Assembly: GCA_945882215.1 (NCBI GenBank)
Contig: CAMCWM010000002.1
Location: 1 to 64,000 of the forward strand
Direction of reading: 5' to 3'
Length of the DNA: 64,000 nucleotides
Source: Akkermansia muciniphila
GTDB taxonomy: Bacteria > Verrucomicrobiota > Verrucomicrobiia > Verrucomicrobiales > Verrucomicrobiaceae
Part shown: piece after piece, positions 1 to 64,000 of the stretch
Layout of the letters: each line of letters begins with the position of its first letter
How positions within the stretch are numbered: the stretch's first letter is position 1
Made by a program: the position numbers and the translations under genes
The notes under the pieces: model-generated
The model's database searches: none
Seen by the model: only the letters and a program-made list of their open reading frames with translations
What the model was told of the DNA's origin: nothing

Positions 1-116
1 ACCATGCTATTGTCCCCCGCTTCTTTCGAAGTCTCATCCCGTTGCCGGGCCAAGGTTAGGTTGTTGGAGTCATTCATTTTCAGCTAGAATGGCAGGGCTT
101 TCCCTGCGTTCATGAT

Positions 117-518
117 TCACGCCTCACGGCGCACCAAATTATCACAAACCAGAACCGCGGCCCCGGCGACAATGCCGGCGGGGAAGGTCTTGTCGTGGCT
201 GTTACGCAGTCCGAGCACCCAGCAGTAGTCGTTGCTGGATTTCTGGGCGTGGACTTCCATCAGGCCGAAGTAGCGCTGGCCTTCGTGAGACAGCGAGTGT
301 GCCTGCGTGCCGATGCGCAGGTTGGTGGTGGCGAGAGTCTTCTGCACCGTGGTGATAAGCTGATGATGAGGGATCGGACACCAACTGTCGGTATGACGTG
401 GAGTGGATACGGCGCGGACTTCGTCGAGGTCCACATGGGAGGCTCCGCAGTGAAGGGTGAGGTTCGGGCTGCGGCGTGTCGGGGTGACGGGGGCAAGTAG
501 ATCAAAATTGGCAATCAT
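117..518 (-). CDS. DUF932-like phage/plasmid-type protein, short (probably C-terminally truncated)
   Basis: ORF 133 aa; ...LGLRNSHDKTFPAGIVAGAAVLVCDNL resembles the DUF932 core motif, but the ORF stops five residues later. Confidence 0.5.
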   Translation of the reverse strand: MIANFDLLAPVTPTRRSPNLTLHCGASHVDLDEVRAVSTPRHTDSWCPIPHHQLITTVQKTLATTNLRIGTQAHSLSHEGQRYFGLMEVHAQKSSNDYCWVLGLRNSHDKTFPAGIVAGAAVLVCDNLVRREA

Positions 519-545
519 AGTCGTGTGTTCCTTTCTGGAATGAAA

Positions 546-580
546 AAGGGCCGGACACGCAGCGTGCGCATCCGGCCCTG
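546..580 (-). promoter_or_regulatory. intercistronic hairpin + U-tract in leader of the DUF932-like gene
   Basis: GGGCCGGA (548-555) / TCCGGCCC (571-578), minus strand followed by CTTTTTCATTC and GAAAGGA before ATG. Confidence 0.6.
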
Positions 581-598
581 GGTTGAGTGTGTGTTCGG

Positions 599-2035
599 TT
601 ACAGCTTGAGGCCTTGGAGCGTGCGTAATGTGTAGCGCACCGAGTTGAACTCCTTGCTGCTGGTCTTGTGTTCGCGGTGGATGGACTTCAGCTTCAACGA
701 CAGGTCACGCAGGAGGTTGAACCCATCGGTGAACTTGTCCCGGATTTGCAGGGTCAGGTCGATGGCTTCTTCGAGGGCGGATTTGCTGTCGTTGGCGGTT
801 GGTCCTTCAGAGTTTGGAGTCGTGATCATAGGTGTGGTGGGTTGGGGTGGTGTTGGAGGTGGCACTGGCCGGGAAGGCGGCAGAGTCACTGGAGCGGGGG
901 CTGGTTTTGCCGCCTCTTGCGGAGAACCCTCCACAGCGCGCAGTTGCATCACGATCATCTGCCGTCCTTGGCTGTGGAAGCGCAGAGGGGCGGCCTGATC
1001 CATGAGGCTGATGGTGTTGAGACCGTAGTGCAGTGCTTTGATGAGCAGCTTGCGGTTGACGAAGATCGTGATCTCCGGGCCAGTGGCTTGAACATCAGGC
1101 ACTGGCACGCGCAGCCAGGGTTCGGCATGACTGTCTTTGCCGAGCAGCAGGAACTGCCCCTGCCGCCATTCCAGTCCGATGCAGAACAACCGCTCATCGT
1201 GACAGGGCATGCGCTGGATGAGCCGGATGAGCGTGTCCAGTTTGGCCGGGGCGATGGTGATATGGGTTTTGGCAGCATTGGGATTGGGGATGGTGACGCG
1301 CCAGTCAGGATAGTTGCCTTCGATCTGTTTGGCGATGAACCGCCAGCGGCGGCTGCTGAGCTGGACGTGTTTATCATCCGCCTTGAACTGCCATTCACCG
1401 TCCGCGTTGAACTCCCTCCAGCCGAGGAACTTGTGGTTCGGAAGGATGAGGGAGTGTTTCAGCGGCAGCGCGAACGAGTTCGCGCTGTACAGATGCTTGC
1501 CATCCGTGCCGACGATGTAGTTGGCCTTGGGATTGCAAGTGTCGATGAACGTGCCGTTGAGTACGTAACGGCTGCTGTCGATGCTGTCGCAGTCCATCGC
1601 TTCGAGGATCGATTCCCGAACCGCGGCGGGCAGCGGGACAGCGTCTGCCTGGAGGCGCGGTGTCACGGGAAACTCTTCCGGTGCCACGAAGGTCAGCTTC
1701 GATTCGCCAAACTCGTTTCCCAAAGGGAAGCGGATGATGCTGGCTTCAGGACTGGCCTCGACTTCGATGGTCTCGCCCCGGCCGCAGTTTTTAACGACTT
1801 GAGCGAGCTGATCATAAGGAAGCAGCATGGTGGCAGGCGGGCCTGCGGCGGGGTGTTCGAGGCGCATGGTGACGAAGCGGTCGAGATCGGTGCCGGTCAA
1901 GGCGATCCAACCGTCAGCCGTGCGTTCGACTTTGAGGTGATGCAGGACCGGGAGAGTGGCTTTGGCGTTGATCACTTTGCCGAGTCCTGCGAGCGCGGAC
2001 TTCAGTTCCGCGACGGGGAGTGTGATGGGTTGCAT
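599..2035 (-). CDS. DNA polymerase III beta sliding-clamp homolog with C-terminal extension
   Basis: MQPITLPVAELKSALAGLGKVINAKATLPVLHHLKVERTADGWIALTGTDLDRFVTMRL resembles the DnaN N-terminal region; Pro-rich linker and ~70 aa helical tail added. Start placed at internal Met (2035). Confidence 0.75.
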   Translation of the reverse strand: MQPITLPVAELKSALAGLGKVINAKATLPVLHHLKVERTADGWIALTGTDLDRFVTMRLEHPAAGPPATMLLPYDQLAQVVKNCGRGETIEVEASPEASIIRFPLGNEFGESKLTFVAPEEFPVTPRLQADAVPLPAAVRESILEAMDCDSIDSSRYVLNGTFIDTCNPKANYIVGTDGKHLYSANSFALPLKHSLILPNHKFLGWREFNADGEWQFKADDKHVQLSSRRWRFIAKQIEGNYPDWRVTIPNPNAAKTHITIAPAKLDTLIRLIQRMPCHDERLFCIGLEWRQGQFLLLGKDSHAEPWLRVPVPDVQATGPEITIFVNRKLLIKALHYGLNTISLMDQAAPLRFHSQGRQMIVMQLRAVEGSPQEAAKPAPAPVTLPPSRPVPPPTPPQPTTPMITTPNSEGPTANDSKSALEEAIDLTLQIRDKFTDGFNLLRDLSLKLKSIHREHKTSSKEFNSVRYTLRTLQGLKL

Positions 2036-2059
2036 AAGAGGATATGGGGTGAACGCCAG

Positions 2060-2091
2060 CAGCCCATGCACCAATGAAGGCGCATGGGCTG
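2060..2091 (-). promoter_or_regulatory. hairpin in leader of DnaN-like gene
   Basis: perfect 10-bp stem CAGCCCATGC (2060-2069)/GCATGGGCTG (2082-2091). Confidence 0.5.
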
Positions 2092-2109
2092 GCAGCGTGG
2101 TTGGGTTGG

Positions 2110-3177
2110 CTAGGCGGCTGCCTGCATCTCCTCAGCTTTGTATTTGAGCTGGGTGGTGATGCATTCAGCAGCGCGGATGTCCTCACGCGGTCCGAGGTAC
2201 ACTGGCTGGTAGATGGAGCCGGATTCTCGAAACGCGTAGAGGTAGCGGCATTCCACGACGGCTCCGGGGGATGGAATGTCGTGGTTGGATGGGATGGTGA
2301 CGTTGCCAGCAGGGCGCACTTTTTCGTCCTCAAACAAGATCAAGGCGACGCTGCGCTTGTTGTTCGCTTTGGCGACGATAAACGAGGCTGTCTCATAGAA
2401 CTTATGCTTGAGCTGGGTGCCGCCGGAGTTGGGACGACCGGCGATGTAAGGAGCGTCGCTGTGTTTGAAGACAACACCCTCGGCATGGCGCTTCCTGAGT
2501 TGATGGAAGTGCTGTTGTTTCTTCGCCGTGGTGCAGTGGCTTGCCACCAGTTCGATGTGCCGATGCTGGAACGAGGCCAGGAGGTTCATCAAGTGCAGGG
2601 AGCGTTCGCCACAGCGCCGGCCCCGGATGTCATCGTCGGCGATGAACAGGAGATCGAAGGCATGCAGGGTGTCACCAATGGCCTCACCATCCATGAGGAA
2701 ATCCCCAGCACATGCCGAAGCTTCCGCGATGAGGGGTGCTGGCAGCGCGACGGTGAGTCCCAGGCGGTTGATGCCGGTGATGGTGTCGCCCTGCTTGTGG
2801 ATGAGCAGTCGTCGGCCATCCTTCTTCTCCTGCATCCAGTAGGCAGGATCGTGGATGAGCTTTTCCAATTCGTGTGTCTCCACCGGGTTCAACAACTGCG
2901 GCAGAATGCCGGAGCGGACCTTGTCGGTGTGCTGGAGCGGAGCGCTGGCTTCGCCAGCGTGGTAGCCCTTGGCGGTCTTCTCCCGGATGAGCTTGTCGTA
3001 GATGGCTTTGGCGGTCTGATATGCGACCGGCATTGGCGTCTTGCTGCCGGTGTTGAGCGTGGAGCCGCGACGACCATAGGCGAAGTGCACCATGAAGCCG
3101 GCATCCTTGGGTTGGATGCTGGCCTGATACACTTTGTCGGAGGGGCCTTCGCGGAAGTACAGGGTGATGCTTTCCAT
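2110..3177 (-). CDS. WGR domain fused to ATP-dependent DNA ligase
   Basis: N-terminal WGR (YFREGPSDKVYQ...YGRRG); ligase motif I KKDGRR, III FLMDGEAIGDTLHAFDLLF, IV EGVVFKHSDAPYIAGRP, V KHKFYETASFIV. Confidence 0.85.
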   Translation of the reverse strand: MESITLYFREGPSDKVYQASIQPKDAGFMVHFAYGRRGSTLNTGSKTPMPVAYQTAKAIYDKLIREKTAKGYHAGEASAPLQHTDKVRSGILPQLLNPVETHELEKLIHDPAYWMQEKKDGRRLLIHKQGDTITGINRLGLTVALPAPLIAEASACAGDFLMDGEAIGDTLHAFDLLFIADDDIRGRRCGERSLHLMNLLASFQHRHIELVASHCTTAKKQQHFHQLRKRHAEGVVFKHSDAPYIAGRPNSGGTQLKHKFYETASFIVAKANNKRSVALILFEDEKVRPAGNVTIPSNHDIPSPGAVVECRYLYAFRESGSIYQPVYLGPREDIRAAECITTQLKYKAEEMQAAA

Positions 3178-3205
3178 GAGTTGAATGTCCTTTCGTGAAT
3201 GCAAA

Positions 3206-3237
3206 AGAGCCGGATGACCTTGCGATCATCCGGCTCT
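3206..3237 (-). promoter_or_regulatory. hairpin + U-tract in leader of WGR-ligase gene
   Basis: perfect 12-bp stem AGAGCCGGATGA/TCATCCGGCTCT, minus strand followed by TTTTGCATTCACGAAAGGA. Confidence 0.65.
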
Positions 3238-3279
3238 GCTGGGGTTGAGATGTTGGGGTGTGGCTTGAGAGCCGTCGTG

Positions 3280-3798
3280 TTAGTAGTTGTTGTAGGGATC
3301 GCGGCGTTGTTGTTGCTGTTGGCGCATGCGCATGACGAGGATCGAGCGGCCGATGGAGACCAACCCGGCAATGAGGCCGATGACCAGCATGACCGAGAGC
3401 GGTACCAACACGAGGTTGGAGGTCGTCTTGGTGATCAGGTCGATCCAGACGTTGAACTGCTTCAAAGCCAGCGTGACCAGCGGCGCCACCAGCAAGGAGG
3501 GCACCGCCAGCCCGAAGGCCAGCCGCAGGTTGAACTTGAACCACTCTCTGAGCGTTCCCTGCGGTGAGAGCCAGTATTCGAACCGGCGGCAGGTGTAGCT
3601 GATGGTCTCTACGGAGCGTTCAATGGCGCTCAACTGCGGCAGGTCTTGATCAACCTCCGGTTCGGGCAACGGTTCAGGCTGCCATCGACGGATGACGATC
3701 TGGCGCATCTGCTTCGCCCAGGTGGTGGTGGGCACCGTTGGCACCTGCCGATTGAGTGGTGGTTGGGATGGTTCGTCCCAGTCTTCTTGTGGCATCAT
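3280..3798 (-). CDS. hypothetical membrane protein (two predicted TM segments)
   Basis: ORF continuing to 3280; hydrophobic segments FGLAVPSLLVAPLVTLAL and LVLVPLSVMLVIGLIAGLV; start at MMPQEDW. Confidence 0.55.
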   Translation of the reverse strand: MMPQEDWDEPSQPPLNRQVPTVPTTTWAKQMRQIVIRRWQPEPLPEPEVDQDLPQLSAIERSVETISYTCRRFEYWLSPQGTLREWFKFNLRLAFGLAVPSLLVAPLVTLALKQFNVWIDLITKTTSNLVLVPLSVMLVIGLIAGLVSIGRSILVMRMRQQQQQRRDPYNNY

Positions 3799-4054
3799 AG
3801 TGTTGACGTGTTTTGGCCCCGAGGGCCGTTCCGATGACAAACAACAACACGCAGCCCAGCGCGAGAGTGCCGGTGGCAACTTCCCAGCGGTTGGTGGTGG
3901 CGTGTTGTTCCGATATTTGCTCTTCGAGCTTGGTGATCTTGGCGCGGTACTCCGGACCTAGATCCGGCGGTGGGGGTGGCGGATCTTTGAAGAACCAGCC
4001 TGCATAGGCCGCCGGTGAGAGCAGCAGGCAGGCAACGAGGATGAGATGTTTCAT
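3674..4054 (-). CDS. small secreted/membrane protein with signal peptide, Pro stretch, coiled coil and TM
   Basis: MKHLILVACLLLSPAAYAGWFFKDPPPPPPDLGPEYRAKITKLEEQI...GTLALGCVLLFVIGTAL; overlaps the next gene out of frame. Confidence 0.5.
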   Translation of the reverse strand: MKHLILVACLLLSPAAYAGWFFKDPPPPPPDLGPEYRAKITKLEEQISEQHATTNRWEVATGTLALGCVLLFVIGTALGAKTRQHYDATRRLGRTIPTTTQSAGANGAHHHLGEADAPDRHPSMAA

Positions 4055-4087
4055 AAATGAGGGTGGGTGATGGGTTGAGAGGCGGGA

Positions 4088-4906
4088 TTAATGCCATAGG
4101 CGGCATTCGTTGATGAACTCGCAGCTTGAGCAGTGCATCCCAGGCGAAGGGATGAAGTGCTGGCGCTGGAGGCCGTCGAGGTAGGCTTCCATTTGCTTGA
4201 ACAGCCGTGTTTGCTGTTGAGGGCTCATGGAAGGCATCAAGGTGATCACGATCTTGGGGTTCTTGAGTTTGACCAGATGATGGAGCTGGATGCCGGCCTC
4301 GTTGCCGCCGGTGTTGTGGCGGTAGAGGATGGCGTAGCTGCTGGTCTGGATCTCGTTGGTGTGAGCGACCTTTTCTGCATTGGGGGTGCTGGCGCTGGTC
4401 TTGTAGTCGATGACCTGGCGGCGTTGAACCAGATCAAGGATGCCGATCAATCGCGGTAAACCATGGCGGGCCAGGTCAGCTTCAACCGGGACTTCCACGG
4501 CATCAGGTTTGACGTCTGCCGGGAGGTGGCTCTCGCGCAGGTAGGTGTCGAGCAGACGCCAGCCGGTGGTTTTCTCGTCCTCCTCCTCCCCGGCCTTCCA
4601 GGACACTGTGCCTTCTTCGGTATCCGCCCAGGCTGCTGTATAGGCATCGTGAGCCTGTTTGAGCGAGAGCGGTTGTTGCAGCCAGCGTGCCTTGTTCCAG
4701 GCCTTCAACACGGCGTGAACCGCATTGCCGAGATGGAGTGCGGGCGTTTTGGCTTTCTTGAGCCTGAGCACGTAGCGGAAGAAGAACTTCAACCGGCATT
4801 GCAGGAACAGGGACAGCCGTGAGGCCGAGACCTTTTCCTGCAAGCCGGCGATGATGTCTTCCATGCTGGGCTCAGTTTGGGGTGGAGCTTCAGCGACGAT
4901 GTTCAT
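4088..4906 (-). CDS. PD-(D/E)XK nuclease, RecB/AddB/Cas4-like, with putative Fe-S cysteines
   Basis: SASRLSLFLQCRLKFFFRYV..., VIDYKTS motif, C-terminal CSSCEFINEC (Cx2Cx5C) plus upstream Cys. Confidence 0.8.
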   Translation of the reverse strand: MNIVAEAPPQTEPSMEDIIAGLQEKVSASRLSLFLQCRLKFFFRYVLRLKKAKTPALHLGNAVHAVLKAWNKARWLQQPLSLKQAHDAYTAAWADTEEGTVSWKAGEEEDEKTTGWRLLDTYLRESHLPADVKPDAVEVPVEADLARHGLPRLIGILDLVQRRQVIDYKTSASTPNAEKVAHTNEIQTSSYAILYRHNTGGNEAGIQLHHLVKLKNPKIVITLMPSMSPQQQTRLFKQMEAYLDGLQRQHFIPSPGMHCSSCEFINECRLWH

Positions 4907-5412
4907 GCTGCTTGGGAGGCTTGATGTTGTGATTGCCAGCGGTTCTGGCGGGCGGGTTTGCCGGCTTTGACCAGCAGGTCCTCGATGAGCTGCGAAGCCT
5001 GCATCTTGTTGAGCTGCTTCACATCCATGTGGAACAACATCTGGGAGAGGTTTTCCGCCTCATCCTTGTCCATCTTGTTGTCGTGGATGATGCGCTGGAT
5101 GAACGATTGCTGGCCGACGGTGCAGTTCCAGCGCTCGTTCTTGATCTGATAGATGCGGCCGTTGCCATTGCTGTGCCCGCTGCCGTTGCTGTGACCATTG
5201 CGATTGCTCTGATCGTTGGCTTGGGGAACGAAGCCTGGGTGTTGGATTTCCTGGTCAACGGCGTGCTGCAGCAGCGCGTAAAGCTGCTGAACTTCCGCTT
5301 GGACCTGGGTGATGTCGGTGAGTTCGATCTCGACCGACGCGCTGAAGCTGTGGCTGCTGTATTGCGGCAGGCCGAGTTTTTTGCTGTAGTTGGCGCTGAG
5401 TTTGATGGCCAT
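4903..5412 (-). CDS. hypothetical mobile-element protein with NGHSNGSG-type linker
   Basis: ORF with stop/start overlap (ATGA) with the nuclease gene; RBS-like AGGAGGA upstream of ATG. Confidence 0.6.
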   Translation of the reverse strand: MAIKLSANYSKKLGLPQYSSHSFSASVEIELTDITQVQAEVQQLYALLQHAVDQEIQHPGFVPQANDQSNRNGHSNGSGHSNGNGRIYQIKNERWNCTVGQQSFIQRIIHDNKMDKDEAENLSQMLFHMDVKQLNKMQASQLIEDLLVKAGKPARQNRWQSQHQASQAA

Positions 5413-5491
5413 GATGATGTCCTCCTTGGGATGTGTGTTGGATGTGGTGTGGATTGACGTGAGCAGCCGTCACGAAGCCCGCCAACAAAAC

Positions 5492-5520
5492 ACCCGGCCC
5501 TCGTTAGAGAGACCGGGCGT
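5492..5520 (-). terminator. possible hairpin terminator/leader
   Basis: CCCGG...CCGGG with GTGTTTTGTT on the minus strand. Confidence 0.35.
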
Positions 5521-5554
5521 AAGGTTGGCAGGAAGGCAGTGGCGGCGTGGTGGA

Positions 5555-5767
5555 CTAGCGGGTGGTGCCAGCCTCTTGAGTGCGGCCCTGAGCCGGGACG
5601 CTCATCTGCGCGGTCGCGATGTTCCAAGCCTCGGTGCCGTGCAGGCAGGAGGTGAGGAGTTCGTTGACCAGCCGTGTCATGGGCCGGCGCAGCCGCCGGC
5701 GTTCATGGTACAGAGCGCAGATGATGACCCGGTCGATGCAGGGCGAATAATGGGTTCGCCTTGGCAT
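5555..5767 (-). CDS. small hypothetical protein
   Basis: 70 aa ORF collinear with the element genes; weak support. Confidence 0.35.
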   Translation of the reverse strand: MPRRTHYSPCIDRVIICALYHERRRLRRPMTRLVNELLTSCLHGTEAWNIATAQMSVPAQGRTQEAGTTR

Positions 5768-6031
5768 GATGGTGGATGAAAGCAGCCGGGAATAAACCCT
5801 AGCGTCTCAAATTCCTATAACGCGGATGGGTGGGAAATTGCAGGCGTCTGCACGAGCCAGAAGGCAATTTTGAGCCATGAGAAAGAATGCACGCTCAAGC
5901 AACCCACGGCACCGAACGTAGATGCACACAGCGGCGAAGTTTGAGGTAGCGGGATCATGCCAAAAAATGGCTGAGAAATGGCAGACGAAAATATATTAAC
6001 ATCCAATCTTTCTGCAATATTTTCCACGTAA

Positions 6032-6050
6032 CTCTTTGAACCTCAAAGAG
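6032..6050. repeat. perfect inverted repeat abutting tRNA 3' remnant
   Basis: CTCTTTGA-ACC-TCAAAGAG, ends one base before TGG (CCA complement). Confidence 0.7.
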
Positions 6051-6097
6051 TGGTGCTCGGGAAGGGACTCGAACCCTTAAGCCTTTCGGCACAAGAT
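6051..6097 (-). other. tRNA 3'-end remnant (class II tRNA, probably Leu or Ser), candidate att site
   Basis: minus strand ATCTTGTGCCGAAAGGCTTAAGGGTTCGAGTCCCTTCCCGAGCACCA: variable-arm hairpin GCC-GAAA-GGC, T-arm AAGGG-TTCGAGT-CCCTT, acceptor 3' strand plus CCA; the 5' half is absent. Confidence 0.75.
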
Positions 6098-7099
6098 CCC
6101 GCGTCGTGGACCGAGCGCTTCAACAGCCAGGGACCAGAATGGCAGGCCCCCGGCATCGGCGAGACCTTGGAACGCAATCCCGACGGCAAAAAGCCCGTCA
6201 TGGGCGGCAACACCTTCGTCATCGTGGCGGCGGATGGCAATGACATGGTGCATTCTGATGGCAAAACGGCCGCGAAGGCATGCGAACTCATCGCGAAGCA
6301 CTCGAAGGAACCGTTTTTTCTCGCTGTCGGCTACGTGCGACCGCATGTGCCCTTCGTCGCGCCGAAGAGGTATTTCAACCTGTATCCGTGGGAGCAGATG
6401 ACGCTGCCTGAGAAGGTGCCCGGTGATTGGGACGACATCCCGAAGCCCGGCATCAACTACAAGACCAGCGTGAACATGCAGATGGACGTCACACGGCAAA
6501 AGAAAGCCGTCTCCGGCTACTATGCCGCCGTGAGCTTCATGGACGCGCAAGTCGGCAAGGTGCTCGATGCGCTCGAAAAATCCGGCCAGGCTGACAACAC
6601 CATCATCATCTTCACCAGCGACCACGGCTTCCACCTCGGCGAGCACGATTTCTGGGCTAAAGTCAGCCTGCACGACGAATCAGCCCGCGTACCGCTCATC
6701 ATCAGCGTGCCCGGCAAAAAGCCCGGCGTGAGCGATTCGCTCGTCGAACTGCTCGACCTCTACCCCACCACCGCGAAGCTCTGCGGTCTCGACGTTCCCG
6801 CGCGACTGCAGGGCAAGGACATCGGCCCCATCCTCGACGATCCGCAGGCCAAAGTGCACGACACCGTCTTCAGCGTCGCCGGCACGAGCAAGGGCCTCAT
6901 GCTGCGCGACGAGCGCTGGGTCTTCATTCAATACACTGAAGACTCATCAAAAGGCATGGAGCTCTTCGACATGCACAACGATCCGAAACAGCTCACTAAC
7001 CTCGCTTCATCACCCGACCACGTTTCCCGTGTCGAGGAGTGGAAAGCGAAGATCACCGCTAAATTGTTGGCGATACGCGCGAACGACCTCGGCAACTGA
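6095..7099 (+). pseudogene. sulfatase, 5' truncated (iduronate-2-sulfatase-like)
   Basis: sulfatase homology begins at DPASWTERFNSQGPEW...; IIIFTSDHGFHLGEHDFWAK present; N-terminal catalytic Cys region missing. Confidence 0.8.
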
Positions 7100-7111
7100 A
7101 TCCAACCCGTC

Positions 7112-8170
7112 ATGAAAACATTGCTCACCCTTCTCTGCCTCGCCACATCTGCCTTTGCCGGGCCGACCATCGTCTATGTCTCCGAAAGCGGCGAAAAACG
7201 TATCGCCATCTGGTCGCTGGATGAATCGTCCGGCGAATTGACACGCAAGGGCGAAGCGCCGCTGCCTGGAGCACCGGGCAGCCTTTCCATCAGTCCGGAT
7301 CGCAAGCATTTGTATGCCTCCGTGCGCTCCGCGAAGCAGTTCGCCACGCTCGATGTCGATCCAAAATCCGGGGCGCTCTCGAATCCCACCTTCGCCGACG
7401 CAGGCTTCAATGCGGCCTACGTTTTCGCCGACAAAACAGGCCGCTGGCTGCTCGCGGCGTCCTACAGCGAGGGCGTGGTCGGCTTGTCCGCGATCAAAGA
7501 GGGCCGCGTTGAAGGTCCACCCGTCGTCACGCTCGAAACGGGCAAGAAGGCGCACTGCATCCAGGTCGATCCGGCGAACAAGTTCGCCTTCGTGCCGCAT
7601 GTCGGTGAATTGAACAAGGTCGAGCAACTCCGCTTCGACGCGGAAGCCGGAACACTCACACGCAACACGCCGCCGCATCTCCCCGGCGGCGAGGGAGAAG
7701 GGCCGCGGCACATGCAGTTTCACCCGAACGGCAAATGGGCCTACTTCGTGAACGAGCAGGGCAAAAGCGTGACGCTGTGTGATTACGATGCCGCCAATGG
7801 CACGCTCAAAGCCCGCCAAAGCGTGCCCACCGTGCCCGAGGACTGGCGTGACAAAGGCTCCTGCGCCGACATCCACGTCAGTGCCGATGGTCGCTTCGTC
7901 TATGCCTCGAATCGCGGTCACGACAGCCTCGCTGTGTTCTCTGTGAATGCGCAAACCGGCGAACTGACCGCGCACGGCCAGACACCAACGGAAAAGACCC
8001 CGCGTTCCTTCTGCCTCGTGCCTGGCGATCAGTTCGTCGTGTCCGCTGGTGAAGGATCACACAAGCTCATCGTCTTCCGCCGCAACGCCGAAACCGGCGC
8101 TCTCACGCCGCTCAAAACCTACGACTGTGGCAAGGGCCCCGCGTGGGTCATGAGCGTAAAGTTCGACTGA
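7112..8170 (+). CDS. 6-phosphogluconolactonase-type beta-propeller lactonase, secreted
   Basis: signal peptide; PGSLSISPDRKHLYAS, GEGEGPRHMQFHPNGKWAYFVNE, YASNRGHDSLAVF lactonase motifs. Confidence 0.85.
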   Translation: MKTLLTLLCLATSAFAGPTIVYVSESGEKRIAIWSLDESSGELTRKGEAPLPGAPGSLSISPDRKHLYASVRSAKQFATLDVDPKSGALSNPTFADAGFNAAYVFADKTGRWLLAASYSEGVVGLSAIKEGRVEGPPVVTLETGKKAHCIQVDPANKFAFVPHVGELNKVEQLRFDAEAGTLTRNTPPHLPGGEGEGPRHMQFHPNGKWAYFVNEQGKSVTLCDYDAANGTLKARQSVPTVPEDWRDKGSCADIHVSADGRFVYASNRGHDSLAVFSVNAQTGELTAHGQTPTEKTPRSFCLVPGDQFVVSAGEGSHKLIVFRRNAETGALTPLKTYDCGKGPAWVMSVKFD

Positions 8171-8178
8171 TCCTCTTT

Positions 8179-9654
8179 ATGAAAACACTCACCCTTCTCT
8201 TTTCGATACTCGTCATTCCTCATGCGTCCTTTTCGGCGCAGCCGAACATCCTCTGGTTCGTCGTCGATGACATGTCGGCGAACTTTTCGTGCTACGGCGA
8301 GAAGCTGATTCAAACTCCCGCCGTGGACAAGCTCGCGGCCGAGGGAACGAAGTTCACGCACGCCTTCGTCACCGCGCCAGTGTGCTCGCCGTGCCGTTCG
8401 GCGATGATCACGGGCATGTATCAGACCACCATCGGCTCGCATCATCACCGCAGCGGACGTGGTGAGATGAAAATCCATCTGCCGGAGGGCGTGGAGCCGG
8501 TGCCTGCGCTGTTTCAGAAGGCGGGCTACTTCACCTGCATCGGATCCGGGCTGCCCGCAGGCCCAAATGCGGCAAAAAAGGGCAAGAAGAAAGGCGGCGG
8601 ACTGGGCAAGACCGACTACAACTTTGAATACGACGGCACCCTCTACAACAGCCACGACTGGGCCGGACGCGGTGAAAAGCCCTTCTTCATGCAGGTGCAG
8701 CTCAGCGGCGGCAAACAGCGCGGCGGCACCGATGAACGGGCGCAGGCTCTCTCACGCAACGCGGAGCAGGCCTTTGGCAAAGCCGTGCAGCCTGATGATG
8801 TGACGCTGCCGCCCTACTATCCGCGTGATCCGGTGCTCTTGCGCGATTGGGCCGCCTACCTCGACGCCGTGCGCTTCACCGATCAGCATGTGGGCCGCGT
8901 CATCGCCCGGCTGGAGAGCGAAGGCCTGCTGGAAAACACGCTTGTCATCTTCATGACCGATCACGGCATCAGTCATGCGCGCGGAAAGCAGTTCCTCTAT
9001 GATGAGGGCACGCACGTCCCCTTCGTCGTGCGCGGCCCCGGCATCGCCAAAGGCGCGGTGCGGGATGATCTCATCATGCAGATCGACATGGGCGCGCTTT
9101 CGCTCGCCGCCGCAGGCATTCCGATCCCCGCAAAGATGCAGGGCCGCGACCTCTTCGCGAAGGACTACGAGCCGCGCGAGGCCATCTTCGCCGCACGAGA
9201 TCGCTGCGATGAAACCATTGAGCGCCTCCGCAGTGTGCGCACGGACAAGTTCCTCTACATCCGCAACTTCCATCCCCAACGTCCGCATCTCCAGCCCAAT
9301 GCCTACAAGGACGGCAAATCCATCGTGCAGACGCTGCGTTCGCTTCACGCGGATGGCAAACTGCCCGCCATCTCCGAATCGCTGCTCTTCAGCCCCACAC
9401 GTCCCGCCGAAGAACTCTACGACTACCAGAGCGATCCCTTCCAGCTTACCAATCTCGCCTCGAATCCCGAGTTCAAAACCCAACTCGAATCTCATCGCGC
9501 GAAGCTTGATCAATGGATGACCGACACCCAGGACAAAGGCCCCGAATCCGAAGCCATGTATGACAGCGACATGGTGGAGTATCTCGGCAAAGGCAATCCC
9601 GAGGTCGCGAGGAACATCGCGCTGATGAAACAGTGGGCGAAGGAAGGAAAATAA
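8179..9654 (+). CDS. sulfatase
   Basis: signal peptide; NILWFVVDDMSANF; CSPCRSAMITG (CxPxR FGly motif); MTDHGISHARGKQFLYDEG. Confidence 0.9.
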   Translation: MKTLTLLFSILVIPHASFSAQPNILWFVVDDMSANFSCYGEKLIQTPAVDKLAAEGTKFTHAFVTAPVCSPCRSAMITGMYQTTIGSHHHRSGRGEMKIHLPEGVEPVPALFQKAGYFTCIGSGLPAGPNAAKKGKKKGGGLGKTDYNFEYDGTLYNSHDWAGRGEKPFFMQVQLSGGKQRGGTDERAQALSRNAEQAFGKAVQPDDVTLPPYYPRDPVLLRDWAAYLDAVRFTDQHVGRVIARLESEGLLENTLVIFMTDHGISHARGKQFLYDEGTHVPFVVRGPGIAKGAVRDDLIMQIDMGALSLAAAGIPIPAKMQGRDLFAKDYEPREAIFAARDRCDETIERLRSVRTDKFLYIRNFHPQRPHLQPNAYKDGKSIVQTLRSLHADGKLPAISESLLFSPTRPAEELYDYQSDPFQLTNLASNPEFKTQLESHRAKLDQWMTDTQDKGPESEAMYDSDMVEYLGKGNPEVARNIALMKQWAKEGK

Positions 9655-9659
9655 GCCGG

Positions 9660-11183
9660 CTATTTTCGCGTCCGCGCTGACGAGACGATCTCGTCCATCT
9701 TCGCGATCATTGCCTTCAACCTCTCCGGTTGTTCCGCGCTCACGTCCTTCAGTTCCGCCGCATCATCCGGCAGATAATAAAGCCGATGCACGCCACCGGC
9801 ATCATCGCGCTTCTTCTTCGTGACCACGGCTTTGGACGCGCCTTTGTTCTTCATCCGCACGAGCTTCCACTCGCCCATGCGGAGGCCGAGGTTGTTGCCG
9901 ATGTTGTCTTGCTGGAGCAATGCCTCGCGACCTTTGGCACCTTTTTCGCCGAGGAGAGCCGGGAGGATGTTCCGGCTGTCGAGGCAGGCGTTGTCTGCGA
10001 GAGACGTTTCGGTCAATGCTGCAAAGCTGGCGGCGAGATCGACGGTGCAGACGACTTCATCCGAAACGCCCGGCTGAATGCGAGAAGGCCAGGTGGCGAT
10101 GAAAGGCGTGCGCGTGCCACCTTCATAGACGCTGTATTTACCGCCGCTGAACGGCCCGGCAGGCTCGTGGGAGCCGAGTTGTGTCACCGCGCCATCGACG
10201 TAGCCGTCGTCGAGCACGGGACCGTTGTCGGAGCAAAGCACGATGAGGGTGTTTTCGGCCAGTTTGAGGCGTTCGAGCGTCTTCACGATCTCACCGACGC
10301 TCCAATCGAACTCGACGATGGCATCGCCGCGATAGCCGAGCGTGGTTTTGCCCTGAAAACGCTCGTGCGGCATGCGTGGCACATGGATGTCGTGGCTGGC
10401 AAAATAGAGGAAGAAGGGCTCTTTCGCATGCGCCTCGATCCAGCGGTTCGTTTCGTTGATCCAGGCATCGCCGAGGTCTTCATCGCGGAAGCGTGCGGCG
10501 GTGCCGCCGGTGTAAAAACCGATGCGCCCGATGCCGTTGTGGATCGTCTGGTTGTGACCATGCGTCCAGTTCATGCGCAGCGTGTCGCGATGCGTGATGC
10601 CGGTGGGATGATTTTCATCAGGGGCCTTGTCGCCGACCCACAGCGGGTCTTTCGGGTCGAGATTGCGCACGCGATGATCGTCCACATACACCTGCGGCAC
10701 GCGATCGTTCGTGGTGGGCAGCAGCAGGCAGTGATCAAAGCCGATCTCCAGCGGACCGGGCTTCAAATCGCCATTCCAGTCGGGTTTCGGATCGCCGAGG
10801 CCGAGGTGCCATTTGCCGATGACTGCCGTGGCATAGCCCGCTTTCTTCAAAATGGACGCCATCGTCTCCGTGCCGGGCTTGATCAGCGCCGGACCATTCG
10901 GCGGAGCCACACCGGTGCCTTTTTGGCGAAACGCGTATGTTCCCGTCAGCAGCGAAAATCGCGTCGGCGTGCAGGTGGAAGCACTGCAGTAGCCGCTGGT
11001 GAAGCGCAGGCCGTCGGCGGCGAGTTTGTCGATGTTCGGCGTCTTCACCGCCTTCGCGCCGTAGCAGCCCACATCGCCGTAACCGAGATCGTCCGCCATG
11101 ATGACGATGATGTTGGGCTTCGCCGCAAAGAGCGAAGGGCAGAGGGCGAAGAGCAGAACAAAAGCGGCGCGGAGTCGGGTCAT
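9660..11183 (-). CDS. arylsulfatase-like sulfatase
   Basis: NIIVIMADDLGYGDVGCYG; CTPTRFSLLTG; GKWHLG. Confidence 0.92.
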   Translation of the reverse strand: MTRLRAAFVLLFALCPSLFAAKPNIIVIMADDLGYGDVGCYGAKAVKTPNIDKLAADGLRFTSGYCSASTCTPTRFSLLTGTYAFRQKGTGVAPPNGPALIKPGTETMASILKKAGYATAVIGKWHLGLGDPKPDWNGDLKPGPLEIGFDHCLLLPTTNDRVPQVYVDDHRVRNLDPKDPLWVGDKAPDENHPTGITHRDTLRMNWTHGHNQTIHNGIGRIGFYTGGTAARFRDEDLGDAWINETNRWIEAHAKEPFFLYFASHDIHVPRMPHERFQGKTTLGYRGDAIVEFDWSVGEIVKTLERLKLAENTLIVLCSDNGPVLDDGYVDGAVTQLGSHEPAGPFSGGKYSVYEGGTRTPFIATWPSRIQPGVSDEVVCTVDLAASFAALTETSLADNACLDSRNILPALLGEKGAKGREALLQQDNIGNNLGLRMGEWKLVRMKNKGASKAVVTKKKRDDAGGVHRLYYLPDDAAELKDVSAEQPERLKAMIAKMDEIVSSARTRK

Positions 11184-11256
11184 GCGATGAAAACGAGCCG
11201 TCATGTCGCTGCATTGCGCGGAAGTTTGAATCAATGCCTGCGTTCAAAGCGCAACC

Positions 11257-13314
11257 ATGCGCTTTCTGCTCATCCTCCTTTCGTCATTCGCCATTCTGCA
11301 TTTGCCTCGCTTCGCTCGCCCTTTGGGCAGCATCGGCTTCGCCTTGATGCTGGCTGTCTCGGCTTCGCCTCGGCTGTCATTTTCGGCTCAGCCGAACTTC
11401 CTCCTCGTCATGGCCGACGACATGGGCTTCTCCGACCTCGGTTGCTACGGCAGCGAGATCGAAACGCCCAACCTCGACAAACTCGCCGCTGGCGGCCTGC
11501 GCTTCTCCCAGTTTTACAACACCGCCAAATGCCACAGCAGCCGCGTCAGCCTCCTCAGCGGCCGCTGGAGCCGCCAAGTGGGCGACGAGAGTCTCCAACG
11601 CGCCGTCATCCTCCCCGAAGTGCTCGCGCCCGCCGGTTACTTCACCGCCATGACCGGCAAATGGCACCTCAGCAAACAGCCCACCGACTTCGGCTTTCAG
11701 CGCTACTTCGGCCACCTCTCCGGTGCCACGAACTACTTCACAGGCGACAAAACCTTCCGCCTCAACGGCCAGCCCTTCACCGTCCCTGATACCGGCTTTT
11801 ACACCACCATCGCCAACGTCGATCATGCGCTGAAATTCATCGCCGAAGCCCGCGCCGTGAAAAAGCCGTGGTTCCACTACATCGCCTTCAACGCGCCCCA
11901 TGCACCGCTGCAGCCGTTGGAGCAGGACTTCAAAAAATACCAGGGCCGCTACGACATCGGCTGGGACGCCATCCGCACCGCACGCGTCGCCAAACAAAAA
12001 CAAATCGGCCTCCTGCCCGCCGACAGCGCCGAATCGCCACGCCCCGATCACATTCCCGAATGGACCAAACTCAGCGCCGGGCAACGCAGCGACGAATCCC
12101 GTCTCATGTCCGCCTACGCGAGCCTCATCGACCGCATCGACCAGGAAATGGGCCGCCTCATCGCCGACCTCGAAAAAGCAGGCGACCTCGACAACACCGT
12201 CATCCTCTTCGTCTCCGACAACGGCGCCTGTCCCTTTCATCGCGGCGGTGCCACGCCGAACACCGAGCCCTACCTCGCCACCACACGCTGGGGCGACAGC
12301 ACCGGCTGGGCCTGGGCGCGAAACTCGCCCTTCCGCTTTTATAAGCAGAACCAATTCGAAGGCGGCATCTCCACCCCCGCCATCCTCCACTGGCCCGCCG
12401 GTTTGAAGCAAAAGCCCGGCAGCGTCGTCAGCAGCCCCGCGCACCTCGTCGATGTGCTGCCCACCTTTGCCGAACTCGCCGGAGCCAAGGTCCCCACCAC
12501 CTACCCCGACCGCCAGCCCAGCCCGCTCGCCGGCGTCTCCCTCGCGCCCATCATCGCCGGAGGCCAAATCGACGCCCGTCCTCCCATTCACCTGCTCTTT
12601 TCCACCGACCGCGGCCTGCGCGATGCCGAATGGAAGCTCGTCAGCTTTCAAAGCGGCCCCTGGGAGCTCTACCACATGCCCACCGACCGCGCCGAGCTCC
12701 ATGACGTCGCCGCACAGCACCCCGACATCGTCCAGCGCATGGCCAAGCAATGGCACGACATGACCGCGAACGTCCTCACCGCCAAAGGGAAAGAAGCCCA
12801 GCCCGTCGCCACCGCAGCCACCCCGAAACTCAACCCCGGCTGGTCCCACTACGACGACACGGCCCCCACCAAAACCAAGAGCAAAGCCAAAGGCAAAAAG
12901 AAGCCCGCCCAAGCCGCCGCCACACTTCCCCGAGCCCGCAAAGACACCAAACTCACCGTCTCCGGCTCCCAGCTCATCGTCCACAGTACCGGTAGCGACC
13001 CCGGCCTCGCCTTCGAGCACCTCGCCATTTCACAACCCGGCCCCTACACCCTCGAATTCCGCCTCCAAAGCCACGCCACAGGCCCCGCCGAACTCTACTG
13101 GACCACCGACCCCGAAACGATCCTCCCCAAAGGCAAACACCTCGACTTTGAAGTCAAACACGACGGCGAATGGCACGAGATGAAGCTCCGCATTGATGAA
13201 GCGAAGACGCTCCATGGTCTGCGCCTCGATCCGTGTGGTGGCGAAGGCGAAGTGAAGATCGAAGGGCTCGTTCTCAAAGCCCAAGATGGTAAAGTGCTGG
13301 CGACGTGGCCGTGA
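11257..13314 (+). CDS. sulfatase with C-terminal beta-rich domain
   Basis: NFLLVMADDMGFSDLGCYG; CHSSRVSLLSG; MTGKWHL; C-terminal CBM-like region. Confidence 0.88.
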   Translation: MRFLLILLSSFAILHLPRFARPLGSIGFALMLAVSASPRLSFSAQPNFLLVMADDMGFSDLGCYGSEIETPNLDKLAAGGLRFSQFYNTAKCHSSRVSLLSGRWSRQVGDESLQRAVILPEVLAPAGYFTAMTGKWHLSKQPTDFGFQRYFGHLSGATNYFTGDKTFRLNGQPFTVPDTGFYTTIANVDHALKFIAEARAVKKPWFHYIAFNAPHAPLQPLEQDFKKYQGRYDIGWDAIRTARVAKQKQIGLLPADSAESPRPDHIPEWTKLSAGQRSDESRLMSAYASLIDRIDQEMGRLIADLEKAGDLDNTVILFVSDNGACPFHRGGATPNTEPYLATTRWGDSTGWAWARNSPFRFYKQNQFEGGISTPAILHWPAGLKQKPGSVVSSPAHLVDVLPTFAELAGAKVPTTYPDRQPSPLAGVSLAPIIAGGQIDARPPIHLLFSTDRGLRDAEWKLVSFQSGPWELYHMPTDRAELHDVAAQHPDIVQRMAKQWHDMTANVLTAKGKEAQPVATAATPKLNPGWSHYDDTAPTKTKSKAKGKKKPAQAAATLPRARKDTKLTVSGSQLIVHSTGSDPGLAFEHLAISQPGPYTLEFRLQSHATGPAELYWTTDPETILPKGKHLDFEVKHDGEWHEMKLRIDEAKTLHGLRLDPCGGEGEVKIEGLVLKAQDGKVLATWP

Positions 13315-13362
13315 TTAGCCGCATTCGCATTACCAAGATGCGTCACATAGTCTGAACAGGAC

Positions 13363-14001
13363 TCATTTATCGTCCATGTATTCGATACGCTTGATGATGG
13401 GAGTGTCGGGATCGCTGTAGTCGACGTAAAACCGATAGCCGGCCATGAAAGTGACATCTTCTCCCGAATTCTCCTGTTTCGGTTTCATGATGGCTCCCGC
13501 CCCCGCTGTAAAGAGAAGCGTGTGTTGATCAATCCACGCGTCGGGATGCTGGAACCAGCGTGACCTGAACTCTTTGAACCTCGGAACCAACCTTTGAATG
13601 ATTTCTCCATCTTCTGGAAGCAAGCACGCCACGAAAGATTTCGGTTCGGCCAGCGAGCCCTTGAGTCGATAAACGCTCAGATGAGAATAGTGACGTTCCT
13701 GGAATTGAATCGCAACCGAGTCCCCAGAACCGTTCCAGAGAACTTTTGTGTGTGTCCGTAGCGGCTGCATATCGGACGAAGGGTCGGCACCGAAGTCGAA
13801 CTCCACCAACCTCTTCTTTGAACGCTTGTCCTCGATCCACATCTTCGGTGCAGAGTCCATCTCATATCCCTTCTGATCTTTATCCGTTGCGATCATCACC
13901 ACAAATTCACTCTGAGGAGACTCGGAACGCGGAACCTCGATTTGTGCATGCGCACATGCAGTGGTCAGAGCAACAACAGCAAGATGGAATATGCGTTTCA
14001 T
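13363..14001 (-). CDS. secreted hypothetical protein
   Basis: MKRIFHLAVVALTTACAHAQ signal peptide; intact ORF. Confidence 0.5.
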   Translation of the reverse strand: MKRIFHLAVVALTTACAHAQIEVPRSESPQSEFVVMIATDKDQKGYEMDSAPKMWIEDKRSKKRLVEFDFGADPSSDMQPLRTHTKVLWNGSGDSVAIQFQERHYSHLSVYRLKGSLAEPKSFVACLLPEDGEIIQRLVPRFKEFRSRWFQHPDAWIDQHTLLFTAGAGAIMKPKQENSGEDVTFMAGYRFYVDYSDPDTPIIKRIEYMDDK

Positions 14002-14085
14002 GGTGAGGATAAACGTTTTGTGTTTTGATCTTAGATCGAACAGATGGATCGAGAAAAGAGCCAAGTTGTTCGCGTTCACAGAATA

Positions 14086-14365
14086 ATGCTTCGTCCCATC
14101 GCCATCCCCTTTCTGCTACTCGCCCTTTGCCCTCCACTCTCCGCCCAACCGGCCAAAGCCAAGTCGAAGGCCAATCAGACCAACACCGACGACATGTGGG
14201 CAACCTCGCCGGTTCCGGTGCTGCCGACGAATGTCACGCATCACATCTTCCGCAGTGCCTCAATGCAGCGTGAGGTCGGTTTTTGCCTCTGCCTGCCGCC
14301 GGGTTATGAAAAGGACACGCAGCGGCGCTACCCGGTGATTGATCTGCACGGCACGGGCGGGAATG
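14086..14365 (+). pseudogene. esterase N-terminal fragment (partial duplicate of 16008-16940)
   Basis: [50 protein letters not shown] near-identical to the downstream esterase, homology lost at ~14364. Confidence 0.8.
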
Positions 14366-14369
14366 GCTC

Positions 14370-15818
14370 TCACCCCGACTCGAACATCCGCTCGAACGGC
14401 ACGAGGTAGTCGAAGTAGTCTTCGTCGGCGATGCCGGGGTCGAGTTCGCCTTGATAGACGAGGACGGTGCGGCAGGGCGTGCCTTTGGGGAGCTTCAGCT
14501 TGCGGATTTTTTCCTGCACGTCGGTGATGCAGGAATGGTCGATGCGGCCGCGGAGCTTGATCTCGACGACGTAGAGCGACTTCTTCGTGCGCAGCAGCAG
14601 GTCGATCTGACAGGCCTCCTTGCGCAGGGTTTTGCCCTGGAAATAGGGCGCGGCGTTGAGGATGGGCGTGTTGCCCAGCTCGATGAGGCGCAGGAGCGCA
14701 TCCCGGTTGCTGAGGACGAGGTTTTCAAACTGCAGGCCCATGAGCGTGTCCCACTGCGGCAGTGTCTCGAGCGCACGTTGGCGGAACAGGCCTTTGGCGA
14801 TGCGCTTCCGCTCGGGATCGACGTAGCGGAGGTAGAAGCGCGTGTAGTTGTCGCTCAGGCGATACTTGGCGCTGCGCTGCTCGGTGCCGGTGCTGGGATC
14901 AAACGGCAGGTCGCTGGTGATGAAGCCGGCGCTTTCCAGTTCCGCGAGCGCTTCCGTGACGATGCCGCCGCGGCCCACGTCGCGGTCGCGGCTGAGTTCG
15001 GTGAGTGTTTTCGACGGGCCGCTCAAGGCGCGGCAGATTTCGCGGTAACGATCAGCGCGGCGGTTGAAGACGCTGCTGAACAGGTCATCAAATTCCCGAA
15101 AGAGCAGCCCGCCGGGATCGAAGCACAGGCGGTGGATGTTTTGTTCCGCCGTCTGTGCGGGATCGATCTCCTCCAGGTAGCGCGGCACGCCGCCGGTGAC
15201 GGCGAGGGTCTTGATCTTCTCCAGCACGGGGATGCGCGAGGCCTTGCCACGCCAGAAGGGGATGCACTCCGGCAGCGGCATGGGCGGCAGGGTGAAGACC
15301 CACGAGCACCGGCCCACAAAACCGGCGCTGTTGAGCAAATTTGCCTCGATCCACGATGACATGGAGCCGCAGAGCACGACGACGAGGTCTTTGCGCTGGC
15401 TGAAGAGGTTGTCCCAGGCGATTTTGAGATGCCCGGCGAAGTCAGGATCGCCGATGGCCATCCAGGAGATCTCGTCGAGCAGCAGCACGGTCTTGCCCTT
15501 CTGCGGCAGCACGGTGGCGAGCGTCTGAAAGGCCTGAGGCCAGCTTTCGAGCGTCATCTTCGGCAGAGAGGTCTGCGCGGCGAGCTGCTCGGCAAAGCAG
15601 GCGAGTTGCTCCGCTTTGCCAATGCCCTCGCGCGGCCCCAAGCCCTCGAACTTCAGATAATGATCGCCATATGTCTGCCCGCAGTGCCTGACGAAGGCGC
15701 TTTTGCCGATGCGTCGGCGCCCCTGCACCACGACGAGCGAGGGCTTCGCCTGCCGCAGCAACCGGGCGAACTGGTCCGCGTGGAAACGGCGGCCGTGGAA
15801 GGGAAAGTCGTCTGGCAT
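14370..15818 (-). CDS. archaeal-type AAA ATPase with C-terminal DUF234/PD-(D/E)XK-like domain
   Basis: VVVQGRRRIGKSAFVRHC (Walker A), VLLLDEISWMA (Walker B), C-terminal QIDLLLRTKKSLYVVEIKLRG. Confidence 0.8.
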   Translation of the reverse strand: MPDDFPFHGRRFHADQFARLLRQAKPSLVVVQGRRRIGKSAFVRHCGQTYGDHYLKFEGLGPREGIGKAEQLACFAEQLAAQTSLPKMTLESWPQAFQTLATVLPQKGKTVLLLDEISWMAIGDPDFAGHLKIAWDNLFSQRKDLVVVLCGSMSSWIEANLLNSAGFVGRCSWVFTLPPMPLPECIPFWRGKASRIPVLEKIKTLAVTGGVPRYLEEIDPAQTAEQNIHRLCFDPGGLLFREFDDLFSSVFNRRADRYREICRALSGPSKTLTELSRDRDVGRGGIVTEALAELESAGFITSDLPFDPSTGTEQRSAKYRLSDNYTRFYLRYVDPERKRIAKGLFRQRALETLPQWDTLMGLQFENLVLSNRDALLRLIELGNTPILNAAPYFQGKTLRKEACQIDLLLRTKKSLYVVEIKLRGRIDHSCITDVQEKIRKLKLPKGTPCRTVLVYQGELDPGIADEDYFDYLVPFERMFESG

Positions 15819-15831
15819 GGCGAGGCAGAAT

Positions 15832-15954
15832 GTCGATTTGGTGCTGTGTTTTGGCTGGCAATAGAGAGCACGAAATCGACATGCGGTCAATTTTGTGCTG
15901 TTTATAAGTCATTCCATCAGGAGCACGAAATCGACGCCATGTTGATTCGGTGCT
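15832..15954. repeat. five-copy AGCACGAAATCGAC inverted-repeat cluster (two tandem hairpins plus a solo copy)
   Basis: copies at 15832-15845(-), 15867-15880(+), 15886-15899(-), 15922-15935(+), 15941-15954(-); pairs separated by 5 nt, 55-nt period. Confidence 0.75.
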
Positions 15955-16007
15955 GCTGTAGAGATGGCATTGAGAGACGCTGCCCGCCGCGTCGTTTCCA
16001 GCCATCC

Positions 16008-16940
16008 ATGTCTCGCTGCCCTACGACCCTCCTACTTCTTGCCTTCTGCTGCACCGTTTTCGCCCAACCAGCCCAAAAGAAGGCTAATCAAGCCAACTCC
16101 CCCGATATGTGGGCAACCTCGCCAGTGCCGGCGCTGCCGACGAATGTCACGCATCACACCTTTCGCAGCGCATCCATGAAGAGTGAGGTGGGCTACTGCC
16201 TCTACCTGCCGCCGAGCTATGAAAAGAACACGCAGCGGCGCTATCCGGTGATTTACCATCTGCACGGCGCGGGCGGGAACGAGACGCGGAGCGTGTATTC
16301 GGCCAGCGTGCTGCATGAGGGCATTTTGGCAGGCAAACTGCCGGAGATCGTGATGGTCTTCCCGAATGGCGGACGCTCGACGATGTATCAGGACAGCGGC
16401 GACGGGCGCTTCATGGCGGAGACGATGATGATCAAGGAACTCATCCCGCACATCGACGCCACCTATCGCACCATCGCTGATCGCAAGGCGCGCTGCATCG
16501 AGGGCTTCAGCATGGGCGGACGCGGATCGACGAATCTCGCGATGAAATACCCGCAGATGTTTGGCTCGCTCTTCAATCAAAGTGGCAACGTCTATCACGT
16601 CTCCAACGCGAAGAACCTGCCAAACGCCTACCTGGGCGACGATCCGCAGCGCCTGCGTGACAACGACGCCTTCCTGAACCTCACGAAGAACCTCGACTTC
16701 ATCAAAGCCAACCTGCGCATCCAGGTCGCCTGCGGCACCGCCGATCCCGACCATCTCAAAACCGTCCGTGAATACCACGAGGCGCTTACTGCCGCCGGCA
16801 TGCCTCATAGCTATTTCGAGGTCGAAGGCCTCGATCACAACCAGAAGAAGATGATCGACGGTCGCAAAGCCACTTGGTTTGACTTCCACATCGAATCTCT
16901 CAAGCTCAACCACATCGACCTCCACTACCTCAAGCCATGA
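16008..16940 (+). CDS. secreted esterase (feruloyl-esterase/esterase-D-like alpha/beta hydrolase)
   Basis: signal peptide; [31 protein letters not shown]. Confidence 0.82.
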
Positions 16941-17641
16941 AACGACTCCTCCTGCTCCTTTCCGTGTATTCCGTGTTTTCCGTAGGCCATGCTGCAGAGC
17001 CTGCTTTGCTCTTCTCCGACGACTTCGCCCGCGATGAAGCCTCGCCCGGCAAGGAAGACATCGGCAACGGCTGGACCAGCAACAGTGGCTGGCGTGCCAA
17101 AGGCCACCAGCAAGTCGATCTCAAGGACGGCGTCATGCACGTCACCAAGCACGCCGAGGCCGATCACGGCGTCGCCATCTTCCACAACGTCGAGTTTCAG
17201 GACGGAGTTGTCGAATTGCGCTTCAAACTCGGTGATGGCGATGATCTGGGGGTCGATTTCGTGGATCGCGAATTGAAGACCGTCCACGCCGGTCATCTCT
17301 GCATGGCTCGCGTGACCAACAAGAACCTGCAAATCACCGATTCCAAGACCGGCGGCATGGATCTCAAGATTCAGGAACGTCGCAAAGCCGGTGACAAGTC
17401 GCCCGAACTGGCCGCTCTGCTCAAAACCAAGACAAAGTCCTTCAAACTCGATCTCAAGCCCGAAGACTGGCACACGATGCACATCACCGTCGAGGGCGAC
17501 AAAATGACCGTCAAAATCGACGGCGTGGAAACCGGCAGCTTCAGCAGCGAAGGCATCGCGCATCCGACGAAGCGCATGATCACCCTCGCCGTGAACAAAT
17601 CCGCGCAGGTGGACGATGTGAAGGTTTGGAAGCTTAAATAG
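16937..17641 (+). CDS. secreted DUF1080-like concanavalin-fold protein
   Basis: signal peptide; LFSDDFAR...[10 protein letters not shown]..., [10 protein letters not shown] terminus. Confidence 0.6.
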
Positions 17642-17648
17642 CCCCGCC

Positions 17649-18605
17649 ATGTGCCGCATCTCTCTGCTCTGCCTATTCGCCGCGAGTGTTTTCGCGCAGA
17701 CGCATCACGAAGTTGTGCCCGACTGGCCGAAACTGCCCGAGGGGCATGTTCTCGGCCTTTGTGCCGGAGTGGGAGTCGATGCGCAGAACCGGGTGTTTGT
17801 GTTTCACCGCAGCGGGCGGAAGTGGTCGAATCCGTTTCCGAAGGAACCGATCTCGCAACCGACGGTGAGTGTGTTTGATGGTGCGACGGGCAAGTTGCTG
17901 AGCACCTGGGGTGAAAACCGCTTCATCATGCCGCACGGCCTCACGGTGGATCATGAAGGCAATTTGTGGCTGACCGATGTGGGGCTGCATCAAGTCTTCA
18001 AGTTCACGCCCGAAGGCAAATTGCTCCTCACGCTTGGGGAACGAGCCGTGCCGGGCAATGACCCTGCGCATTTCAACCTGCCCACCGATGTCGCCGTGCT
18101 GCGCGATGGATCGTTTTATGTGAGCGATGGCTACAAGAACACGCGGGTGATGAAGTTCAGCTCCGAGGGCAAGTTTGAGTTCGAATGGGGCACGAAGGGC
18201 AAAGGCGCGGGCGAGTTCAACCTGCCGCACGGCATCGCGGTCGATGCACAGGGCCGCGTGATCGTGTGTGACCGCGAGAACGAGAGGTTGCAGGTCTTTG
18301 ATGCGAAGGGCGGCGTCCTTCACGAATGGAAGGGTCCGCAGATCGGCAAGCCTTACGGCGTGGCGGTTGGTTCCAACGGCCACATCTTTGTCATCGATGG
18401 TGGTTCGCCCTCGCTGCGGCTCTCCGAACGCGGCAAGACCGTCGAACTCGATGCCACAGGCGAAGTGCTCGATTCCTTTGGCACCCATGGCAAAGAGCCC
18501 GGCCAGTTTCAGCTCGGTCATGACATCGCCATTGGCCCTGATGGTGTCGTTTATGTCGCAGAGGGCACCGGTGCTCGGGTGCAGAAGTTTGTGCGGCGGA
18601 AATGA
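17649..18605 (+). CDS. NHL-repeat beta-propeller protein
   Basis: repeated FNLPTDVAVLRDGSFYVSDGYKNTRVMKF, FNLPHGIAVDAQGRVIVCDRENERLQVF. Confidence 0.82.
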   Translation: MCRISLLCLFAASVFAQTHHEVVPDWPKLPEGHVLGLCAGVGVDAQNRVFVFHRSGRKWSNPFPKEPISQPTVSVFDGATGKLLSTWGENRFIMPHGLTVDHEGNLWLTDVGLHQVFKFTPEGKLLLTLGERAVPGNDPAHFNLPTDVAVLRDGSFYVSDGYKNTRVMKFSSEGKFEFEWGTKGKGAGEFNLPHGIAVDAQGRVIVCDRENERLQVFDAKGGVLHEWKGPQIGKPYGVAVGSNGHIFVIDGGSPSLRLSERGKTVELDATGEVLDSFGTHGKEPGQFQLGHDIAIGPDGVVYVAEGTGARVQKFVRRK

Positions 18606-18645
18606 CCTGCCAAAACCAAAGGTGGGAGCACGTAATTCACAGCCC

Positions 18646-19815
18646 ATGATCACCAACCGTCGTCAGTTCATCGCCACCACCGCTCTCGCGATTCCTTTCA
18701 TCACACGGGCGGCCGCGCCTGCGGCGAAGATCATCGAAACAAAAGTCATCTCCCAGCAGCCGGAGTTTTATCACGGCTGGCCGACAGTGGCGCAGCGAAA
18801 GAATGGCGAGCTGTGGGTGACCTGCTCCGGTGGACGCGAAGCCCATGTGTGCCCGTTTGGAAAAGTCGTGGCGATGAAATCGACCGACCATGGCGGCACA
18901 TGGTCCGCGCCACGGGTGATTTACGACGGACCAATCGATGATCGTGACTCCGGCGTGCTGGAGACGGAGAAAGGCACGCTGCTGGTCACCACCTTCACGT
19001 CTCTGGCTTATGAGGATTCATTCAAGAAGGCTGTGGCGATGGCTGAACTGACTGACAAAGGCTGGGTGTCGAAAGCGATGCCTGCGGAGCGCTATGCACG
19101 CTGGAAAGCCGCGCATGAAAAGCTCAGCGATGCCGAACGCCAGACGCAGCTCGGCGAATGGGTGCTGCGCTCCAGCGATGGCGGTGAAACGTGGTCCAAG
19201 CCGATTCCCACCATCGTGAACAGCCCGCACGGGCCGGTCCAGCTCAAGGATGGCCGGCTGCTCTACGCCGGGAAGCAATTGTGGTCCGGTGACAAGAAGA
19301 TCGGCGTGGCCGAGTCGAAGGACGACGGCCTCACCTGGCAGTGGCTGGCGGAGATCCCGACGCGTCAGGGCGATGACGCCACGAAGTCTTATCATGAGCT
19401 GCACGCCATCGAGGCATCGGATGGCACGCTCATCGCGCAGATTCGCAATCACAACGCCGCGAACAAAGGCGAGACGTTGCAATCCGAATCCACTGACGGC
19501 GGGAAGACGTGGAGCGAACCGCATTCCATCGGTGTCTGGGGCCTGCCTTCGCATCTGCTGCGTCTGCGAGATGGCCGTCTCGTCATGAGCTACGGCCACC
19601 GCCGCAAGCCGTTTGGCAACCAGGCGCGCATCAGCAATGACAATGGCAAAACCTGGGGTGAGGCGACCATTCTCTCCGGCGACGGTGTCGGCGGCGATCT
19701 TGGCTACCCGAGCACGGTGGAGCTGCCGGACGGCACGCTGCTCAGCGTGTGGTATGAAAAAATGGCGGAGCTGAAACTCGCCGTACTGCGGCAGGCGACA
19801 TGGCGGCTGGAGTGA
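18646..19815 (+). CDS. exo-alpha-sialidase-like BNR-repeat protein, Tat-like signal
   Basis: TNRRQFIATTALAIP; SxDGGxTW Asp-boxes (STDHGGTWS, SSDGGETWSK, STDGGKTWS). Confidence 0.82.
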   Translation: MITNRRQFIATTALAIPFITRAAAPAAKIIETKVISQQPEFYHGWPTVAQRKNGELWVTCSGGREAHVCPFGKVVAMKSTDHGGTWSAPRVIYDGPIDDRDSGVLETEKGTLLVTTFTSLAYEDSFKKAVAMAELTDKGWVSKAMPAERYARWKAAHEKLSDAERQTQLGEWVLRSSDGGETWSKPIPTIVNSPHGPVQLKDGRLLYAGKQLWSGDKKIGVAESKDDGLTWQWLAEIPTRQGDDATKSYHELHAIEASDGTLIAQIRNHNAANKGETLQSESTDGGKTWSEPHSIGVWGLPSHLLRLRDGRLVMSYGHRRKPFGNQARISNDNGKTWGEATILSGDGVGGDLGYPSTVELPDGTLLSVWYEKMAELKLAVLRQATWRLE

Positions 19816-19861
19816 CTTCCAGGCTTGCAAAGTTGTCGCGCTCACGGCTGAATGGCCGTCC

Positions 19862-22741
19862 ATGAAAATTCGCTTTCTTTGGGCGCTCGGTTTCGCCGTG
19901 GTTTCCGCCGCTTTTGCCGCGGACATGCTGCGTCCACCAGGTTTGCGACCGCTGGAGGCTTCGAGTCATGCGCTGGTCGGCGCGCGTGTGGTAACGAGTC
20001 CGGGGAAGGAACTTGAAAAGGGCACGATCATCCTGCGCGAGGGACGCATCGTGGCCGTGGGAGCCGGGATTGATGTTCCCAAAGATGCGCGGATGCATGA
20101 CATGACGGGCACGACGATCTATGCGGGCTTCATCGACGCGCATGTGTCGTTCGCGAAGTCCACGCGCAACGCACCCGAAGAAGGCGGGCCACCGGTGGAA
20201 GAAGGGGTGCTCACCTCGGGAGCCGTAGCACCGTTTCTCGGCGTGAATTCGGCGGCAGGCGGGCCGGGCGCCAAATCCGTCGTCACTCCCGAGCGCCGCA
20301 TGACGCGAGAGCATGCGCCGTCGCAAAAATCACTCGATGCGCTGCGGCATGAAGGTTTCACGGCGGCGAATGTCGTGCCGGACACGGGCGTGATTCGCGG
20401 CGTGAGCACGTTTGTGTCGCTGGCGTCCGGTGATCCCGATGTGGCGATCATCCGGCCAGACACTTTTCAACATGTGAGCATTGATGCGCCACGCTCAGGG
20501 TCGGATGAAGATGAGGACACAAAGCCACGTGCGTATCCGGCCTCACTGATGGGCGTGATCGCGGTGGTGCGGCAGACGTTTATCGACGCAAGGCATCAGG
20601 CGGCGGATCACGCGCATTATGCGAAGCATGCCAAGGATCGTCCACGCCCAGCGCAGGACACGTCATTGGAAGCGCTGCTGCCTGCGGCGGAGAAAAAGAT
20701 GCCGGTGCTGTTTGAACCGGCCAGCGTGCTGATGGTGGAGCGCGCGGCGCAATTGGCGCGTGAGTTCGATTTGCAGCCTGCGCTACTCGCCTGCGGTCAG
20801 GAGTGGCGCAGGCCAGAACTGGCGCGTGCGGCAAAAGCGCCGTTCATCGTGCCGGTGGATTTTCCAGAAGTCGCGAAGCTGCCGGAGGATGACGACTGGC
20901 TCGCGGTGCCGTTTGAAACGCTGCGTGCGTGGGATCATGCGCCGAGCAATGCCGCGCTGCTGCGTCGCGAGGGCGTGGAGATCGCGCTCACGACGCACGG
21001 CCTGGCAAAACGCAGTTCATTTCGCACCAATGCACGTCTGGCCATTGCACGCGGCCTCAGCGCGGACGATGCGCTCGCCGCGCTGACCACCGTGCCCGCA
21101 AAACTCTGCGGCGTGGGTGATCAACTCGGCACTATCGAGGTTGGAAAGCTCGCGCATCTCACGGTGGTGGAGAAAGGCGGCTACTTCGATAAAGACGCCC
21201 GCGTGCGTGAAGTGTGGATCGACGGACGTCAGTTCCAGGCGCCGATCAAAGACGACAAAAAGGACGCCAAGGACAAAAAAGACGATGAGTACGAGGCGAA
21301 AAAATCGGAGAAGAAGGTGCTGCGCGAAAAGCTCACCGCCGCACCGGCACAGCAGGATCGCGGTCCGCTTCTCTCGCCAAAGTCGGTCTTGATCAAGAAC
21401 GCCACGATCTGGACCTGCGGGCCGAAGGGACTCATCGAAAACGCGAGCCTGCTCATCACCAATGGCAAGATCACGCACGTCGGCTCCTTCAAGGTGGAGC
21501 TGTCAGCAGACACGCTGGTGATCGACATTCCCGGCATTCACATCACGCCAGGCCTCATCGACTGCCACAGTCACAGCATGATAATGGGCGGTGTGAACGA
21601 AGGCACGCTGCCCTCCACCGCGATGGTGCGCGTGGAAGATGTGGTGAACTCCGAATCAGAAACGATTCACCAGCAACTCGCGGGCGGACTCACCACCACG
21701 AATCTTTTACATGGTTCGGCGAACCCGATTGGCGGGCAAAACTGCGTCATCAAGCTGCGTGATGGTGCCGCGCCGGAGGATTTGAAGTTCAAAGGTGCTC
21801 CCGGTGGCATCAAGTTCGCGCTCGGCGAGAATGTGAAACAATCCGGCTGGGGTGACGCCTTCAAATCACGCTTTCCGCAGTCACGCATGGGTGTTCCTGC
21901 GTTTCACACGAACCGCTTCACCGCCGCGCAGCAATACATGGCCGAGATCGAGAAGCAGAAACGCGATGGCGGGCCGCCGGTGCGGCGTGATCTCGAACTG
22001 GAGACCATCGCGGAGATCATTCGCGGCGAACGGCTCGTGCATTGTCACAGCTACCGCCAGGATGAGATCCTCGCCTTTTTGCGCGTGATGGAGGGCTTCA
22101 AAGTGCGTGTCGGCACGCTCCAGCACATCCTCGAAGGCTACAAGGTGGCCGATGAGATCGCCCAACACGGCGCAGGCGCGTCGGCCTTCTCCGACTGGTG
22201 GGCTTACAAGCTCGAAGTGTATGACGCCATTCCGCACGCTGGCAGCATCATGCGCGAGCGCGGCGTGCTCGTGTCGTTCAACTCCGATTCGTCGGATCAT
22301 GCGCGTCGTTTGAATCTCGAAGCGGCGAAGGCCGTGAAGTATGGCGGCACCTCCGAGGAGGAAGCGCTGAAGTTTGTGACGCTCAATCCGGCGAAGCAGC
22401 TCCGCATCGACAAATCGGTTGGCTCGCTTGAAGTTGGTAAAGATGGCGATTTCGTCATCTGGAGCGGTCATCCGCTCTCCACATCGTCGATCTGCCTGCA
22501 AACGTGGATCGAGGGCAAACAGTACTTTGAACGCGAAGCCGCGAAACGCCGCGCCGACTCCCGGCACACCGAAAGACTCGCGCTGATTGCCAAGGCCAAA
22601 AAAATCGCCACGGGCAGCAGCACAAGCTCTCCATCTGATGACAAGGCCAAGGCCCGATTTTTCTTCCGCACGCTCGAAGAACGTCAAAACCACCTGTGTG
22701 TGGACTGCTGCATGGAAAGGTCGCTCTCATGGGAAAACTGA
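19862..22741 (+). CDS. double-module amidohydrolase
   Basis: two imidazolonepropionase/amidohydrolase-like modules; second has GLIDCHSHS. Confidence 0.8.
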   Translation: MKIRFLWALGFAVVSAAFAADMLRPPGLRPLEASSHALVGARVVTSPGKELEKGTIILREGRIVAVGAGIDVPKDARMHDMTGTTIYAGFIDAHVSFAKSTRNAPEEGGPPVEEGVLTSGAVAPFLGVNSAAGGPGAKSVVTPERRMTREHAPSQKSLDALRHEGFTAANVVPDTGVIRGVSTFVSLASGDPDVAIIRPDTFQHVSIDAPRSGSDEDEDTKPRAYPASLMGVIAVVRQTFIDARHQAADHAHYAKHAKDRPRPAQDTSLEALLPAAEKKMPVLFEPASVLMVERAAQLAREFDLQPALLACGQEWRRPELARAAKAPFIVPVDFPEVAKLPEDDDWLAVPFETLRAWDHAPSNAALLRREGVEIALTTHGLAKRSSFRTNARLAIARGLSADDALAALTTVPAKLCGVGDQLGTIEVGKLAHLTVVEKGGYFDKDARVREVWIDGRQFQAPIKDDKKDAKDKKDDEYEAKKSEKKVLREKLTAAPAQQDRGPLLSPKSVLIKNATIWTCGPKGLIENASLLITNGKITHVGSFKVELSADTLVIDIPGIHITPGLIDCHSHSMIMGGVNEGTLPSTAMVRVEDVVNSESETIHQQLAGGLTTTNLLHGSANPIGGQNCVIKLRDGAAPEDLKFKGAPGGIKFALGENVKQSGWGDAFKSRFPQSRMGVPAFHTNRFTAAQQYMAEIEKQKRDGGPPVRRDLELETIAEIIRGERLVHCHSYRQDEILAFLRVMEGFKVRVGTLQHILEGYKVADEIAQHGAGASAFSDWWAYKLEVYDAIPHAGSIMRERGVLVSFNSDSSDHARRLNLEAAKAVKYGGTSEEEALKFVTLNPAKQLRIDKSVGSLEVGKDGDFVIWSGHPLSTSSICLQTWIEGKQYFEREAAKRRADSRHTERLALIAKAKKIATGSSTSSPSDDKAKARFFFRTLEERQNHLCVDCCMERSLSWEN

Positions 22742-23997
22742 TCACATTTCTTCTCCTCGCGCTCACCACCGCGCACGCCGACACCTTGCTGCTGCGCGGT
22801 GCGGTGGTACACACGGTCGCGAATGGCACGCTCGACACGGGCGATGTGCTCATTCGTGATGGACGCATCGCCGCAGTCGCGGAACGCATCGATGAAAAGG
22901 CGGATCGCGTGCTGGAGCTCAAGGGCCTGCATCTTTATCCCGGCCTTGTGAGTCCGAGCACGGATCTCGGTCTTGTTGAGATCCCCGCACTGCGCGCGGC
23001 GGTGGATGACAAAGAGACGGGTGAGTTCACGCCTGAGGTCGAATCGTGGAATGCGGTGAATCCCGACAGCGAGTTGATCCCGGTGGCGCGTGCGAACGGC
23101 ATCACGCATTTCGCGCCGACGCCGCAGGGAAAATTCATCACCGGCAGCTCCGGCATGATGGCCGCACGCGGCTGGACCATCGAGGACATGCTCGTGCGCC
23201 GCCACACGGCCATGCATCTCGTCTGGCCGGGCCATTCGCTGAAGGTTCCGGGCCCCAATGCACCCGCAGATGCCAAATCGCTCGATGAACAGGCCCGCGA
23301 GCGAAAAGAGAAGGTGCGGGAGATCGAGCGCTTCCTCGCGGATGCCGAGGCGTGGGCCAAACGCGATGCAAAAAGCCCAAAAGTGCCCGCATGGGAGGCC
23401 ATGCAGCCTGTTTTGCGTGGCGAAGTGCCGCTCATCATTCATGCGAACGGTCAGCGCGAAATCCGCGCCGCGCTGACGTGGAGCGAAGCGCATCCCAAAC
23501 TGCGCATCGTGCTCCTCGGCGGACGCGATGCCTGGATGCACGCGGAGGAACTCGCCAGACGCAAAATCGCCGTCATTTACACCGAAGTTTACGCGCTGCC
23601 ATCGCGCTCCACCGACAGCTACGACGTGCAGTTCAGCGCGCCGTCGATTCTGCACAAGGCCGGTGTCACCGTGGCGATCAGCGAGGGACTTGAGCGCGCC
23701 AGCTCCTCCGGTCAGCGCAATCTGCCCTACATCGCCGCACAGGCGGCAGCCTTCGGATTGCCCGTCGATGCCGCGCTGGCATCCATCACACTCATTCCCG
23801 CGCAGATTCATGGCCTCGGCGATCAGCTTGGCAGCATCGAAGCTGGCAAGGACGCCTCGCTGTTCGCCGCCACCGGCGACATTCTCGACATCCGCAGCCA
23901 GGTGAAGCATCTGTGGATCAGCGGTGTCGAGCAATCGCTGGAGTCACGGCACACCCGGCTGGCGGAGCGCTACCGTTCGAGACCGAAGGCGAAATGA
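22729..23997 (+). CDS. amidohydrolase family protein
   Basis: LLLRGAVVHTVANGTLDTGDVLIRDGRIAAV; overlaps preceding gene by 13 bp. Confidence 0.75.
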   Translation: MGKLITFLLLALTTAHADTLLLRGAVVHTVANGTLDTGDVLIRDGRIAAVAERIDEKADRVLELKGLHLYPGLVSPSTDLGLVEIPALRAAVDDKETGEFTPEVESWNAVNPDSELIPVARANGITHFAPTPQGKFITGSSGMMAARGWTIEDMLVRRHTAMHLVWPGHSLKVPGPNAPADAKSLDEQARERKEKVREIERFLADAEAWAKRDAKSPKVPAWEAMQPVLRGEVPLIIHANGQREIRAALTWSEAHPKLRIVLLGGRDAWMHAEELARRKIAVIYTEVYALPSRSTDSYDVQFSAPSILHKAGVTVAISEGLERASSSGQRNLPYIAAQAAAFGLPVDAALASITLIPAQIHGLGDQLGSIEAGKDASLFAATGDILDIRSQVKHLWISGVEQSLESRHTRLAERYRSRPKAK

Positions 23998-24269
23998 GTA
24001 TTTTGGAAGTCCTGCTCAAGGTCGTGGCTGTTTTCATTCGGTGACAAGGTCCTAGCGTGGCGTCTAACGCTACTCGACTCTGAATGCTTGTTTATTTGTC
24101 ACTAAGCAAATGTGCAGGAAACTGCTGCCAGATTTTTGTTTTTTGAGTCATTATCTTCAGTGAAGATGTACGCGCCATCCTTCATGCCTGATTCCCCTGC
24201 TGCCTCCTCGTCCTCGCCAGAGGATGGAGGCTGCTGCCCAAGTCGTGCGTCTCGACGGGGGCGCGCCAG

Positions 24270-27077
24270 GTGAAGCAAGGTCAACCCCACACACAACAAC
24301 TACTGTTGGCGCTAGTGCCGCCCATGGTGGCCCTGGGTGTGCAATGGACGTTCTGGTCCTCTCTGCAGCCGCAGGTGTTTGTGTTGTTTTACCCGGCGGT
24401 CATTGCCAGTTCGTGGATTGGTGGCCTGCGGGGCGGTGTGGCGGGGACGGCATTTGCCGCCGCGCTGATCTGGTATTTCTTTTTGCCACGACAGTTGTCC
24501 TTCGTGATCGAAGAACCGCGCATGTTGCTGGGGCTGGGTGTGTTCAGCGGGTTGGGCGTGCTTTTTTCCCTGCTGAATGAACGGCTGAGATCGGTCAACC
24601 AGAGTCTTGAGGAGCGTGTGGCACAGAGGACCATGGAACTGGAGGCCTCGCGCAAATCCATCGAGTACAGCGAGGCGCGGATGGCGGGCATTGTCGGCTC
24701 AGCGATGGACGCGATCATCAGCGTGGACAGCGGGCAGACCATCATCCTGTTCAACACAGCCGCCGAGGCGATGTTCCGCTGCTCTGCCGCGGAGACGTTG
24801 AATCAGCCCCTCGACCGATTCATCCCCCAGCGCTTCCGGGAGGCGCACAAAAAGCATGTGCAAGGCTTTGGGCAGACCAGCCACACCTCGCGCTCGATGC
24901 GCTCCCTCGGAACGCTGAGCGGCGTGCGTGCGAACGGTGATGAATTCCCCATCGAAGCCTCCATTTCCCAAGTCGAGGTGTCCGGCCAGAAAACCTACAC
25001 GGTGATCCTGCGTGACATCACCGAACGCAGGGAGGCCGAGGAGGCGCTGCGCGCCAGTGAAGAAGAATTTCGCGCCAGCTTTTATTCGGCCGCTGTGGGA
25101 AAAGCGCAGGTCGATCCCCACACCGGCCGGTACCTGCGGGTCAATGCCAAGCTCTGTGAGATCACCGGCTACTCGGAGGAAGAGCTGCTGCGGAAGACGT
25201 TCGTGGAACTGACGCATCCTGAGGATCAAGTGAACGACAAGGTCGCTCATGAGCGCCTGACACGCGGTGACGTTTCAGGGATCAGCCTGGAGAAGCGCTA
25301 CGTTGGCAAAGACGGCCGGATTGTCTGGGTGAACGTCAGCACCTCGCTCATCAGCGACGAGGACGGCCATCCTTTGCGCACGCTGGCGATCATCCAGGAC
25401 ATCACCGCGCGCAAGGAGGCCGAGGAGGCGCTGCGCGAGAGCGAGGCGCGGTTCGCGAAGATCTTTCGGTCCAACCCGGCGGCCATCTGCATCACCACGA
25501 TGCAGGATGGCAGGTTCATCGAGGTCAACGAGCACTACTGCCAGCTCTTCGATCTCACACGCGAAGAGCTCATCGGCCAGACGTCGTTGAAGCTGGCACT
25601 GTGGGATGATCCGGCCACACGAATCATGCTGATGGAACGGCTGCAGGCTCACGAGCTTGTTCGCGACTACGAGACCCGCTTCCGGCGGAAGAACGGAGGC
25701 CTGATTGATGCCGTGATTTCCATGGAGCTGATCGATTTTCCCGATGAGCAGGAGCCGGTGGTCGTTTCCATGTTCTCTGACATCACCGAGCGCAAGCAAG
25801 TGGAGGCAAAGATCAGCCGGTTGAACGCCGAACTGGAGCAGCGGGTGATCGAACGCACCGCCCAGCTTGAGGCCGTCAATGTTGAATTGAGCAGCAGCCG
25901 GGCCGAACTCCAAAGCCTCTTTGAATCACTGCCGGGCCTGTATCTGGTTCTCACGCCTGACTTCAAGATCGTGGCCGTGAGCGATGCCTACCTCAAGGCC
26001 ACCCTGACGACACGCGAAGGCATTCTGGGCCGTGGATTGTTCGAAGTATTCCCGGACAATCCAGATGATCCGGCGGCAGACGGTGTCTCGAACCTCCGTG
26101 CATCGCTGGATCGTGTGCTGAGCAATGCCACCGCCGACACGATGGCGATTCAAAAATACGATGTGCGCCGTCCTGACGGCACATTTGAAGAGCACTACTG
26201 GAGCCCGGTGAACTCACCGCTGCTGGACGCGGATGGCCGTGTCCGCCATATCATCCACCGCGTGGAAGAAGTGACCGAGTTCGTGCGGCACAAACAACGG
26301 CCCGTTCAAGACGATGCCGCCTTGAGCGCCCGGCTGCAGCAGATGGAGGCGGAAGTCTTCCAAAGCTCCCAAAAAATGCAGGCGGCCAACAAGCTGCTGG
26401 AGACAGCCAACAAGGAGCTGGAATCCTTCTCCTATTCGGTCTCCCATGACTTGCGCGCGCCGCTTCGCGCGATGGATGGCTTTTCCCGTGCCGTGCTGGA
26501 GGACTACGGCCCACAACTCCCTGAAGAAGGCCGGCGCCACCTGCAGATCATCCGCAGCAACACGCAAAAGATGGGGGAATTGATCGACGACTTGCTGACG
26601 TTCTCACGGCTCAGCCGCGCCCCGTTGAACAAGCTGAAGATTGATCCCCGCATGCTCGTGCAATCAGCGCTGAATGAACTGGTGAGCCAGCGTGAGGGCC
26701 GCCAGATCGACCTGCGCATCGAATCACTTCCTGAATGCGAGGGCGATCCCGCGCTGCTGAAGCAGGTCTGGGTCAACCTCCTCTCCAACGCCCTCAAATA
26801 CAGCCGCAAACGCGAGACCGCGGTCATCGAGATCGGGTGCACAACGGAAGATGGCATCCATGCATACTTTGTGCGCGACAATGGTGCAGGATTTGACATG
26901 CGCTATGCCCACAAGCTGTTCGGCGTCTTCCAGCGCCTGCACCGGGCCGAGGACTATGAAGGCACCGGCGTGGGCCTTGCCATCGTGCAGCGCGTCATCC
27001 ATCGACACGGCGGGCGTGTGTGGGCGGAGTCTGTCGTGGATCAAGGCTCCACCTTTCATTTCACCCTCGAAGAATAA
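24270..27077 (+). CDS. multi-PAS sensor histidine kinase with KdpD-like (DUF4118) membrane N-terminus
   Basis: PAS/PAC repeats ([27 protein letters not shown]), His[21 protein letters not shown], HATPase [18 protein letters not shown]. Confidence 0.93.
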
Positions 27078-27085
27078 AAGACCTC

Positions 27086-27538
27086 ATGAACACCTCCGCC
27101 ATCATCGAAATCCTGCTCGTCGAGGACAGCCCGGAAGACCTGGAGCTGACCTGCCGGGCGCTGAAAAACGCCAACCTCGGCAATCACATCCACATCGCCC
27201 GTGACGGTGCTGAGGCGCTGGATTTCATCTTCTGCGAAGGCCCGCATGCCGAACGCCGGATCGAGGACACGCCCAAAATGATCCTGCTGGACCTCAAACT
27301 GCCCAAGGTGGATGGCCTGGAGGTGCTGCAACGCATCAAAGGCGATCCGCGTACCAAGCACATCCCTGTCGTCGTGCTCACTTCATCCAAGGAGCAGGCG
27401 GACATCGTGAAAAGCTACGCCCTGGGTGTGAACAGCTACATCGTCAAACCGGTGAACTTTGAAGGTTTCTCCGCTGCCGTTCAGGAACTGGGCATGTACT
27501 GGCTGCTGCTCAATCAACCACCCAAGCTGGAGAAATAG
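27086..27538 (+). CDS. CheY/Rcp1-type response regulator
   Basis: [54 protein letters not shown]. Confidence 0.92.
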
Positions 27539-27539
27539 G

Positions 27540-30611
<3,072 letters not shown>

Positions 30612-30659
30612 AATAATGCCGGCGAACGTCTGGAGGCGTTTGCTGCTCACCAAATAGCA

Positions 30660-31871
30660 TCACTCACGTCGAGGATTCTCGCCGATGTAAGCCGACAGCG
30701 CACGCCCCAAACCTGCGCCGACTTTGCCGTAGCCCTCCACAGACATCAGCGGGCTGTTCCAGCCGGTTTCGAGTGTGACGGAGATCGTGGAGTCGCCTGC
30801 ATTCGCACGCACCCAACCGCTGCTCATGCGGCCGCGTTCTTCATCGGTCTTCACATAGTTCGCGAAGCGATACTTGGGCTGCACTTTGAGCGGCTCAATG
30901 ATGCTGGCGGCGGCGAGGTCGATCCAGCGCTGGTAGTTCCGCTGCTGGATGCCGGTCATGCGTTCAAAGGCAAAAGGACCGAAGAAAAAGATCGGATCAT
31001 CGGCACCAGGATTGTGCAGATCGATGAAGACATCGAGTCCGTGCTTCACGTGGATGTCGCGGATCATGCGCTGCGCAGCCGCCACCTCGGGATAGATCGG
31101 CTCGGCGGCCCAATCGCGGTTGTGATCGCGCGGGATCGCCTCTTTGCCACCGGCACCGATGGCGGCGTTGTCCACGTCCATGATCGGGATGTAGTGCAGG
31201 CAGGTTTTCGCGCGCAGGGCCTTCGCTTCATCACTGGCATACCAAGTGATGAATCCACGCCCCACCTGGCTGCCACCCGCTTCCCAAGCATGCTGCCGCG
31301 AGCCGATCCAGACTTGATGCGACGCGTTTTCATCGCCAATGCGAATGCCATTCACCAGGCGGCCCCCGCGCGTCTTCGCCAGCTCGAAGCGTTTCGCCTC
31401 CGGCAGCTTCGCCGCGATGTCAGTGAGCAGTTTGTCCGCATCACTCGGCACAAACGGCGGCCCCCACGCCAGCGACATCTGCGCAGCCTCTGCTTTGATC
31501 GTGTAACTCATCACCTTCTCCGCGCTCAGCGTGCCTTTGGCCGATGGTTTCCAGGTTGTGCCATCAACACTGATCCAGGCCTGCCTCGGCTGGCACCAAG
31601 CTGCGGCGAGCACGGTCTTGTCACGAAACGGCTTCGTCTGCGCCTGCACTTCGAGCGTGAATTCTTCGCCCGCCGTGAGCCCTTCGAGTTTGAACGACCA
31701 CCAGCACGGCCAGCCGCGCCCTTCATGCAGCGCGGGCATGATGCGCAGCGTCTTCGTGGCTTGATCGAGTTTCACGACCTCGGCGTTGCCGCCTTCGAAA
31801 TCAGTGATCACCCGCACCTCCGCATGCGCGATGAGAGTAACGAGGGGAAGAAGGAGCAGTCGTTGAATCAT
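30660..31871 (-). CDS. M14-like metallocarboxypeptidase, secreted
   Basis: GSRQHAWEAGGS (HxxE), DVFIDLHNPG, SVTLETGWN; signal peptide. Confidence 0.75.
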   Translation of the reverse strand: MIQRLLLLPLVTLIAHAEVRVITDFEGGNAEVVKLDQATKTLRIMPALHEGRGWPCWWSFKLEGLTAGEEFTLEVQAQTKPFRDKTVLAAAWCQPRQAWISVDGTTWKPSAKGTLSAEKVMSYTIKAEAAQMSLAWGPPFVPSDADKLLTDIAAKLPEAKRFELAKTRGGRLVNGIRIGDENASHQVWIGSRQHAWEAGGSQVGRGFITWYASDEAKALRAKTCLHYIPIMDVDNAAIGAGGKEAIPRDHNRDWAAEPIYPEVAAAQRMIRDIHVKHGLDVFIDLHNPGADDPIFFFGPFAFERMTGIQQRNYQRWIDLAAASIIEPLKVQPKYRFANYVKTDEERGRMSSGWVRANAGDSTISVTLETGWNSPLMSVEGYGKVGAGLGRALSAYIGENPRRE

Positions 31872-31898
31872 CCGCACTCAACGTCACGTTCTGGCTTC

Positions 31899-33305
31899 AT
31901 GAAGCATCTGAGCCTCGTTTTTTCCATTCTTGCCTCCACCTGCCTCGCCGACTCGAACTGGCCGCAGTTTCGCGGCGACGGCGGTCTTGGAGTCGGCAGC
32001 GGCAAGCCACCGGTGGAGTTTTCAGCGGAGAAAAACATGAAGTGGCAGGTCGAGGTGCCGTTTGGACATTCGTCGCCATGCATCTGGGGCGACAAGATCG
32101 CGCTCACCGGTCTCGATGGCGGCAAATTGGTCACGTTTTGCCTGAATCGAGCTGATGGACGCGAACTCTGGCGTGTGGCGGCTCCGGCGGAGAAGATCGA
32201 GGGCGCACATCGCATCGGCAGTCCAGCCGCGCCGACATGTTGCACGGATGGCGAGCGCCTGATCGCGTATTTCGGCAGCTACGGTGTGCTGGCGTATGAT
32301 TGGAACGGCAAGGAGCTGTGGAAGAAGCCGCTGCCAGCGCCGATCGTTGAGTTTGGCACCAGCGCGTCGCCGATCATCGCGGATGGCAAGGTCATCATTG
32401 TCGCGGATCAGGATGTCGGCAGTTACATGGTCGCGCTGGATGTCAAAACGGGCGCGGAAGTGTGGCGCGTGGATCGCAGCGAGTTCCGACGCGGTTTCTC
32501 GACGCCGTTCATCTGGAAGCACGATGACATCGAGGAACTCATCGTGTGCGGATCGTTGTGGGTGCGAGGTTATGATTTGAAGGACGGCAAGCAACGCTGG
32601 TCGGTGCGCGGCATGGCGCGGGTGGCCAATGCCAGTCCGGTGGCGGCGGACGGCGTGCTGCTCGTCTCAAGCTGGAACGTCGGCGGTGACGAAGGCGACC
32701 GCATCGAGATGGAACCTTTTGAAACCTTCGCGGCTGCCAATGACGCGGACAAAGACGGCGTGCTCACGCTCGAAGAATTTCCCAATGGCCCGATCAAGGC
32801 CCGCTACTCGCAGATCGATGCCGACAAGGATGGCAAGGTCACGAAGACGGAGTATGAGGTCATTCGCGGCATGTTTGCCGACGCGGTGAATCAACTCTTC
32901 GCCATCAAGCCCGGCGGCAGCGGCGACATCACGAACACGCACGTCGTCTGGCAGGTGAACAAGCACCTGCCGTATGTCTCCTCGCCCATCGCAGTGAATG
33001 GACGCGTCTTCACGATGAAAAGTGGCGGTCTCGCCAGTGCCTACGACGCCAGAAGCGGCAGCCCGATTTACCAGGCCGAGCGCGTCGATGCCTCCGGCGA
33101 TTACTACGCCTCCGCCGTCAGCGCTGATGGCCGTGTGTATGTCGTTTCGCAACGTGGCACCGTCGTCGTGCTCGATGCGACGAGCGATACGCTGAAGGTG
33201 CTGGCGCGAAATGACCTCAAGGCGTCTGTGTTTGCCTCACCGGCCATCGTCGATGGCGTGATCTATGTGCGAACCGACAAGCATCTGTTTGCGTTTGCTC
33301 AATGA
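31899..33305 (+). CDS. PQQ-like beta-propeller protein with embedded EF-hands
   Basis: NWPQFRGDGGLGVG start; PQQ-like repeats; DADKDGVLTLEEF and DADKDGKVTKTEY. Confidence 0.85.
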   Translation: MKHLSLVFSILASTCLADSNWPQFRGDGGLGVGSGKPPVEFSAEKNMKWQVEVPFGHSSPCIWGDKIALTGLDGGKLVTFCLNRADGRELWRVAAPAEKIEGAHRIGSPAAPTCCTDGERLIAYFGSYGVLAYDWNGKELWKKPLPAPIVEFGTSASPIIADGKVIIVADQDVGSYMVALDVKTGAEVWRVDRSEFRRGFSTPFIWKHDDIEELIVCGSLWVRGYDLKDGKQRWSVRGMARVANASPVAADGVLLVSSWNVGGDEGDRIEMEPFETFAAANDADKDGVLTLEEFPNGPIKARYSQIDADKDGKVTKTEYEVIRGMFADAVNQLFAIKPGGSGDITNTHVVWQVNKHLPYVSSPIAVNGRVFTMKSGGLASAYDARSGSPIYQAERVDASGDYYASAVSADGRVYVVSQRGTVVVLDATSDTLKVLARNDLKASVFASPAIVDGVIYVRTDKHLFAFAQ

Positions 33306-34573
33306 GCGGGCATGCCGTCGAACATGTTCGGTTTGGTTTTGAGCAGCAGCCAGAACAGCGCGGCACTGGCATACAGCGCGGTAAAGCCGATCAGTACCGC
33401 ATCCCATCCGCCGGCATTCGCTAGGAGCCATGGCACTACGACCGGAAACGCCGCCGCGCCGAGGTTGCCGCACATGTTCATCACGCCGCTGACTGTGGCG
33501 ACGTGCGAGCCGCCGACATGCATCATCACCGTGCTCACGCAGGGATTGGCCACCGCCGCGCAGAACATGCCGAGACTGATGATCAGCACGGCTGCAAGCG
33601 CATTGCTGACAAACCAGGCCGAGAACACCAGGCAGGCACAAACAAACAACGCGATGGCCGGGATGCCCTGCCGGGCGAGTCGCTGGCTGCCGGTCTTGCG
33701 CAGCACCGCATCCGACACCGCGCCACCGAGCAGCGAACCGGTCAGATCGCCGATGAGCGGCAGCGCGGTGAGCCAGCCAGACGTGATCAACTCCACACCG
33801 CGCGCCTCCTGCAGATACGTCGTGAACCAAGTGCCGAAGAAAATGTAGCCCGCCGAACGAAACGCCTGCTGCACGCAGATGCACCACATCGCCGGGCTCG
33901 TCATCAGCAACCGCCACGGCATGGAGGGTGGCTTTGCATCCACGTTCTGCGCACGCTCCGAGCCGGCGGTGATCAGTTGCAGCTCCGCTTCATTCACCGC
34001 TGCATGCTCCGCTGGATGATTGCGAAACCAACGGGTGAACCACACAGCCCACACGATGCCCGGCAGCGCATACCACAGGAACATCGGTCGCCAGCCACAG
34101 GTGAGCACCAGCGCTGCCGTCAGAGGCGCACCCACGATGCTTCCCGCCGACATGAATCCGCCGAAAGCGCCCGATGCCAGGCCCTGTCCCGCACGCGGAA
34201 ACCAGCGTGCCATCACCGAAATCGCGACCGGCACGAGACCGGCCTGCGCCACGCCCACCAGCGCGCGCGACACGACCATCGACGCAAAGCCACCCATGCC
34301 AAATAACGCTGTGGCGAGGGACCAGAGCACCGCAAACAACGGCAGCGCTCGCCGCGCACCCAAGCGCAGGGAAAGTGCCGCCGCAGGAATCTGACACAGC
34401 GCATACGCCCAAAAGAACGCGCTACTCAACCAGCCGGACTGCTCCTTCGTCAGCCCCAAGTCCGCACGGATCGTGCTTTCCGCCGTCCCCACCGCATTGC
34501 GCGTGAGATAAGCCAAAGCCGCAGCCATGCAGAGACCGGCGAGGACGATGAAGCGGGTGTTGCTGGCTTTCAT
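33299..34573 (-). CDS. MFS transporter, anion:cation symporter/hexuronate-type
   Basis: 12-TM pattern; RALVGVAQAGLVPVAISVMARWFPRAGQGLASGAFGG. Confidence 0.88.
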   Translation of the reverse strand: MKASNTRFIVLAGLCMAAALAYLTRNAVGTAESTIRADLGLTKEQSGWLSSAFFWAYALCQIPAAALSLRLGARRALPLFAVLWSLATALFGMGGFASMVVSRALVGVAQAGLVPVAISVMARWFPRAGQGLASGAFGGFMSAGSIVGAPLTAALVLTCGWRPMFLWYALPGIVWAVWFTRWFRNHPAEHAAVNEAELQLITAGSERAQNVDAKPPSMPWRLLMTSPAMWCICVQQAFRSAGYIFFGTWFTTYLQEARGVELITSGWLTALPLIGDLTGSLLGGAVSDAVLRKTGSQRLARQGIPAIALFVCACLVFSAWFVSNALAAVLIISLGMFCAAVANPCVSTVMMHVGGSHVATVSGVMNMCGNLGAAAFPVVVPWLLANAGGWDAVLIGFTALYASAALFWLLLKTKPNMFDGMPAH

Positions 34574-34583
34574 GTGTGGAAGA

Positions 34584-35762
34584 TCACCAATCCGTCACCG
34601 CGCCATCCGGGCTGAACTCTCGCAGCACGATCTCCTGCTGGAAGGGATGCTTCTTCACCTCGGCTTCGTTGATGGTGATGCCGAGGCCGGGCTTGGTGTT
34701 GGGGCGGACGATGCGCCCTTTGGTTTCGATGGTGAAGCCTTCTTCGACCACATCCTGCCGCCACGGCACGTCGTTGTGGACGGTTTCGCAGATGATGTAG
34801 CTCGGCTGGCTGAAACCGAACTCCAGCGACGCGGCGGTGCTGACGGGGCCTTGTGGATTGTGCGGTGCCAAAGCGATGCGATGCGCCTCGGCGAGCGCGG
34901 CGATGCGTTTCGCGGCGCTGAGGCCGCCGCAGTGCGTGATGTCGAGCTGGCAGATTTCGACGGCACGTTTCTCGAACATGTCTTTGAAGGCCTCCAGGTT
35001 CGTCACGCGCTCGCCGCTGGCCACAGGCGTGGTGAGGGCGGCGTTGATCTTCGCCAGGCCATCGACGGCCTCCGACCAGCAGGGCTCCTCGAAGAAGTAG
35101 AGGCCGAAATCGTCGAGTGCTTTACCGAATTTCAGCCCCATGGCCGGCGAGGGCCGCGCATGGCAATCGACCATGATGTCGATGTCAGGCCCCACGGCCT
35201 CGCGCATGGCCGCGACGGCTGCGGCAGCGGCACGAACGGGTTTCATGCCCTCGATGGGCATCGTGCTCGGCACGGCCATGCTTTTGAAGGCGGTGTAACC
35301 ATCCGCCACGGCCTGCTGCGCCAGTTCGGCGAAGCGTTTGGCGTTGTCGGCGGGCGTCTGATAAAAATCCTCCATCTTCCCGCCGCCGAGGTGGCAGTAA
35401 GTGCGCACCCAATCACGCACCGGCCCGCCGAAGACCTTCGAGAGCGGCATGTTCGCCACTTTGCCCACGATGTCCCACAACGCGAGGTCGATGCCCGCGA
35501 TCGCCGTGGCCCGCACAATGCCGTGCCCATGCCAAAAGTGCTGCCGATACATCATCTGCCACAGATACTCCACCCGCGTCGGGTCCTCGCCGATGAGCAG
35601 ATGCGACATGTCTTCAATCGCCCCCACGATGCTGCGCGTGTGCCATTCCAGCGTCGCCTCCCCCCAGCCGATGAGGCCGGGCTGGTCGGTGACAACTTTG
35701 ACAAAGACCCAGTTTCGCATCCGCGCATGGCAGACGAGGGTTTCGATTGAAGTGATTTTCAT
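34584..35762 (-). CDS. enolase-superfamily dehydratase (D-galactonate dehydratase-like)
   Basis: [62 protein letters not shown]; mandelate racemase/MLE fold motifs. Confidence 0.85.
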
Positions 35763-35782
35763 GGGGTAGGAGGACGGTTTTA

Positions 35783-35816
35783 GAACCGCTGATAAGACGC
35801 TGATGGAACGCTGATC
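35783..35816. repeat. short intergenic CGCTGAT-type iterated repeat
   Basis: aaCCGCTGATaagACGCTGATggaACGCTGATc, ~11-nt period. Confidence 0.5.
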
Positions 35817-35892
35817 TACTGCTCCGCATCACATTTTGTGAAAACCGAAGTTTACACTTCCTCTCGTTCCGTTTTTGCGTATTTTTCTTCCC

Positions 35893-36171
35893 GTGATCAC
35901 TCACTTCGCGGACAAAAACACGCAGGCCATCTTCAAAGGCGAAGCGGTCAAGCGCGTCCCGCTGGAGCTTCAGCAGAACGTTCTGCGCAAGCTCCAGACC
36001 TTGGATGCCGCCACCTGCATCGCCGATCTTCAGGCCATCCCCGGCCTGCATTGCAAAGTCTATATCACACCGCTGTGGAGCATCCGGGTAAACAGCCAGT
36101 ATCGCATCACGTTCACTTTCACCGAGTCGCCGATGGATGTCCGCAACGTGATGTATGCAGACTACCACTGA
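35893..36171 (+). CDS. higB: RelE/HigB-family toxin
   Basis: GTG start; RKLQTLDAATCIADLQAIPG...WSIRVNSQYRITFTFTE...DYH. Confidence 0.82.
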   Translation: MITHFADKNTQAIFKGEAVKRVPLELQQNVLRKLQTLDAATCIADLQAIPGLHCKVYITPLWSIRVNSQYRITFTFTESPMDVRNVMYADYH

Positions 36172-36214
36172 AGCGGCTCTGCCGCAGCCCAACAATCCAA
36201 CCCATCCAAACATC

Positions 36215-36547
36215 ATGAACACACGCACGAAGAAGAAGCAGACCGCAGCCTTGACGCCCGCCCACCCTGGCGAGATCCTGCTCAAAGAGTTCCTTGAGCC
36301 GGCGGGCATCAGCCAAGCCAGGCTGTCGCAGGCCACCGGCCTCACCGTGAGCCGCATCAATGATCTGGTCAAAGGACGGCGTGGCATCACGCCTGACAGC
36401 GCCATCCGGCTGGGGGCCGCTTTCGGCATCAGCCCCGGCTTCTGGCTCAATCTCCAGGCCGACTACGACACGCGCATGGCCATGATCGAGAACGGCAGGG
36501 AATACTCCGCCATTGCCAAGATGCCGGAGCTTGCCGCTGCCGCATAG
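36215..36547 (+). CDS. higA: HigA-family XRE antitoxin
   Basis: HPGEILLKEFLEPAGISQARLSQATGLTVSRINDLVKGRRGITPDSAIRLGAAFG. Confidence 0.9.
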   Translation: MNTRTKKKQTAALTPAHPGEILLKEFLEPAGISQARLSQATGLTVSRINDLVKGRRGITPDSAIRLGAAFGISPGFWLNLQADYDTRMAMIENGREYSAIAKMPELAAAA

Positions 36548-36713
36548 AAAACTTGGCATCCCGGTCATGGCCTGACCGCATGCGAAACCACCACGCCCGA
36601 TGACGCTGTATCAATTCACCGTGATCGAAAAATGCCAGGCACATAGCCTGGCAAGGACGGAGTCGTCAGTTCTGCGTAGGACACGGGTAATATAGCTGCA
36701 CAGCGAGAGTTTG

Positions 36714-36989
36714 TTACGATGTGAGAGGGTGTGTGCGCTGGGTAGTCGGATAGGTCGGCCTTTCCTGAAGAAGTAGCCGGGCACTTTCCCTGTCGAGGTT
36801 ATGCATTGAAAGCATCCGGGGAAACATTTGGCGGCATTGCCAATAGGGGTTCTCGGGTTCACCAAACTCGCCCAATATGAAAACTTGCTGATACGGGCAT
36901 TTCGGGCGGCGCATCATGAGGTGAATGGCGACTTTTACCCAGTCAAACCTAAAGCAAGTTTCCTGCTCAATATGGACTACAAGCCGCAA
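36714..36989 (-). CDS. orphan hypothetical protein (alternative start)
   Basis: open frame overlapping the 3' end of the upstream ORF; lower GC context. Confidence 0.3.
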   Translation of the reverse strand: MRLVVHIEQETCFRFDWVKVAIHLMMRRPKCPYQQVFILGEFGEPENPYWQCRQMFPRMLSMHNLDRESARLLLQERPTYPTTQRTHPLTS

Positions 36990-37399
36990 GTCGCCCCCGC
37001 TGCCTTCTTCAACTTTTTCTCTTCGAGGAAATTGATTAGATCCTCAGTGCCTGGATTCTCCCGACGCCTGTAACTCACCAACTGGCACTGGTGAAACTCA
37101 CGCTCCGCTGGCCCGTCCGGTCCTAGATCGGGAACGAGAACAACGTCCCAGTCGTCAAGCTCCCCCACCTTGCCAGAAAAAAGGTCTTCCATGGTCACAC
37201 ATCCAGGCTGGCTGCCGCGCTCTGGAAAGCCTATCAGGAATCTCTTCCCTTCATGGTGCTCCAGGCAAAGGGTGAAAATGCATGCACTCCATATCTCTCC
37301 GATCCTTCTCTTTAGCTTCGCTCCAGTCTGACGACGGCTCTCGATGGTCTCGACCAACGTCTTGAGATCTACGCAGTAAAAGTGGCAGTTCGGTTTCAC
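36977..37399 (-). CDS. orphan hypothetical protein
   Basis: 140 aa ORF with balanced composition; DDWDVVLVPDLGPDGPAEREFHQCQLVSYRRRENPGTEDLINFL. Confidence 0.45.
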   Translation of the reverse strand: MKPNCHFYCVDLKTLVETIESRRQTGAKLKRRIGEIWSACIFTLCLEHHEGKRFLIGFPERGSQPGCVTMEDLFSGKVGELDDWDVVLVPDLGPDGPAEREFHQCQLVSYRRRENPGTEDLINFLEEKKLKKAAGATCGL

Positions 37400-37566
37400 G
37401 ATTCAGACATGTTGGACAACCCTCGCGCATTGACCCGCCCGGTCATGGAATCGAAGTCGCTATTGCGCTCGCTGACACGACTTTGGACTGATGCCCGCCC
37501 GTTTATGCACGACCTCTTCAACATTCCTCATCGTAAGCATCAATCGGGAGCAAACCAGCTCACAAA

Positions 37567-39000
37567 CTACAGATTCGCCGCGATCCGCTGCGCCACCGCC
37601 TCAATCAACTGCTCCAAACTCCCCGCTGCGACGACGGCGATGCTCTCCTGATAGATGCCGCTGTCGTAAAGCTCGCGCGGCGGCAGATAGCTGGCACCCC
37701 AGTCGGCGGCGATGGTGGCAACAACGATGATCTTCTCGGGGAAGCGGCGGCGGAGTTCGGTTTGGAGGAGGGAGTAGCTTTCGCCTTGGACGCCGAGCCA
37801 GAGGGCATCGCCGAGGTGCCAGAGGACGACTTGGAGCGGATACGTTTCGCCGGGCGGGAGCTGGTGGAGACGATGGAGGAGGCGGGTTTTGCGTTCGGCC
37901 ATGGCGCGGCAGTCGGCGGCGCGGGGTTCATCGCCAGCGGCGCGGGCGGTGGCTTCGTCGGCTTTGAATTGATCGAGCTCGGTCTGGGTTTGCTCGGCGG
38001 TGGGCTGACCGGGGCGATAGCGTAGCGGTTCGTGCCAGCGCTGAAGCTTCCACGCGGCTTTTTCGGTCACGTCGATGCTTTGATGCTTCCACGAGCCGAG
38101 CGTGGCACCGGAGACGACGGGGCCGGCATACACAAAGGTCGTCCCAGCGGCGGGAAGGGCGGTGAGAGCTGAAAGCGCGGCGTAACCGAGTTCGCGGCCG
38201 TTTCGATCCGCCACGGCGGTGTCGCCGACGAAGCCTTCGCGCGGGCCGAGTTCGCCGCTGGCACCTTGCAGGAACAAACAGGGAGCGCCGGTGTCGCGTT
38301 CGACGAGTTCGCGCATCGCGCCGATGTAGTCTGGGCTGATGAGCGTGTTTTCCCACGCGAGCGTGGTGGGATGACAGGCGTAGTTCACGATGCTGGCGAG
38401 CATTTTGCCCACATCATCGGTCACGCGGGCGACGATGACGGTGTCATCCACCGGCACGCCGGGATTGTGACCGCAGATGAACTGCTTCCCGTCCCAAAAA
38501 TCGCGATGCGTGGCCAGCGAACATCTCCCACGGCCATACACAATGCCTGCGGGCTTCAGCGAGGCGATGGCGTCGCGGATCAAAGCTCCCGCTTTTTCGC
38601 CGAGTGATTGCAAATACGGCGGAATCAAATCCCCACCTGGCAACGAGGCGCGATCCAACCCCATCAAGCCCGCGCCGTGCGTGTGCGAGAAGACGACGAG
38701 AACCTCCTCCTTCGCCACACCACCGATCTCAGCGGCTTGGGCGATGAGTTGCGCATATTCAGTCGCACCCATCACGCAATGATCGAGTGCGAGCATGATC
38801 TGCCGCTCGCTGCTTTCCATCGGCGCAAAGACTGTCGCCGTGGCCCGCAGTGGTCGATGCACGCCCGTGGCCCGCTCATGCTTCGCCGCGCCCCACATGC
38901 GGTGGTAGATGTCGGCGGGCGGGGTGATGTCGCACCATGCCAGCGCGAAACAGCAGCGGCTTTGCGGTGTGGGGTCTTCGGTGCGGGAGGGATTCATCAA
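37567..39000 (-). CDS. neutral/alkaline ceramidase-like protein
   Basis: CDITPPADIYHRMWGAAKHERATGVHRPLRATATV; VVFSHTHGAGLMG; NYACHPTTLAWENTLISPDYIG. Confidence 0.72.
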   Translation of the reverse strand: MMNPSRTEDPTPQSRCCFALAWCDITPPADIYHRMWGAAKHERATGVHRPLRATATVFAPMESSERQIMLALDHCVMGATEYAQLIAQAAEIGGVAKEEVLVVFSHTHGAGLMGLDRASLPGGDLIPPYLQSLGEKAGALIRDAIASLKPAGIVYGRGRCSLATHRDFWDGKQFICGHNPGVPVDDTVIVARVTDDVGKMLASIVNYACHPTTLAWENTLISPDYIGAMRELVERDTGAPCLFLQGASGELGPREGFVGDTAVADRNGRELGYAALSALTALPAAGTTFVYAGPVVSGATLGSWKHQSIDVTEKAAWKLQRWHEPLRYRPGQPTAEQTQTELDQFKADEATARAAGDEPRAADCRAMAERKTRLLHRLHQLPPGETYPLQVVLWHLGDALWLGVQGESYSLLQTELRRRFPEKIIVVATIAADWGASYLPPRELYDSGIYQESIAVVAAGSLEQLIEAVAQRIAANL

Positions 39001-39003
39001 AGT

Positions 39004-39079
39004 GGTAGAATGATGAGGGGTAAAATGATGGAGAGAAGGAATTCCTTCAGAACATCATTTTACCCGCCATTATTTTACC
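39004..39079. repeat. 76-nt nested palindrome (GGTAAAATGATG type)
   Basis: arms 39018-39030/39053-39065 perfect; outer 39004-39015/39068-39079 10 of 12; inner GAAGGAATTCCTTC 39035-39048; all centred on 39041.5. Confidence 0.85.
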
Positions 39080-41546
39080 GTTCAGGCACCAGCAGCGCAT
39101 CGGCCGACGCGGCGAAGCAGTTCGGCGCGTTGAAGAGCCAGATGTGGGAGGGCGAAGTGGGGCCGAAGCTCCAGATCTGGCCATCCGCTCCTTCGGGGAC
39201 GGGAATCGTCACGACTTCATCACTCGCGCTCACTTCAGTGATGATTTTACGGTCCGGGCCGCGAATAGGAAACTTCGGGCCGCTGGCAAAAAGCTGGAGC
39301 TGCTTCGTCCCGGCGGGGACAAGGAAGAACAACTCGCCGAACTGGCCGAGTGTGATCACTTTCTTGCCGCGTTTCGGCAACCAGGTGAGGGATTGACCGG
39401 GCTTGCGCGTGATGCGCCAGCCTGCGGCGCTGTCGTTGCACTCGAAGTAGTACACACCTGCCTGTGGCACCTTGAGCGTGAGCGCATGCACCTCGCCATC
39501 GAGCTTCTGCGCGCCTTCGGTGATCAATTTGCCGTTCGCGTCCTCCAGCTTCCACTTCGCGTCCGCGCGGTCACGATACCACGCGATGGTACCGACGGTG
39601 ATGTCGAGCGTGAGCGAGCTGCCATCACTGTGCATCGCGAAGCGCTCGACACGCTGGATCGCCTGCTGGTGCGCTTTGGGTTTGACACTGGTCTGCTTGA
39701 TCGGCGCGAGTTTGGAGTAATCGAACGCGATCTCAGTAATCTCCGCCGGCTGGAAGTAGTCCATGCCTTCGCGGAACCACTGGTCCGTCTCCGCCTTGGT
39801 CACAAAGCCCGCGTTGATCCATGGCTTCGGCGTTTTGTCGTTCCGCGCCCAGCCCGGCTCCTCGAATTTCTTCGCCGCGTCGCCCGCGAAGGTGCTCTGG
39901 ATGGCGTTCCAGTGGTTCATGTATTCGTAACGCGTGCGATAGGTGAAGGACAGAATATCGAGCGTGAGCTGCTTCTGCCGCGCCTTGTCCTTTTCGTGAT
40001 CAAGCAGCCAGCGCAGGTGGTTGTAGCGCAGGTAGTGCTTCAAGTGGTTGATGCGCACGAGCACGTCCGGACTTTCTGCGGCGAGCTTCGACGCCTCGTC
40101 GAGATCGTGAAACAGCGAGCCGATGAGCTGGCGGCTCATGATTGGCGGCGACTGCACTTTCGGCATCCAGCGCTCGTAGTAGCGTCGCATCGCGGCGGAG
40201 GCGGGGCCGAATGCCTTGTCGTAAAAGTCGGTGGTGATCGCCTTCACATCGGCGTTGGGATTCCACATGAGCTTGTTCGCGACGTAGTAGCCCAGGCCGT
40301 GGACGCCCCAGTTGTTGCCGCTTTCGGCGTCGAAGCTTGTGGCACCGAGCGCGGCGGATTTGCGGATGCTTTCCTGGATGTGGTCGAGCATCGCTCCTTT
40401 GCCGCCGGGCAGTTTGTCGAAGTCCCACAGCCACACGCTGTAGTAATCGTAGAAGCCCATCGACTTGCACTTCTGCGGCCACAGCTCGCGCAGTTCATCA
40501 AAGCTGTAGCGACCACGGATAAAGCCCATCGTGAGCTGCACATATACATTTGGCTCCAGCGCGAAGTCCGGCGGCTCGCTGTGCTCGTTGTAGGCCAGCA
40601 GGCCGATCATTTTGCCGGGATGTGACTTCGCGATGGCTTTTGCCGCGTGATTGGCGAGTCCAAAGACGCGGTTGCTGATGCTGCCGAGCTTCAGGCACTC
40701 CGCGCACTCGCAGTGGCCGTCGCCATCGGAGCAATCCAGCGACACCATCTCCCTGTCGGGATTCTTGGCGAAAAAATCGAGGCACCACTTCACCGCGAAG
40801 TCCTTCACCGCCGGGTTGCTCACGCACATCTGCGGCCCCTGGCGCTTGTCTTTGACCAGCGCGAGATATTCGGGATGCGCGTCGAACTCCGCCTCGTTGT
40901 TCGCGATGATCGTCTGCCACGCATGCCCCGCGTACACGCGAAAAGATGACGCCATGCGGTTGTGCCGCGCCCAGTCCTCGTAGTCCTTCAGGCACGAGCC
41001 GCCGAGCGGATGCTTCTTGTCGTCCGGGAACGGCCCGTAGCCATACCAGATGCGCCGTGCGAGGATTTTGGGTCGTGAGTCTTCGCCAGGTTCGCGGCTG
41101 CGATCGATGGCGAAAAGACTCGGCTTGTTTGGAATGACCTCCCATTCCTTTGCCGGGAAGAACCAGCGGCAGCCGAGCTCCTCCAAAAACGCGAACGCGG
41201 CATGAGAAACGGCCATGTCGGTCGCTCCCGTGAGATGAACGCCATCTTCATCGGTCACAATCGAGTAGGCTTCGCGACCATCGTAAGTGTTGCGAATGGG
41301 AAACGCGTCCTTCACGGCCAAAAAGATTCCCCCTTTTACCTCCGCTCCCGCTTTCACCTCAAACTCCGCGCCGGTAATCCGCTTCAAATAGGAGGACAGT
41401 TCCGCCGCAACCGCCTTGGTTTGATCCGATGCCTCTGGCGAGATCACGATGGGCGAGAGCGCCCGGCCATTCTCCGCGAGGTGAAAGCTGTCCGTGGCGA
41501 GACAAGGCATGGCACAGACGGCCAGAAGAAGAGCGACACGTTTCAT
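39075..41546 (-). CDS. DUF4838 domain protein (GH67-like), secreted
   Basis: signal peptide; VVAAELSSYLKRITGAEFEV-type N-domain; LDCSDGDGHCECAECLKLG; Start at 41546. Confidence 0.8.
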   Translation of the reverse strand: MKRVALLLAVCAMPCLATDSFHLAENGRALSPIVISPEASDQTKAVAAELSSYLKRITGAEFEVKAGAEVKGGIFLAVKDAFPIRNTYDGREAYSIVTDEDGVHLTGATDMAVSHAAFAFLEELGCRWFFPAKEWEVIPNKPSLFAIDRSREPGEDSRPKILARRIWYGYGPFPDDKKHPLGGSCLKDYEDWARHNRMASSFRVYAGHAWQTIIANNEAEFDAHPEYLALVKDKRQGPQMCVSNPAVKDFAVKWCLDFFAKNPDREMVSLDCSDGDGHCECAECLKLGSISNRVFGLANHAAKAIAKSHPGKMIGLLAYNEHSEPPDFALEPNVYVQLTMGFIRGRYSFDELRELWPQKCKSMGFYDYYSVWLWDFDKLPGGKGAMLDHIQESIRKSAALGATSFDAESGNNWGVHGLGYYVANKLMWNPNADVKAITTDFYDKAFGPASAAMRRYYERWMPKVQSPPIMSRQLIGSLFHDLDEASKLAAESPDVLVRINHLKHYLRYNHLRWLLDHEKDKARQKQLTLDILSFTYRTRYEYMNHWNAIQSTFAGDAAKKFEEPGWARNDKTPKPWINAGFVTKAETDQWFREGMDYFQPAEITEIAFDYSKLAPIKQTSVKPKAHQQAIQRVERFAMHSDGSSLTLDITVGTIAWYRDRADAKWKLEDANGKLITEGAQKLDGEVHALTLKVPQAGVYYFECNDSAAGWRITRKPGQSLTWLPKRGKKVITLGQFGELFFLVPAGTKQLQLFASGPKFPIRGPDRKIITEVSASDEVVTIPVPEGADGQIWSFGPTSPSHIWLFNAPNCFAASADALLVPER

Positions 41547-41601
41547 GGCGAACTCTACGTTTGCCCGCAAAGACACTTTCAGCACGGGCGTAGTGTCTGG
41601 C

Positions 41602-43131
41602 ATGAAGATGCTCGTGGTTTTTTCTCTGGTCTGCTCGTCGCTGGTTGCCGCCGATCCCATCAACATCGGTTCGCGCCGTGAATTGTTCGTGGATGACTTC
41701 CTCATCGACAAGCTCACTGGCAAGGCCGAGCAGCGCCTGCATCATCCGCAGGCGAAGGAGATCGCCATCAAGCATGACGCGCCGTGGGAGGGCAGCGGCA
41801 CCGGTTATCACAGTGTGTTCAAGGACGGCGACAAGTATCGCATGTATTACAAGGCGTGGCAGCTCACCGTCACGCCGCCGGGAAAAGTGAACACGGGCGA
41901 GCATCCGCTCTTCACCTGCTATGCGGAGAGCGATGACGGCATTCATTGGCGCAAGCCGGAGCTCGGTTTGTTCGAGTTCAAAGGCTCGAAGGCGAACAAC
42001 ATCGTCCTCGCACCCGGAAAGATGGGCGCGGCGAATCCCGATCCCGGCCACATCGCGATCTTCAAGGACGACAATCCCGCCGCGAAGCCGGAGGCACGTT
42101 ACAAGGCCATCGTGCGCTCGGGTTCGCCCAAGGGCCTGCTCGCCTTCCAGTCTGCGGACGGTTTGCACTGGTCGCCGATGCAGGAGACGCCGGTGATCAC
42201 CGATGGTGCCTTCGATTCGCAGAATCTCGCCTTCTGGGATGCGCATAGCGGCGTGTATCGTGCCTACTGGCGCTACTTCACCGGCGGCACGACCGATGAG
42301 AAGAACTGGAAGCCCTCCGGTGATCGAGCCATCCGCACGGCCACCTCGAAGGACTTCCTTCATTGGGAAAACCAGCATGATTTGAGTTACACCGACTCAC
42401 CGAGCGAGCAGCTTTACACCAATCAAGTGAAGCCCTACCACCGCGCTCCTCATCTGCTGCTCGGCTTTCCCACTCGCTATGTCGAACGCGGCTGGTCGCC
42501 CTCCATGAAGGCGCTGCCTGAACTGGAACATCGCGAATGGCGTGCGAAGGCGAACCAGCGCTACGGCACGGCGATCACCGAGGGACTCTTCATGGCCAGT
42601 CGCGATGGCGTGACGTTCAAACGCTGGAACGACGCCTTCCTGCCGCCCGGCATCGAACGCGAAGGCACCTGGAACTACGGGCAGCAATACATCGCCTGGC
42701 ATCTGGTCGAAACGAAGTCCGTGCTCGAAGGCGCGCCGAATGAACTCTCGCTCTACGGAGGTGAGAACTACTGGACCGGCACCAGCAGCGAGTTGCGCCG
42801 TTACACCCTGCGCCTCGACGGCTTTGTCTCCATCCACGCGCCGATGAAAGGCGGCGAACTGATCACGAAACCACTCACCTTCACCGGCAAAGCACTCACG
42901 ATGAACTTCGCCAGCTCTGCCGCAGGTGGCGTCCGGGTGGAGATTCAGGATGTGGATGGCAAAGCGATACCCGGCTTCTCTTTGAACGACTGCGAGGATC
43001 ATTTTGGTGATTCGATCGAGCGCACCGTGGTGTGGAAGAGTGGCAGCGATGTCAGCTCACTCGCCGGGAAGGCGGTGCGGCTGCGTTTTGCGCTGAAGGA
43101 CGCGGACCTGTACTCGATCAAGTTTGAGTAG
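41602..43131 (+). CDS. glycoside-hydrolase-like five-bladed propeller protein (GH32/43/68-like), secreted
   Basis: RRELFVDDFLIDKLTGKAEQRLHHPQ...YHSVFKDGDKYRMYYKAW. Confidence 0.65.
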   Translation: MKMLVVFSLVCSSLVAADPINIGSRRELFVDDFLIDKLTGKAEQRLHHPQAKEIAIKHDAPWEGSGTGYHSVFKDGDKYRMYYKAWQLTVTPPGKVNTGEHPLFTCYAESDDGIHWRKPELGLFEFKGSKANNIVLAPGKMGAANPDPGHIAIFKDDNPAAKPEARYKAIVRSGSPKGLLAFQSADGLHWSPMQETPVITDGAFDSQNLAFWDAHSGVYRAYWRYFTGGTTDEKNWKPSGDRAIRTATSKDFLHWENQHDLSYTDSPSEQLYTNQVKPYHRAPHLLLGFPTRYVERGWSPSMKALPELEHREWRAKANQRYGTAITEGLFMASRDGVTFKRWNDAFLPPGIEREGTWNYGQQYIAWHLVETKSVLEGAPNELSLYGGENYWTGTSSELRRYTLRLDGFVSIHAPMKGGELITKPLTFTGKALTMNFASSAAGGVRVEIQDVDGKAIPGFSLNDCEDHFGDSIERTVVWKSGSDVSSLAGKAVRLRFALKDADLYSIKFE

Positions 43132-43246
43132 CAGTCATCAACCATTCGCATGGCTCTATCGGCTTCAGAATGTCCAGCGTTCGCTCACAAACATCGTGAT
43201 GCTTCAAAGCCATTGAAACGTCAGCGTTCTTCGCCAACCAAGCACA

Positions 43247-43765
43247 ATGAGCTACATCATGGTCGATATTGAATCCGACGGCCCGATTCCGGGGGATTAC
43301 TCGATGATCTGCTTTGGCGCGGTTGTCGTGGAGCCAGGACTGGAGCGGACGTTTTATGGTCAGTTGCGGCCGATCTCGGAGAAGTTCATCCCTGAGGCGT
43401 TGGCGGTCAGCGGCTTCACTCGGGAGCAGACTTTGCAGTTCCCGGAACCGGCAACGGTGATGCAAAACTTCGCCGACTGGCTGCGCGGCATCTCTCGGGA
43501 CCGCCCGATGTTCATCTCCGACAACAACGGGTTCGACTGGCAGTTTGTGAATTGGTACTTCCACCACTTCACCGGCGAAAATCCCTTCGGCTTCTCCTCC
43601 ACGAACCTGGGCAGCCTCTACAAAGGCCTCGTGAAGGACACCTCCCCCAACTTCAAGCACCTCCGCCGCACCAAACACACCCACCACCCCGTCGATGACG
43701 CCAAAGGCAACGCCGAGGCACTGCTGACGATGAAGGAGCAGATGGGGCTCAAGATTCGGCTGTGA
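43247..43765 (+). CDS. DEDD-type 3'-5' exonuclease
   Basis: MVDIESDGPIPGDYSMICFGAVVVE; FISDNNGFDWQFVNWYF; HHPVDDAKGNAEALL. Confidence 0.82.
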   Translation: MSYIMVDIESDGPIPGDYSMICFGAVVVEPGLERTFYGQLRPISEKFIPEALAVSGFTREQTLQFPEPATVMQNFADWLRGISRDRPMFISDNNGFDWQFVNWYFHHFTGENPFGFSSTNLGSLYKGLVKDTSPNFKHLRRTKHTHHPVDDAKGNAEALLTMKEQMGLKIRL

Positions 43766-43782
43766 CGAGGAGCGGCGGATTG

Positions 43783-43811
43783 GTCAAGTATAAGTCAAGT
43801 TGTTGGTCAAG
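43783..43811. repeat. GTCAAG iteron array, left copy flanking fic
   Basis: GTCAAG at 43783, 43794, 43806 (spacing 11,12). Confidence 0.75.
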
Positions 43812-43862
43812 CAGCGTGGCGGCCGCGCGACATTTGTTGACGCGTTAATGACGAGTCGACTT

Positions 43863-44867
43863 CTAGTGCTTCAGCGAATAGCGTCCGGTTTTCTTGCCTC
43901 CGGTTTTCTCGATCAATCCCGCATCGAGCAGCGGTTGCAGCAGGCCCATGGCACCTTGCTTAGAAATACCGAGGGCCTCCCACAGCTCCGCAGGGGCCAT
44001 GCTGCCGTGGTCGGCGAGCAGTTTGAGCAGTTGCTCCTGTCGAGGACGCAGCACGAGTTTTCCGGGTGACTGGCGGCTGATGCTTTGCACCCGCAGCCAT
44101 GTGCGCTCCAGCGTCTGTCTCAGGCCGATGGCGCAGTATTCCAGCCAGCCGGAGAGGTCTTCCCCGGCCAACCGGACTGCATCAAGGGCGCGGTAGTAGC
44201 CCGGGCGGTCTTCCCAGAAATATTCGTCCACGCTGAAGATGTGATGGCTGTCAAAGCCGCGCCGATAAAGCTCCCACAGACCTAGCGCACGGCCCGTGCG
44301 TCCGTTGCCATCGGCGAAGGGATGGATGTGCTCGAACTGGTAGTGCAAAATGGCCGAGCTGAGCACTGGGGACAGCCCGGTGACCTTGGTGTTCCACCAT
44401 TCGAGCAGTTCAAACATCAGCCCGGAGACATCCGCCGCCGGTGGCGGAAAATGACGCCCCACACGCACGGCGATGGTGCGGTAGCGGCCCGCCTCGCCCT
44501 GATCCATGACGCTGTCGGCGAGCAGGCGATGCAGCTCAAAGAGGTCCTCATGCCGGATTTTCTTCTTCCGGGCGTTCTTTTCGACATAGCGCAGCCCGGC
44601 GAAGTAGTTCAGCACCTCCCGACTCGACCGCCGGTCCGCCGCCGCCAACTCGCGGCCTTCTTCAAGCGCCCGCACCTGCTCCAAGGTCAGTGGATTGCCC
44701 TCAATCGCCGTGGAGGCATGGCCGTTGCGAGTTCGCGTGTCTTTCTGCAACGCCGGAATCCACGACACCGATACCGCCGCGCCCTGAATGCGCTCCCGGA
44801 GCACCGCGATCTCCTCCACCAACGAAAGCAGGCGGGCGCTGATGGTGAATTGCGGTTCGTAAGCCAT
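43863..44867 (-). CDS. Fic family protein (class with N-terminal inhibitory motif)
   Basis: HIHPFADGNGRTGR Fic motif; STAIEGNPLT inhibitory motif; C-terminal winged-helix-like region. Confidence 0.93.
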   Translation of the reverse strand: MAYEPQFTISARLLSLVEEIAVLRERIQGAAVSVSWIPALQKDTRTRNGHASTAIEGNPLTLEQVRALEEGRELAAADRRSSREVLNYFAGLRYVEKNARKKKIRHEDLFELHRLLADSVMDQGEAGRYRTIAVRVGRHFPPPAADVSGLMFELLEWWNTKVTGLSPVLSSAILHYQFEHIHPFADGNGRTGRALGLWELYRRGFDSHHIFSVDEYFWEDRPGYYRALDAVRLAGEDLSGWLEYCAIGLRQTLERTWLRVQSISRQSPGKLVLRPRQEQLLKLLADHGSMAPAELWEALGISKQGAMGLLQPLLDAGLIEKTGGKKTGRYSLKH

Positions 44868-44875
44868 GAGAATAA

Positions 44876-44904
44876 GTCAACCATAAGTCAAGTTGTGAGT
44901 CAAG
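44876..44904. repeat. GTCAAG iteron array, right copy flanking fic
   Basis: GTCAAC/GTCAAG at 44876, 44887, 44899 (spacing 11,12); ATAAGTCAAGTTGTGAGTCAAG matches left copy 20/22. Confidence 0.75.
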
Positions 44905-45015
44905 TGGCCACCCAGAGAGGTCTGGTCTTTTGACGTGCTAGCACCATCAACGGAACGTGGCTGGAACTTAACAGCAGACATTGCATCTCAGGATTTACAG
45001 CGAATCTGTCATCAT

Positions 45016-45900
45016 ATGAATTCCAACAGACCAATGCTGGCGGATGCGGAGAGTGATCGTGATTTTCACATCGCGCTCCACAACATCGTTGCTGTCTCAA
45101 ACAGCATGAACGACAAAGACACGGATCGAGTCGGTATGTTGTCGAGTCAGTTGCTTCTACAGTGTGCCATCACTGGCATTACGATTGGAAGTCTGATCCG
45201 CCCTGTATCTCATGAAGGTTTCGGCGACCTGCCGAAACAGTTCACGGTAGTGGATATCCCATCGCTAGCGATATTGACTCGCGGAGTTCTGGAAACCTTT
45301 TTGGTTCACCACCATGTCTGTGTGCAGCAAGTGAGCACCGAGGAGCGGAAGTATCGTCTGCTTTGGTGGGATTGGCATGACGTGTCTGAACGAATCAATT
45401 CGCTTGAAGGTATTGGCTCAAAAGCCCCCAAACTCAGCGTGTTAAAAAAGCGACGGGATAAGCTGAAAATCACTTTGATGAACCATCCATGGCATGGACG
45501 GCAATCCTCAACAAAGCACGGCAAAAGTTTGTTCGACGACTTCACAAAAAACAAACCGCCGAAGGATGCTTTCTTGGCTACAAAGTCTGAAATGGCGAAG
45601 GCTTCAGGAATTCATCCCACCCAGCATTGGATTATCTACAAGAGTCTTTCCCAATACGCACACGCTCAGCCAGTCGCAGTTTCCACTCTTCTCGGCTTAT
45701 CGAAAGACAGTCCTGACTTGCAGATGTACGTTCGACCGCTGGCTCGATATGCCACTTCATATCTGCTTTTGATACTTCGAGATTTTCTGAAGCTCTTCCC
45801 ACAGGCGCGAAGCTTGGTTAATCAAGACTTCGAACGCCTAGAACAGATATGGACTGGAGTCCACGCAAGTGACCTCAAGTCAGTGAAAACGTTTCCGTGA
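45016..45900 (+). CDS. hypothetical protein, possibly DUF5677-like
   Basis: intact low-GC ORF; helical protein pattern; family assignment weak. Confidence 0.5.
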   Translation: MNSNRPMLADAESDRDFHIALHNIVAVSNSMNDKDTDRVGMLSSQLLLQCAITGITIGSLIRPVSHEGFGDLPKQFTVVDIPSLAILTRGVLETFLVHHHVCVQQVSTEERKYRLLWWDWHDVSERINSLEGIGSKAPKLSVLKKRRDKLKITLMNHPWHGRQSSTKHGKSLFDDFTKNKPPKDAFLATKSEMAKASGIHPTQHWIIYKSLSQYAHAQPVAVSTLLGLSKDSPDLQMYVRPLARYATSYLLLILRDFLKLFPQARSLVNQDFERLEQIWTGVHASDLKSVKTFP

Positions 45901-45910
45901 TTTAATCGCC

Positions 45911-48260
<2,350 letters not shown>

Positions 48261-48280
48261 TTTTCACGAATCTGACCGCC

Positions 48281-49687
48281 TCAAGGCCTTGTCTTCGTCA
48301 CCGCATTCAGCACCACGCCGTGATCGTCGCGATGCTCTAGCACGAGCTTGGCCGTGTCGTCGATCATCACGCGCAAAAAGCCGCCCGTTGGCTCTTTGTA
48401 GATGTAGGGCTGCTTGATCTTGCCCTCGGGGTCGGTGGTCTTGGGGCCGCCGGGCTTTTCGCCACGGATGGCGTTTTCGTCGTTCAAAGCACCGACGGAA
48501 AACTCCTCCACGCCGAGTGGGTGGATGCTATGGTATTGCCAATGGCGGTCGCCGCAGAAGGTGAGGACGTTGGTGATTTTTTGATCGATGAGCCACTCAA
48601 AGAAGCTGTCGGCCTCGTGCTTGAAGCCCGCGAGGTTCGTGTGGTTGTCCGTCTTGCTGTTGCGGTCCGGGCCGACCATGGGCGTGGGCGTGATGATGAT
48701 CTTCCAGGCCGCGTCACTGGCTTTGAGCGTGGTTTGCAGCCACTCGCGCTGCTCGCGGCCCCAGATCGACTTTTCGGGGCCGTCGAGCATTTTATTGGGT
48801 GAGCGGAAGTCGCGTCCTTCGACAAACCAGAGCTGCAAATGCTTGTGAACGCGATGCGTGCGGTAGGTGGGTGTTGTGCGGTCCTCCTCATCGAAGATGG
48901 GCATCTGCTCGCGGAAGATTTCGATACCGGTGGTGGGCGCTGGCAACTTTTCGCCACGGAGATCGGCGTCGTTGAAGCGGAAATCGTGATCGTCTTTGGA
49001 CCAAAAAGCAGGTGTGCGAGCGAAGAACTCGATCATGCGCGGAAAGCGGAACTGCTCGTGCCATTTGCGGCGCAGCTCGGGCAAGGTCTGCGCCGCAGGT
49101 TTCGCCGGATGATCGTAATAAACAATGTCTCCCGTGCCGATGAAAAAATCGGGCTTCAGCGCGGCCATGGCAGCGAACGAAGGGTATCCCAGCCGCTTGT
49201 CCTCTTCCGTCGCAGTGACGGGGCCGCCGCCGTTGGCCTTGCCGTGCATGAAGGCGTGGTAGTTCATACAACTACCCATGCAGAAGCTCACGGCGCCGCT
49301 TTCGCTCAGTGTCTTGAAGCTGCGTGTTGGGCCGGGCTTGGCCGATTCACGAGTTTCGCCGAAAACGAGGCGGTAGTGGTAAAGCGTGCCGGGTTTCAGC
49401 CTGCTGGCGCTGCTGCGGATGATGAAGTCGTGATCGGCCTTCGCCTCAGACCACTTGCTGCGTGTCGGCTCGGCAAAGTCCGCCGACTCACTCCACTCAA
49501 AATACGCGACGCCTTCTTTCCCAAGCACATCACCTGTTTCATCGAGCAACGGCCCGGGAATGGCCGTGAGTCGGCTTTGAAGCCAAACAGAGGTCGCGGT
49601 GACCTCGCCTGCCATCTCACCCTGGGCCTGGTAGATTTCGGCGTGGCAGGCTGTGGAGAGCAGGAGAAGAGCGGCGATGAGTTTCAT
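48281..49687 (-). CDS. PhoD-like alkaline phosphatase/phosphodiesterase
   Basis: GEVTATSVWLQSR; DFFIGTGDIVYYD; FWSKDDHDFRFND; FCGDRHWQYHS. Confidence 0.85.
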   Translation of the reverse strand: MKLIAALLLLSTACHAEIYQAQGEMAGEVTATSVWLQSRLTAIPGPLLDETGDVLGKEGVAYFEWSESADFAEPTRSKWSEAKADHDFIIRSSASRLKPGTLYHYRLVFGETRESAKPGPTRSFKTLSESGAVSFCMGSCMNYHAFMHGKANGGGPVTATEEDKRLGYPSFAAMAALKPDFFIGTGDIVYYDHPAKPAAQTLPELRRKWHEQFRFPRMIEFFARTPAFWSKDDHDFRFNDADLRGEKLPAPTTGIEIFREQMPIFDEEDRTTPTYRTHRVHKHLQLWFVEGRDFRSPNKMLDGPEKSIWGREQREWLQTTLKASDAAWKIIITPTPMVGPDRNSKTDNHTNLAGFKHEADSFFEWLIDQKITNVLTFCGDRHWQYHSIHPLGVEEFSVGALNDENAIRGEKPGGPKTTDPEGKIKQPYIYKEPTGGFLRVMIDDTAKLVLEHRDDHGVVLNAVTKTRP

Positions 49688-49726
49688 GCGCCACTGAACA
49701 GCCACGGAAGCCGCCTTCTTGCTGCG

Positions 49727-50428
49727 TTATCGTTTCGGCAGCGCTTTGAGAATGGACTCGATGCACATATCGGCGAGCAGCTTGTAGGCGGGCGCGGTCC
49801 AGTGGAAGCGGTCGCCACGGGCGAGGCTGCGTTTGTCCACCAGCACGCTGTAGAAGTCATTCACGGGCACCTGCATCTCCGCCATAACCTTCGCGGCCAT
49901 GCGGTTTTGCTCGATGATCGCGGGATTGGCCTCGGGATCGAGTTCAGCGGGCTTGTCCTTCACGGTGACGGGCGTGCTGCTGGCCCAGATGAGCTTGGCG
50001 TTCGGCAGCTTCGTCTTGAGCACCTCGACGTAGGCTTTCATCAGCGGCTCGAAGGTTCCCGGTTTGATGCGGCCCTCCTGCCAGCCGTGCAGGCCCATGT
50101 TGAAATGCACCACGTCATACGGCCCATGCGTGAGCACGTCGGCGAGCACTTTGTTCGTGTGCGTGGACTGGCAATACGGATTCGCCCAGACATCGACGTA
50201 AGCCTTGCCCGCTAGCGCGGCGATGGTGTCCTTGCGATAGCCGCCGACGATGGAGTCGCCGATGAGCAGCACACGCGGGAGCTTTGGATCGGTGACCTTC
50301 GCCTTGTCGAGCTTCCAGCCTTGGCCGTCGGCGTGCAGACGTGGATCGGTTTCCGTTGCCGGGGCGATCTTGGCGGGTTCGGCGGCGTGGATGGACAGAG
50401 CGAAGAGGAAAACAAAGGCGTGTTTCAT
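49727..50428 (-). CDS. SGNH/GDSL hydrolase, secreted
   Basis: [39 protein letters not shown]. Confidence 0.78.
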
Positions 50429-50503
50429 GCGGAGCCGTATCAAACGCGAACTTCCACCGCTTGCGTGCAACTTATTGGTCCCGTACTCTGTTTGCCTCCC
50501 ACC

Positions 50504-51814
50504 ATGCGAACCATCACCTTTTTCCTCCTCGCCACCTCTCTATCTGCGCAAAACGCGCCGTATGATGTTTTTCCTGCCGCCGACCCGCCTTACTACCGCG
50601 TGCGTTATGAGGCGAAACAAACGGGCGATCTGATTTTCCCGGTGAACTACACGATCTGGATTCCGCCGGGTGTGACGTCCGTGCGTGGCGTGATCGTGCA
50701 TCAGCACGGCTGCGGCGAAGGCTCATGCAAATCGGGCCTCACGGGCGCTTTTGACCTGCACTGGCAGGCGCTGGCGAAGAAACACGACTGCGCTCTGCTC
50801 GCGCCATCCTATGAACAGCCGGAGAAGGCCGACTGCCAGATGTGGTGCGATCCGCGCAATGGTTCGGGCGCGGCGTTTCAGAAATGTCTTGTCGATCTCG
50901 GTGCGAAGAGCGGTCATCCCGAGCTCTCGAAGGTGCCATGGGCGCTGTGGGGCCACAGCGGCGGCGGTCATTGGGCGGGCGGCATGATTTTGACGCATCC
51001 TGATCGCGTCGCCGCCGCTTGGCTGCGTTCCGGTGTGCCGTTGCTGAAGGCGAACCCAGACCGCTCGACGATCAAAACGCACACGGTGCCCGAGGACGCG
51101 TTGAAGGTGCCGGTCATGTGCAATCCGGGCACGAAGGAAGGTGTCACGGTCAAAGAGGGCCGCTTTGCTGGTGTGTGGCCCGCGAATGAAGAGTTCTTCA
51201 ACGCTGTGCGTGGAAAGGGCGGTCTCGTCGGTGTCGCGGTCGATCCTCTCACCGCGCACGAGTGCGGCAATCAACGTTACATGGCCATCGCGTGGCTGGA
51301 TGCATGCCTGAGTGTTCGTTTGCCGAAAAACAGCGGCGACCCGCTCAACGCGATGCCAACGGATGGTGCATGGCTCTCGCCGTTGCTGGGCACCGAGGCC
51401 GTTCCTGCCGCCAAATTCACCGGCGATGCGAACAAGGCCGTCTGGCTGCCAAACGAGTCCGTCTCGAAAGCCTGGATGCATTATGTCAACGACACTGCCG
51501 TTCCCGACACGACCCCACCGCCCTCGCCAACCAACCTGCGTGTGAACGGCAACGAACTCGCCTGGGACGCCGAGGCCGATCTCGAAAGCGGCATCGCCAG
51601 CTTCATCATCGAGCGCGATGGACAGGTCATTGGCAATGTGCCCGAGCAGCCCAAGAATCCCTTCGGTCGTCCGATCTTCCAGGGCCTGCAATATAGTGAC
51701 ACGCCAGCGATGCCGCTCGTGAAGATGACTTTCACTGACATGAAGGCCGAGGAGGGCAAAAAGCATGCTTACCGCGTGATCGCAGTCAATACGGCGGGCT
51801 TGAAGTCGAAGTGA
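50504..51814 (+). CDS. secreted alpha/beta hydrolase-like protein with C-terminal Fn3-like domain
   Basis: [70 protein letters not shown]. Confidence 0.75.
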
Positions 51815-51817
51815 GGC

Positions 51818-53551
51818 TCACCTCACCGCGTCGCGAATCGCTGGCACAAGTAACTCGGCGACGAGTTCGTGGCCGAGATCGCCGGGATGCATGCCGTCCG
51901 TGAGCATGGCGTCGATGGTGGTCTTGTGCTTCGCTGCAAAGGCCGGATAAGCGGCGTGGACATCGACCAGCGGCACCTTCAGCTCGGTGGCGAGTTTCCG
52001 CAGGGCATCGTTGTAGCGGATGAGGTTCAATGACTCGAAGCCGTCCTCCGCGTCGGCGTTGTAGGGCGGCTTGCCGTAGAGTTCGCGCAGCTTCGAGGTC
52101 CAGCGCAGTGGATTGGTGGTCATGAGGATGACCTTCGCGCCTTGCTTCTGCGCTTCGGTGATCATGGCGCGGTAGTTGTCGATGAAAGTGCTCAAGGATA
52201 CGCGTGGTTCGGTTGCGGGCGGTTTCTTCCAGACATCCACGGCGGAGTCGTTGATGCCGAATTGCATCACCACGACGCGCGGTTTGTGGCGCAGCACGTC
52301 TTCTTGAAGACGTTTGCGGGCCTGAACGGTTGTGTTGCTCGGGATGCCTGCGTTATGAACGTTGAGCGAGGAGCCGATGCTTTGCAGCGCGGTCTCAACA
52401 CGCGTGGCATACACTTTGACAGCCCCACGCGGCGCGGTGGTGCTGTCGCCGAACATGATGATGCCGCCGGGCTTCGGTTGCGCCTTGGGTGGCGGCACGA
52501 AAACGGGAATCTCACCCGCGCCGAGATCGGCGACGTTGATCTTCATGCGCAGACCGCCCTGCATCGTCGTGATCCACAATTCGCCGGGCTTGCGCTCGTA
52601 AAGGTAGGGATAGGACACGCGGCCTCCGGGCACATAATTCGCCGCGACGATGACTGGCTTCGACCACGAGGCCGCTTCGTCGGCGGAAAAGGCCAGTGAC
52701 AACTCCACGCGGCTCGAACCGCTCTTCGGATCATGACGCGGCGGGGCGTTCCACAGCAGCGCGATGCGGCCATCGGCCAGACGGGCCATCTGTGGACAAC
52801 AGGTCACTGATTGGATTGCCGTTTGCTTCAAGCCGGTCCATTTCAAGCCATCGCGTGAAGTAGCTTCCCACAAAAAGCCCGACTCCGTGCGCAGCAGCAG
52901 GTAAAGCGAGCCGTCCTTGCGCTCGATGACGCTGCCTTCGAGTGATCCAGCGTGATCATGCGTGCCCACGCCGTAATCGAGCATGTCGCCGCGCTGCCAT
53001 GTCTTGCCCAGATCGTCCGAGGCCCACATCACCGTCGCATGCCGCCATTGTGGGATGATTTCCTGCCCCACGAGCACGATGCGGCCGGATTTCATCTGGA
53101 TCAGCGAGTGAATGCAGCCGCACCACGGATCACTGAGCTTCAGCGGCGTTTCCCACGTTTTGCCATCATCGGTGCTGCGGCAGGTGTAGGTGGGCAAGAT
53201 GAATTCCTTCCACGAAACATCCTTCTCACCCCAGCGCCAGCCTTTGGGTTGGGAGCGTTCCGCGAGATTCATCCATGCGGAGATGACGACGCCTTCACGA
53301 GTGCGCAGCAGGGCTCGTTCGCTGCTCACGGTGAACTTCGCAGGCTCCACGAAAAGCGGCGTGTTCGTCCAGGTGCGACCTTCATCCGCGCTGCGCAGCG
53401 CTGTTTTGGCATCCACGCACAGCACACCGCCATCTGCCGTGCTCACGAACGGCCCTTGATGCGCGAAGGGCAATGCTGAGGCTTTAGGGTGAAGCGTCGG
53501 CGCATCGGCAGCGAAGGCGGTGGCACTGAGGAGCAGGAGGAAGCGTTTCAT
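51818..53551 (-). CDS. BNR sialidase-like domain fused to SGNH/GDSL esterase
   Basis: RSADEGRTWT, STDDGKTWETP Asp boxes; C-terminal GGIIMFGDSTTAPRG...VVVMQFGINDS...DGMHPGDLGHELVAELL. Confidence 0.85.
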   Translation of the reverse strand: MKRFLLLLSATAFAADAPTLHPKASALPFAHQGPFVSTADGGVLCVDAKTALRSADEGRTWTNTPLFVEPAKFTVSSERALLRTREGVVISAWMNLAERSQPKGWRWGEKDVSWKEFILPTYTCRSTDDGKTWETPLKLSDPWCGCIHSLIQMKSGRIVLVGQEIIPQWRHATVMWASDDLGKTWQRGDMLDYGVGTHDHAGSLEGSVIERKDGSLYLLLRTESGFLWEATSRDGLKWTGLKQTAIQSVTCCPQMARLADGRIALLWNAPPRHDPKSGSSRVELSLAFSADEAASWSKPVIVAANYVPGGRVSYPYLYERKPGELWITTMQGGLRMKINVADLGAGEIPVFVPPPKAQPKPGGIIMFGDSTTAPRGAVKVYATRVETALQSIGSSLNVHNAGIPSNTTVQARKRLQEDVLRHKPRVVVMQFGINDSAVDVWKKPPATEPRVSLSTFIDNYRAMITEAQKQGAKVILMTTNPLRWTSKLRELYGKPPYNADAEDGFESLNLIRYNDALRKLATELKVPLVDVHAAYPAFAAKHKTTIDAMLTDGMHPGDLGHELVAELLVPAIRDAVR

Positions 53552-53590
53552 GCCAGAATCAGACGCCGCATGCAGCGCCGACCTGTCGGA

Positions 53591-56500
53591 CTATTTCCGC
53601 GCCTGTTTCACCGCTTCGATGGATTTGAGGATGTTGGTCTTCCACACGCCCTGGAGCTTGTCGGGGTTCGCACGGTCCAAAACAGCCAGCGCCTCATCCA
53701 AGCGGCCCTTTCGCGTCAAAATGCGGGCGATGCCTTGCAGAGCACCATACTCGTCGGCACCGCCGATCTGTTTGCGGTCGGCGATGATGGCGTTGTAGGC
53801 TTCGAGGGCCGCGTCGTCGTTCTTGAGGTTGTTTTCGCGGTTTTGGCCTTGAAGGAGCAGGGTCGCGTCGCGGGTGCGCGGTTCGCTGATGAACTCGAGC
53901 GCGGCCTTGAGGTCAGCTTCGGCCTTGTCGCCGGCTTTGGTGATCGAGTAGGCGCGACCGCGAGCATGGAAGCCGTCACCGCGTTTCCAGAAGGGCCATT
54001 TAGAGATGTCTTCGTTGGAGAATTGAGCAATGACTTCGGGTGCTTTGAAGGTGGCGAGCAGGTGTTGCATCTGCGCGGCTTTTTTCACGGGCTCGATGGG
54101 GATGCGCTCGATGATCGCGGGCGCGCTGGCTTTGTCATAGAACGCGGCTTGCTCCAGCGCGGCGGCTTTTTGGAAGTCGGTGATCTTGCCTTCGGCGAGG
54201 GCGAGAAAGGGCGCGGCTTTGCGCTGCTGCGTTGCGTCGCGGAAAGTGAGGGCGAAGTCGGTGACACTGGGATCGGCGTCGAACTTGTGCGACTTGCCGT
54301 CGTAGAAGTGCGCGAACTTCATCGGCTCGTGGAAGCCGTCGATCCCGGTGGGTGAGAGGGCGCTGTGCTCCTGGCCGTCATCGCGGATGCGCTGGCGGCA
54401 GATGTTGATGTGCCAGGGCAGGCTCTGCGTGGGCTTGCGACCGATGATCTGATGCAGCGGGTCGTTTTCGTCCGGCGTGACGGGCAGGCTGATTTCGAGG
54501 GTCCAGTGATCGGCGGCGATGTGCGTGGCGACCTCGGCCTTCGCATCCCAGGTGAACCACTGGCCGCGTGGAGCTCCGCGATCGAGATCGACGACGTGCC
54601 CGGCGGGGCTGATGGCGATCTGATAATAGGAGTGCGTCTCGGTGGCGATTTCGAGTTCGATGGCGTCGCCGTGCCAGATGGCCTGGTCGTCATCGCGTGT
54701 GGAAGCGTTGTGCGGTTTCTCACCGGGGTGTTCGTCGCAGCGGATGGCGAAGACGACGCTGCTTCCCTGCCAGCCGGCTTTGAACGAAGTGCCAAAGGTG
54801 GGCGTGCGTCCGGTTTGCAGCTCGCGCAGGCGGCCGGTGGCGGCGGTGGGGCACTTTTGCCAGTATTCGTCATCGAGTTTGCCATCAATGACGACGTCCT
54901 TTGCATCACCCACGAGCCGAACGACCGGCACGGGGCCACGTTTCTGCCCGAGTTGCTGCGATTTCATGCGCAGGCCTTTGAGGTAATCGTCGATGAGCGC
55001 GAGGCGCTTGCCATACACGCTCGCCGCATCGGCTTTCGTCTTCGCCTTCTCGAAAAGCGCGAGCGCCTCGTCGGCCTTCGCCTTGTCCTCGTCCATGACC
55101 TTCCAGTTCTCCTCGCAGTAGGTAAAGAAGGCCAGCATCTCCGGCTCGGCGGGGCCGTAGAAAAGGCGGCAGTACTCGCGCAGCGCAGCATCGGTGTCGT
55201 AACCCTGGCCGCCCCAGTAAGCGCGGGCGGTGAAATAGACCATGAAGTGATTGAAGCCGATGCCCACCTTGTCGAAATCCTGCCGCACGCTGAGCCAGAT
55301 GTCCTCGCCCTGCGATTTGCCTTTGATGGCGTTCACGCTGTCGCCGAGCGCATGCGCGGCAAAACTCGGCAGATACCATCCGCGGTCGGTGAACGGATAG
55401 TTCTCAAAGATGAGCAGCGGATTGTCCGTCTTTTTTGCCCACGCGGCGCGCAGCGCGTCAGGAGCGGACTCGCCTTCGCCTTTCGATCCCGCTTTGTTGA
55501 TGGGCCTGCGACCACCGACGATGCAGACGAGCACGTTCGGCTCGAGTTTGTCGATCTTCAGCGGCGGCAGCGTGTAAACGCCATACGCGCAGTTCAGCAC
55601 CTTCGCATGCGGATGCGTCTTGCCGACCTCTTTCGCCACGCGATTGACGAAGTCCCACACGTAGTCGCTGAGCAGGCCGCGCTCGTTGCGTTCGGGCGAG
55701 TCCTTGCCCTTGCATTTCTCGCACTGGCAGATGGAGGTGTAGCCGTCCGGCGGCATGATGGAGACGCTGTCGAGTTTGAAGGTGTCGAGCTGTGCCCGCG
55801 CATAACGCACGGTCTCGCGGAAAAGCTCCTCATTCGAGTAGCAAAGCTGGCATTTCGAGTCGCCGGGACGGAAGTCGCGCTTGCCGCCGTAGAGCGCGAA
55901 CCACTCGGGATGCTTGGCAAACACCGCCTCGCGATTTGTCATCGTCGCCATGCCGTGGGCGATCTGCAAACGCTCGTCATTGCGTGTGCCGAGGCGCATG
56001 GCCCACATCGAAGTGTCGTAACCAGCGGTGCTGAAGCGGAAATTGAACTGCCGCAGCGCGAAGTCGGGCTTCACCGTCTCGTCGAGCTTCGACAGTTCGA
56101 TGGTCTTCATCGAAGGCAGCACCTCGCCGAGTTCACCGGGCAGATACCAGCGAGTGCCGAGCTTGTGGAGGAAGCCGCACACCGCGTTGAAGCTGCCGCG
56201 CTCGTCGAGGCCCCAGATTTCGAGTGTTTCGTTCTTTGCCGTCACCGCGCCGTCCGGTTTGCCGGTGTCGCCGGGCAGTTTGAGCCGGTTTTTATACAAA
56301 CCCGCGTTCGGCATGCCATACGGCGCGCCCATGATCTGCTCCCACTCCGCCTGCGCGCGCGGGATGTCGCCATTGTTCCGCGCAAACGGCATCGACGGCT
56401 CGAAATCACTGTCATCGCCGATGAGCGTCATCCAATCCGGCCCTGTGGTGATGCGATATGCGCCATGCTGCAAACCGTCCGCCTTCACCGGATTGTCTGC

Positions 56501-56731
56501 GCTCGCTCCGATGAAGACTTTCACTGCGTTGCCAGTCGGCTGCGTCACGATGGGCAGCCGCGCACCACTGATTTTCTCGATCTGCGTGCGAAACTCATGC
56601 GCCGCAACACGCTGCATGCGCGTGGCTTTGTCGCTGATGACGATCTCAGCTCGTGGCTGGCTGTTTTCGACGAGTAGGGGCTGAGCGTTCAGCATCGAAA
56701 TCCCGAAGAAGAAGGTGAACAGAGTTTTCAT
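53591..56731 (-). CDS. DUF4838 protein with C-terminal CBM9-like and repeat domains
   Basis: [62 protein letters not shown]...[32 protein letters not shown]. Confidence 0.82.
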
Positions 56732-57849
56732 GGTTTCACAAGGTTGTCAGTGGTGTCTAAATCGAAGCGCACGCTGACCACGCTGTGCTTCTCTTTGCCC
56801 GGGGCATACTTCAGGTAGGTCGTGGCGACGATGGTGCCGTCGGGCAGCAGTTCCATGCCGGGATAGCCGCAGTCGCTGACGCGCTCGGCGTAACTGTGGA
56901 GGAGCTTCACACGGTATTGGCCGGGTTTGCCGCTTTTGATGTCGTCATAGGTGCCGACCCAGGCGACAAAGTGACCTTTCGTCGGGCTGTTGATCGCCTG
57001 ATCGCGAAACGCGACGACCATGCGGCCATCTTGGGTGAAGACTCCGGCATGGCGGTCGCCAGTGAGACCCCAGCTCGTGTTCACAGGCGTGCTCCAGGTT
57101 TGTCCTTCGTCGCGGCTGAACATCACGAGGCTGCGTTCCTTGTGCGTGTTCTCGCGCATCAGGCAGCAAAGCTCCGCGCCGTCCGGCGAGCGGAAGACAA
57201 ACGGCTCGCACGGATTCTTGCCCGCCACGCTCGCGACGACCTTCGGCTCGCTCCAGGTGAATCCGCCGTCCGCAGTGATCGTTTGCAGCACCTCGAGCGG
57301 TGCCTTGTCCGCGCCGCCGGGGCCTTTGTGGAAGAGCCCGAGGTAACGGCCATCTTTGAGCCGCACGATGCTGCTGAAGGTCATCACGCAGGGAAAACCG
57401 AGCGGTGGCATCTCCTTCCACGTTTTGCCCGCGTCCTCGCTCATGATGCTCGGCATGCCCGGGCCTTTGCGATTGCCTTTCGCCGCTGAAAACACCCACA
57501 GCCGCTCTTTACCTGCGGAATCCGTCATGCGGTAGATGCTGGGGCAGTTTTGATGCGTCTTGAAGCCCTCCGGCAGCGTCTCGTCGATGCGCGTCCACGT
57601 TTGGCCACCATCATCGCTCCTCGCCATCGGCCCTGCCGCACCACCGTGATTGATGCACCACACGCAGAAGATCGTTTTGCCATCCGCGAGCAACGTGGTC
57701 GTCGGATGTCCCTGATAAACCTGCTCCGTCCCCGCCGCGATGATCGTGTGACGGTCCTTTTGCCCGGAGATGTCCACGATCGGCAGATCGGGCTTTTCTT
57801 CGGCAAAGACGAGCGAGGCGGTGAGCAGTGAGAGGGCGAGGAGGCGCAT
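56728..57849 (-). CDS. exo-alpha-sialidase-like BNR protein
   Basis: [29 protein letters not shown]; 4-bp overlap with DUF4838 gene. Confidence 0.85.
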
Positions 57850-57899
57850 GGGCTATTCAAAACGAAAGTCGTGAAGCCCTTTTGCGCGCTTTCACTCCG

Positions 57900-58541
57900 T
57901 CACAGCCGCTTGATGCGGATGTTGCGATACAAAACGAGGTCGTTGTGCCCCGCGAAGCCGAAATAGCCGCTCGTGCGGTCTTTGCCGGGATGCGGCTTTT
58001 TGCCCATGACCTCGTCCATGTTCACCTTGCTGAGGTCGCAGTCGAGAATCGTCTCGCCGTTCAGCACGACTTTGATGGTGGAGCCTTTGACGGTGACTTC
58101 CTGCACGTTCCACTCGCCGGCGGGCTTCAGGTGACCGCGTTTTGCGGCCACCATGCCGTAGGCGGAGCCGTGATACTGGCGCGGATCGAGCTTCGCATAC
58201 TTCGGCGCATCGTTGTCGAGCACCTGGAGCTCGCACATGCCGACGTAGGCCGTGTCGCCGCTGCCGGGGTAGCGAATCGCGAGTCCGTTGTTCGATCCTG
58301 CGGGAATCAGCACCTCAAAGCGCACGACGAAGTCAGTGTATTCCTCCGCCGTGTAAATGGTGCCGCCTTTGCCGGCCTTGCACGCGATCGCGCCGTCTTT
58401 GACTTCGTAGTTTTCCACCGGGCCTTTCCAGCCGGTGAAGTCCTTGCCATTGAAGATGGACGTGAAGCCCTCCTCATCAGCGGAGAAGGCGGTGGTGGCA
58501 AAGACAGCGAGAGCGAGCAGGAGGCGGCGTGTGAGTTTCAT
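57900..58541 (-). CDS. DUF1080 (3-keto-disaccharide hydrolase family) protein
   Basis: GFTSIFNGKDFTGWKGPVENYEVKDGAIACKAGKGGTIYTAEEYTDFVVRFE. Confidence 0.92.
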   Translation of the reverse strand: MKLTRRLLLALAVFATTAFSADEEGFTSIFNGKDFTGWKGPVENYEVKDGAIACKAGKGGTIYTAEEYTDFVVRFEVLIPAGSNNGLAIRYPGSGDTAYVGMCELQVLDNDAPKYAKLDPRQYHGSAYGMVAAKRGHLKPAGEWNVQEVTVKGSTIKVVLNGETILDCDLSKVNMDEVMGKKPHPGKDRTSGYFGFAGHNDLVLYRNIRIKRL

Positions 58542-58611
58542 GGCGGAAAGTGGCCTCGAATAACGTGGTCCGATCGCGAGATATTTTCGCCACAGCCATC
58601 GTTTCGCCTTC

Positions 58612-61119
58612 ATGCGCCGACTTTTCATTCCAGGGCTCCTGTTTGCCGCCTCGCTTCATGCCTTTGAGCCGAAGGTGCGGCCGCTGATCGACGCGCACTG
58701 CATCGAATGCCATGGCGAGGACGTGCAGAAGGGCAAATTGCGGCTCGACGGTGAGGTGAGCATGAAGACATGGATCAAAGTGCATGACCGCATCGCCGCG
58801 GGTGAGATGCCGCCAAAGAAGTCCGAGCAGCCGCCGCAGGCTTTGCGGGATGAATCGCTGAAAATCCTGCGCCAGTCGCTGCACGCCGCCTCGCTCGAAC
58901 AACAGCGCACGCAGGGCCGCGTGCCGATTCGTCGCCTGAACGGCACCGAATACGAAAACACCGTGCGCGAACTCGTCGGCACGCGGGTGAAGCTGAAGGA
59001 CCTGCTGCCCACGGATAACAGCGCGGGCGGCTTTGATAATGTCGGCGCCGTGCTGGACCTCTCCTCGACGCATCTGCTGCTGTATCAAGAAGCTGCGGAA
59101 AAGGCCGTCAGCTCCGTGATTCCGGTTCATCCTCACCTGCCGCTCAAAGATCGTCGCACCGGCCGCCAGATCGCGGACACCGGCAGCAACTTCAAACAGA
59201 CGCTCACGCGCAGTTGCTTCCTCAAAGGCGATGCGCTTGTCGTTCACAGCAAACTGCCGCGCTACGGCCTCGTGTGCACGCCGGGCGTGCAGGGTGCGGG
59301 CCGCTACAAGGTGCGCATGTCCGCATGCGCCGTCGGCGCGGCGAACGTGCCCGTGCCGGTCGCGTATTGCACCATCGACCGCGGTCGCGAGCCGCCGGTG
59401 GTGCGTGTCGTCGTCGATTTCCCGCCCGGTGCGCCGCGCGTGATCGAAGCGGAGATCGATCTCGAAGCCGGCGAGGCCTTTGTGCTGCAACTCCAGCTCA
59501 ACTGGGATATCCGCGCGACGAAGAAACCCATCGAAGAACACACCGGCCCTGGTTTTCTCATCGAATGGCTCGAAATCGAAGGCCCCGTCGATGAATTCCC
59601 CTCGCAGGCCTATCGCACGCTTTTTGGCAATGCCGAGCTGATGCCGAAATCCGTCGCCAAAGCAAAAGCGGAAGGCAAAAAGCCGCAGGACTGGAGCAAG
59701 CGCACCAACATCTACCAATGGCTCAACGACCCGCTCGAACCCGTGAGCGCCACGCCGAAGGAGGATGCCGAAAAGCTGCTGCGTGTCTTCATTCCGCGTG
59801 CGTTTCGTCGCCCGGTCGAAGAAGACACGCTGAAGCACTACATCGGCAAAGTGCACGCCAGGCTCGATGCGGGGGAGAGCTTCGTGAATGCGATGACCTA
59901 CGGCTACAAGAGCGTGCTCACCTCGCCGCCGTTCCTCTTTTTCAGTGAATCACCCGGCGAACTCGACCGCCTCGCGCTCGCGAATCGTCTCGCCTACTTC
60001 CTCACCTCGCTGCCGCCGGATGCTGAATTGCTCGCCGCCGACGTCACGAAGCCGGATGAGCTGCGAAAACAAACCGAGCGACTGCTTCAATCACCCCGCG
60101 CCCGCGGCTTCACCGAAAACTTCACCGGCCAGTGGCTCGAACTCCGCAAAATCGACGCCACCATCCCCGATCCGAATCTCTACGGCGACTTCGACGGCAC
60201 GCTGCTCTGGTCGATGCCCGAGGAGACGCGCCGCTTCTTCGACGACGTGCTGCAAAACGACCGCAGCGTGCTCGAGTTCGTCGATTCGACATGGACGCTC
60301 GTGAATCGCCGCCTCGCCGAGCACTACGGCATTGTGGAGGCGTTCGAAGCAGCGGCGAAAGACAATCAGACAGGGAGACAATCAGACAAGGAGACTTCCC
60401 CAATCTCATTGTCTCATGGTCCGATTGTCTCCTTGTCTTCAGTTCCCCAGTCCGAGTTCCGCCGCGTGAATCTCCCCGCAGGCTCGCATCGCGGCGGCGT
60501 GATGACGCAGGGCAGCGTTCTGAAAGTCACCGCCGATGGCACCACCACCTCGCCCGTGCTGCGTGGCAAGTGGGTGCTCGAGCACATTATCGGCAAAGCG
60601 CCGCCACCACCGCCGCCGGACGTTCCTGCCATCGAGCCGGACATCCGTGGAGCCACCACCATCCGCCAGCAACTCGACAAGCACCGCAACATCGCCGCGT
60701 GCAATTCCTGCCATCAGCACATCGATCCGCCCGGCTTCGCGCTCGAGTCCTTCGATCCCATCGGTGGCTATCGTGACTTTTACCGCGCCTCCACACGCAC
60801 GAAGGCCGGCATCGTGCAACTGCCCGGCTACACCGGCCGCGCCTTCTATCGTGGACCCGATGTCGAAAAAGGCGGCGTCACGCATGATGGCAAAACCTTC
60901 ACCACCATCGAGGACTACAAGCGCCTCCTCCTCGCCGATCCCGATCAAATCGCCCGCAACCTCGCCGAAAAACTCCTCACCTACGCGACCGGTGCCGAGC
61001 CGCAGTTCGCCGACCGCGAGGTCATCGAGCAAATCGCCTCCAAGGTGAAAACCAAGAACTATGGCTTCCGCATACTCGTTCATGAGATCGTGCAGAGCAG
61101 GCCGTTTCGCAGCAAGTGA
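58612..61119 (+). CDS. DUF1587/1592/1588/1585 cytochrome-c-like (PSD-type) protein
   Basis: HCIECHGEDVQKGKLRLDG; RRLNGTEYENTVRELVG; FRRVNLPAGSHRGGVMTQGSVLKVTADGTTTSPVLRGKWVLE; CNSCHQHIDPPGFALE. Confidence 0.93.
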   Translation: MRRLFIPGLLFAASLHAFEPKVRPLIDAHCIECHGEDVQKGKLRLDGEVSMKTWIKVHDRIAAGEMPPKKSEQPPQALRDESLKILRQSLHAASLEQQRTQGRVPIRRLNGTEYENTVRELVGTRVKLKDLLPTDNSAGGFDNVGAVLDLSSTHLLLYQEAAEKAVSSVIPVHPHLPLKDRRTGRQIADTGSNFKQTLTRSCFLKGDALVVHSKLPRYGLVCTPGVQGAGRYKVRMSACAVGAANVPVPVAYCTIDRGREPPVVRVVVDFPPGAPRVIEAEIDLEAGEAFVLQLQLNWDIRATKKPIEEHTGPGFLIEWLEIEGPVDEFPSQAYRTLFGNAELMPKSVAKAKAEGKKPQDWSKRTNIYQWLNDPLEPVSATPKEDAEKLLRVFIPRAFRRPVEEDTLKHYIGKVHARLDAGESFVNAMTYGYKSVLTSPPFLFFSESPGELDRLALANRLAYFLTSLPPDAELLAADVTKPDELRKQTERLLQSPRARGFTENFTGQWLELRKIDATIPDPNLYGDFDGTLLWSMPEETRRFFDDVLQNDRSVLEFVDSTWTLVNRRLAEHYGIVEAFEAAAKDNQTGRQSDKETSPISLSHGPIVSLSSVPQSEFRRVNLPAGSHRGGVMTQGSVLKVTADGTTTSPVLRGKWVLEHIIGKAPPPPPPDVPAIEPDIRGATTIRQQLDKHRNIAACNSCHQHIDPPGFALESFDPIGGYRDFYRASTRTKAGIVQLPGYTGRAFYRGPDVEKGGVTHDGKTFTTIEDYKRLLLADPDQIARNLAEKLLTYATGAEPQFADREVIEQIASKVKTKNYGFRILVHEIVQSRPFRSK
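60368..60438. repeat. palindromic repeat translated in frame inside the DUF1592 protein
   Basis: AGACAGGGAGACAATCAGAC (60368-60387) / GTCCGATTGTCTCCTTGTCT (60419-60438), 18/20 complementary. Confidence 0.8.
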
Positions 61120-61131
61120 GTGCCGGGCGGG

Positions 61132-62319
61132 TTATCGTTTGCCTTTCGTCAGCGCTTTGATCTCCGCGCGATCTTTTTCCAGGAATGCCTTCAGTTGCTC
61201 GGCACTCGGCAGCGATTTGAGATAGCGTGAGACGAAGAGTTTGTTGTCCATGCCCGCCGTGGCGAACTCCACCTCCGCGCCATCGCGGTCACTGCACAGC
61301 AGGATGCCCACGGGCGGATTGTCGCCGGGCTGCGTCATGTTTGCTTTGAACCAGTTCACATAAAAGTTCATCTGGCCCGCATCCTCCGGCTTGAAGGCTC
61401 GGATCTTCAAATCGATGAGCACATGGCAGCGCAGGATGCGGTGGTAGAAAACGAGATCCACGCGATGATGCCGCCGCCCCTCCGTCATGCGGAACTGGCG
61501 GCCCTCGAAGCAAAAGCCCTGGCCCAGCTCGAGCAGGAATTTTTGAAGATGATCCAGCAGCGCCGACTCCAGCTCGTCCTCCGAGTAGCTCGGCAGCTCC
61601 GCCAGCCCGGTGAACTCCAGGACATACGGATCACGCAGCAAGTCGGCGATGCTCTCACGCGGCTCCTGCTTCCGGGCACGCTCGATGACAGCTTTCTTGT
61701 TCTTGGACAGCCCCGTGCGTTCATACAGCAGGCTGCCGATCTGCCGCTGGAGCTGGCGCACGGACCAGTGGCTGCGCAGGCACTCGTTTTCGTAAAAAGC
61801 ACGCTGCCATGGGTCATCGAGGCGGATGAGTTCCAGCAGCTTGCTCCAGGACAAATGGATCACGACCTCTGCCTCCAATGGTGTGGGCACCGCCGCCTCG
61901 CTGCTTTTGCCACCCGTTGGAGATTCCGTCCGCGCTGTGGATGGAATCTGAAGAGGCACAGCCAATTCCGTCCACACCGTGGATGGAATTGCCTTTCCAA
62001 TCTGCGGGTAGGTGAGAAAAAGCTGCCGGCAACGACCCAGAACGATGACTCCCAAACCCTTCATCTTACGCCGCGCCAGATCATCAGCCAGACTCTCCAG
62101 CAGGCGTTCGCCATATTTTGCGCGGTCCGTGCCATGCTGTTGGAACTCCACGATATGTGCCCCGAACAGCCAGTTCCGCAGCACCAATCCTTGATTGGCA
62201 AACGTGGCGACACGTCCGACGATCTGCTCGTTGAGACGAGAGATGGCTGTGACGAGATGTTGATACCCCGTGCCGCGTTTGGCAGCCAGGGTGGACTTGG
62301 CAGTGATTTTCTTCGCCAT
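61132..62319 (-). CDS. DUF1016/YhcG-type PD-(D/E)XK nuclease
   Basis: HLSWSKLLELIRLDDPWQRAFYENECLRSHWSVRQLQRQIGSLLYERTGLS; RHHRVDLVFYHRILRCHVLIDLKIRAFKPEDAGQMNFYVNW. Confidence 0.93.
   Translation of the reverse strand: MAKKITAKSTLAAKRGTGYQHLVTAISRLNEQIVGRVATFANQGLVLRNWLFGAHIVEFQQHGTDRAKYGERLLESLADDLARRKMKGLGVIVLGRCRQLFLTYPQIGKAIPSTVWTELAVPLQIPSTARTESPTGGKSSEAAVPTPLEAEVVIHLSWSKLLELIRLDDPWQRAFYENECLRSHWSVRQLQRQIGSLLYERTGLSKNKKAVIERARKQEPRESIADLLRDPYVLEFTGLAELPSYSEDELESALLDHLQKFLLELGQGFCFEGRQFRMTEGRRHHRVDLVFYHRILRCHVLIDLKIRAFKPEDAGQMNFYVNWFKANMTQPGDNPPVGILLCSDRDGAEVEFATAGMDNKLFVSRYLKSLPSAEQLKAFLEKDRAEIKALTKGKR
61922..61990. repeat. two tandem 27-nt palindromes translated inside the DUF1016 protein
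   Basis: GATTCCGTCCGCGCTGTGGATGGAATC (61922-61948) and AATTCCGTCCACACCGTGGATGGAATT (61964-61990), 42-nt period. Confidence 0.8.
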
Positions 62320-62407
62320 GATGCGGTCAGTCTTAGCTGGAGGCAGCTTTTTCATCAACCATCACTCTCCGCGAGAAACGTGCTCTCGCGCATCGTTTAT
62401 AACCGCC

Positions 62408-63664
62408 ATGCCACGCCACGTTCTCGACCGCCGCACGTTTTTGCGCTCCTCCGGCATTGCCATCGGGCTGCCGTTTCTCGATGCGATGATGCCTGTGAGC
62501 GCTGCAGAGACGAAAAAGGCCGCCACAGCGCCGAAACGCGTGCTGCTGGTCGGACGTCCGCTCGGCATGCATGCGCCGAACTTCTTCCCGACGGACACGG
62601 GCAAAAACTACACGCCCAGCCGCTACCTGAAGTTCCTGCAAAGCCGCCGCGATGACTTCACCGTCTTCTCCGGGCTCTCGCATCGCTACGGCGCGGGGCA
62701 TTACGCGGAGGTGGGCCTCTTCACCGGCGTGCATCCCGACTTCATCCGGCCAAACGACATCAAGAACAGCATCTCACTCGATCAAGAAGTCGCGTCGCAC
62801 CTCGCGGGGCAGACGCGGTTCAACTCCCTCGTCATCGGCGGCGGCAGCGCGGCGTGGAACCGCCGTGGCGTGCGGCTGCCCGCCGAGCAGCGCGTGAGCA
62901 GCGTCTTCAAGCAGCTCTTCATCCAGGGCACCACGGACGAAACCGCGCGTGAAATGCGCCGCATCAAGGACGGGCAGAGCATTCTCGACGACGTGCGTGA
63001 TCAACTCGGCAGTCTGAACGCCAAACTCGGCAGCGAGGACCGCGAGCGCCTCGATTTATATGTCTCCTCCATCCGCGAGGCCGAACAAAAGCTGCAACAA
63101 GACGAAACGTGGCAGCGAACCCCGAAGCCGAAGATCGATGTGAAGCCGCCGCAGGAGCTCAGCAGCGCGCAGCTCGTCGAACGCAGCCGCCAGTGGTATG
63201 ACCTCGTGCATCTCGCCTTTCAAACCGACAGCACGCGCGCCATCTCGCTCTGGCTCGGCTCGCAGGACAAGCCGGAGATTCAAGGTGTGAACATCGGCCA
63301 CCACGATGCCTCGCATCACGGCCAAGACCCCGGCAAGCTGGAGCAGCTCGCGCTCATCGAAGACGCCGAGATGCGCGTCTTTGGCGGGTTCCTCGACAAA
63401 CTCAAAGCCAGCACCGAGGGCGACAGCACGCTCCTCGATCGCTCCTCGATCTTCTTCGCCAGCAACCTCGGCAACGCGTCGAATCACGACAACACGAACC
63501 TCCCCGTCATCCTCGCCGGCGGCGGCTACAAGCACGCGGGCCACCTCGCCCACGACAAGCAGAACAACACCTTCCTCTCGAATCTCTTCGTCCGAATGAT
63601 CCAGCAATCCGGCATCGAACTCGACAAGTTCGGCGCCAGCAGCGGCGTGCTCAGCGAGATTTGA
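62408..63664 (+). CDS. DUF1552 protein
   Basis: LDRRTFLRSSGIAIGLPFLDAMMP; partner family of DUF1592 proteins; HHDASHHGQDPGKLEQLALIE. Confidence 0.9.
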   Translation: MPRHVLDRRTFLRSSGIAIGLPFLDAMMPVSAAETKKAATAPKRVLLVGRPLGMHAPNFFPTDTGKNYTPSRYLKFLQSRRDDFTVFSGLSHRYGAGHYAEVGLFTGVHPDFIRPNDIKNSISLDQEVASHLAGQTRFNSLVIGGGSAAWNRRGVRLPAEQRVSSVFKQLFIQGTTDETAREMRRIKDGQSILDDVRDQLGSLNAKLGSEDRERLDLYVSSIREAEQKLQQDETWQRTPKPKIDVKPPQELSSAQLVERSRQWYDLVHLAFQTDSTRAISLWLGSQDKPEIQGVNIGHHDASHHGQDPGKLEQLALIEDAEMRVFGGFLDKLKASTEGDSTLLDRSSIFFASNLGNASNHDNTNLPVILAGGGYKHAGHLAHDKQNNTFLSNLFVRMIQQSGIELDKFGASSGVLSEI

Positions 63665-64000
63665 TCAAGCGCACGTAATCGAGGCCCACGAAGCGGTTCT
63701 GCACCGCGTTCGGATTCGTGCCGGTGATCTTCAGGGTCAGTTGGTGAGTGCCCGCGGCCAGTTCGCCGACGGCGTGCTCCAAAACGCCGGTCGTGCCGAC
63801 TTTCGCGAACTGGTAGAGGTCAATCGGAGCGCCGAGCGGCCTCCCATCGAGCGCGGGCTGCACGATGGCGAAATCGGGGGCGCGGGTGAGGACGAGTTCG
63901 AGGGTGTAGGCGGCTTTTTCGGGCGCGGTGAGCTCAAATTCGAGTGAATCCCCTTCTTTGCCGCCGCTCCAAAAAAGTTGTGCATCACCACTCCAGCGTG
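63651..64000 (-). CDS. C-terminal part of a secreted protein (CBM-like terminal domain), continues beyond window
   Basis: frame open to window edge: WSGDAQLFWSGGKEGDSLEFELTAPEKAAYTLELVLTRAPDFAIVQPALDGRPLGAPIDLY...GLDYVRLIKSR; convergent 14-bp overlap with DUF1552 gene. Confidence 0.65.
   Translation of the reverse strand, partial: RWSGDAQLFWSGGKEGDSLEFELTAPEKAAYTLELVLTRAPDFAIVQPALDGRPLGAPIDLYQFAKVGTTGVLEHAVGELAAGTHQLTLKITGTNPNAVQNRFVGLDYVRLIKSR

Follow-up and report, generated by a model that had tools for sequence, protein, structure and literature searches.

A sliding clamp, WGR-ligase and Fe-S nuclease cassette at the attachment end of a tRNA-targeting integrative island in Akkermansia muciniphila

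We analyzed a stretch of 64,000 nucleotides from Akkermansia muciniphila, called here the window, the first base of which is the end of an assembly contig. The eight collinear minus-strand open reading frames that the first-pass annotation had reported were all found between positions 117 and 5767 (Table 1). Their positions stood, and three starts had to be corrected: to 2035 for the clamp (478 aa), to 3177 for the ligase (355 aa) and to 3735 for the second membrane protein (151 aa). The products are a 70-aa orphan, a linker-rich orphan called c4, an Fe-S PDDEXK nuclease, two membrane proteins, an ATP-dependent ligase with a WGR domain, a sliding-clamp paralog and a DUF932 protein. Comparison with orthologous elements gave dN/dS values of 0.06-0.20 for the cassette genes, and 0.48 in one comparison for c4. 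Therefore all eight are real, protein-coding genes under purifying selection. The overlapping plus-strand frames, such as the one at 2074-3198, are most likely antisense by-products.

Table 1. Features of the cassette and of the adjoining attachment site.
Feature	Position	Strand	Evidence
DUF932-family protein, broken off after residue 128 of about 259	117..518	-	71-95% identity to intact homologues, residues 1-128 only
Sliding clamp (DnaN) paralog, 478 aa, ~95-aa C-terminal extension	599..2035	-	phrog_947 2e-26; PDB clamps
ATP-dependent DNA ligase with N-terminal WGR domain, 355 aa	2110..3177	-	Pfam; motifs I, III, IIIa, IV, V conserved in 13 homologues
Membrane protein c5, 151 aa	3280..3735	-	in-place homologues 44-93% identical; dN/dS 0.11-0.17
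Small membrane protein, signal-like N-terminus	3674..4054	-	place conserved in relatives; dN/dS 0.19
PDDEXK_1 nuclease, RecB/AddB/Cas4 type, four conserved cysteines	4088..4906	-	Pfam 6e-32; invariant H64, D158, K169, C37, C259, C262, C268
c4, 169 aa	4903..5412	-	kept as far as Planctomycetota; AlphaFold2 model; no family match
Orphan 70-aa protein, first cassette gene	5555..5767	-	counterparts 46-87% identical at the corresponding place of other elements; dN/dS 0.18-0.20
Pair of 11-bp repeats, probably an arm site of the integrase	5963..5986	-	20/24 identical to C93 arm
Attachment core: tRNA-Leu 3' part, anticodon loop to 3' end	6050..6100	-	51 bp identical to intact tRNA-Leu(AAG), own contig C170
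Sulfatase gene, C-terminal half, interrupted by element	6095..7099	+	Pfam Sulfatase; 87% DNA identity to intact frame in G046

The nuclease was recognized by its PDDEXK_1 domain (Pfam, E = 6e-32), and the four cysteines, all invariant, support its earlier description as an Fe-S enzyme of the RecB type. Its nuclease family is recognizable and its active-site residues are conserved, and it may be an exonuclease, such as a Red/RecET-type module would have. For c4 we obtained no match in Pfam, PHROG or PDB and no recognizable fold match, and tblastn detected no relative among phage or plasmid records. The AlphaFold2 model predicts a beta hairpin and a helix, a Gly/Asn linker and a helical C-terminal domain. 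No annealing protein of the Bet, RecT, Erf or Rad52 type was recognized in c4, as the match to a viral ERF protein was insignificant (E = 8e-3, TM 0.27). We regard c4 as a candidate nucleic-acid-binding partner of the nuclease.

In the ligase, Pfam detected DNA_ligase_A_M (1e-9) and WGR (6e-6) domains. Motif I (EK.DGRR, for KxDGxR) and motifs III, IIIa, IV and V were invariant or nearly so among 13 homologues, which confirms that a ligase with the main nucleotidyltransferase motifs is fused to a WGR domain. The consensus of clamp-binding motifs is QLxLF; the C-terminal QLKYK of the ligase was considered as such a motif and rejected as a misfit. WGR-domain ATP-dependent ligases of the same protein family occur on megaplasmids (Variovorax, Rhodanobacter, Pseudomonas and mycobacterial plasmids) and in the jumbo phage Tunturi_5. 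Unlike the cassette ligase, the plasmid and phage enzymes lacked the nuclease-clamp-DUF932 set in the neighbourhoods examined. Since the mycobacterial and plasmid relatives come without the other cassette genes, the ligase can act alone. In the literature searched, we found no paper that names WGR-ligases on plasmids, nor one that places DUF932 with DUF3150.

The WGR domains of PARPs bind 5'-phosphorylated breaks (PMC8190142), and the closest solved matches of the ligase include LigD and Lig4, both end-joining ligases. These observations would suit a DNA-end-joining module, in which WGR would bind the end of broken or linear DNA for trimming by the nuclease and sealing by the ligase, either to circularize incoming linear island DNA (for example packaged by a helper phage) or to repair breaks without homology. 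We consider this unlikely, as we detected no homologue of Ku in the cassette, the clamp and DUF932 would be unnecessary, and the Lig4 and LigD matches reflect only the shared catalytic core.

The clamp is weak in Pfam, but it matched phrog_947 across all three domains (E = 2e-26, matching 5-365 of 368) and aligned with PDB clamps, and thus has the three-domain DnaN fold. As it scores below the TIGR00663 equivalog cut-off, it is a paralog, in agreement with the initial reading; the host encodes its own DnaN elsewhere, on contig C109. The DUF932 gene is cut short: it agrees with the 259-aa relatives over residues 1-128, and from there to the contig end the sequence is unrelated. Membership in the family was upheld, but the gene is not intact. 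Duplicated sequence was rejected as the cause of the break, as window positions 1-134 are absent elsewhere in the genome. The domain search gave only a weak DUF932 match for the window protein. The AlphaFold2 model of an intact homologue matched viral DUF932 proteins (TM 0.66 for a named one, 0.74 for the best, unnamed one), so the predicted fold can be assigned through this homologue; when the fold of the DUF932-type protein was compared with PDB, no match was significant. We know of no activity of DUF932.

We observed that, in the order of window positions, the cassette is followed by the tRNA-Leu 3' core, GATCC and the C-terminal half of the sulfatase gene. On contig C93 the order is sulfatase N-terminal half, GATCC, integrase (PF00589 match, 340 bp from the junction) and a DUF3987 gene. 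Similarity to the intact 533-codon sulfatase frame of a relative begins exactly at 6095. We infer that GATCC at 6095-6099, common to both junctions, was the crossover. The tRNA-end repeat beside the cassette is a single 51-bp copy. In four elements, namely that of the window and those of three relatives, both arms carry paired 11-bp repeats at similar distances. To judge from its sequence, the pair near the core is probably an integrase arm site: it agrees at 20 of 24 positions with the integrase-side arm on C93, and shuffles reach at most 16. The tRNA repeat could have led the assembly into a chimeric join; this was rejected, as the sulfatase halves complete each other at GATCC, the two arms have matching repeats and the anatomy is the same in relatives. 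The element is thus seen on two contigs, with its middle unassembled. The first-pass annotation had described a mobile-element cassette with only one end visible; this was borne out, and the missing integrase-bearing end was located on C93.

The cassette begins 0.2-3.2 kb from a tRNA 3' end. In relatives it lies at one end of the island, and a tyrosine integrase lies 338-369 bp from the other end (attR). Exact tRNA-end repeats of 60 bp (G061) and 67 bp (G059b) bound islands of 89 and 71 kb, respectively. A PF00589 integrase is present in both, and a D5_N/DUF5906 gene lies within the G061 island. A tandem integrase-core-cassette junction was found on contig C9 of G034. With direct repeats of the tRNA 3' end and an adjacent tyrosine integrase, the element belongs to the tRNA-integrating tyrosine-recombinase genomic islands, and its integrative-island anatomy is nearly certain. 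From the order of the genes, attP of a circular form would fall between the divergently oriented integrase and cassette. Both integrase and ligase were present in 19 genomes, ligase only in 12, integrase only in 13 and neither in 24 (Fisher p = 0.028); the co-occurrence is modest because other integrases are also in use (G053).

Relaxase PF03432, the sole relaxase family scanned, was absent from four cassette-bearing genomes, and the identity of an ICE was rejected. That of a prophage or packaging phage satellite is unlikely by the one packaging family scanned, Terminase_6N (PF03237): it was absent from G059, G060 and G061, and its sole occurrence in G034, on contig C81, lies outside the elements that we examined. 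DNA polymerase was not recognized in the surveyed part of the islands. Given these absences, calling the module self-contained was probably too strong.

Among 17 close loci with enough flank, c4 and the clamp were present in all, DUF932 in 16 and the nuclease in 15, in the same gene order. The genes thus co-occur in order in many genomes, and the concern that they might never do so elsewhere did not hold. A clamp-less version (c4-nuclease-ligase-DUF932) extends to Planctomycetota, so the suggested synteny stands for Verrucomicrobia and, except for the clamp, for Planctomycetota. Akkermansiaceae versions carry additional RadC, DUF3150 and full DUF932. Among the carriers of the cassette is a cultured relative, Brevifollis gellanilyticus. 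The genes of the cassette evolve in concert, with r between 0.66 and 0.91 for pairs of genes (Mantel p <= 0.004). In G055 there are two cassettes with ligases only 64% identical, one of which is 97% identical to the ligase of G053.

As clamp and ligase are housekeeping functions and the cassette is chromosomally integrated, it could be a captured host DNA-repair operon, mere cargo. This is hardly credible, since the cassette is the only constant part of islands with otherwise unrelated cargo, it lies at the attachment end wherever that end is mappable, its phylogeny crosses host lines, and the host has its own DnaN. The island cargo does include real defence systems (type I restriction, PDC-S37/Hhe-like, GmrSD), the nuclease gives Cas4-like PADLOC matches (1e-9) and the WGR domain matches the candidate-system model WGR_XIII. 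A defence or counter-defence module, in which the nuclease attacks, or the repair set protects against, DNA attack by the host or a competing element, is nevertheless very unlikely: the PADLOC matches are only to shared domains, no complete defence-system architecture was matched, and the cassette is a fixed part of the attachment end and does not belong to the variable cargo.

We favour, with reasonable confidence, the reading that these genes form the constant module next to the attachment site of a tyrosine-integrase, tRNA 3'-end-targeting integrative island, and would supply DNA end-processing, recombination and gap-filling of the element's own. Element-borne replication or recombination repair is the most likely role, as suggested by the gene content, which would fit a replication, recombination and end-processing module. 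When the target is a tRNA gene, the cassette comes to adjoin the tRNA, and the integrase adjoins the distant repeat. Here the target was instead a sulfatase gene, entered through the five matching bases GATCC, and its two halves now lie on C93 and the window contig. The Fe-S nuclease would resect DNA ends, c4 and perhaps DUF932 would bind or pair single strands, the clamp would bring host polymerase to gaps for filling, and the WGR-ligase would seal nicks. With the DUF3987 or D5-type primase-helicase genes that lie close to the integrase, an island that has been excised or is arriving could replicate, be repaired and exchange cargo. In the weakest step, the complex may be anchored by the two membrane proteins. 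Points against this reading are the relatives of the ligase that stand alone, the clamp-less cassettes of Planctomycetota, the lack of a fold match for c4 and the modest co-occurrence of integrase and ligase.

Similar arrangements are known. Like tRNA-integrating genomic islands, tycheposons (PMC10872708) and helper-dependent 'hitcher' elements (PMC11389934), the cassette islands use a tRNA 3'-end target and a tyrosine recombinase and carry variable cargo for metabolism and defence that amounts to tens of kb, with no conjugation or capsid genes seen so far. In contrast to tycheposons and hitchers, they have a constant clamp-ligase-nuclease-DUF932 set at the tRNA end, a marker set that we did not find in the literature searched, and their hosts are Verrucomicrobiota. 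The ssb-bet-exo module of SXT/R391 ICEs, which promotes hybrid elements in SXT (PMC3118119), is likewise a mobile-element operon with an exonuclease beside ssDNA-handling proteins. However, the cassette nuclease is of the Fe-S RecB/AddB and not the lambda-Exo/YqaJ type, no Bet homologue was recognized, and ligase and clamp are added. Phage P4-type elements (integrase and primase-helicase) resemble them in the tyrosine integrase that lies at one end, close to genes of the DUF3987 or D5 type, but the cassette islands are much larger, have a different operon and no recognized capsid-hijacking genes.

The cassette islands are a variant of already known tRNA-integrating genomic islands. Tentatively, they may further represent an undescribed, ancient integrative-element family of Verrucomicrobiota and Planctomycetota, whose hallmark repair-replication complex (Fe-S nuclease, c4, WGR-ligase, own clamp and DUF932) would work as a route of recombination that differs from Red, from RecET and from Ku/LigD end joining. 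In summary, the marker cassette and its attachment anatomy offer a means of finding widespread large islands in Verrucomicrobia, with cargo of defence systems and carbohydrate-degradation or redox genes. They also provide a shared context for three families of unknown or little-studied role, namely DUF932, WGR-ligases and c4, and a testable multi-protein DNA repair module with a mobile-element-specific clamp.

We checked the open reading frames of the 64,000-base window, whose base 1 is the end of contig C2 (88,903 bp) in a metagenome-assembled genome of 6.2 Mb and 391 contigs. All eight collinear minus-strand ORFs described by the first-pass annotation were found, and family scans confirmed the nuclease, the WGR-ligase and the clamp, while the DUF932 match was weak. 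Gene starts were corrected by conserved alignments. Compared with orthologous elements, dN/dS was 0.06-0.20 across the cassette genes (0.48 in a single comparison of c4, a linker-rich orphan). Therefore we regard all eight ORFs as real genes. Homology of the window DUF932 gene to its orthologues ended after residue 128. The sequence breaking it after that codon, at the contig edge (window 1-134), was absent elsewhere in the genome.

Of the 68 genomes of the family, 32 had the WGR-ligase, in up to 4 copies per genome; one of the 32, G032, matched over the WGR part only. The relatives detected by the ligase were of the Verrucomicrobiaceae/Prosthecobacter type. Conserved synteny of clamp, ligase and nuclease, the check proposed earlier, was borne out: a single order recurred around ten copies (70-aa orphan, c4, nuclease, small membrane protein, the membrane protein c5, ligase, clamp, DUF932). 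Among close relatives whose loci had 4 kb of flank or more, we detected c4 in 17/17, the nuclease in 15/17, the clamp in 17/17 and DUF932 in 16/17. The five main proteins showed correlated pairwise identities (r 0.66-0.91, Mantel p<=0.004), and therefore travel together. The ligases of two cassettes in G055 were 64% identical, and one of them was 97% identical to the ligase of another species.

Scanning 85,462 species, with one genome per species, recovered 80 loci. Planctomycetota cassette loci had c4 and the nuclease in 5/6 and DUF932 in 4/5; the clamp was not found in them. Mycobacterial loci had the ligase alone of the cassette genes. In Mycolicibacterium (L143, L145, L146, L147) the WGR-ligase, 47-49% identical to that of the window, lies in a syntenic block of ~20 genes, probably a plasmid or phage-like element. 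Five loci of Akkermansiaceae and other Verrucomicrobiales (L102, L103, L105, L113, L130) carry an operon of DUF3150, DUF1257, DUF2997, a small ORF and an AAA ATPase (IetA-like).

Genes accompanying the cassette at loci of relatives
Feature	Position	Remark
DUF3150 operon, example	L102:4794-9211	adjoins nuclease/ligase genes
RadC-like and full-length DUF932 genes	L104:9453-9899 and L104:12915-13895	with cassette, other Verrucomicrobia

Contig C170 has an intact tRNA-Leu(AAG) free of any element; the 3' part of this tRNA was identical to window positions 6050-6100 (the core). The sulfatase adjoining the core lacks its N-terminus, and its homology to the intact orthologue of G046 begins exactly at 6095, with GATCC. 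On contig C93, the N-terminal half of the sulfatase stops at the same GATCC and is followed by TTAGTCT, which represents the opposite side of the tRNA anticodon loop. From this junction it is 340 bp to the integrase start, and a DUF3987 gene comes next. Thus the window holds only one end, as had been claimed, and the other was traced to C93. As judged from both junctions, the split at GATCC bears the hallmark of site-specific integration, here into a secondary site. In this element and in those of three relatives, 11-bp repeats occur in pairs, at a distance of 49-64 bp from the core towards the cassette and of 187-217 bp from the integrase start on the opposite arm. The pairs of both arms were identical at 20-24 of 24 positions (shuffles at most 17) and look like integrase arm sites. 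Their presence on both arms shows that the window and C93 ends belong to one attP.

In relatives, the cassette followed the 3' end of an intact tRNA, which was tRNA-Tyr at three loci, tRNA-Leu(TAG) at two and tRNA-Leu(CAA) at one. An exact second copy of the tRNA segment running from the anticodon arm through the 3' end recurs in G061 (a single-contig genome; 60 bp, 88.8 kb away) and in G059 (67 bp, 71 kb away), and a PF00589 integrase lies 338-369 bp inwards of this far repeat. In a third element, of about 58 kb in G034, the repeats were imperfect. At the sequence level, these comparisons showed a tyrosine integrase placing the islands into tRNA ends, with the cassette as the constant opposite end. 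Contig C9 of G034 has the order integrase, tRNA-Tyr 3' fragment, cassette, which is the order expected of a tandem junction. On contig C7 of G059 (L043/L044/L055-L057), the far repeat is followed closely by a second copy of the 70-aa gene, and a third copy of the tRNA 3' end, an imperfect one, was also observed past this repeat. Together they suggest that remnants of an earlier, tandem element are present. The cassette of G053 is found within a tmRNA-associated element, with an integrase of a different kind.

The surveyed part of the G061 and G034 islands encodes a sulfatase, alginate lyase, esterase, cytochromes, two-component sensors and autotransporter repeats, together with defence-type genes (type I restriction, GmrSD, a PDC-S37/Hhe-like protein). 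In G061 a D5_N/DUF5906 primase-helicase is close to the integrase. No relaxase (PF03432) was detected in four genomes searched, and no terminase (PF03237) within the islands examined. In the G034 island (L202:10345-19998), the PDC-S37/Hhe-like protein adjoins the type I restriction system, and a PDC-M27C-like helicase protein is fused to planctomycete-type PSCyt1/PSD3 domains, a fusion that may be an artefact of gene calling or of the assembly.

Invariant residues of the nuclease are H64, D158 and K169 and the cysteines C37, C259, C262 and C268, which follow the AddB/Cas4 Fe-S pattern. The WGR-ligase retains motifs I to V. The clamp of the element is a paralog, and the host has its own clamp gene on C109. 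The predicted model of an intact DUF932 homologue resembles viral DUF932 proteins (TM up to 0.74). For c4, the predicted structure consists of a long beta hairpin and helix joined by a disordered, Gly/Asn-rich linker to a C-terminal domain of helices; fold search with this structure gave no significant match. Its place beside the nuclease gene and its linker would make c4 the strongest candidate for a partner of the nuclease that binds or anneals single strands. Such proteins could make up an end-joining module, a counter-defence module or a set of captured repair genes. We favour DNA processing for the element itself: the cassette would provide end resection, strand handling and nick sealing, and its dedicated clamp would serve gap filling. 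The Akkermansiaceae loci with added DUF3150, DUF1257, DUF2997 and AAA ATPase, and other Verrucomicrobia with RadC and full DUF932, point the same way. This role would be comparable to that of the SXT ssb-bet-exo module (PMC3118119), although the proteins differ.

In the literature searched, we found no paper on this cassette and none naming WGR-ligases on plasmids. Islands that integrate at tRNA genes by means of a tyrosine recombinase are already known, and we therefore consider these elements a new variant among them. There is a chance that the cassette marks an undescribed element family having its own repair pathway.

Follow-up and report, generated by a model that had tools for sequence, protein, structure and literature searches.

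Integration at secondary sites has mostly been observed in the laboratory, in strains without the primary site of the element concerned. The primary site of ICEBs1 of Bacillus subtilis, located in a tRNA-Leu gene, is a stem-loop of 17 bp whose spacer measures 7 bp; when this attB is deleted the element enters secondary sites, mostly in protein genes, that carry 2-12 mismatches (PMC3715440). With attB available, use of the best secondary site reaches about 1e-4 to 1e-3 of the primary rate. ICEBs1 excises from secondary sites poorly or not at all, and its two junctions may have different spacers (PMC3715440). A second chromosomal attB, partly identical to the primary one, has also been described for Salmonella genomic island 1, SGI1 (PMC2297512), and islands residing in tRNA genes, including those of the anticodon (A) sublocation, are catalogued in Islander (PMC4383910).

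The locus described here, in which a sulfatase gene is interrupted by an element carrying part of a tRNA-Leu(AAG) gene, shares features with each of these systems. As with ICEBs1, a tRNA-Leu gene is the normal target, the secondary site lies in a protein gene, and differing spacers are possible; the ICEBs1 events, however, were selected in the laboratory, mostly in attB-less recipients, whereas the sulfatase event is natural, the primary site is present, and no conjugation gene occurs among the proteins scanned from the assembled ends of the element. SGI1 likewise relies on a tyrosine integrase that uses a second site partly identical to the primary one, but there the end of thdF (trmE), not a tRNA gene, serves as primary site and the second site is intergenic. 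With Islander islands the element has in common a tyrosine integrase encoded inside it, an attP with the 3' part of a tRNA, and crossover in the anticodon loop. Related elements of the genus fit the Islander pattern fully, and those in genomes G016, G022 and G023 lie between an intact tRNA gene and a displaced fragment; the sulfatase copy does not, so a search built on that principle would miss it. The reading favoured here, at a probability of about 0.93, is that a tyrosine-integrase element, its attP containing the 3' half of tRNA-Leu(AAG), entered the sulfatase gene at a secondary attB through conservative site-specific recombination. The process is a known one, of which this locus is a natural and unusually complete example; a literature search found no earlier report of such integration in Verrucomicrobia.

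The window, the whole stretch of 64,000 bases that was analysed, represents bases 1-64000 of contig C2 (88,903 bp) in a Verrucomicrobiaceae metagenome-assembled genome (G000) of 6.2 Mb and 391 contigs. The start of C2 falls within the element, so that all sequence left of about 6050 is element sequence (Table 1). ARAGORN found no complete tRNA in the window. A sequence-only reading of this DNA had placed a tRNA 3' half, extending to 6097, on the minus strand beside a sulfatase gene cut at its N-terminus. Both are there: the fragment matches one intact tRNA-Leu(AAG) gene of the same genome without mismatch, and the sulfatase remnant adjoins it directly on the right. The match runs past the proposed end, however, to 6099, thereby taking in the 3' side of the anticodon stem, some of the loop and also the final base of the anticodon, and beyond CCA the identity to the tRNA region continues for 2 bp (6049-6050). 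The hexamer CAAGAT (6092-6097) had been thought to serve both tRNA and sulfatase; its GAT does so, but CAA (6092-6094) is tRNA and not a Gln codon of the sulfatase, because homologues read Gly-Ala-Asp-Asp-Pro-Ala-Ser-Trp-Thr-Glu across the junction, with Asp-Asp-Pro corresponding to GAC GAT CCC. The shared sequence is GATCC, and the junction reads GGCACAA-GATCC-CGCGTCG.

Table 1. Features of the interrupted sulfatase locus and its element; positions refer to the window unless a contig is named.
Feature	Position	Strand	Basis or remark
Integrated element, left end	1..6048	.	Collinearity and DNA identity to element ends of relatives
Sliding-clamp-like (DNA polymerase III beta) protein	599..2074	-	Pfam DNA_pol3_beta below curated cutoff; PHROG 947, E 2e-26
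Protein with WGR domain and ATP-dependent DNA ligase domain	2110..3204	-	Pfam; PHROG 114
PD-(D/E)XK nuclease	4088..4906	-	Pfam PF12705, E 6e-32
Hairpin, 9-bp arms and 3-bp loop, against the CCA end, followed by TTACG	6031..6051	-	Like the hairpin in G022
tRNA-Leu(AAG) 3' part, nucleotides 37-85, in hybrid attL	6051..6099	-	100% identity to G000:C170:3998-4082
GATCC, recombination point	6095..6099	.	Sole contiguous sequence common to attP and sulfatase site at the crossover; at both junctions
Interrupted sulfatase, C-terminal 334 codons	6095..7099	+	Pfam Sulfatase
Host 7-bladed lactonase gene, downstream of the sulfatase	7112..8170	+	97% identical and collinear in uninterrupted locus L035; synteny marker
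Interrupted sulfatase, N-terminal part	G000:C93:7438-7899 (outside window)	-	Search and sequence
Second GATCC copy	G000:C93:7442-7446
Tyrosine integrase, 486 aa	G000:C93:5941-7401		Pfam Phage_integrase E 9e-9; PHROG integrase

The missing 5' end of the sulfatase, which the sequence-only reading had suggested looking for along with an intact tRNA, lies on contig C93, where a conserved N-terminal sulfatase query finds a 94% match (C93:7447-7803). This fragment is cut at the reciprocal point, ends in GATCCTTAGTCT and adjoins the integrase gene: the sulfatase frame runs to GAG GCG GAC GAT CCT TAG, the junction reads GCGGAC-GATCC-TTAGTCT, and the integrase begins about 40 bp later. When the host flanks are joined in silico they form one continuous open sulfatase frame, and the element ends, joined in the same way, yield an attP identical to the tRNA-Leu(AAG) region and 2 downstream bases (58 bp, 0 mismatches). 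Each junction is the exact reciprocal of the other, no base having been lost or gained, and each is a hybrid of attP and a chromosomal site other than the primary one, as is characteristic of a secondary-site integrant. Together with the intact tRNA and the sulfatase N-terminus, they support the earlier proposal that an attP bearing a tRNA 3' end had recombined at a secondary site in the sulfatase. In locus L035 of a related genome (UBA11399), the counterparts of the upstream sulfatase and N-terminal part seen on C93 lie next to those of the C-terminal part, the lactonase and the next sulfatase seen in the window, in the same order and without interruption.

Counted against this reading is that C2 and C93 are linked through their junctions and by comparison to relatives, not by one contig. 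Both contigs end within the element and the metagenome assembly is fragmented, circumstances in which tRNA-bearing element ends might have been joined artificially to a sulfatase during assembly or binning. Such a chimera is nonetheless extremely improbable, since two independent and complementary fusions would be needed on two separate contigs whose junctions are exactly reciprocal at GATCC, a sequence that at 5 bp is too short for a typical assembly fusion, and since both junctions restore known sequences (the 58-bp tRNA match and the open sulfatase frame), as random chimeras would not. The presence of GATCC on both sides of the element could also be ascribed to DDE-type transposition with a 5-bp target duplication. 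Transposition was rejected, and is hardly conceivable, because the element ends joined through one GATCC recreate a continuous tRNA, which it would not explain; furthermore, the gene at the end encodes a tyrosine integrase, homologous elements end at tRNA genes, and neither a transposase nor terminal inverted repeats were seen at the two assembled element ends.

Set in register with the anticodon stem-loop, the tRNA core CAAGA-TCCTTAG-TCTTG and the sulfatase site GACGA-TCCCGCG-TCGTG are identical at 11 of 17 positions and differ at 6. In the latter, ACGA and TCGT form a perfect 4-bp inverted repeat, in the same register, that encloses a 7-bp spacer. Among 368 background GATCC sites drawn from 159 kb of the same genome, 15 match the core as well and two carry the repeat, while none combines both; the corresponding sites in homologous sulfatases have 6-8 mismatches. 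These comparisons support viewing the sulfatase site as a weak attB mimic, although the resemblance alone is not proof, and its modest extent beyond GATCC is counted against secondary-site integration.

The left end of the element is assigned by comparison with relatives. Between 135 and 5870 the window is collinear at the protein level with the left end of the G023 island, which adjoins an intact tRNA-Leu(TAG) gene, and between 5401 and 5843 it has about 80% DNA identity to element ends adjoining intact tRNA-Tyr, tRNA-Arg(ACG) and tRNA-Leu(TAG) genes. At the C93 side, the gene expected next inward on the model of G023 has no match in the genome, and the middle of the element was not recovered. 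A 20-mer spanning the core occurs only once in the genome, on C170, and the assembly accordingly contains no attP circle or tandem copy. The hairpin at the CCA end had been described as a perfect 8-bp inverted repeat (6032-6050); the repeat is real but larger, with 9-bp arms at 6031-6039 and 6043-6051. It belongs to the left end of the element, as judged from sequence comparison: the G022 element in tRNA-Leu(AAG) has a like hairpin and TTACG after CCA (CTCCTTGAATTACAAGGAG-TTACG, as compared with CTCTTTGAGGTTCAAAGAG-TTACG in the sulfatase-borne element). In addition to the genes of Table 1, of which the PD-(D/E)XK nuclease has homologues in 24 of 47 other genomes of the genus, the element encodes a 62-aa AlpA/excisionase-like helix-turn-helix protein and a DUF3987 helicase/primase-like protein. 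Among the proteins scanned, from the assembled element ends and the relatives sampled, there are no capsid, terminase or conjugation genes, and the element is treated here as an integrative island. The DUF3987 gene (G000:C93, L135, 1784-3395) seems to be divided between two overlapping frames at a seven-G run, through either a frameshift or a sequence error.

Homologues of the integrase occur in 25 other genomes of the genus, the HxLR and C-terminal Tyr motifs are conserved in relatives, and the DNA upstream of 26 integrase relatives (38-61% identity) adjoins a tRNA 3' half in every case, in the same orientation and cut at the anticodon loop; only the C93 copy has a protein gene at this end. 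The tRNA targets, some confirmed by ARAGORN and the remainder read from anticodon loops, include Arg(ACG), Leu(TAG), Leu(AAG), Tyr, Thr, Gln, Lys, Met-type and others. Three relatives are complete between an intact tRNA gene and its 3' repeat, namely an island of about 29 kb in tRNA-Arg(ACG) of G016, an element of about 4.3 kb in tRNA-Leu(AAG) of G022, and an island of about 71 kb in tRNA-Leu(TAG) of G023, both ends of which are collinear with the two ends of the sulfatase-borne element. Related elements in tRNA-Leu genes, which the sequence-only reading had suggested seeking, are those of G022 and G023. The integrase, the PD-(D/E)XK nuclease and the ligase were scanned against IMG/VR, which returned only one short, weak integrase match. 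With the sulfatase occupied and tRNA-Leu(AAG) free, the sulfatase might be supposed to have become the regular target of this integrase lineage, leaving the tRNA sequence in attP as a relic. Such a switch of target is most improbable, given that attP matches the tRNA perfectly over 58 bp but the sulfatase at only 11 of 17 core positions, and that in none of the other genomes examined does the element occupy this sulfatase, the closest homologues being intact.

Several other arrangements were encountered among the relatives. In G017:C426 (L215, 1400-1950) and G002:C239 (L216, 1316-1720), which represent two further species, a tRNA-Leu(AAG) 3' half is fused to a common sequence of about 350 bp, 93% identical between the two, with no tRNA 5' half or integrase at the fusion; in G017 the fusion adjoins a left end of this element family, and these are possibly another ectopic or decayed junction. 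The 29-kb tRNA-Arg island of G016:C2 (L187, 15764-19975; L188, 855-16715) houses a large putative defence cluster with a DpdE/DrmD-like helicase, a DrmMI/type IIG methyltransferase-like protein and other long ORFs. In G012:C67 (L189, 2300-2840) and in G023:C7 near 91.8 kb (L142), left-end-like sequence immediately precedes a tRNA remnant and integrase, which suggests elements in tandem, or a circular form that was assembled, at one and the same tRNA.

The primary site in the genome is unoccupied. The sole intact copy of tRNA-Leu(AAG) found there (Table 1) has ordinary genes on either side in the order seen in relatives, with the same downstream gene at about the same distance in G004, and the tRNA is conserved across the genomes of the genus that were searched. 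A tRNA-Leu with anticodon AAG is unusual in bacteria and implies A34 or inosine wobble. That the primary site is free leaves the cause for use of a secondary site not obvious, and this too is counted against the main reading. In G012:C69 (L220, 1450-3720) a near-complete but damaged second tRNA-Leu copy lies 2.1 kb beyond an intact tRNA-Leu(AAG), and the gene usually found downstream sits about 17 kb away; in several species tRNA-Leu(AAG) seems to be a hotspot of integration.

Under the preferred reading of secondary-site integration, the normal target would be the anticodon loop of the tRNA-Leu(AAG) gene, whose 3' half attP carries, and attP would have recombined conservatively with the secondary attB in the sulfatase. 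Crossover would fall in or beside GATCC, inside the 7-bp spacer between short inverted arms, an arrangement that mimics the anticodon stem-loop, and would generate an attL in the window (tRNA 3' half with the C-terminal part of the sulfatase) and an attR on C93 (N-terminal part of the sulfatase with the integrase arm). The 486-aa integrase presumably catalysed the event, and the 7-bp spacer is the probable overlap region. Because the spacers differ at 3 of 7 positions (TTA versus CGC), excision would yield a mismatched attP and, by analogy with ICEBs1, is probably impaired, leaving the element poorly able to depart; this would explain the persistence of the insertion despite a free tRNA.

Each sulfatase fragment is without frameshifts or stops, consistent with a recent insertion. 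The active-site motif CGPSRAS is located on the N-terminal fragment, parted from the remaining catalytic domain on the other, and the cut sulfatase is thus almost certainly inactive, to judge from its sequence. Its loss is probably tolerated, given the dozens of sulfatase-like matches in the genome. Insertions of phage elements act as reversible switches of comK or sigK. Were the present insertion such a switch, with excision restoring the sulfatase, the element would control a polysaccharide-degrading enzyme; very little likelihood is attached to this, or to the idea that the integrase lineage is in the act of shifting from tRNA genes to a protein gene.

Cases of this kind will escape island finders that need a tRNA and fragment pair. 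The locus provides, from an environmental genome, a case in which the primary site is present, both junctions are recovered, and tRNA-targeting relatives are at hand for comparison. It shows the traces that ectopic events leave and how loosely an integrase family reads its target, and with one integrase family directed to many tRNA targets within one genus, retargeting becomes directly testable.
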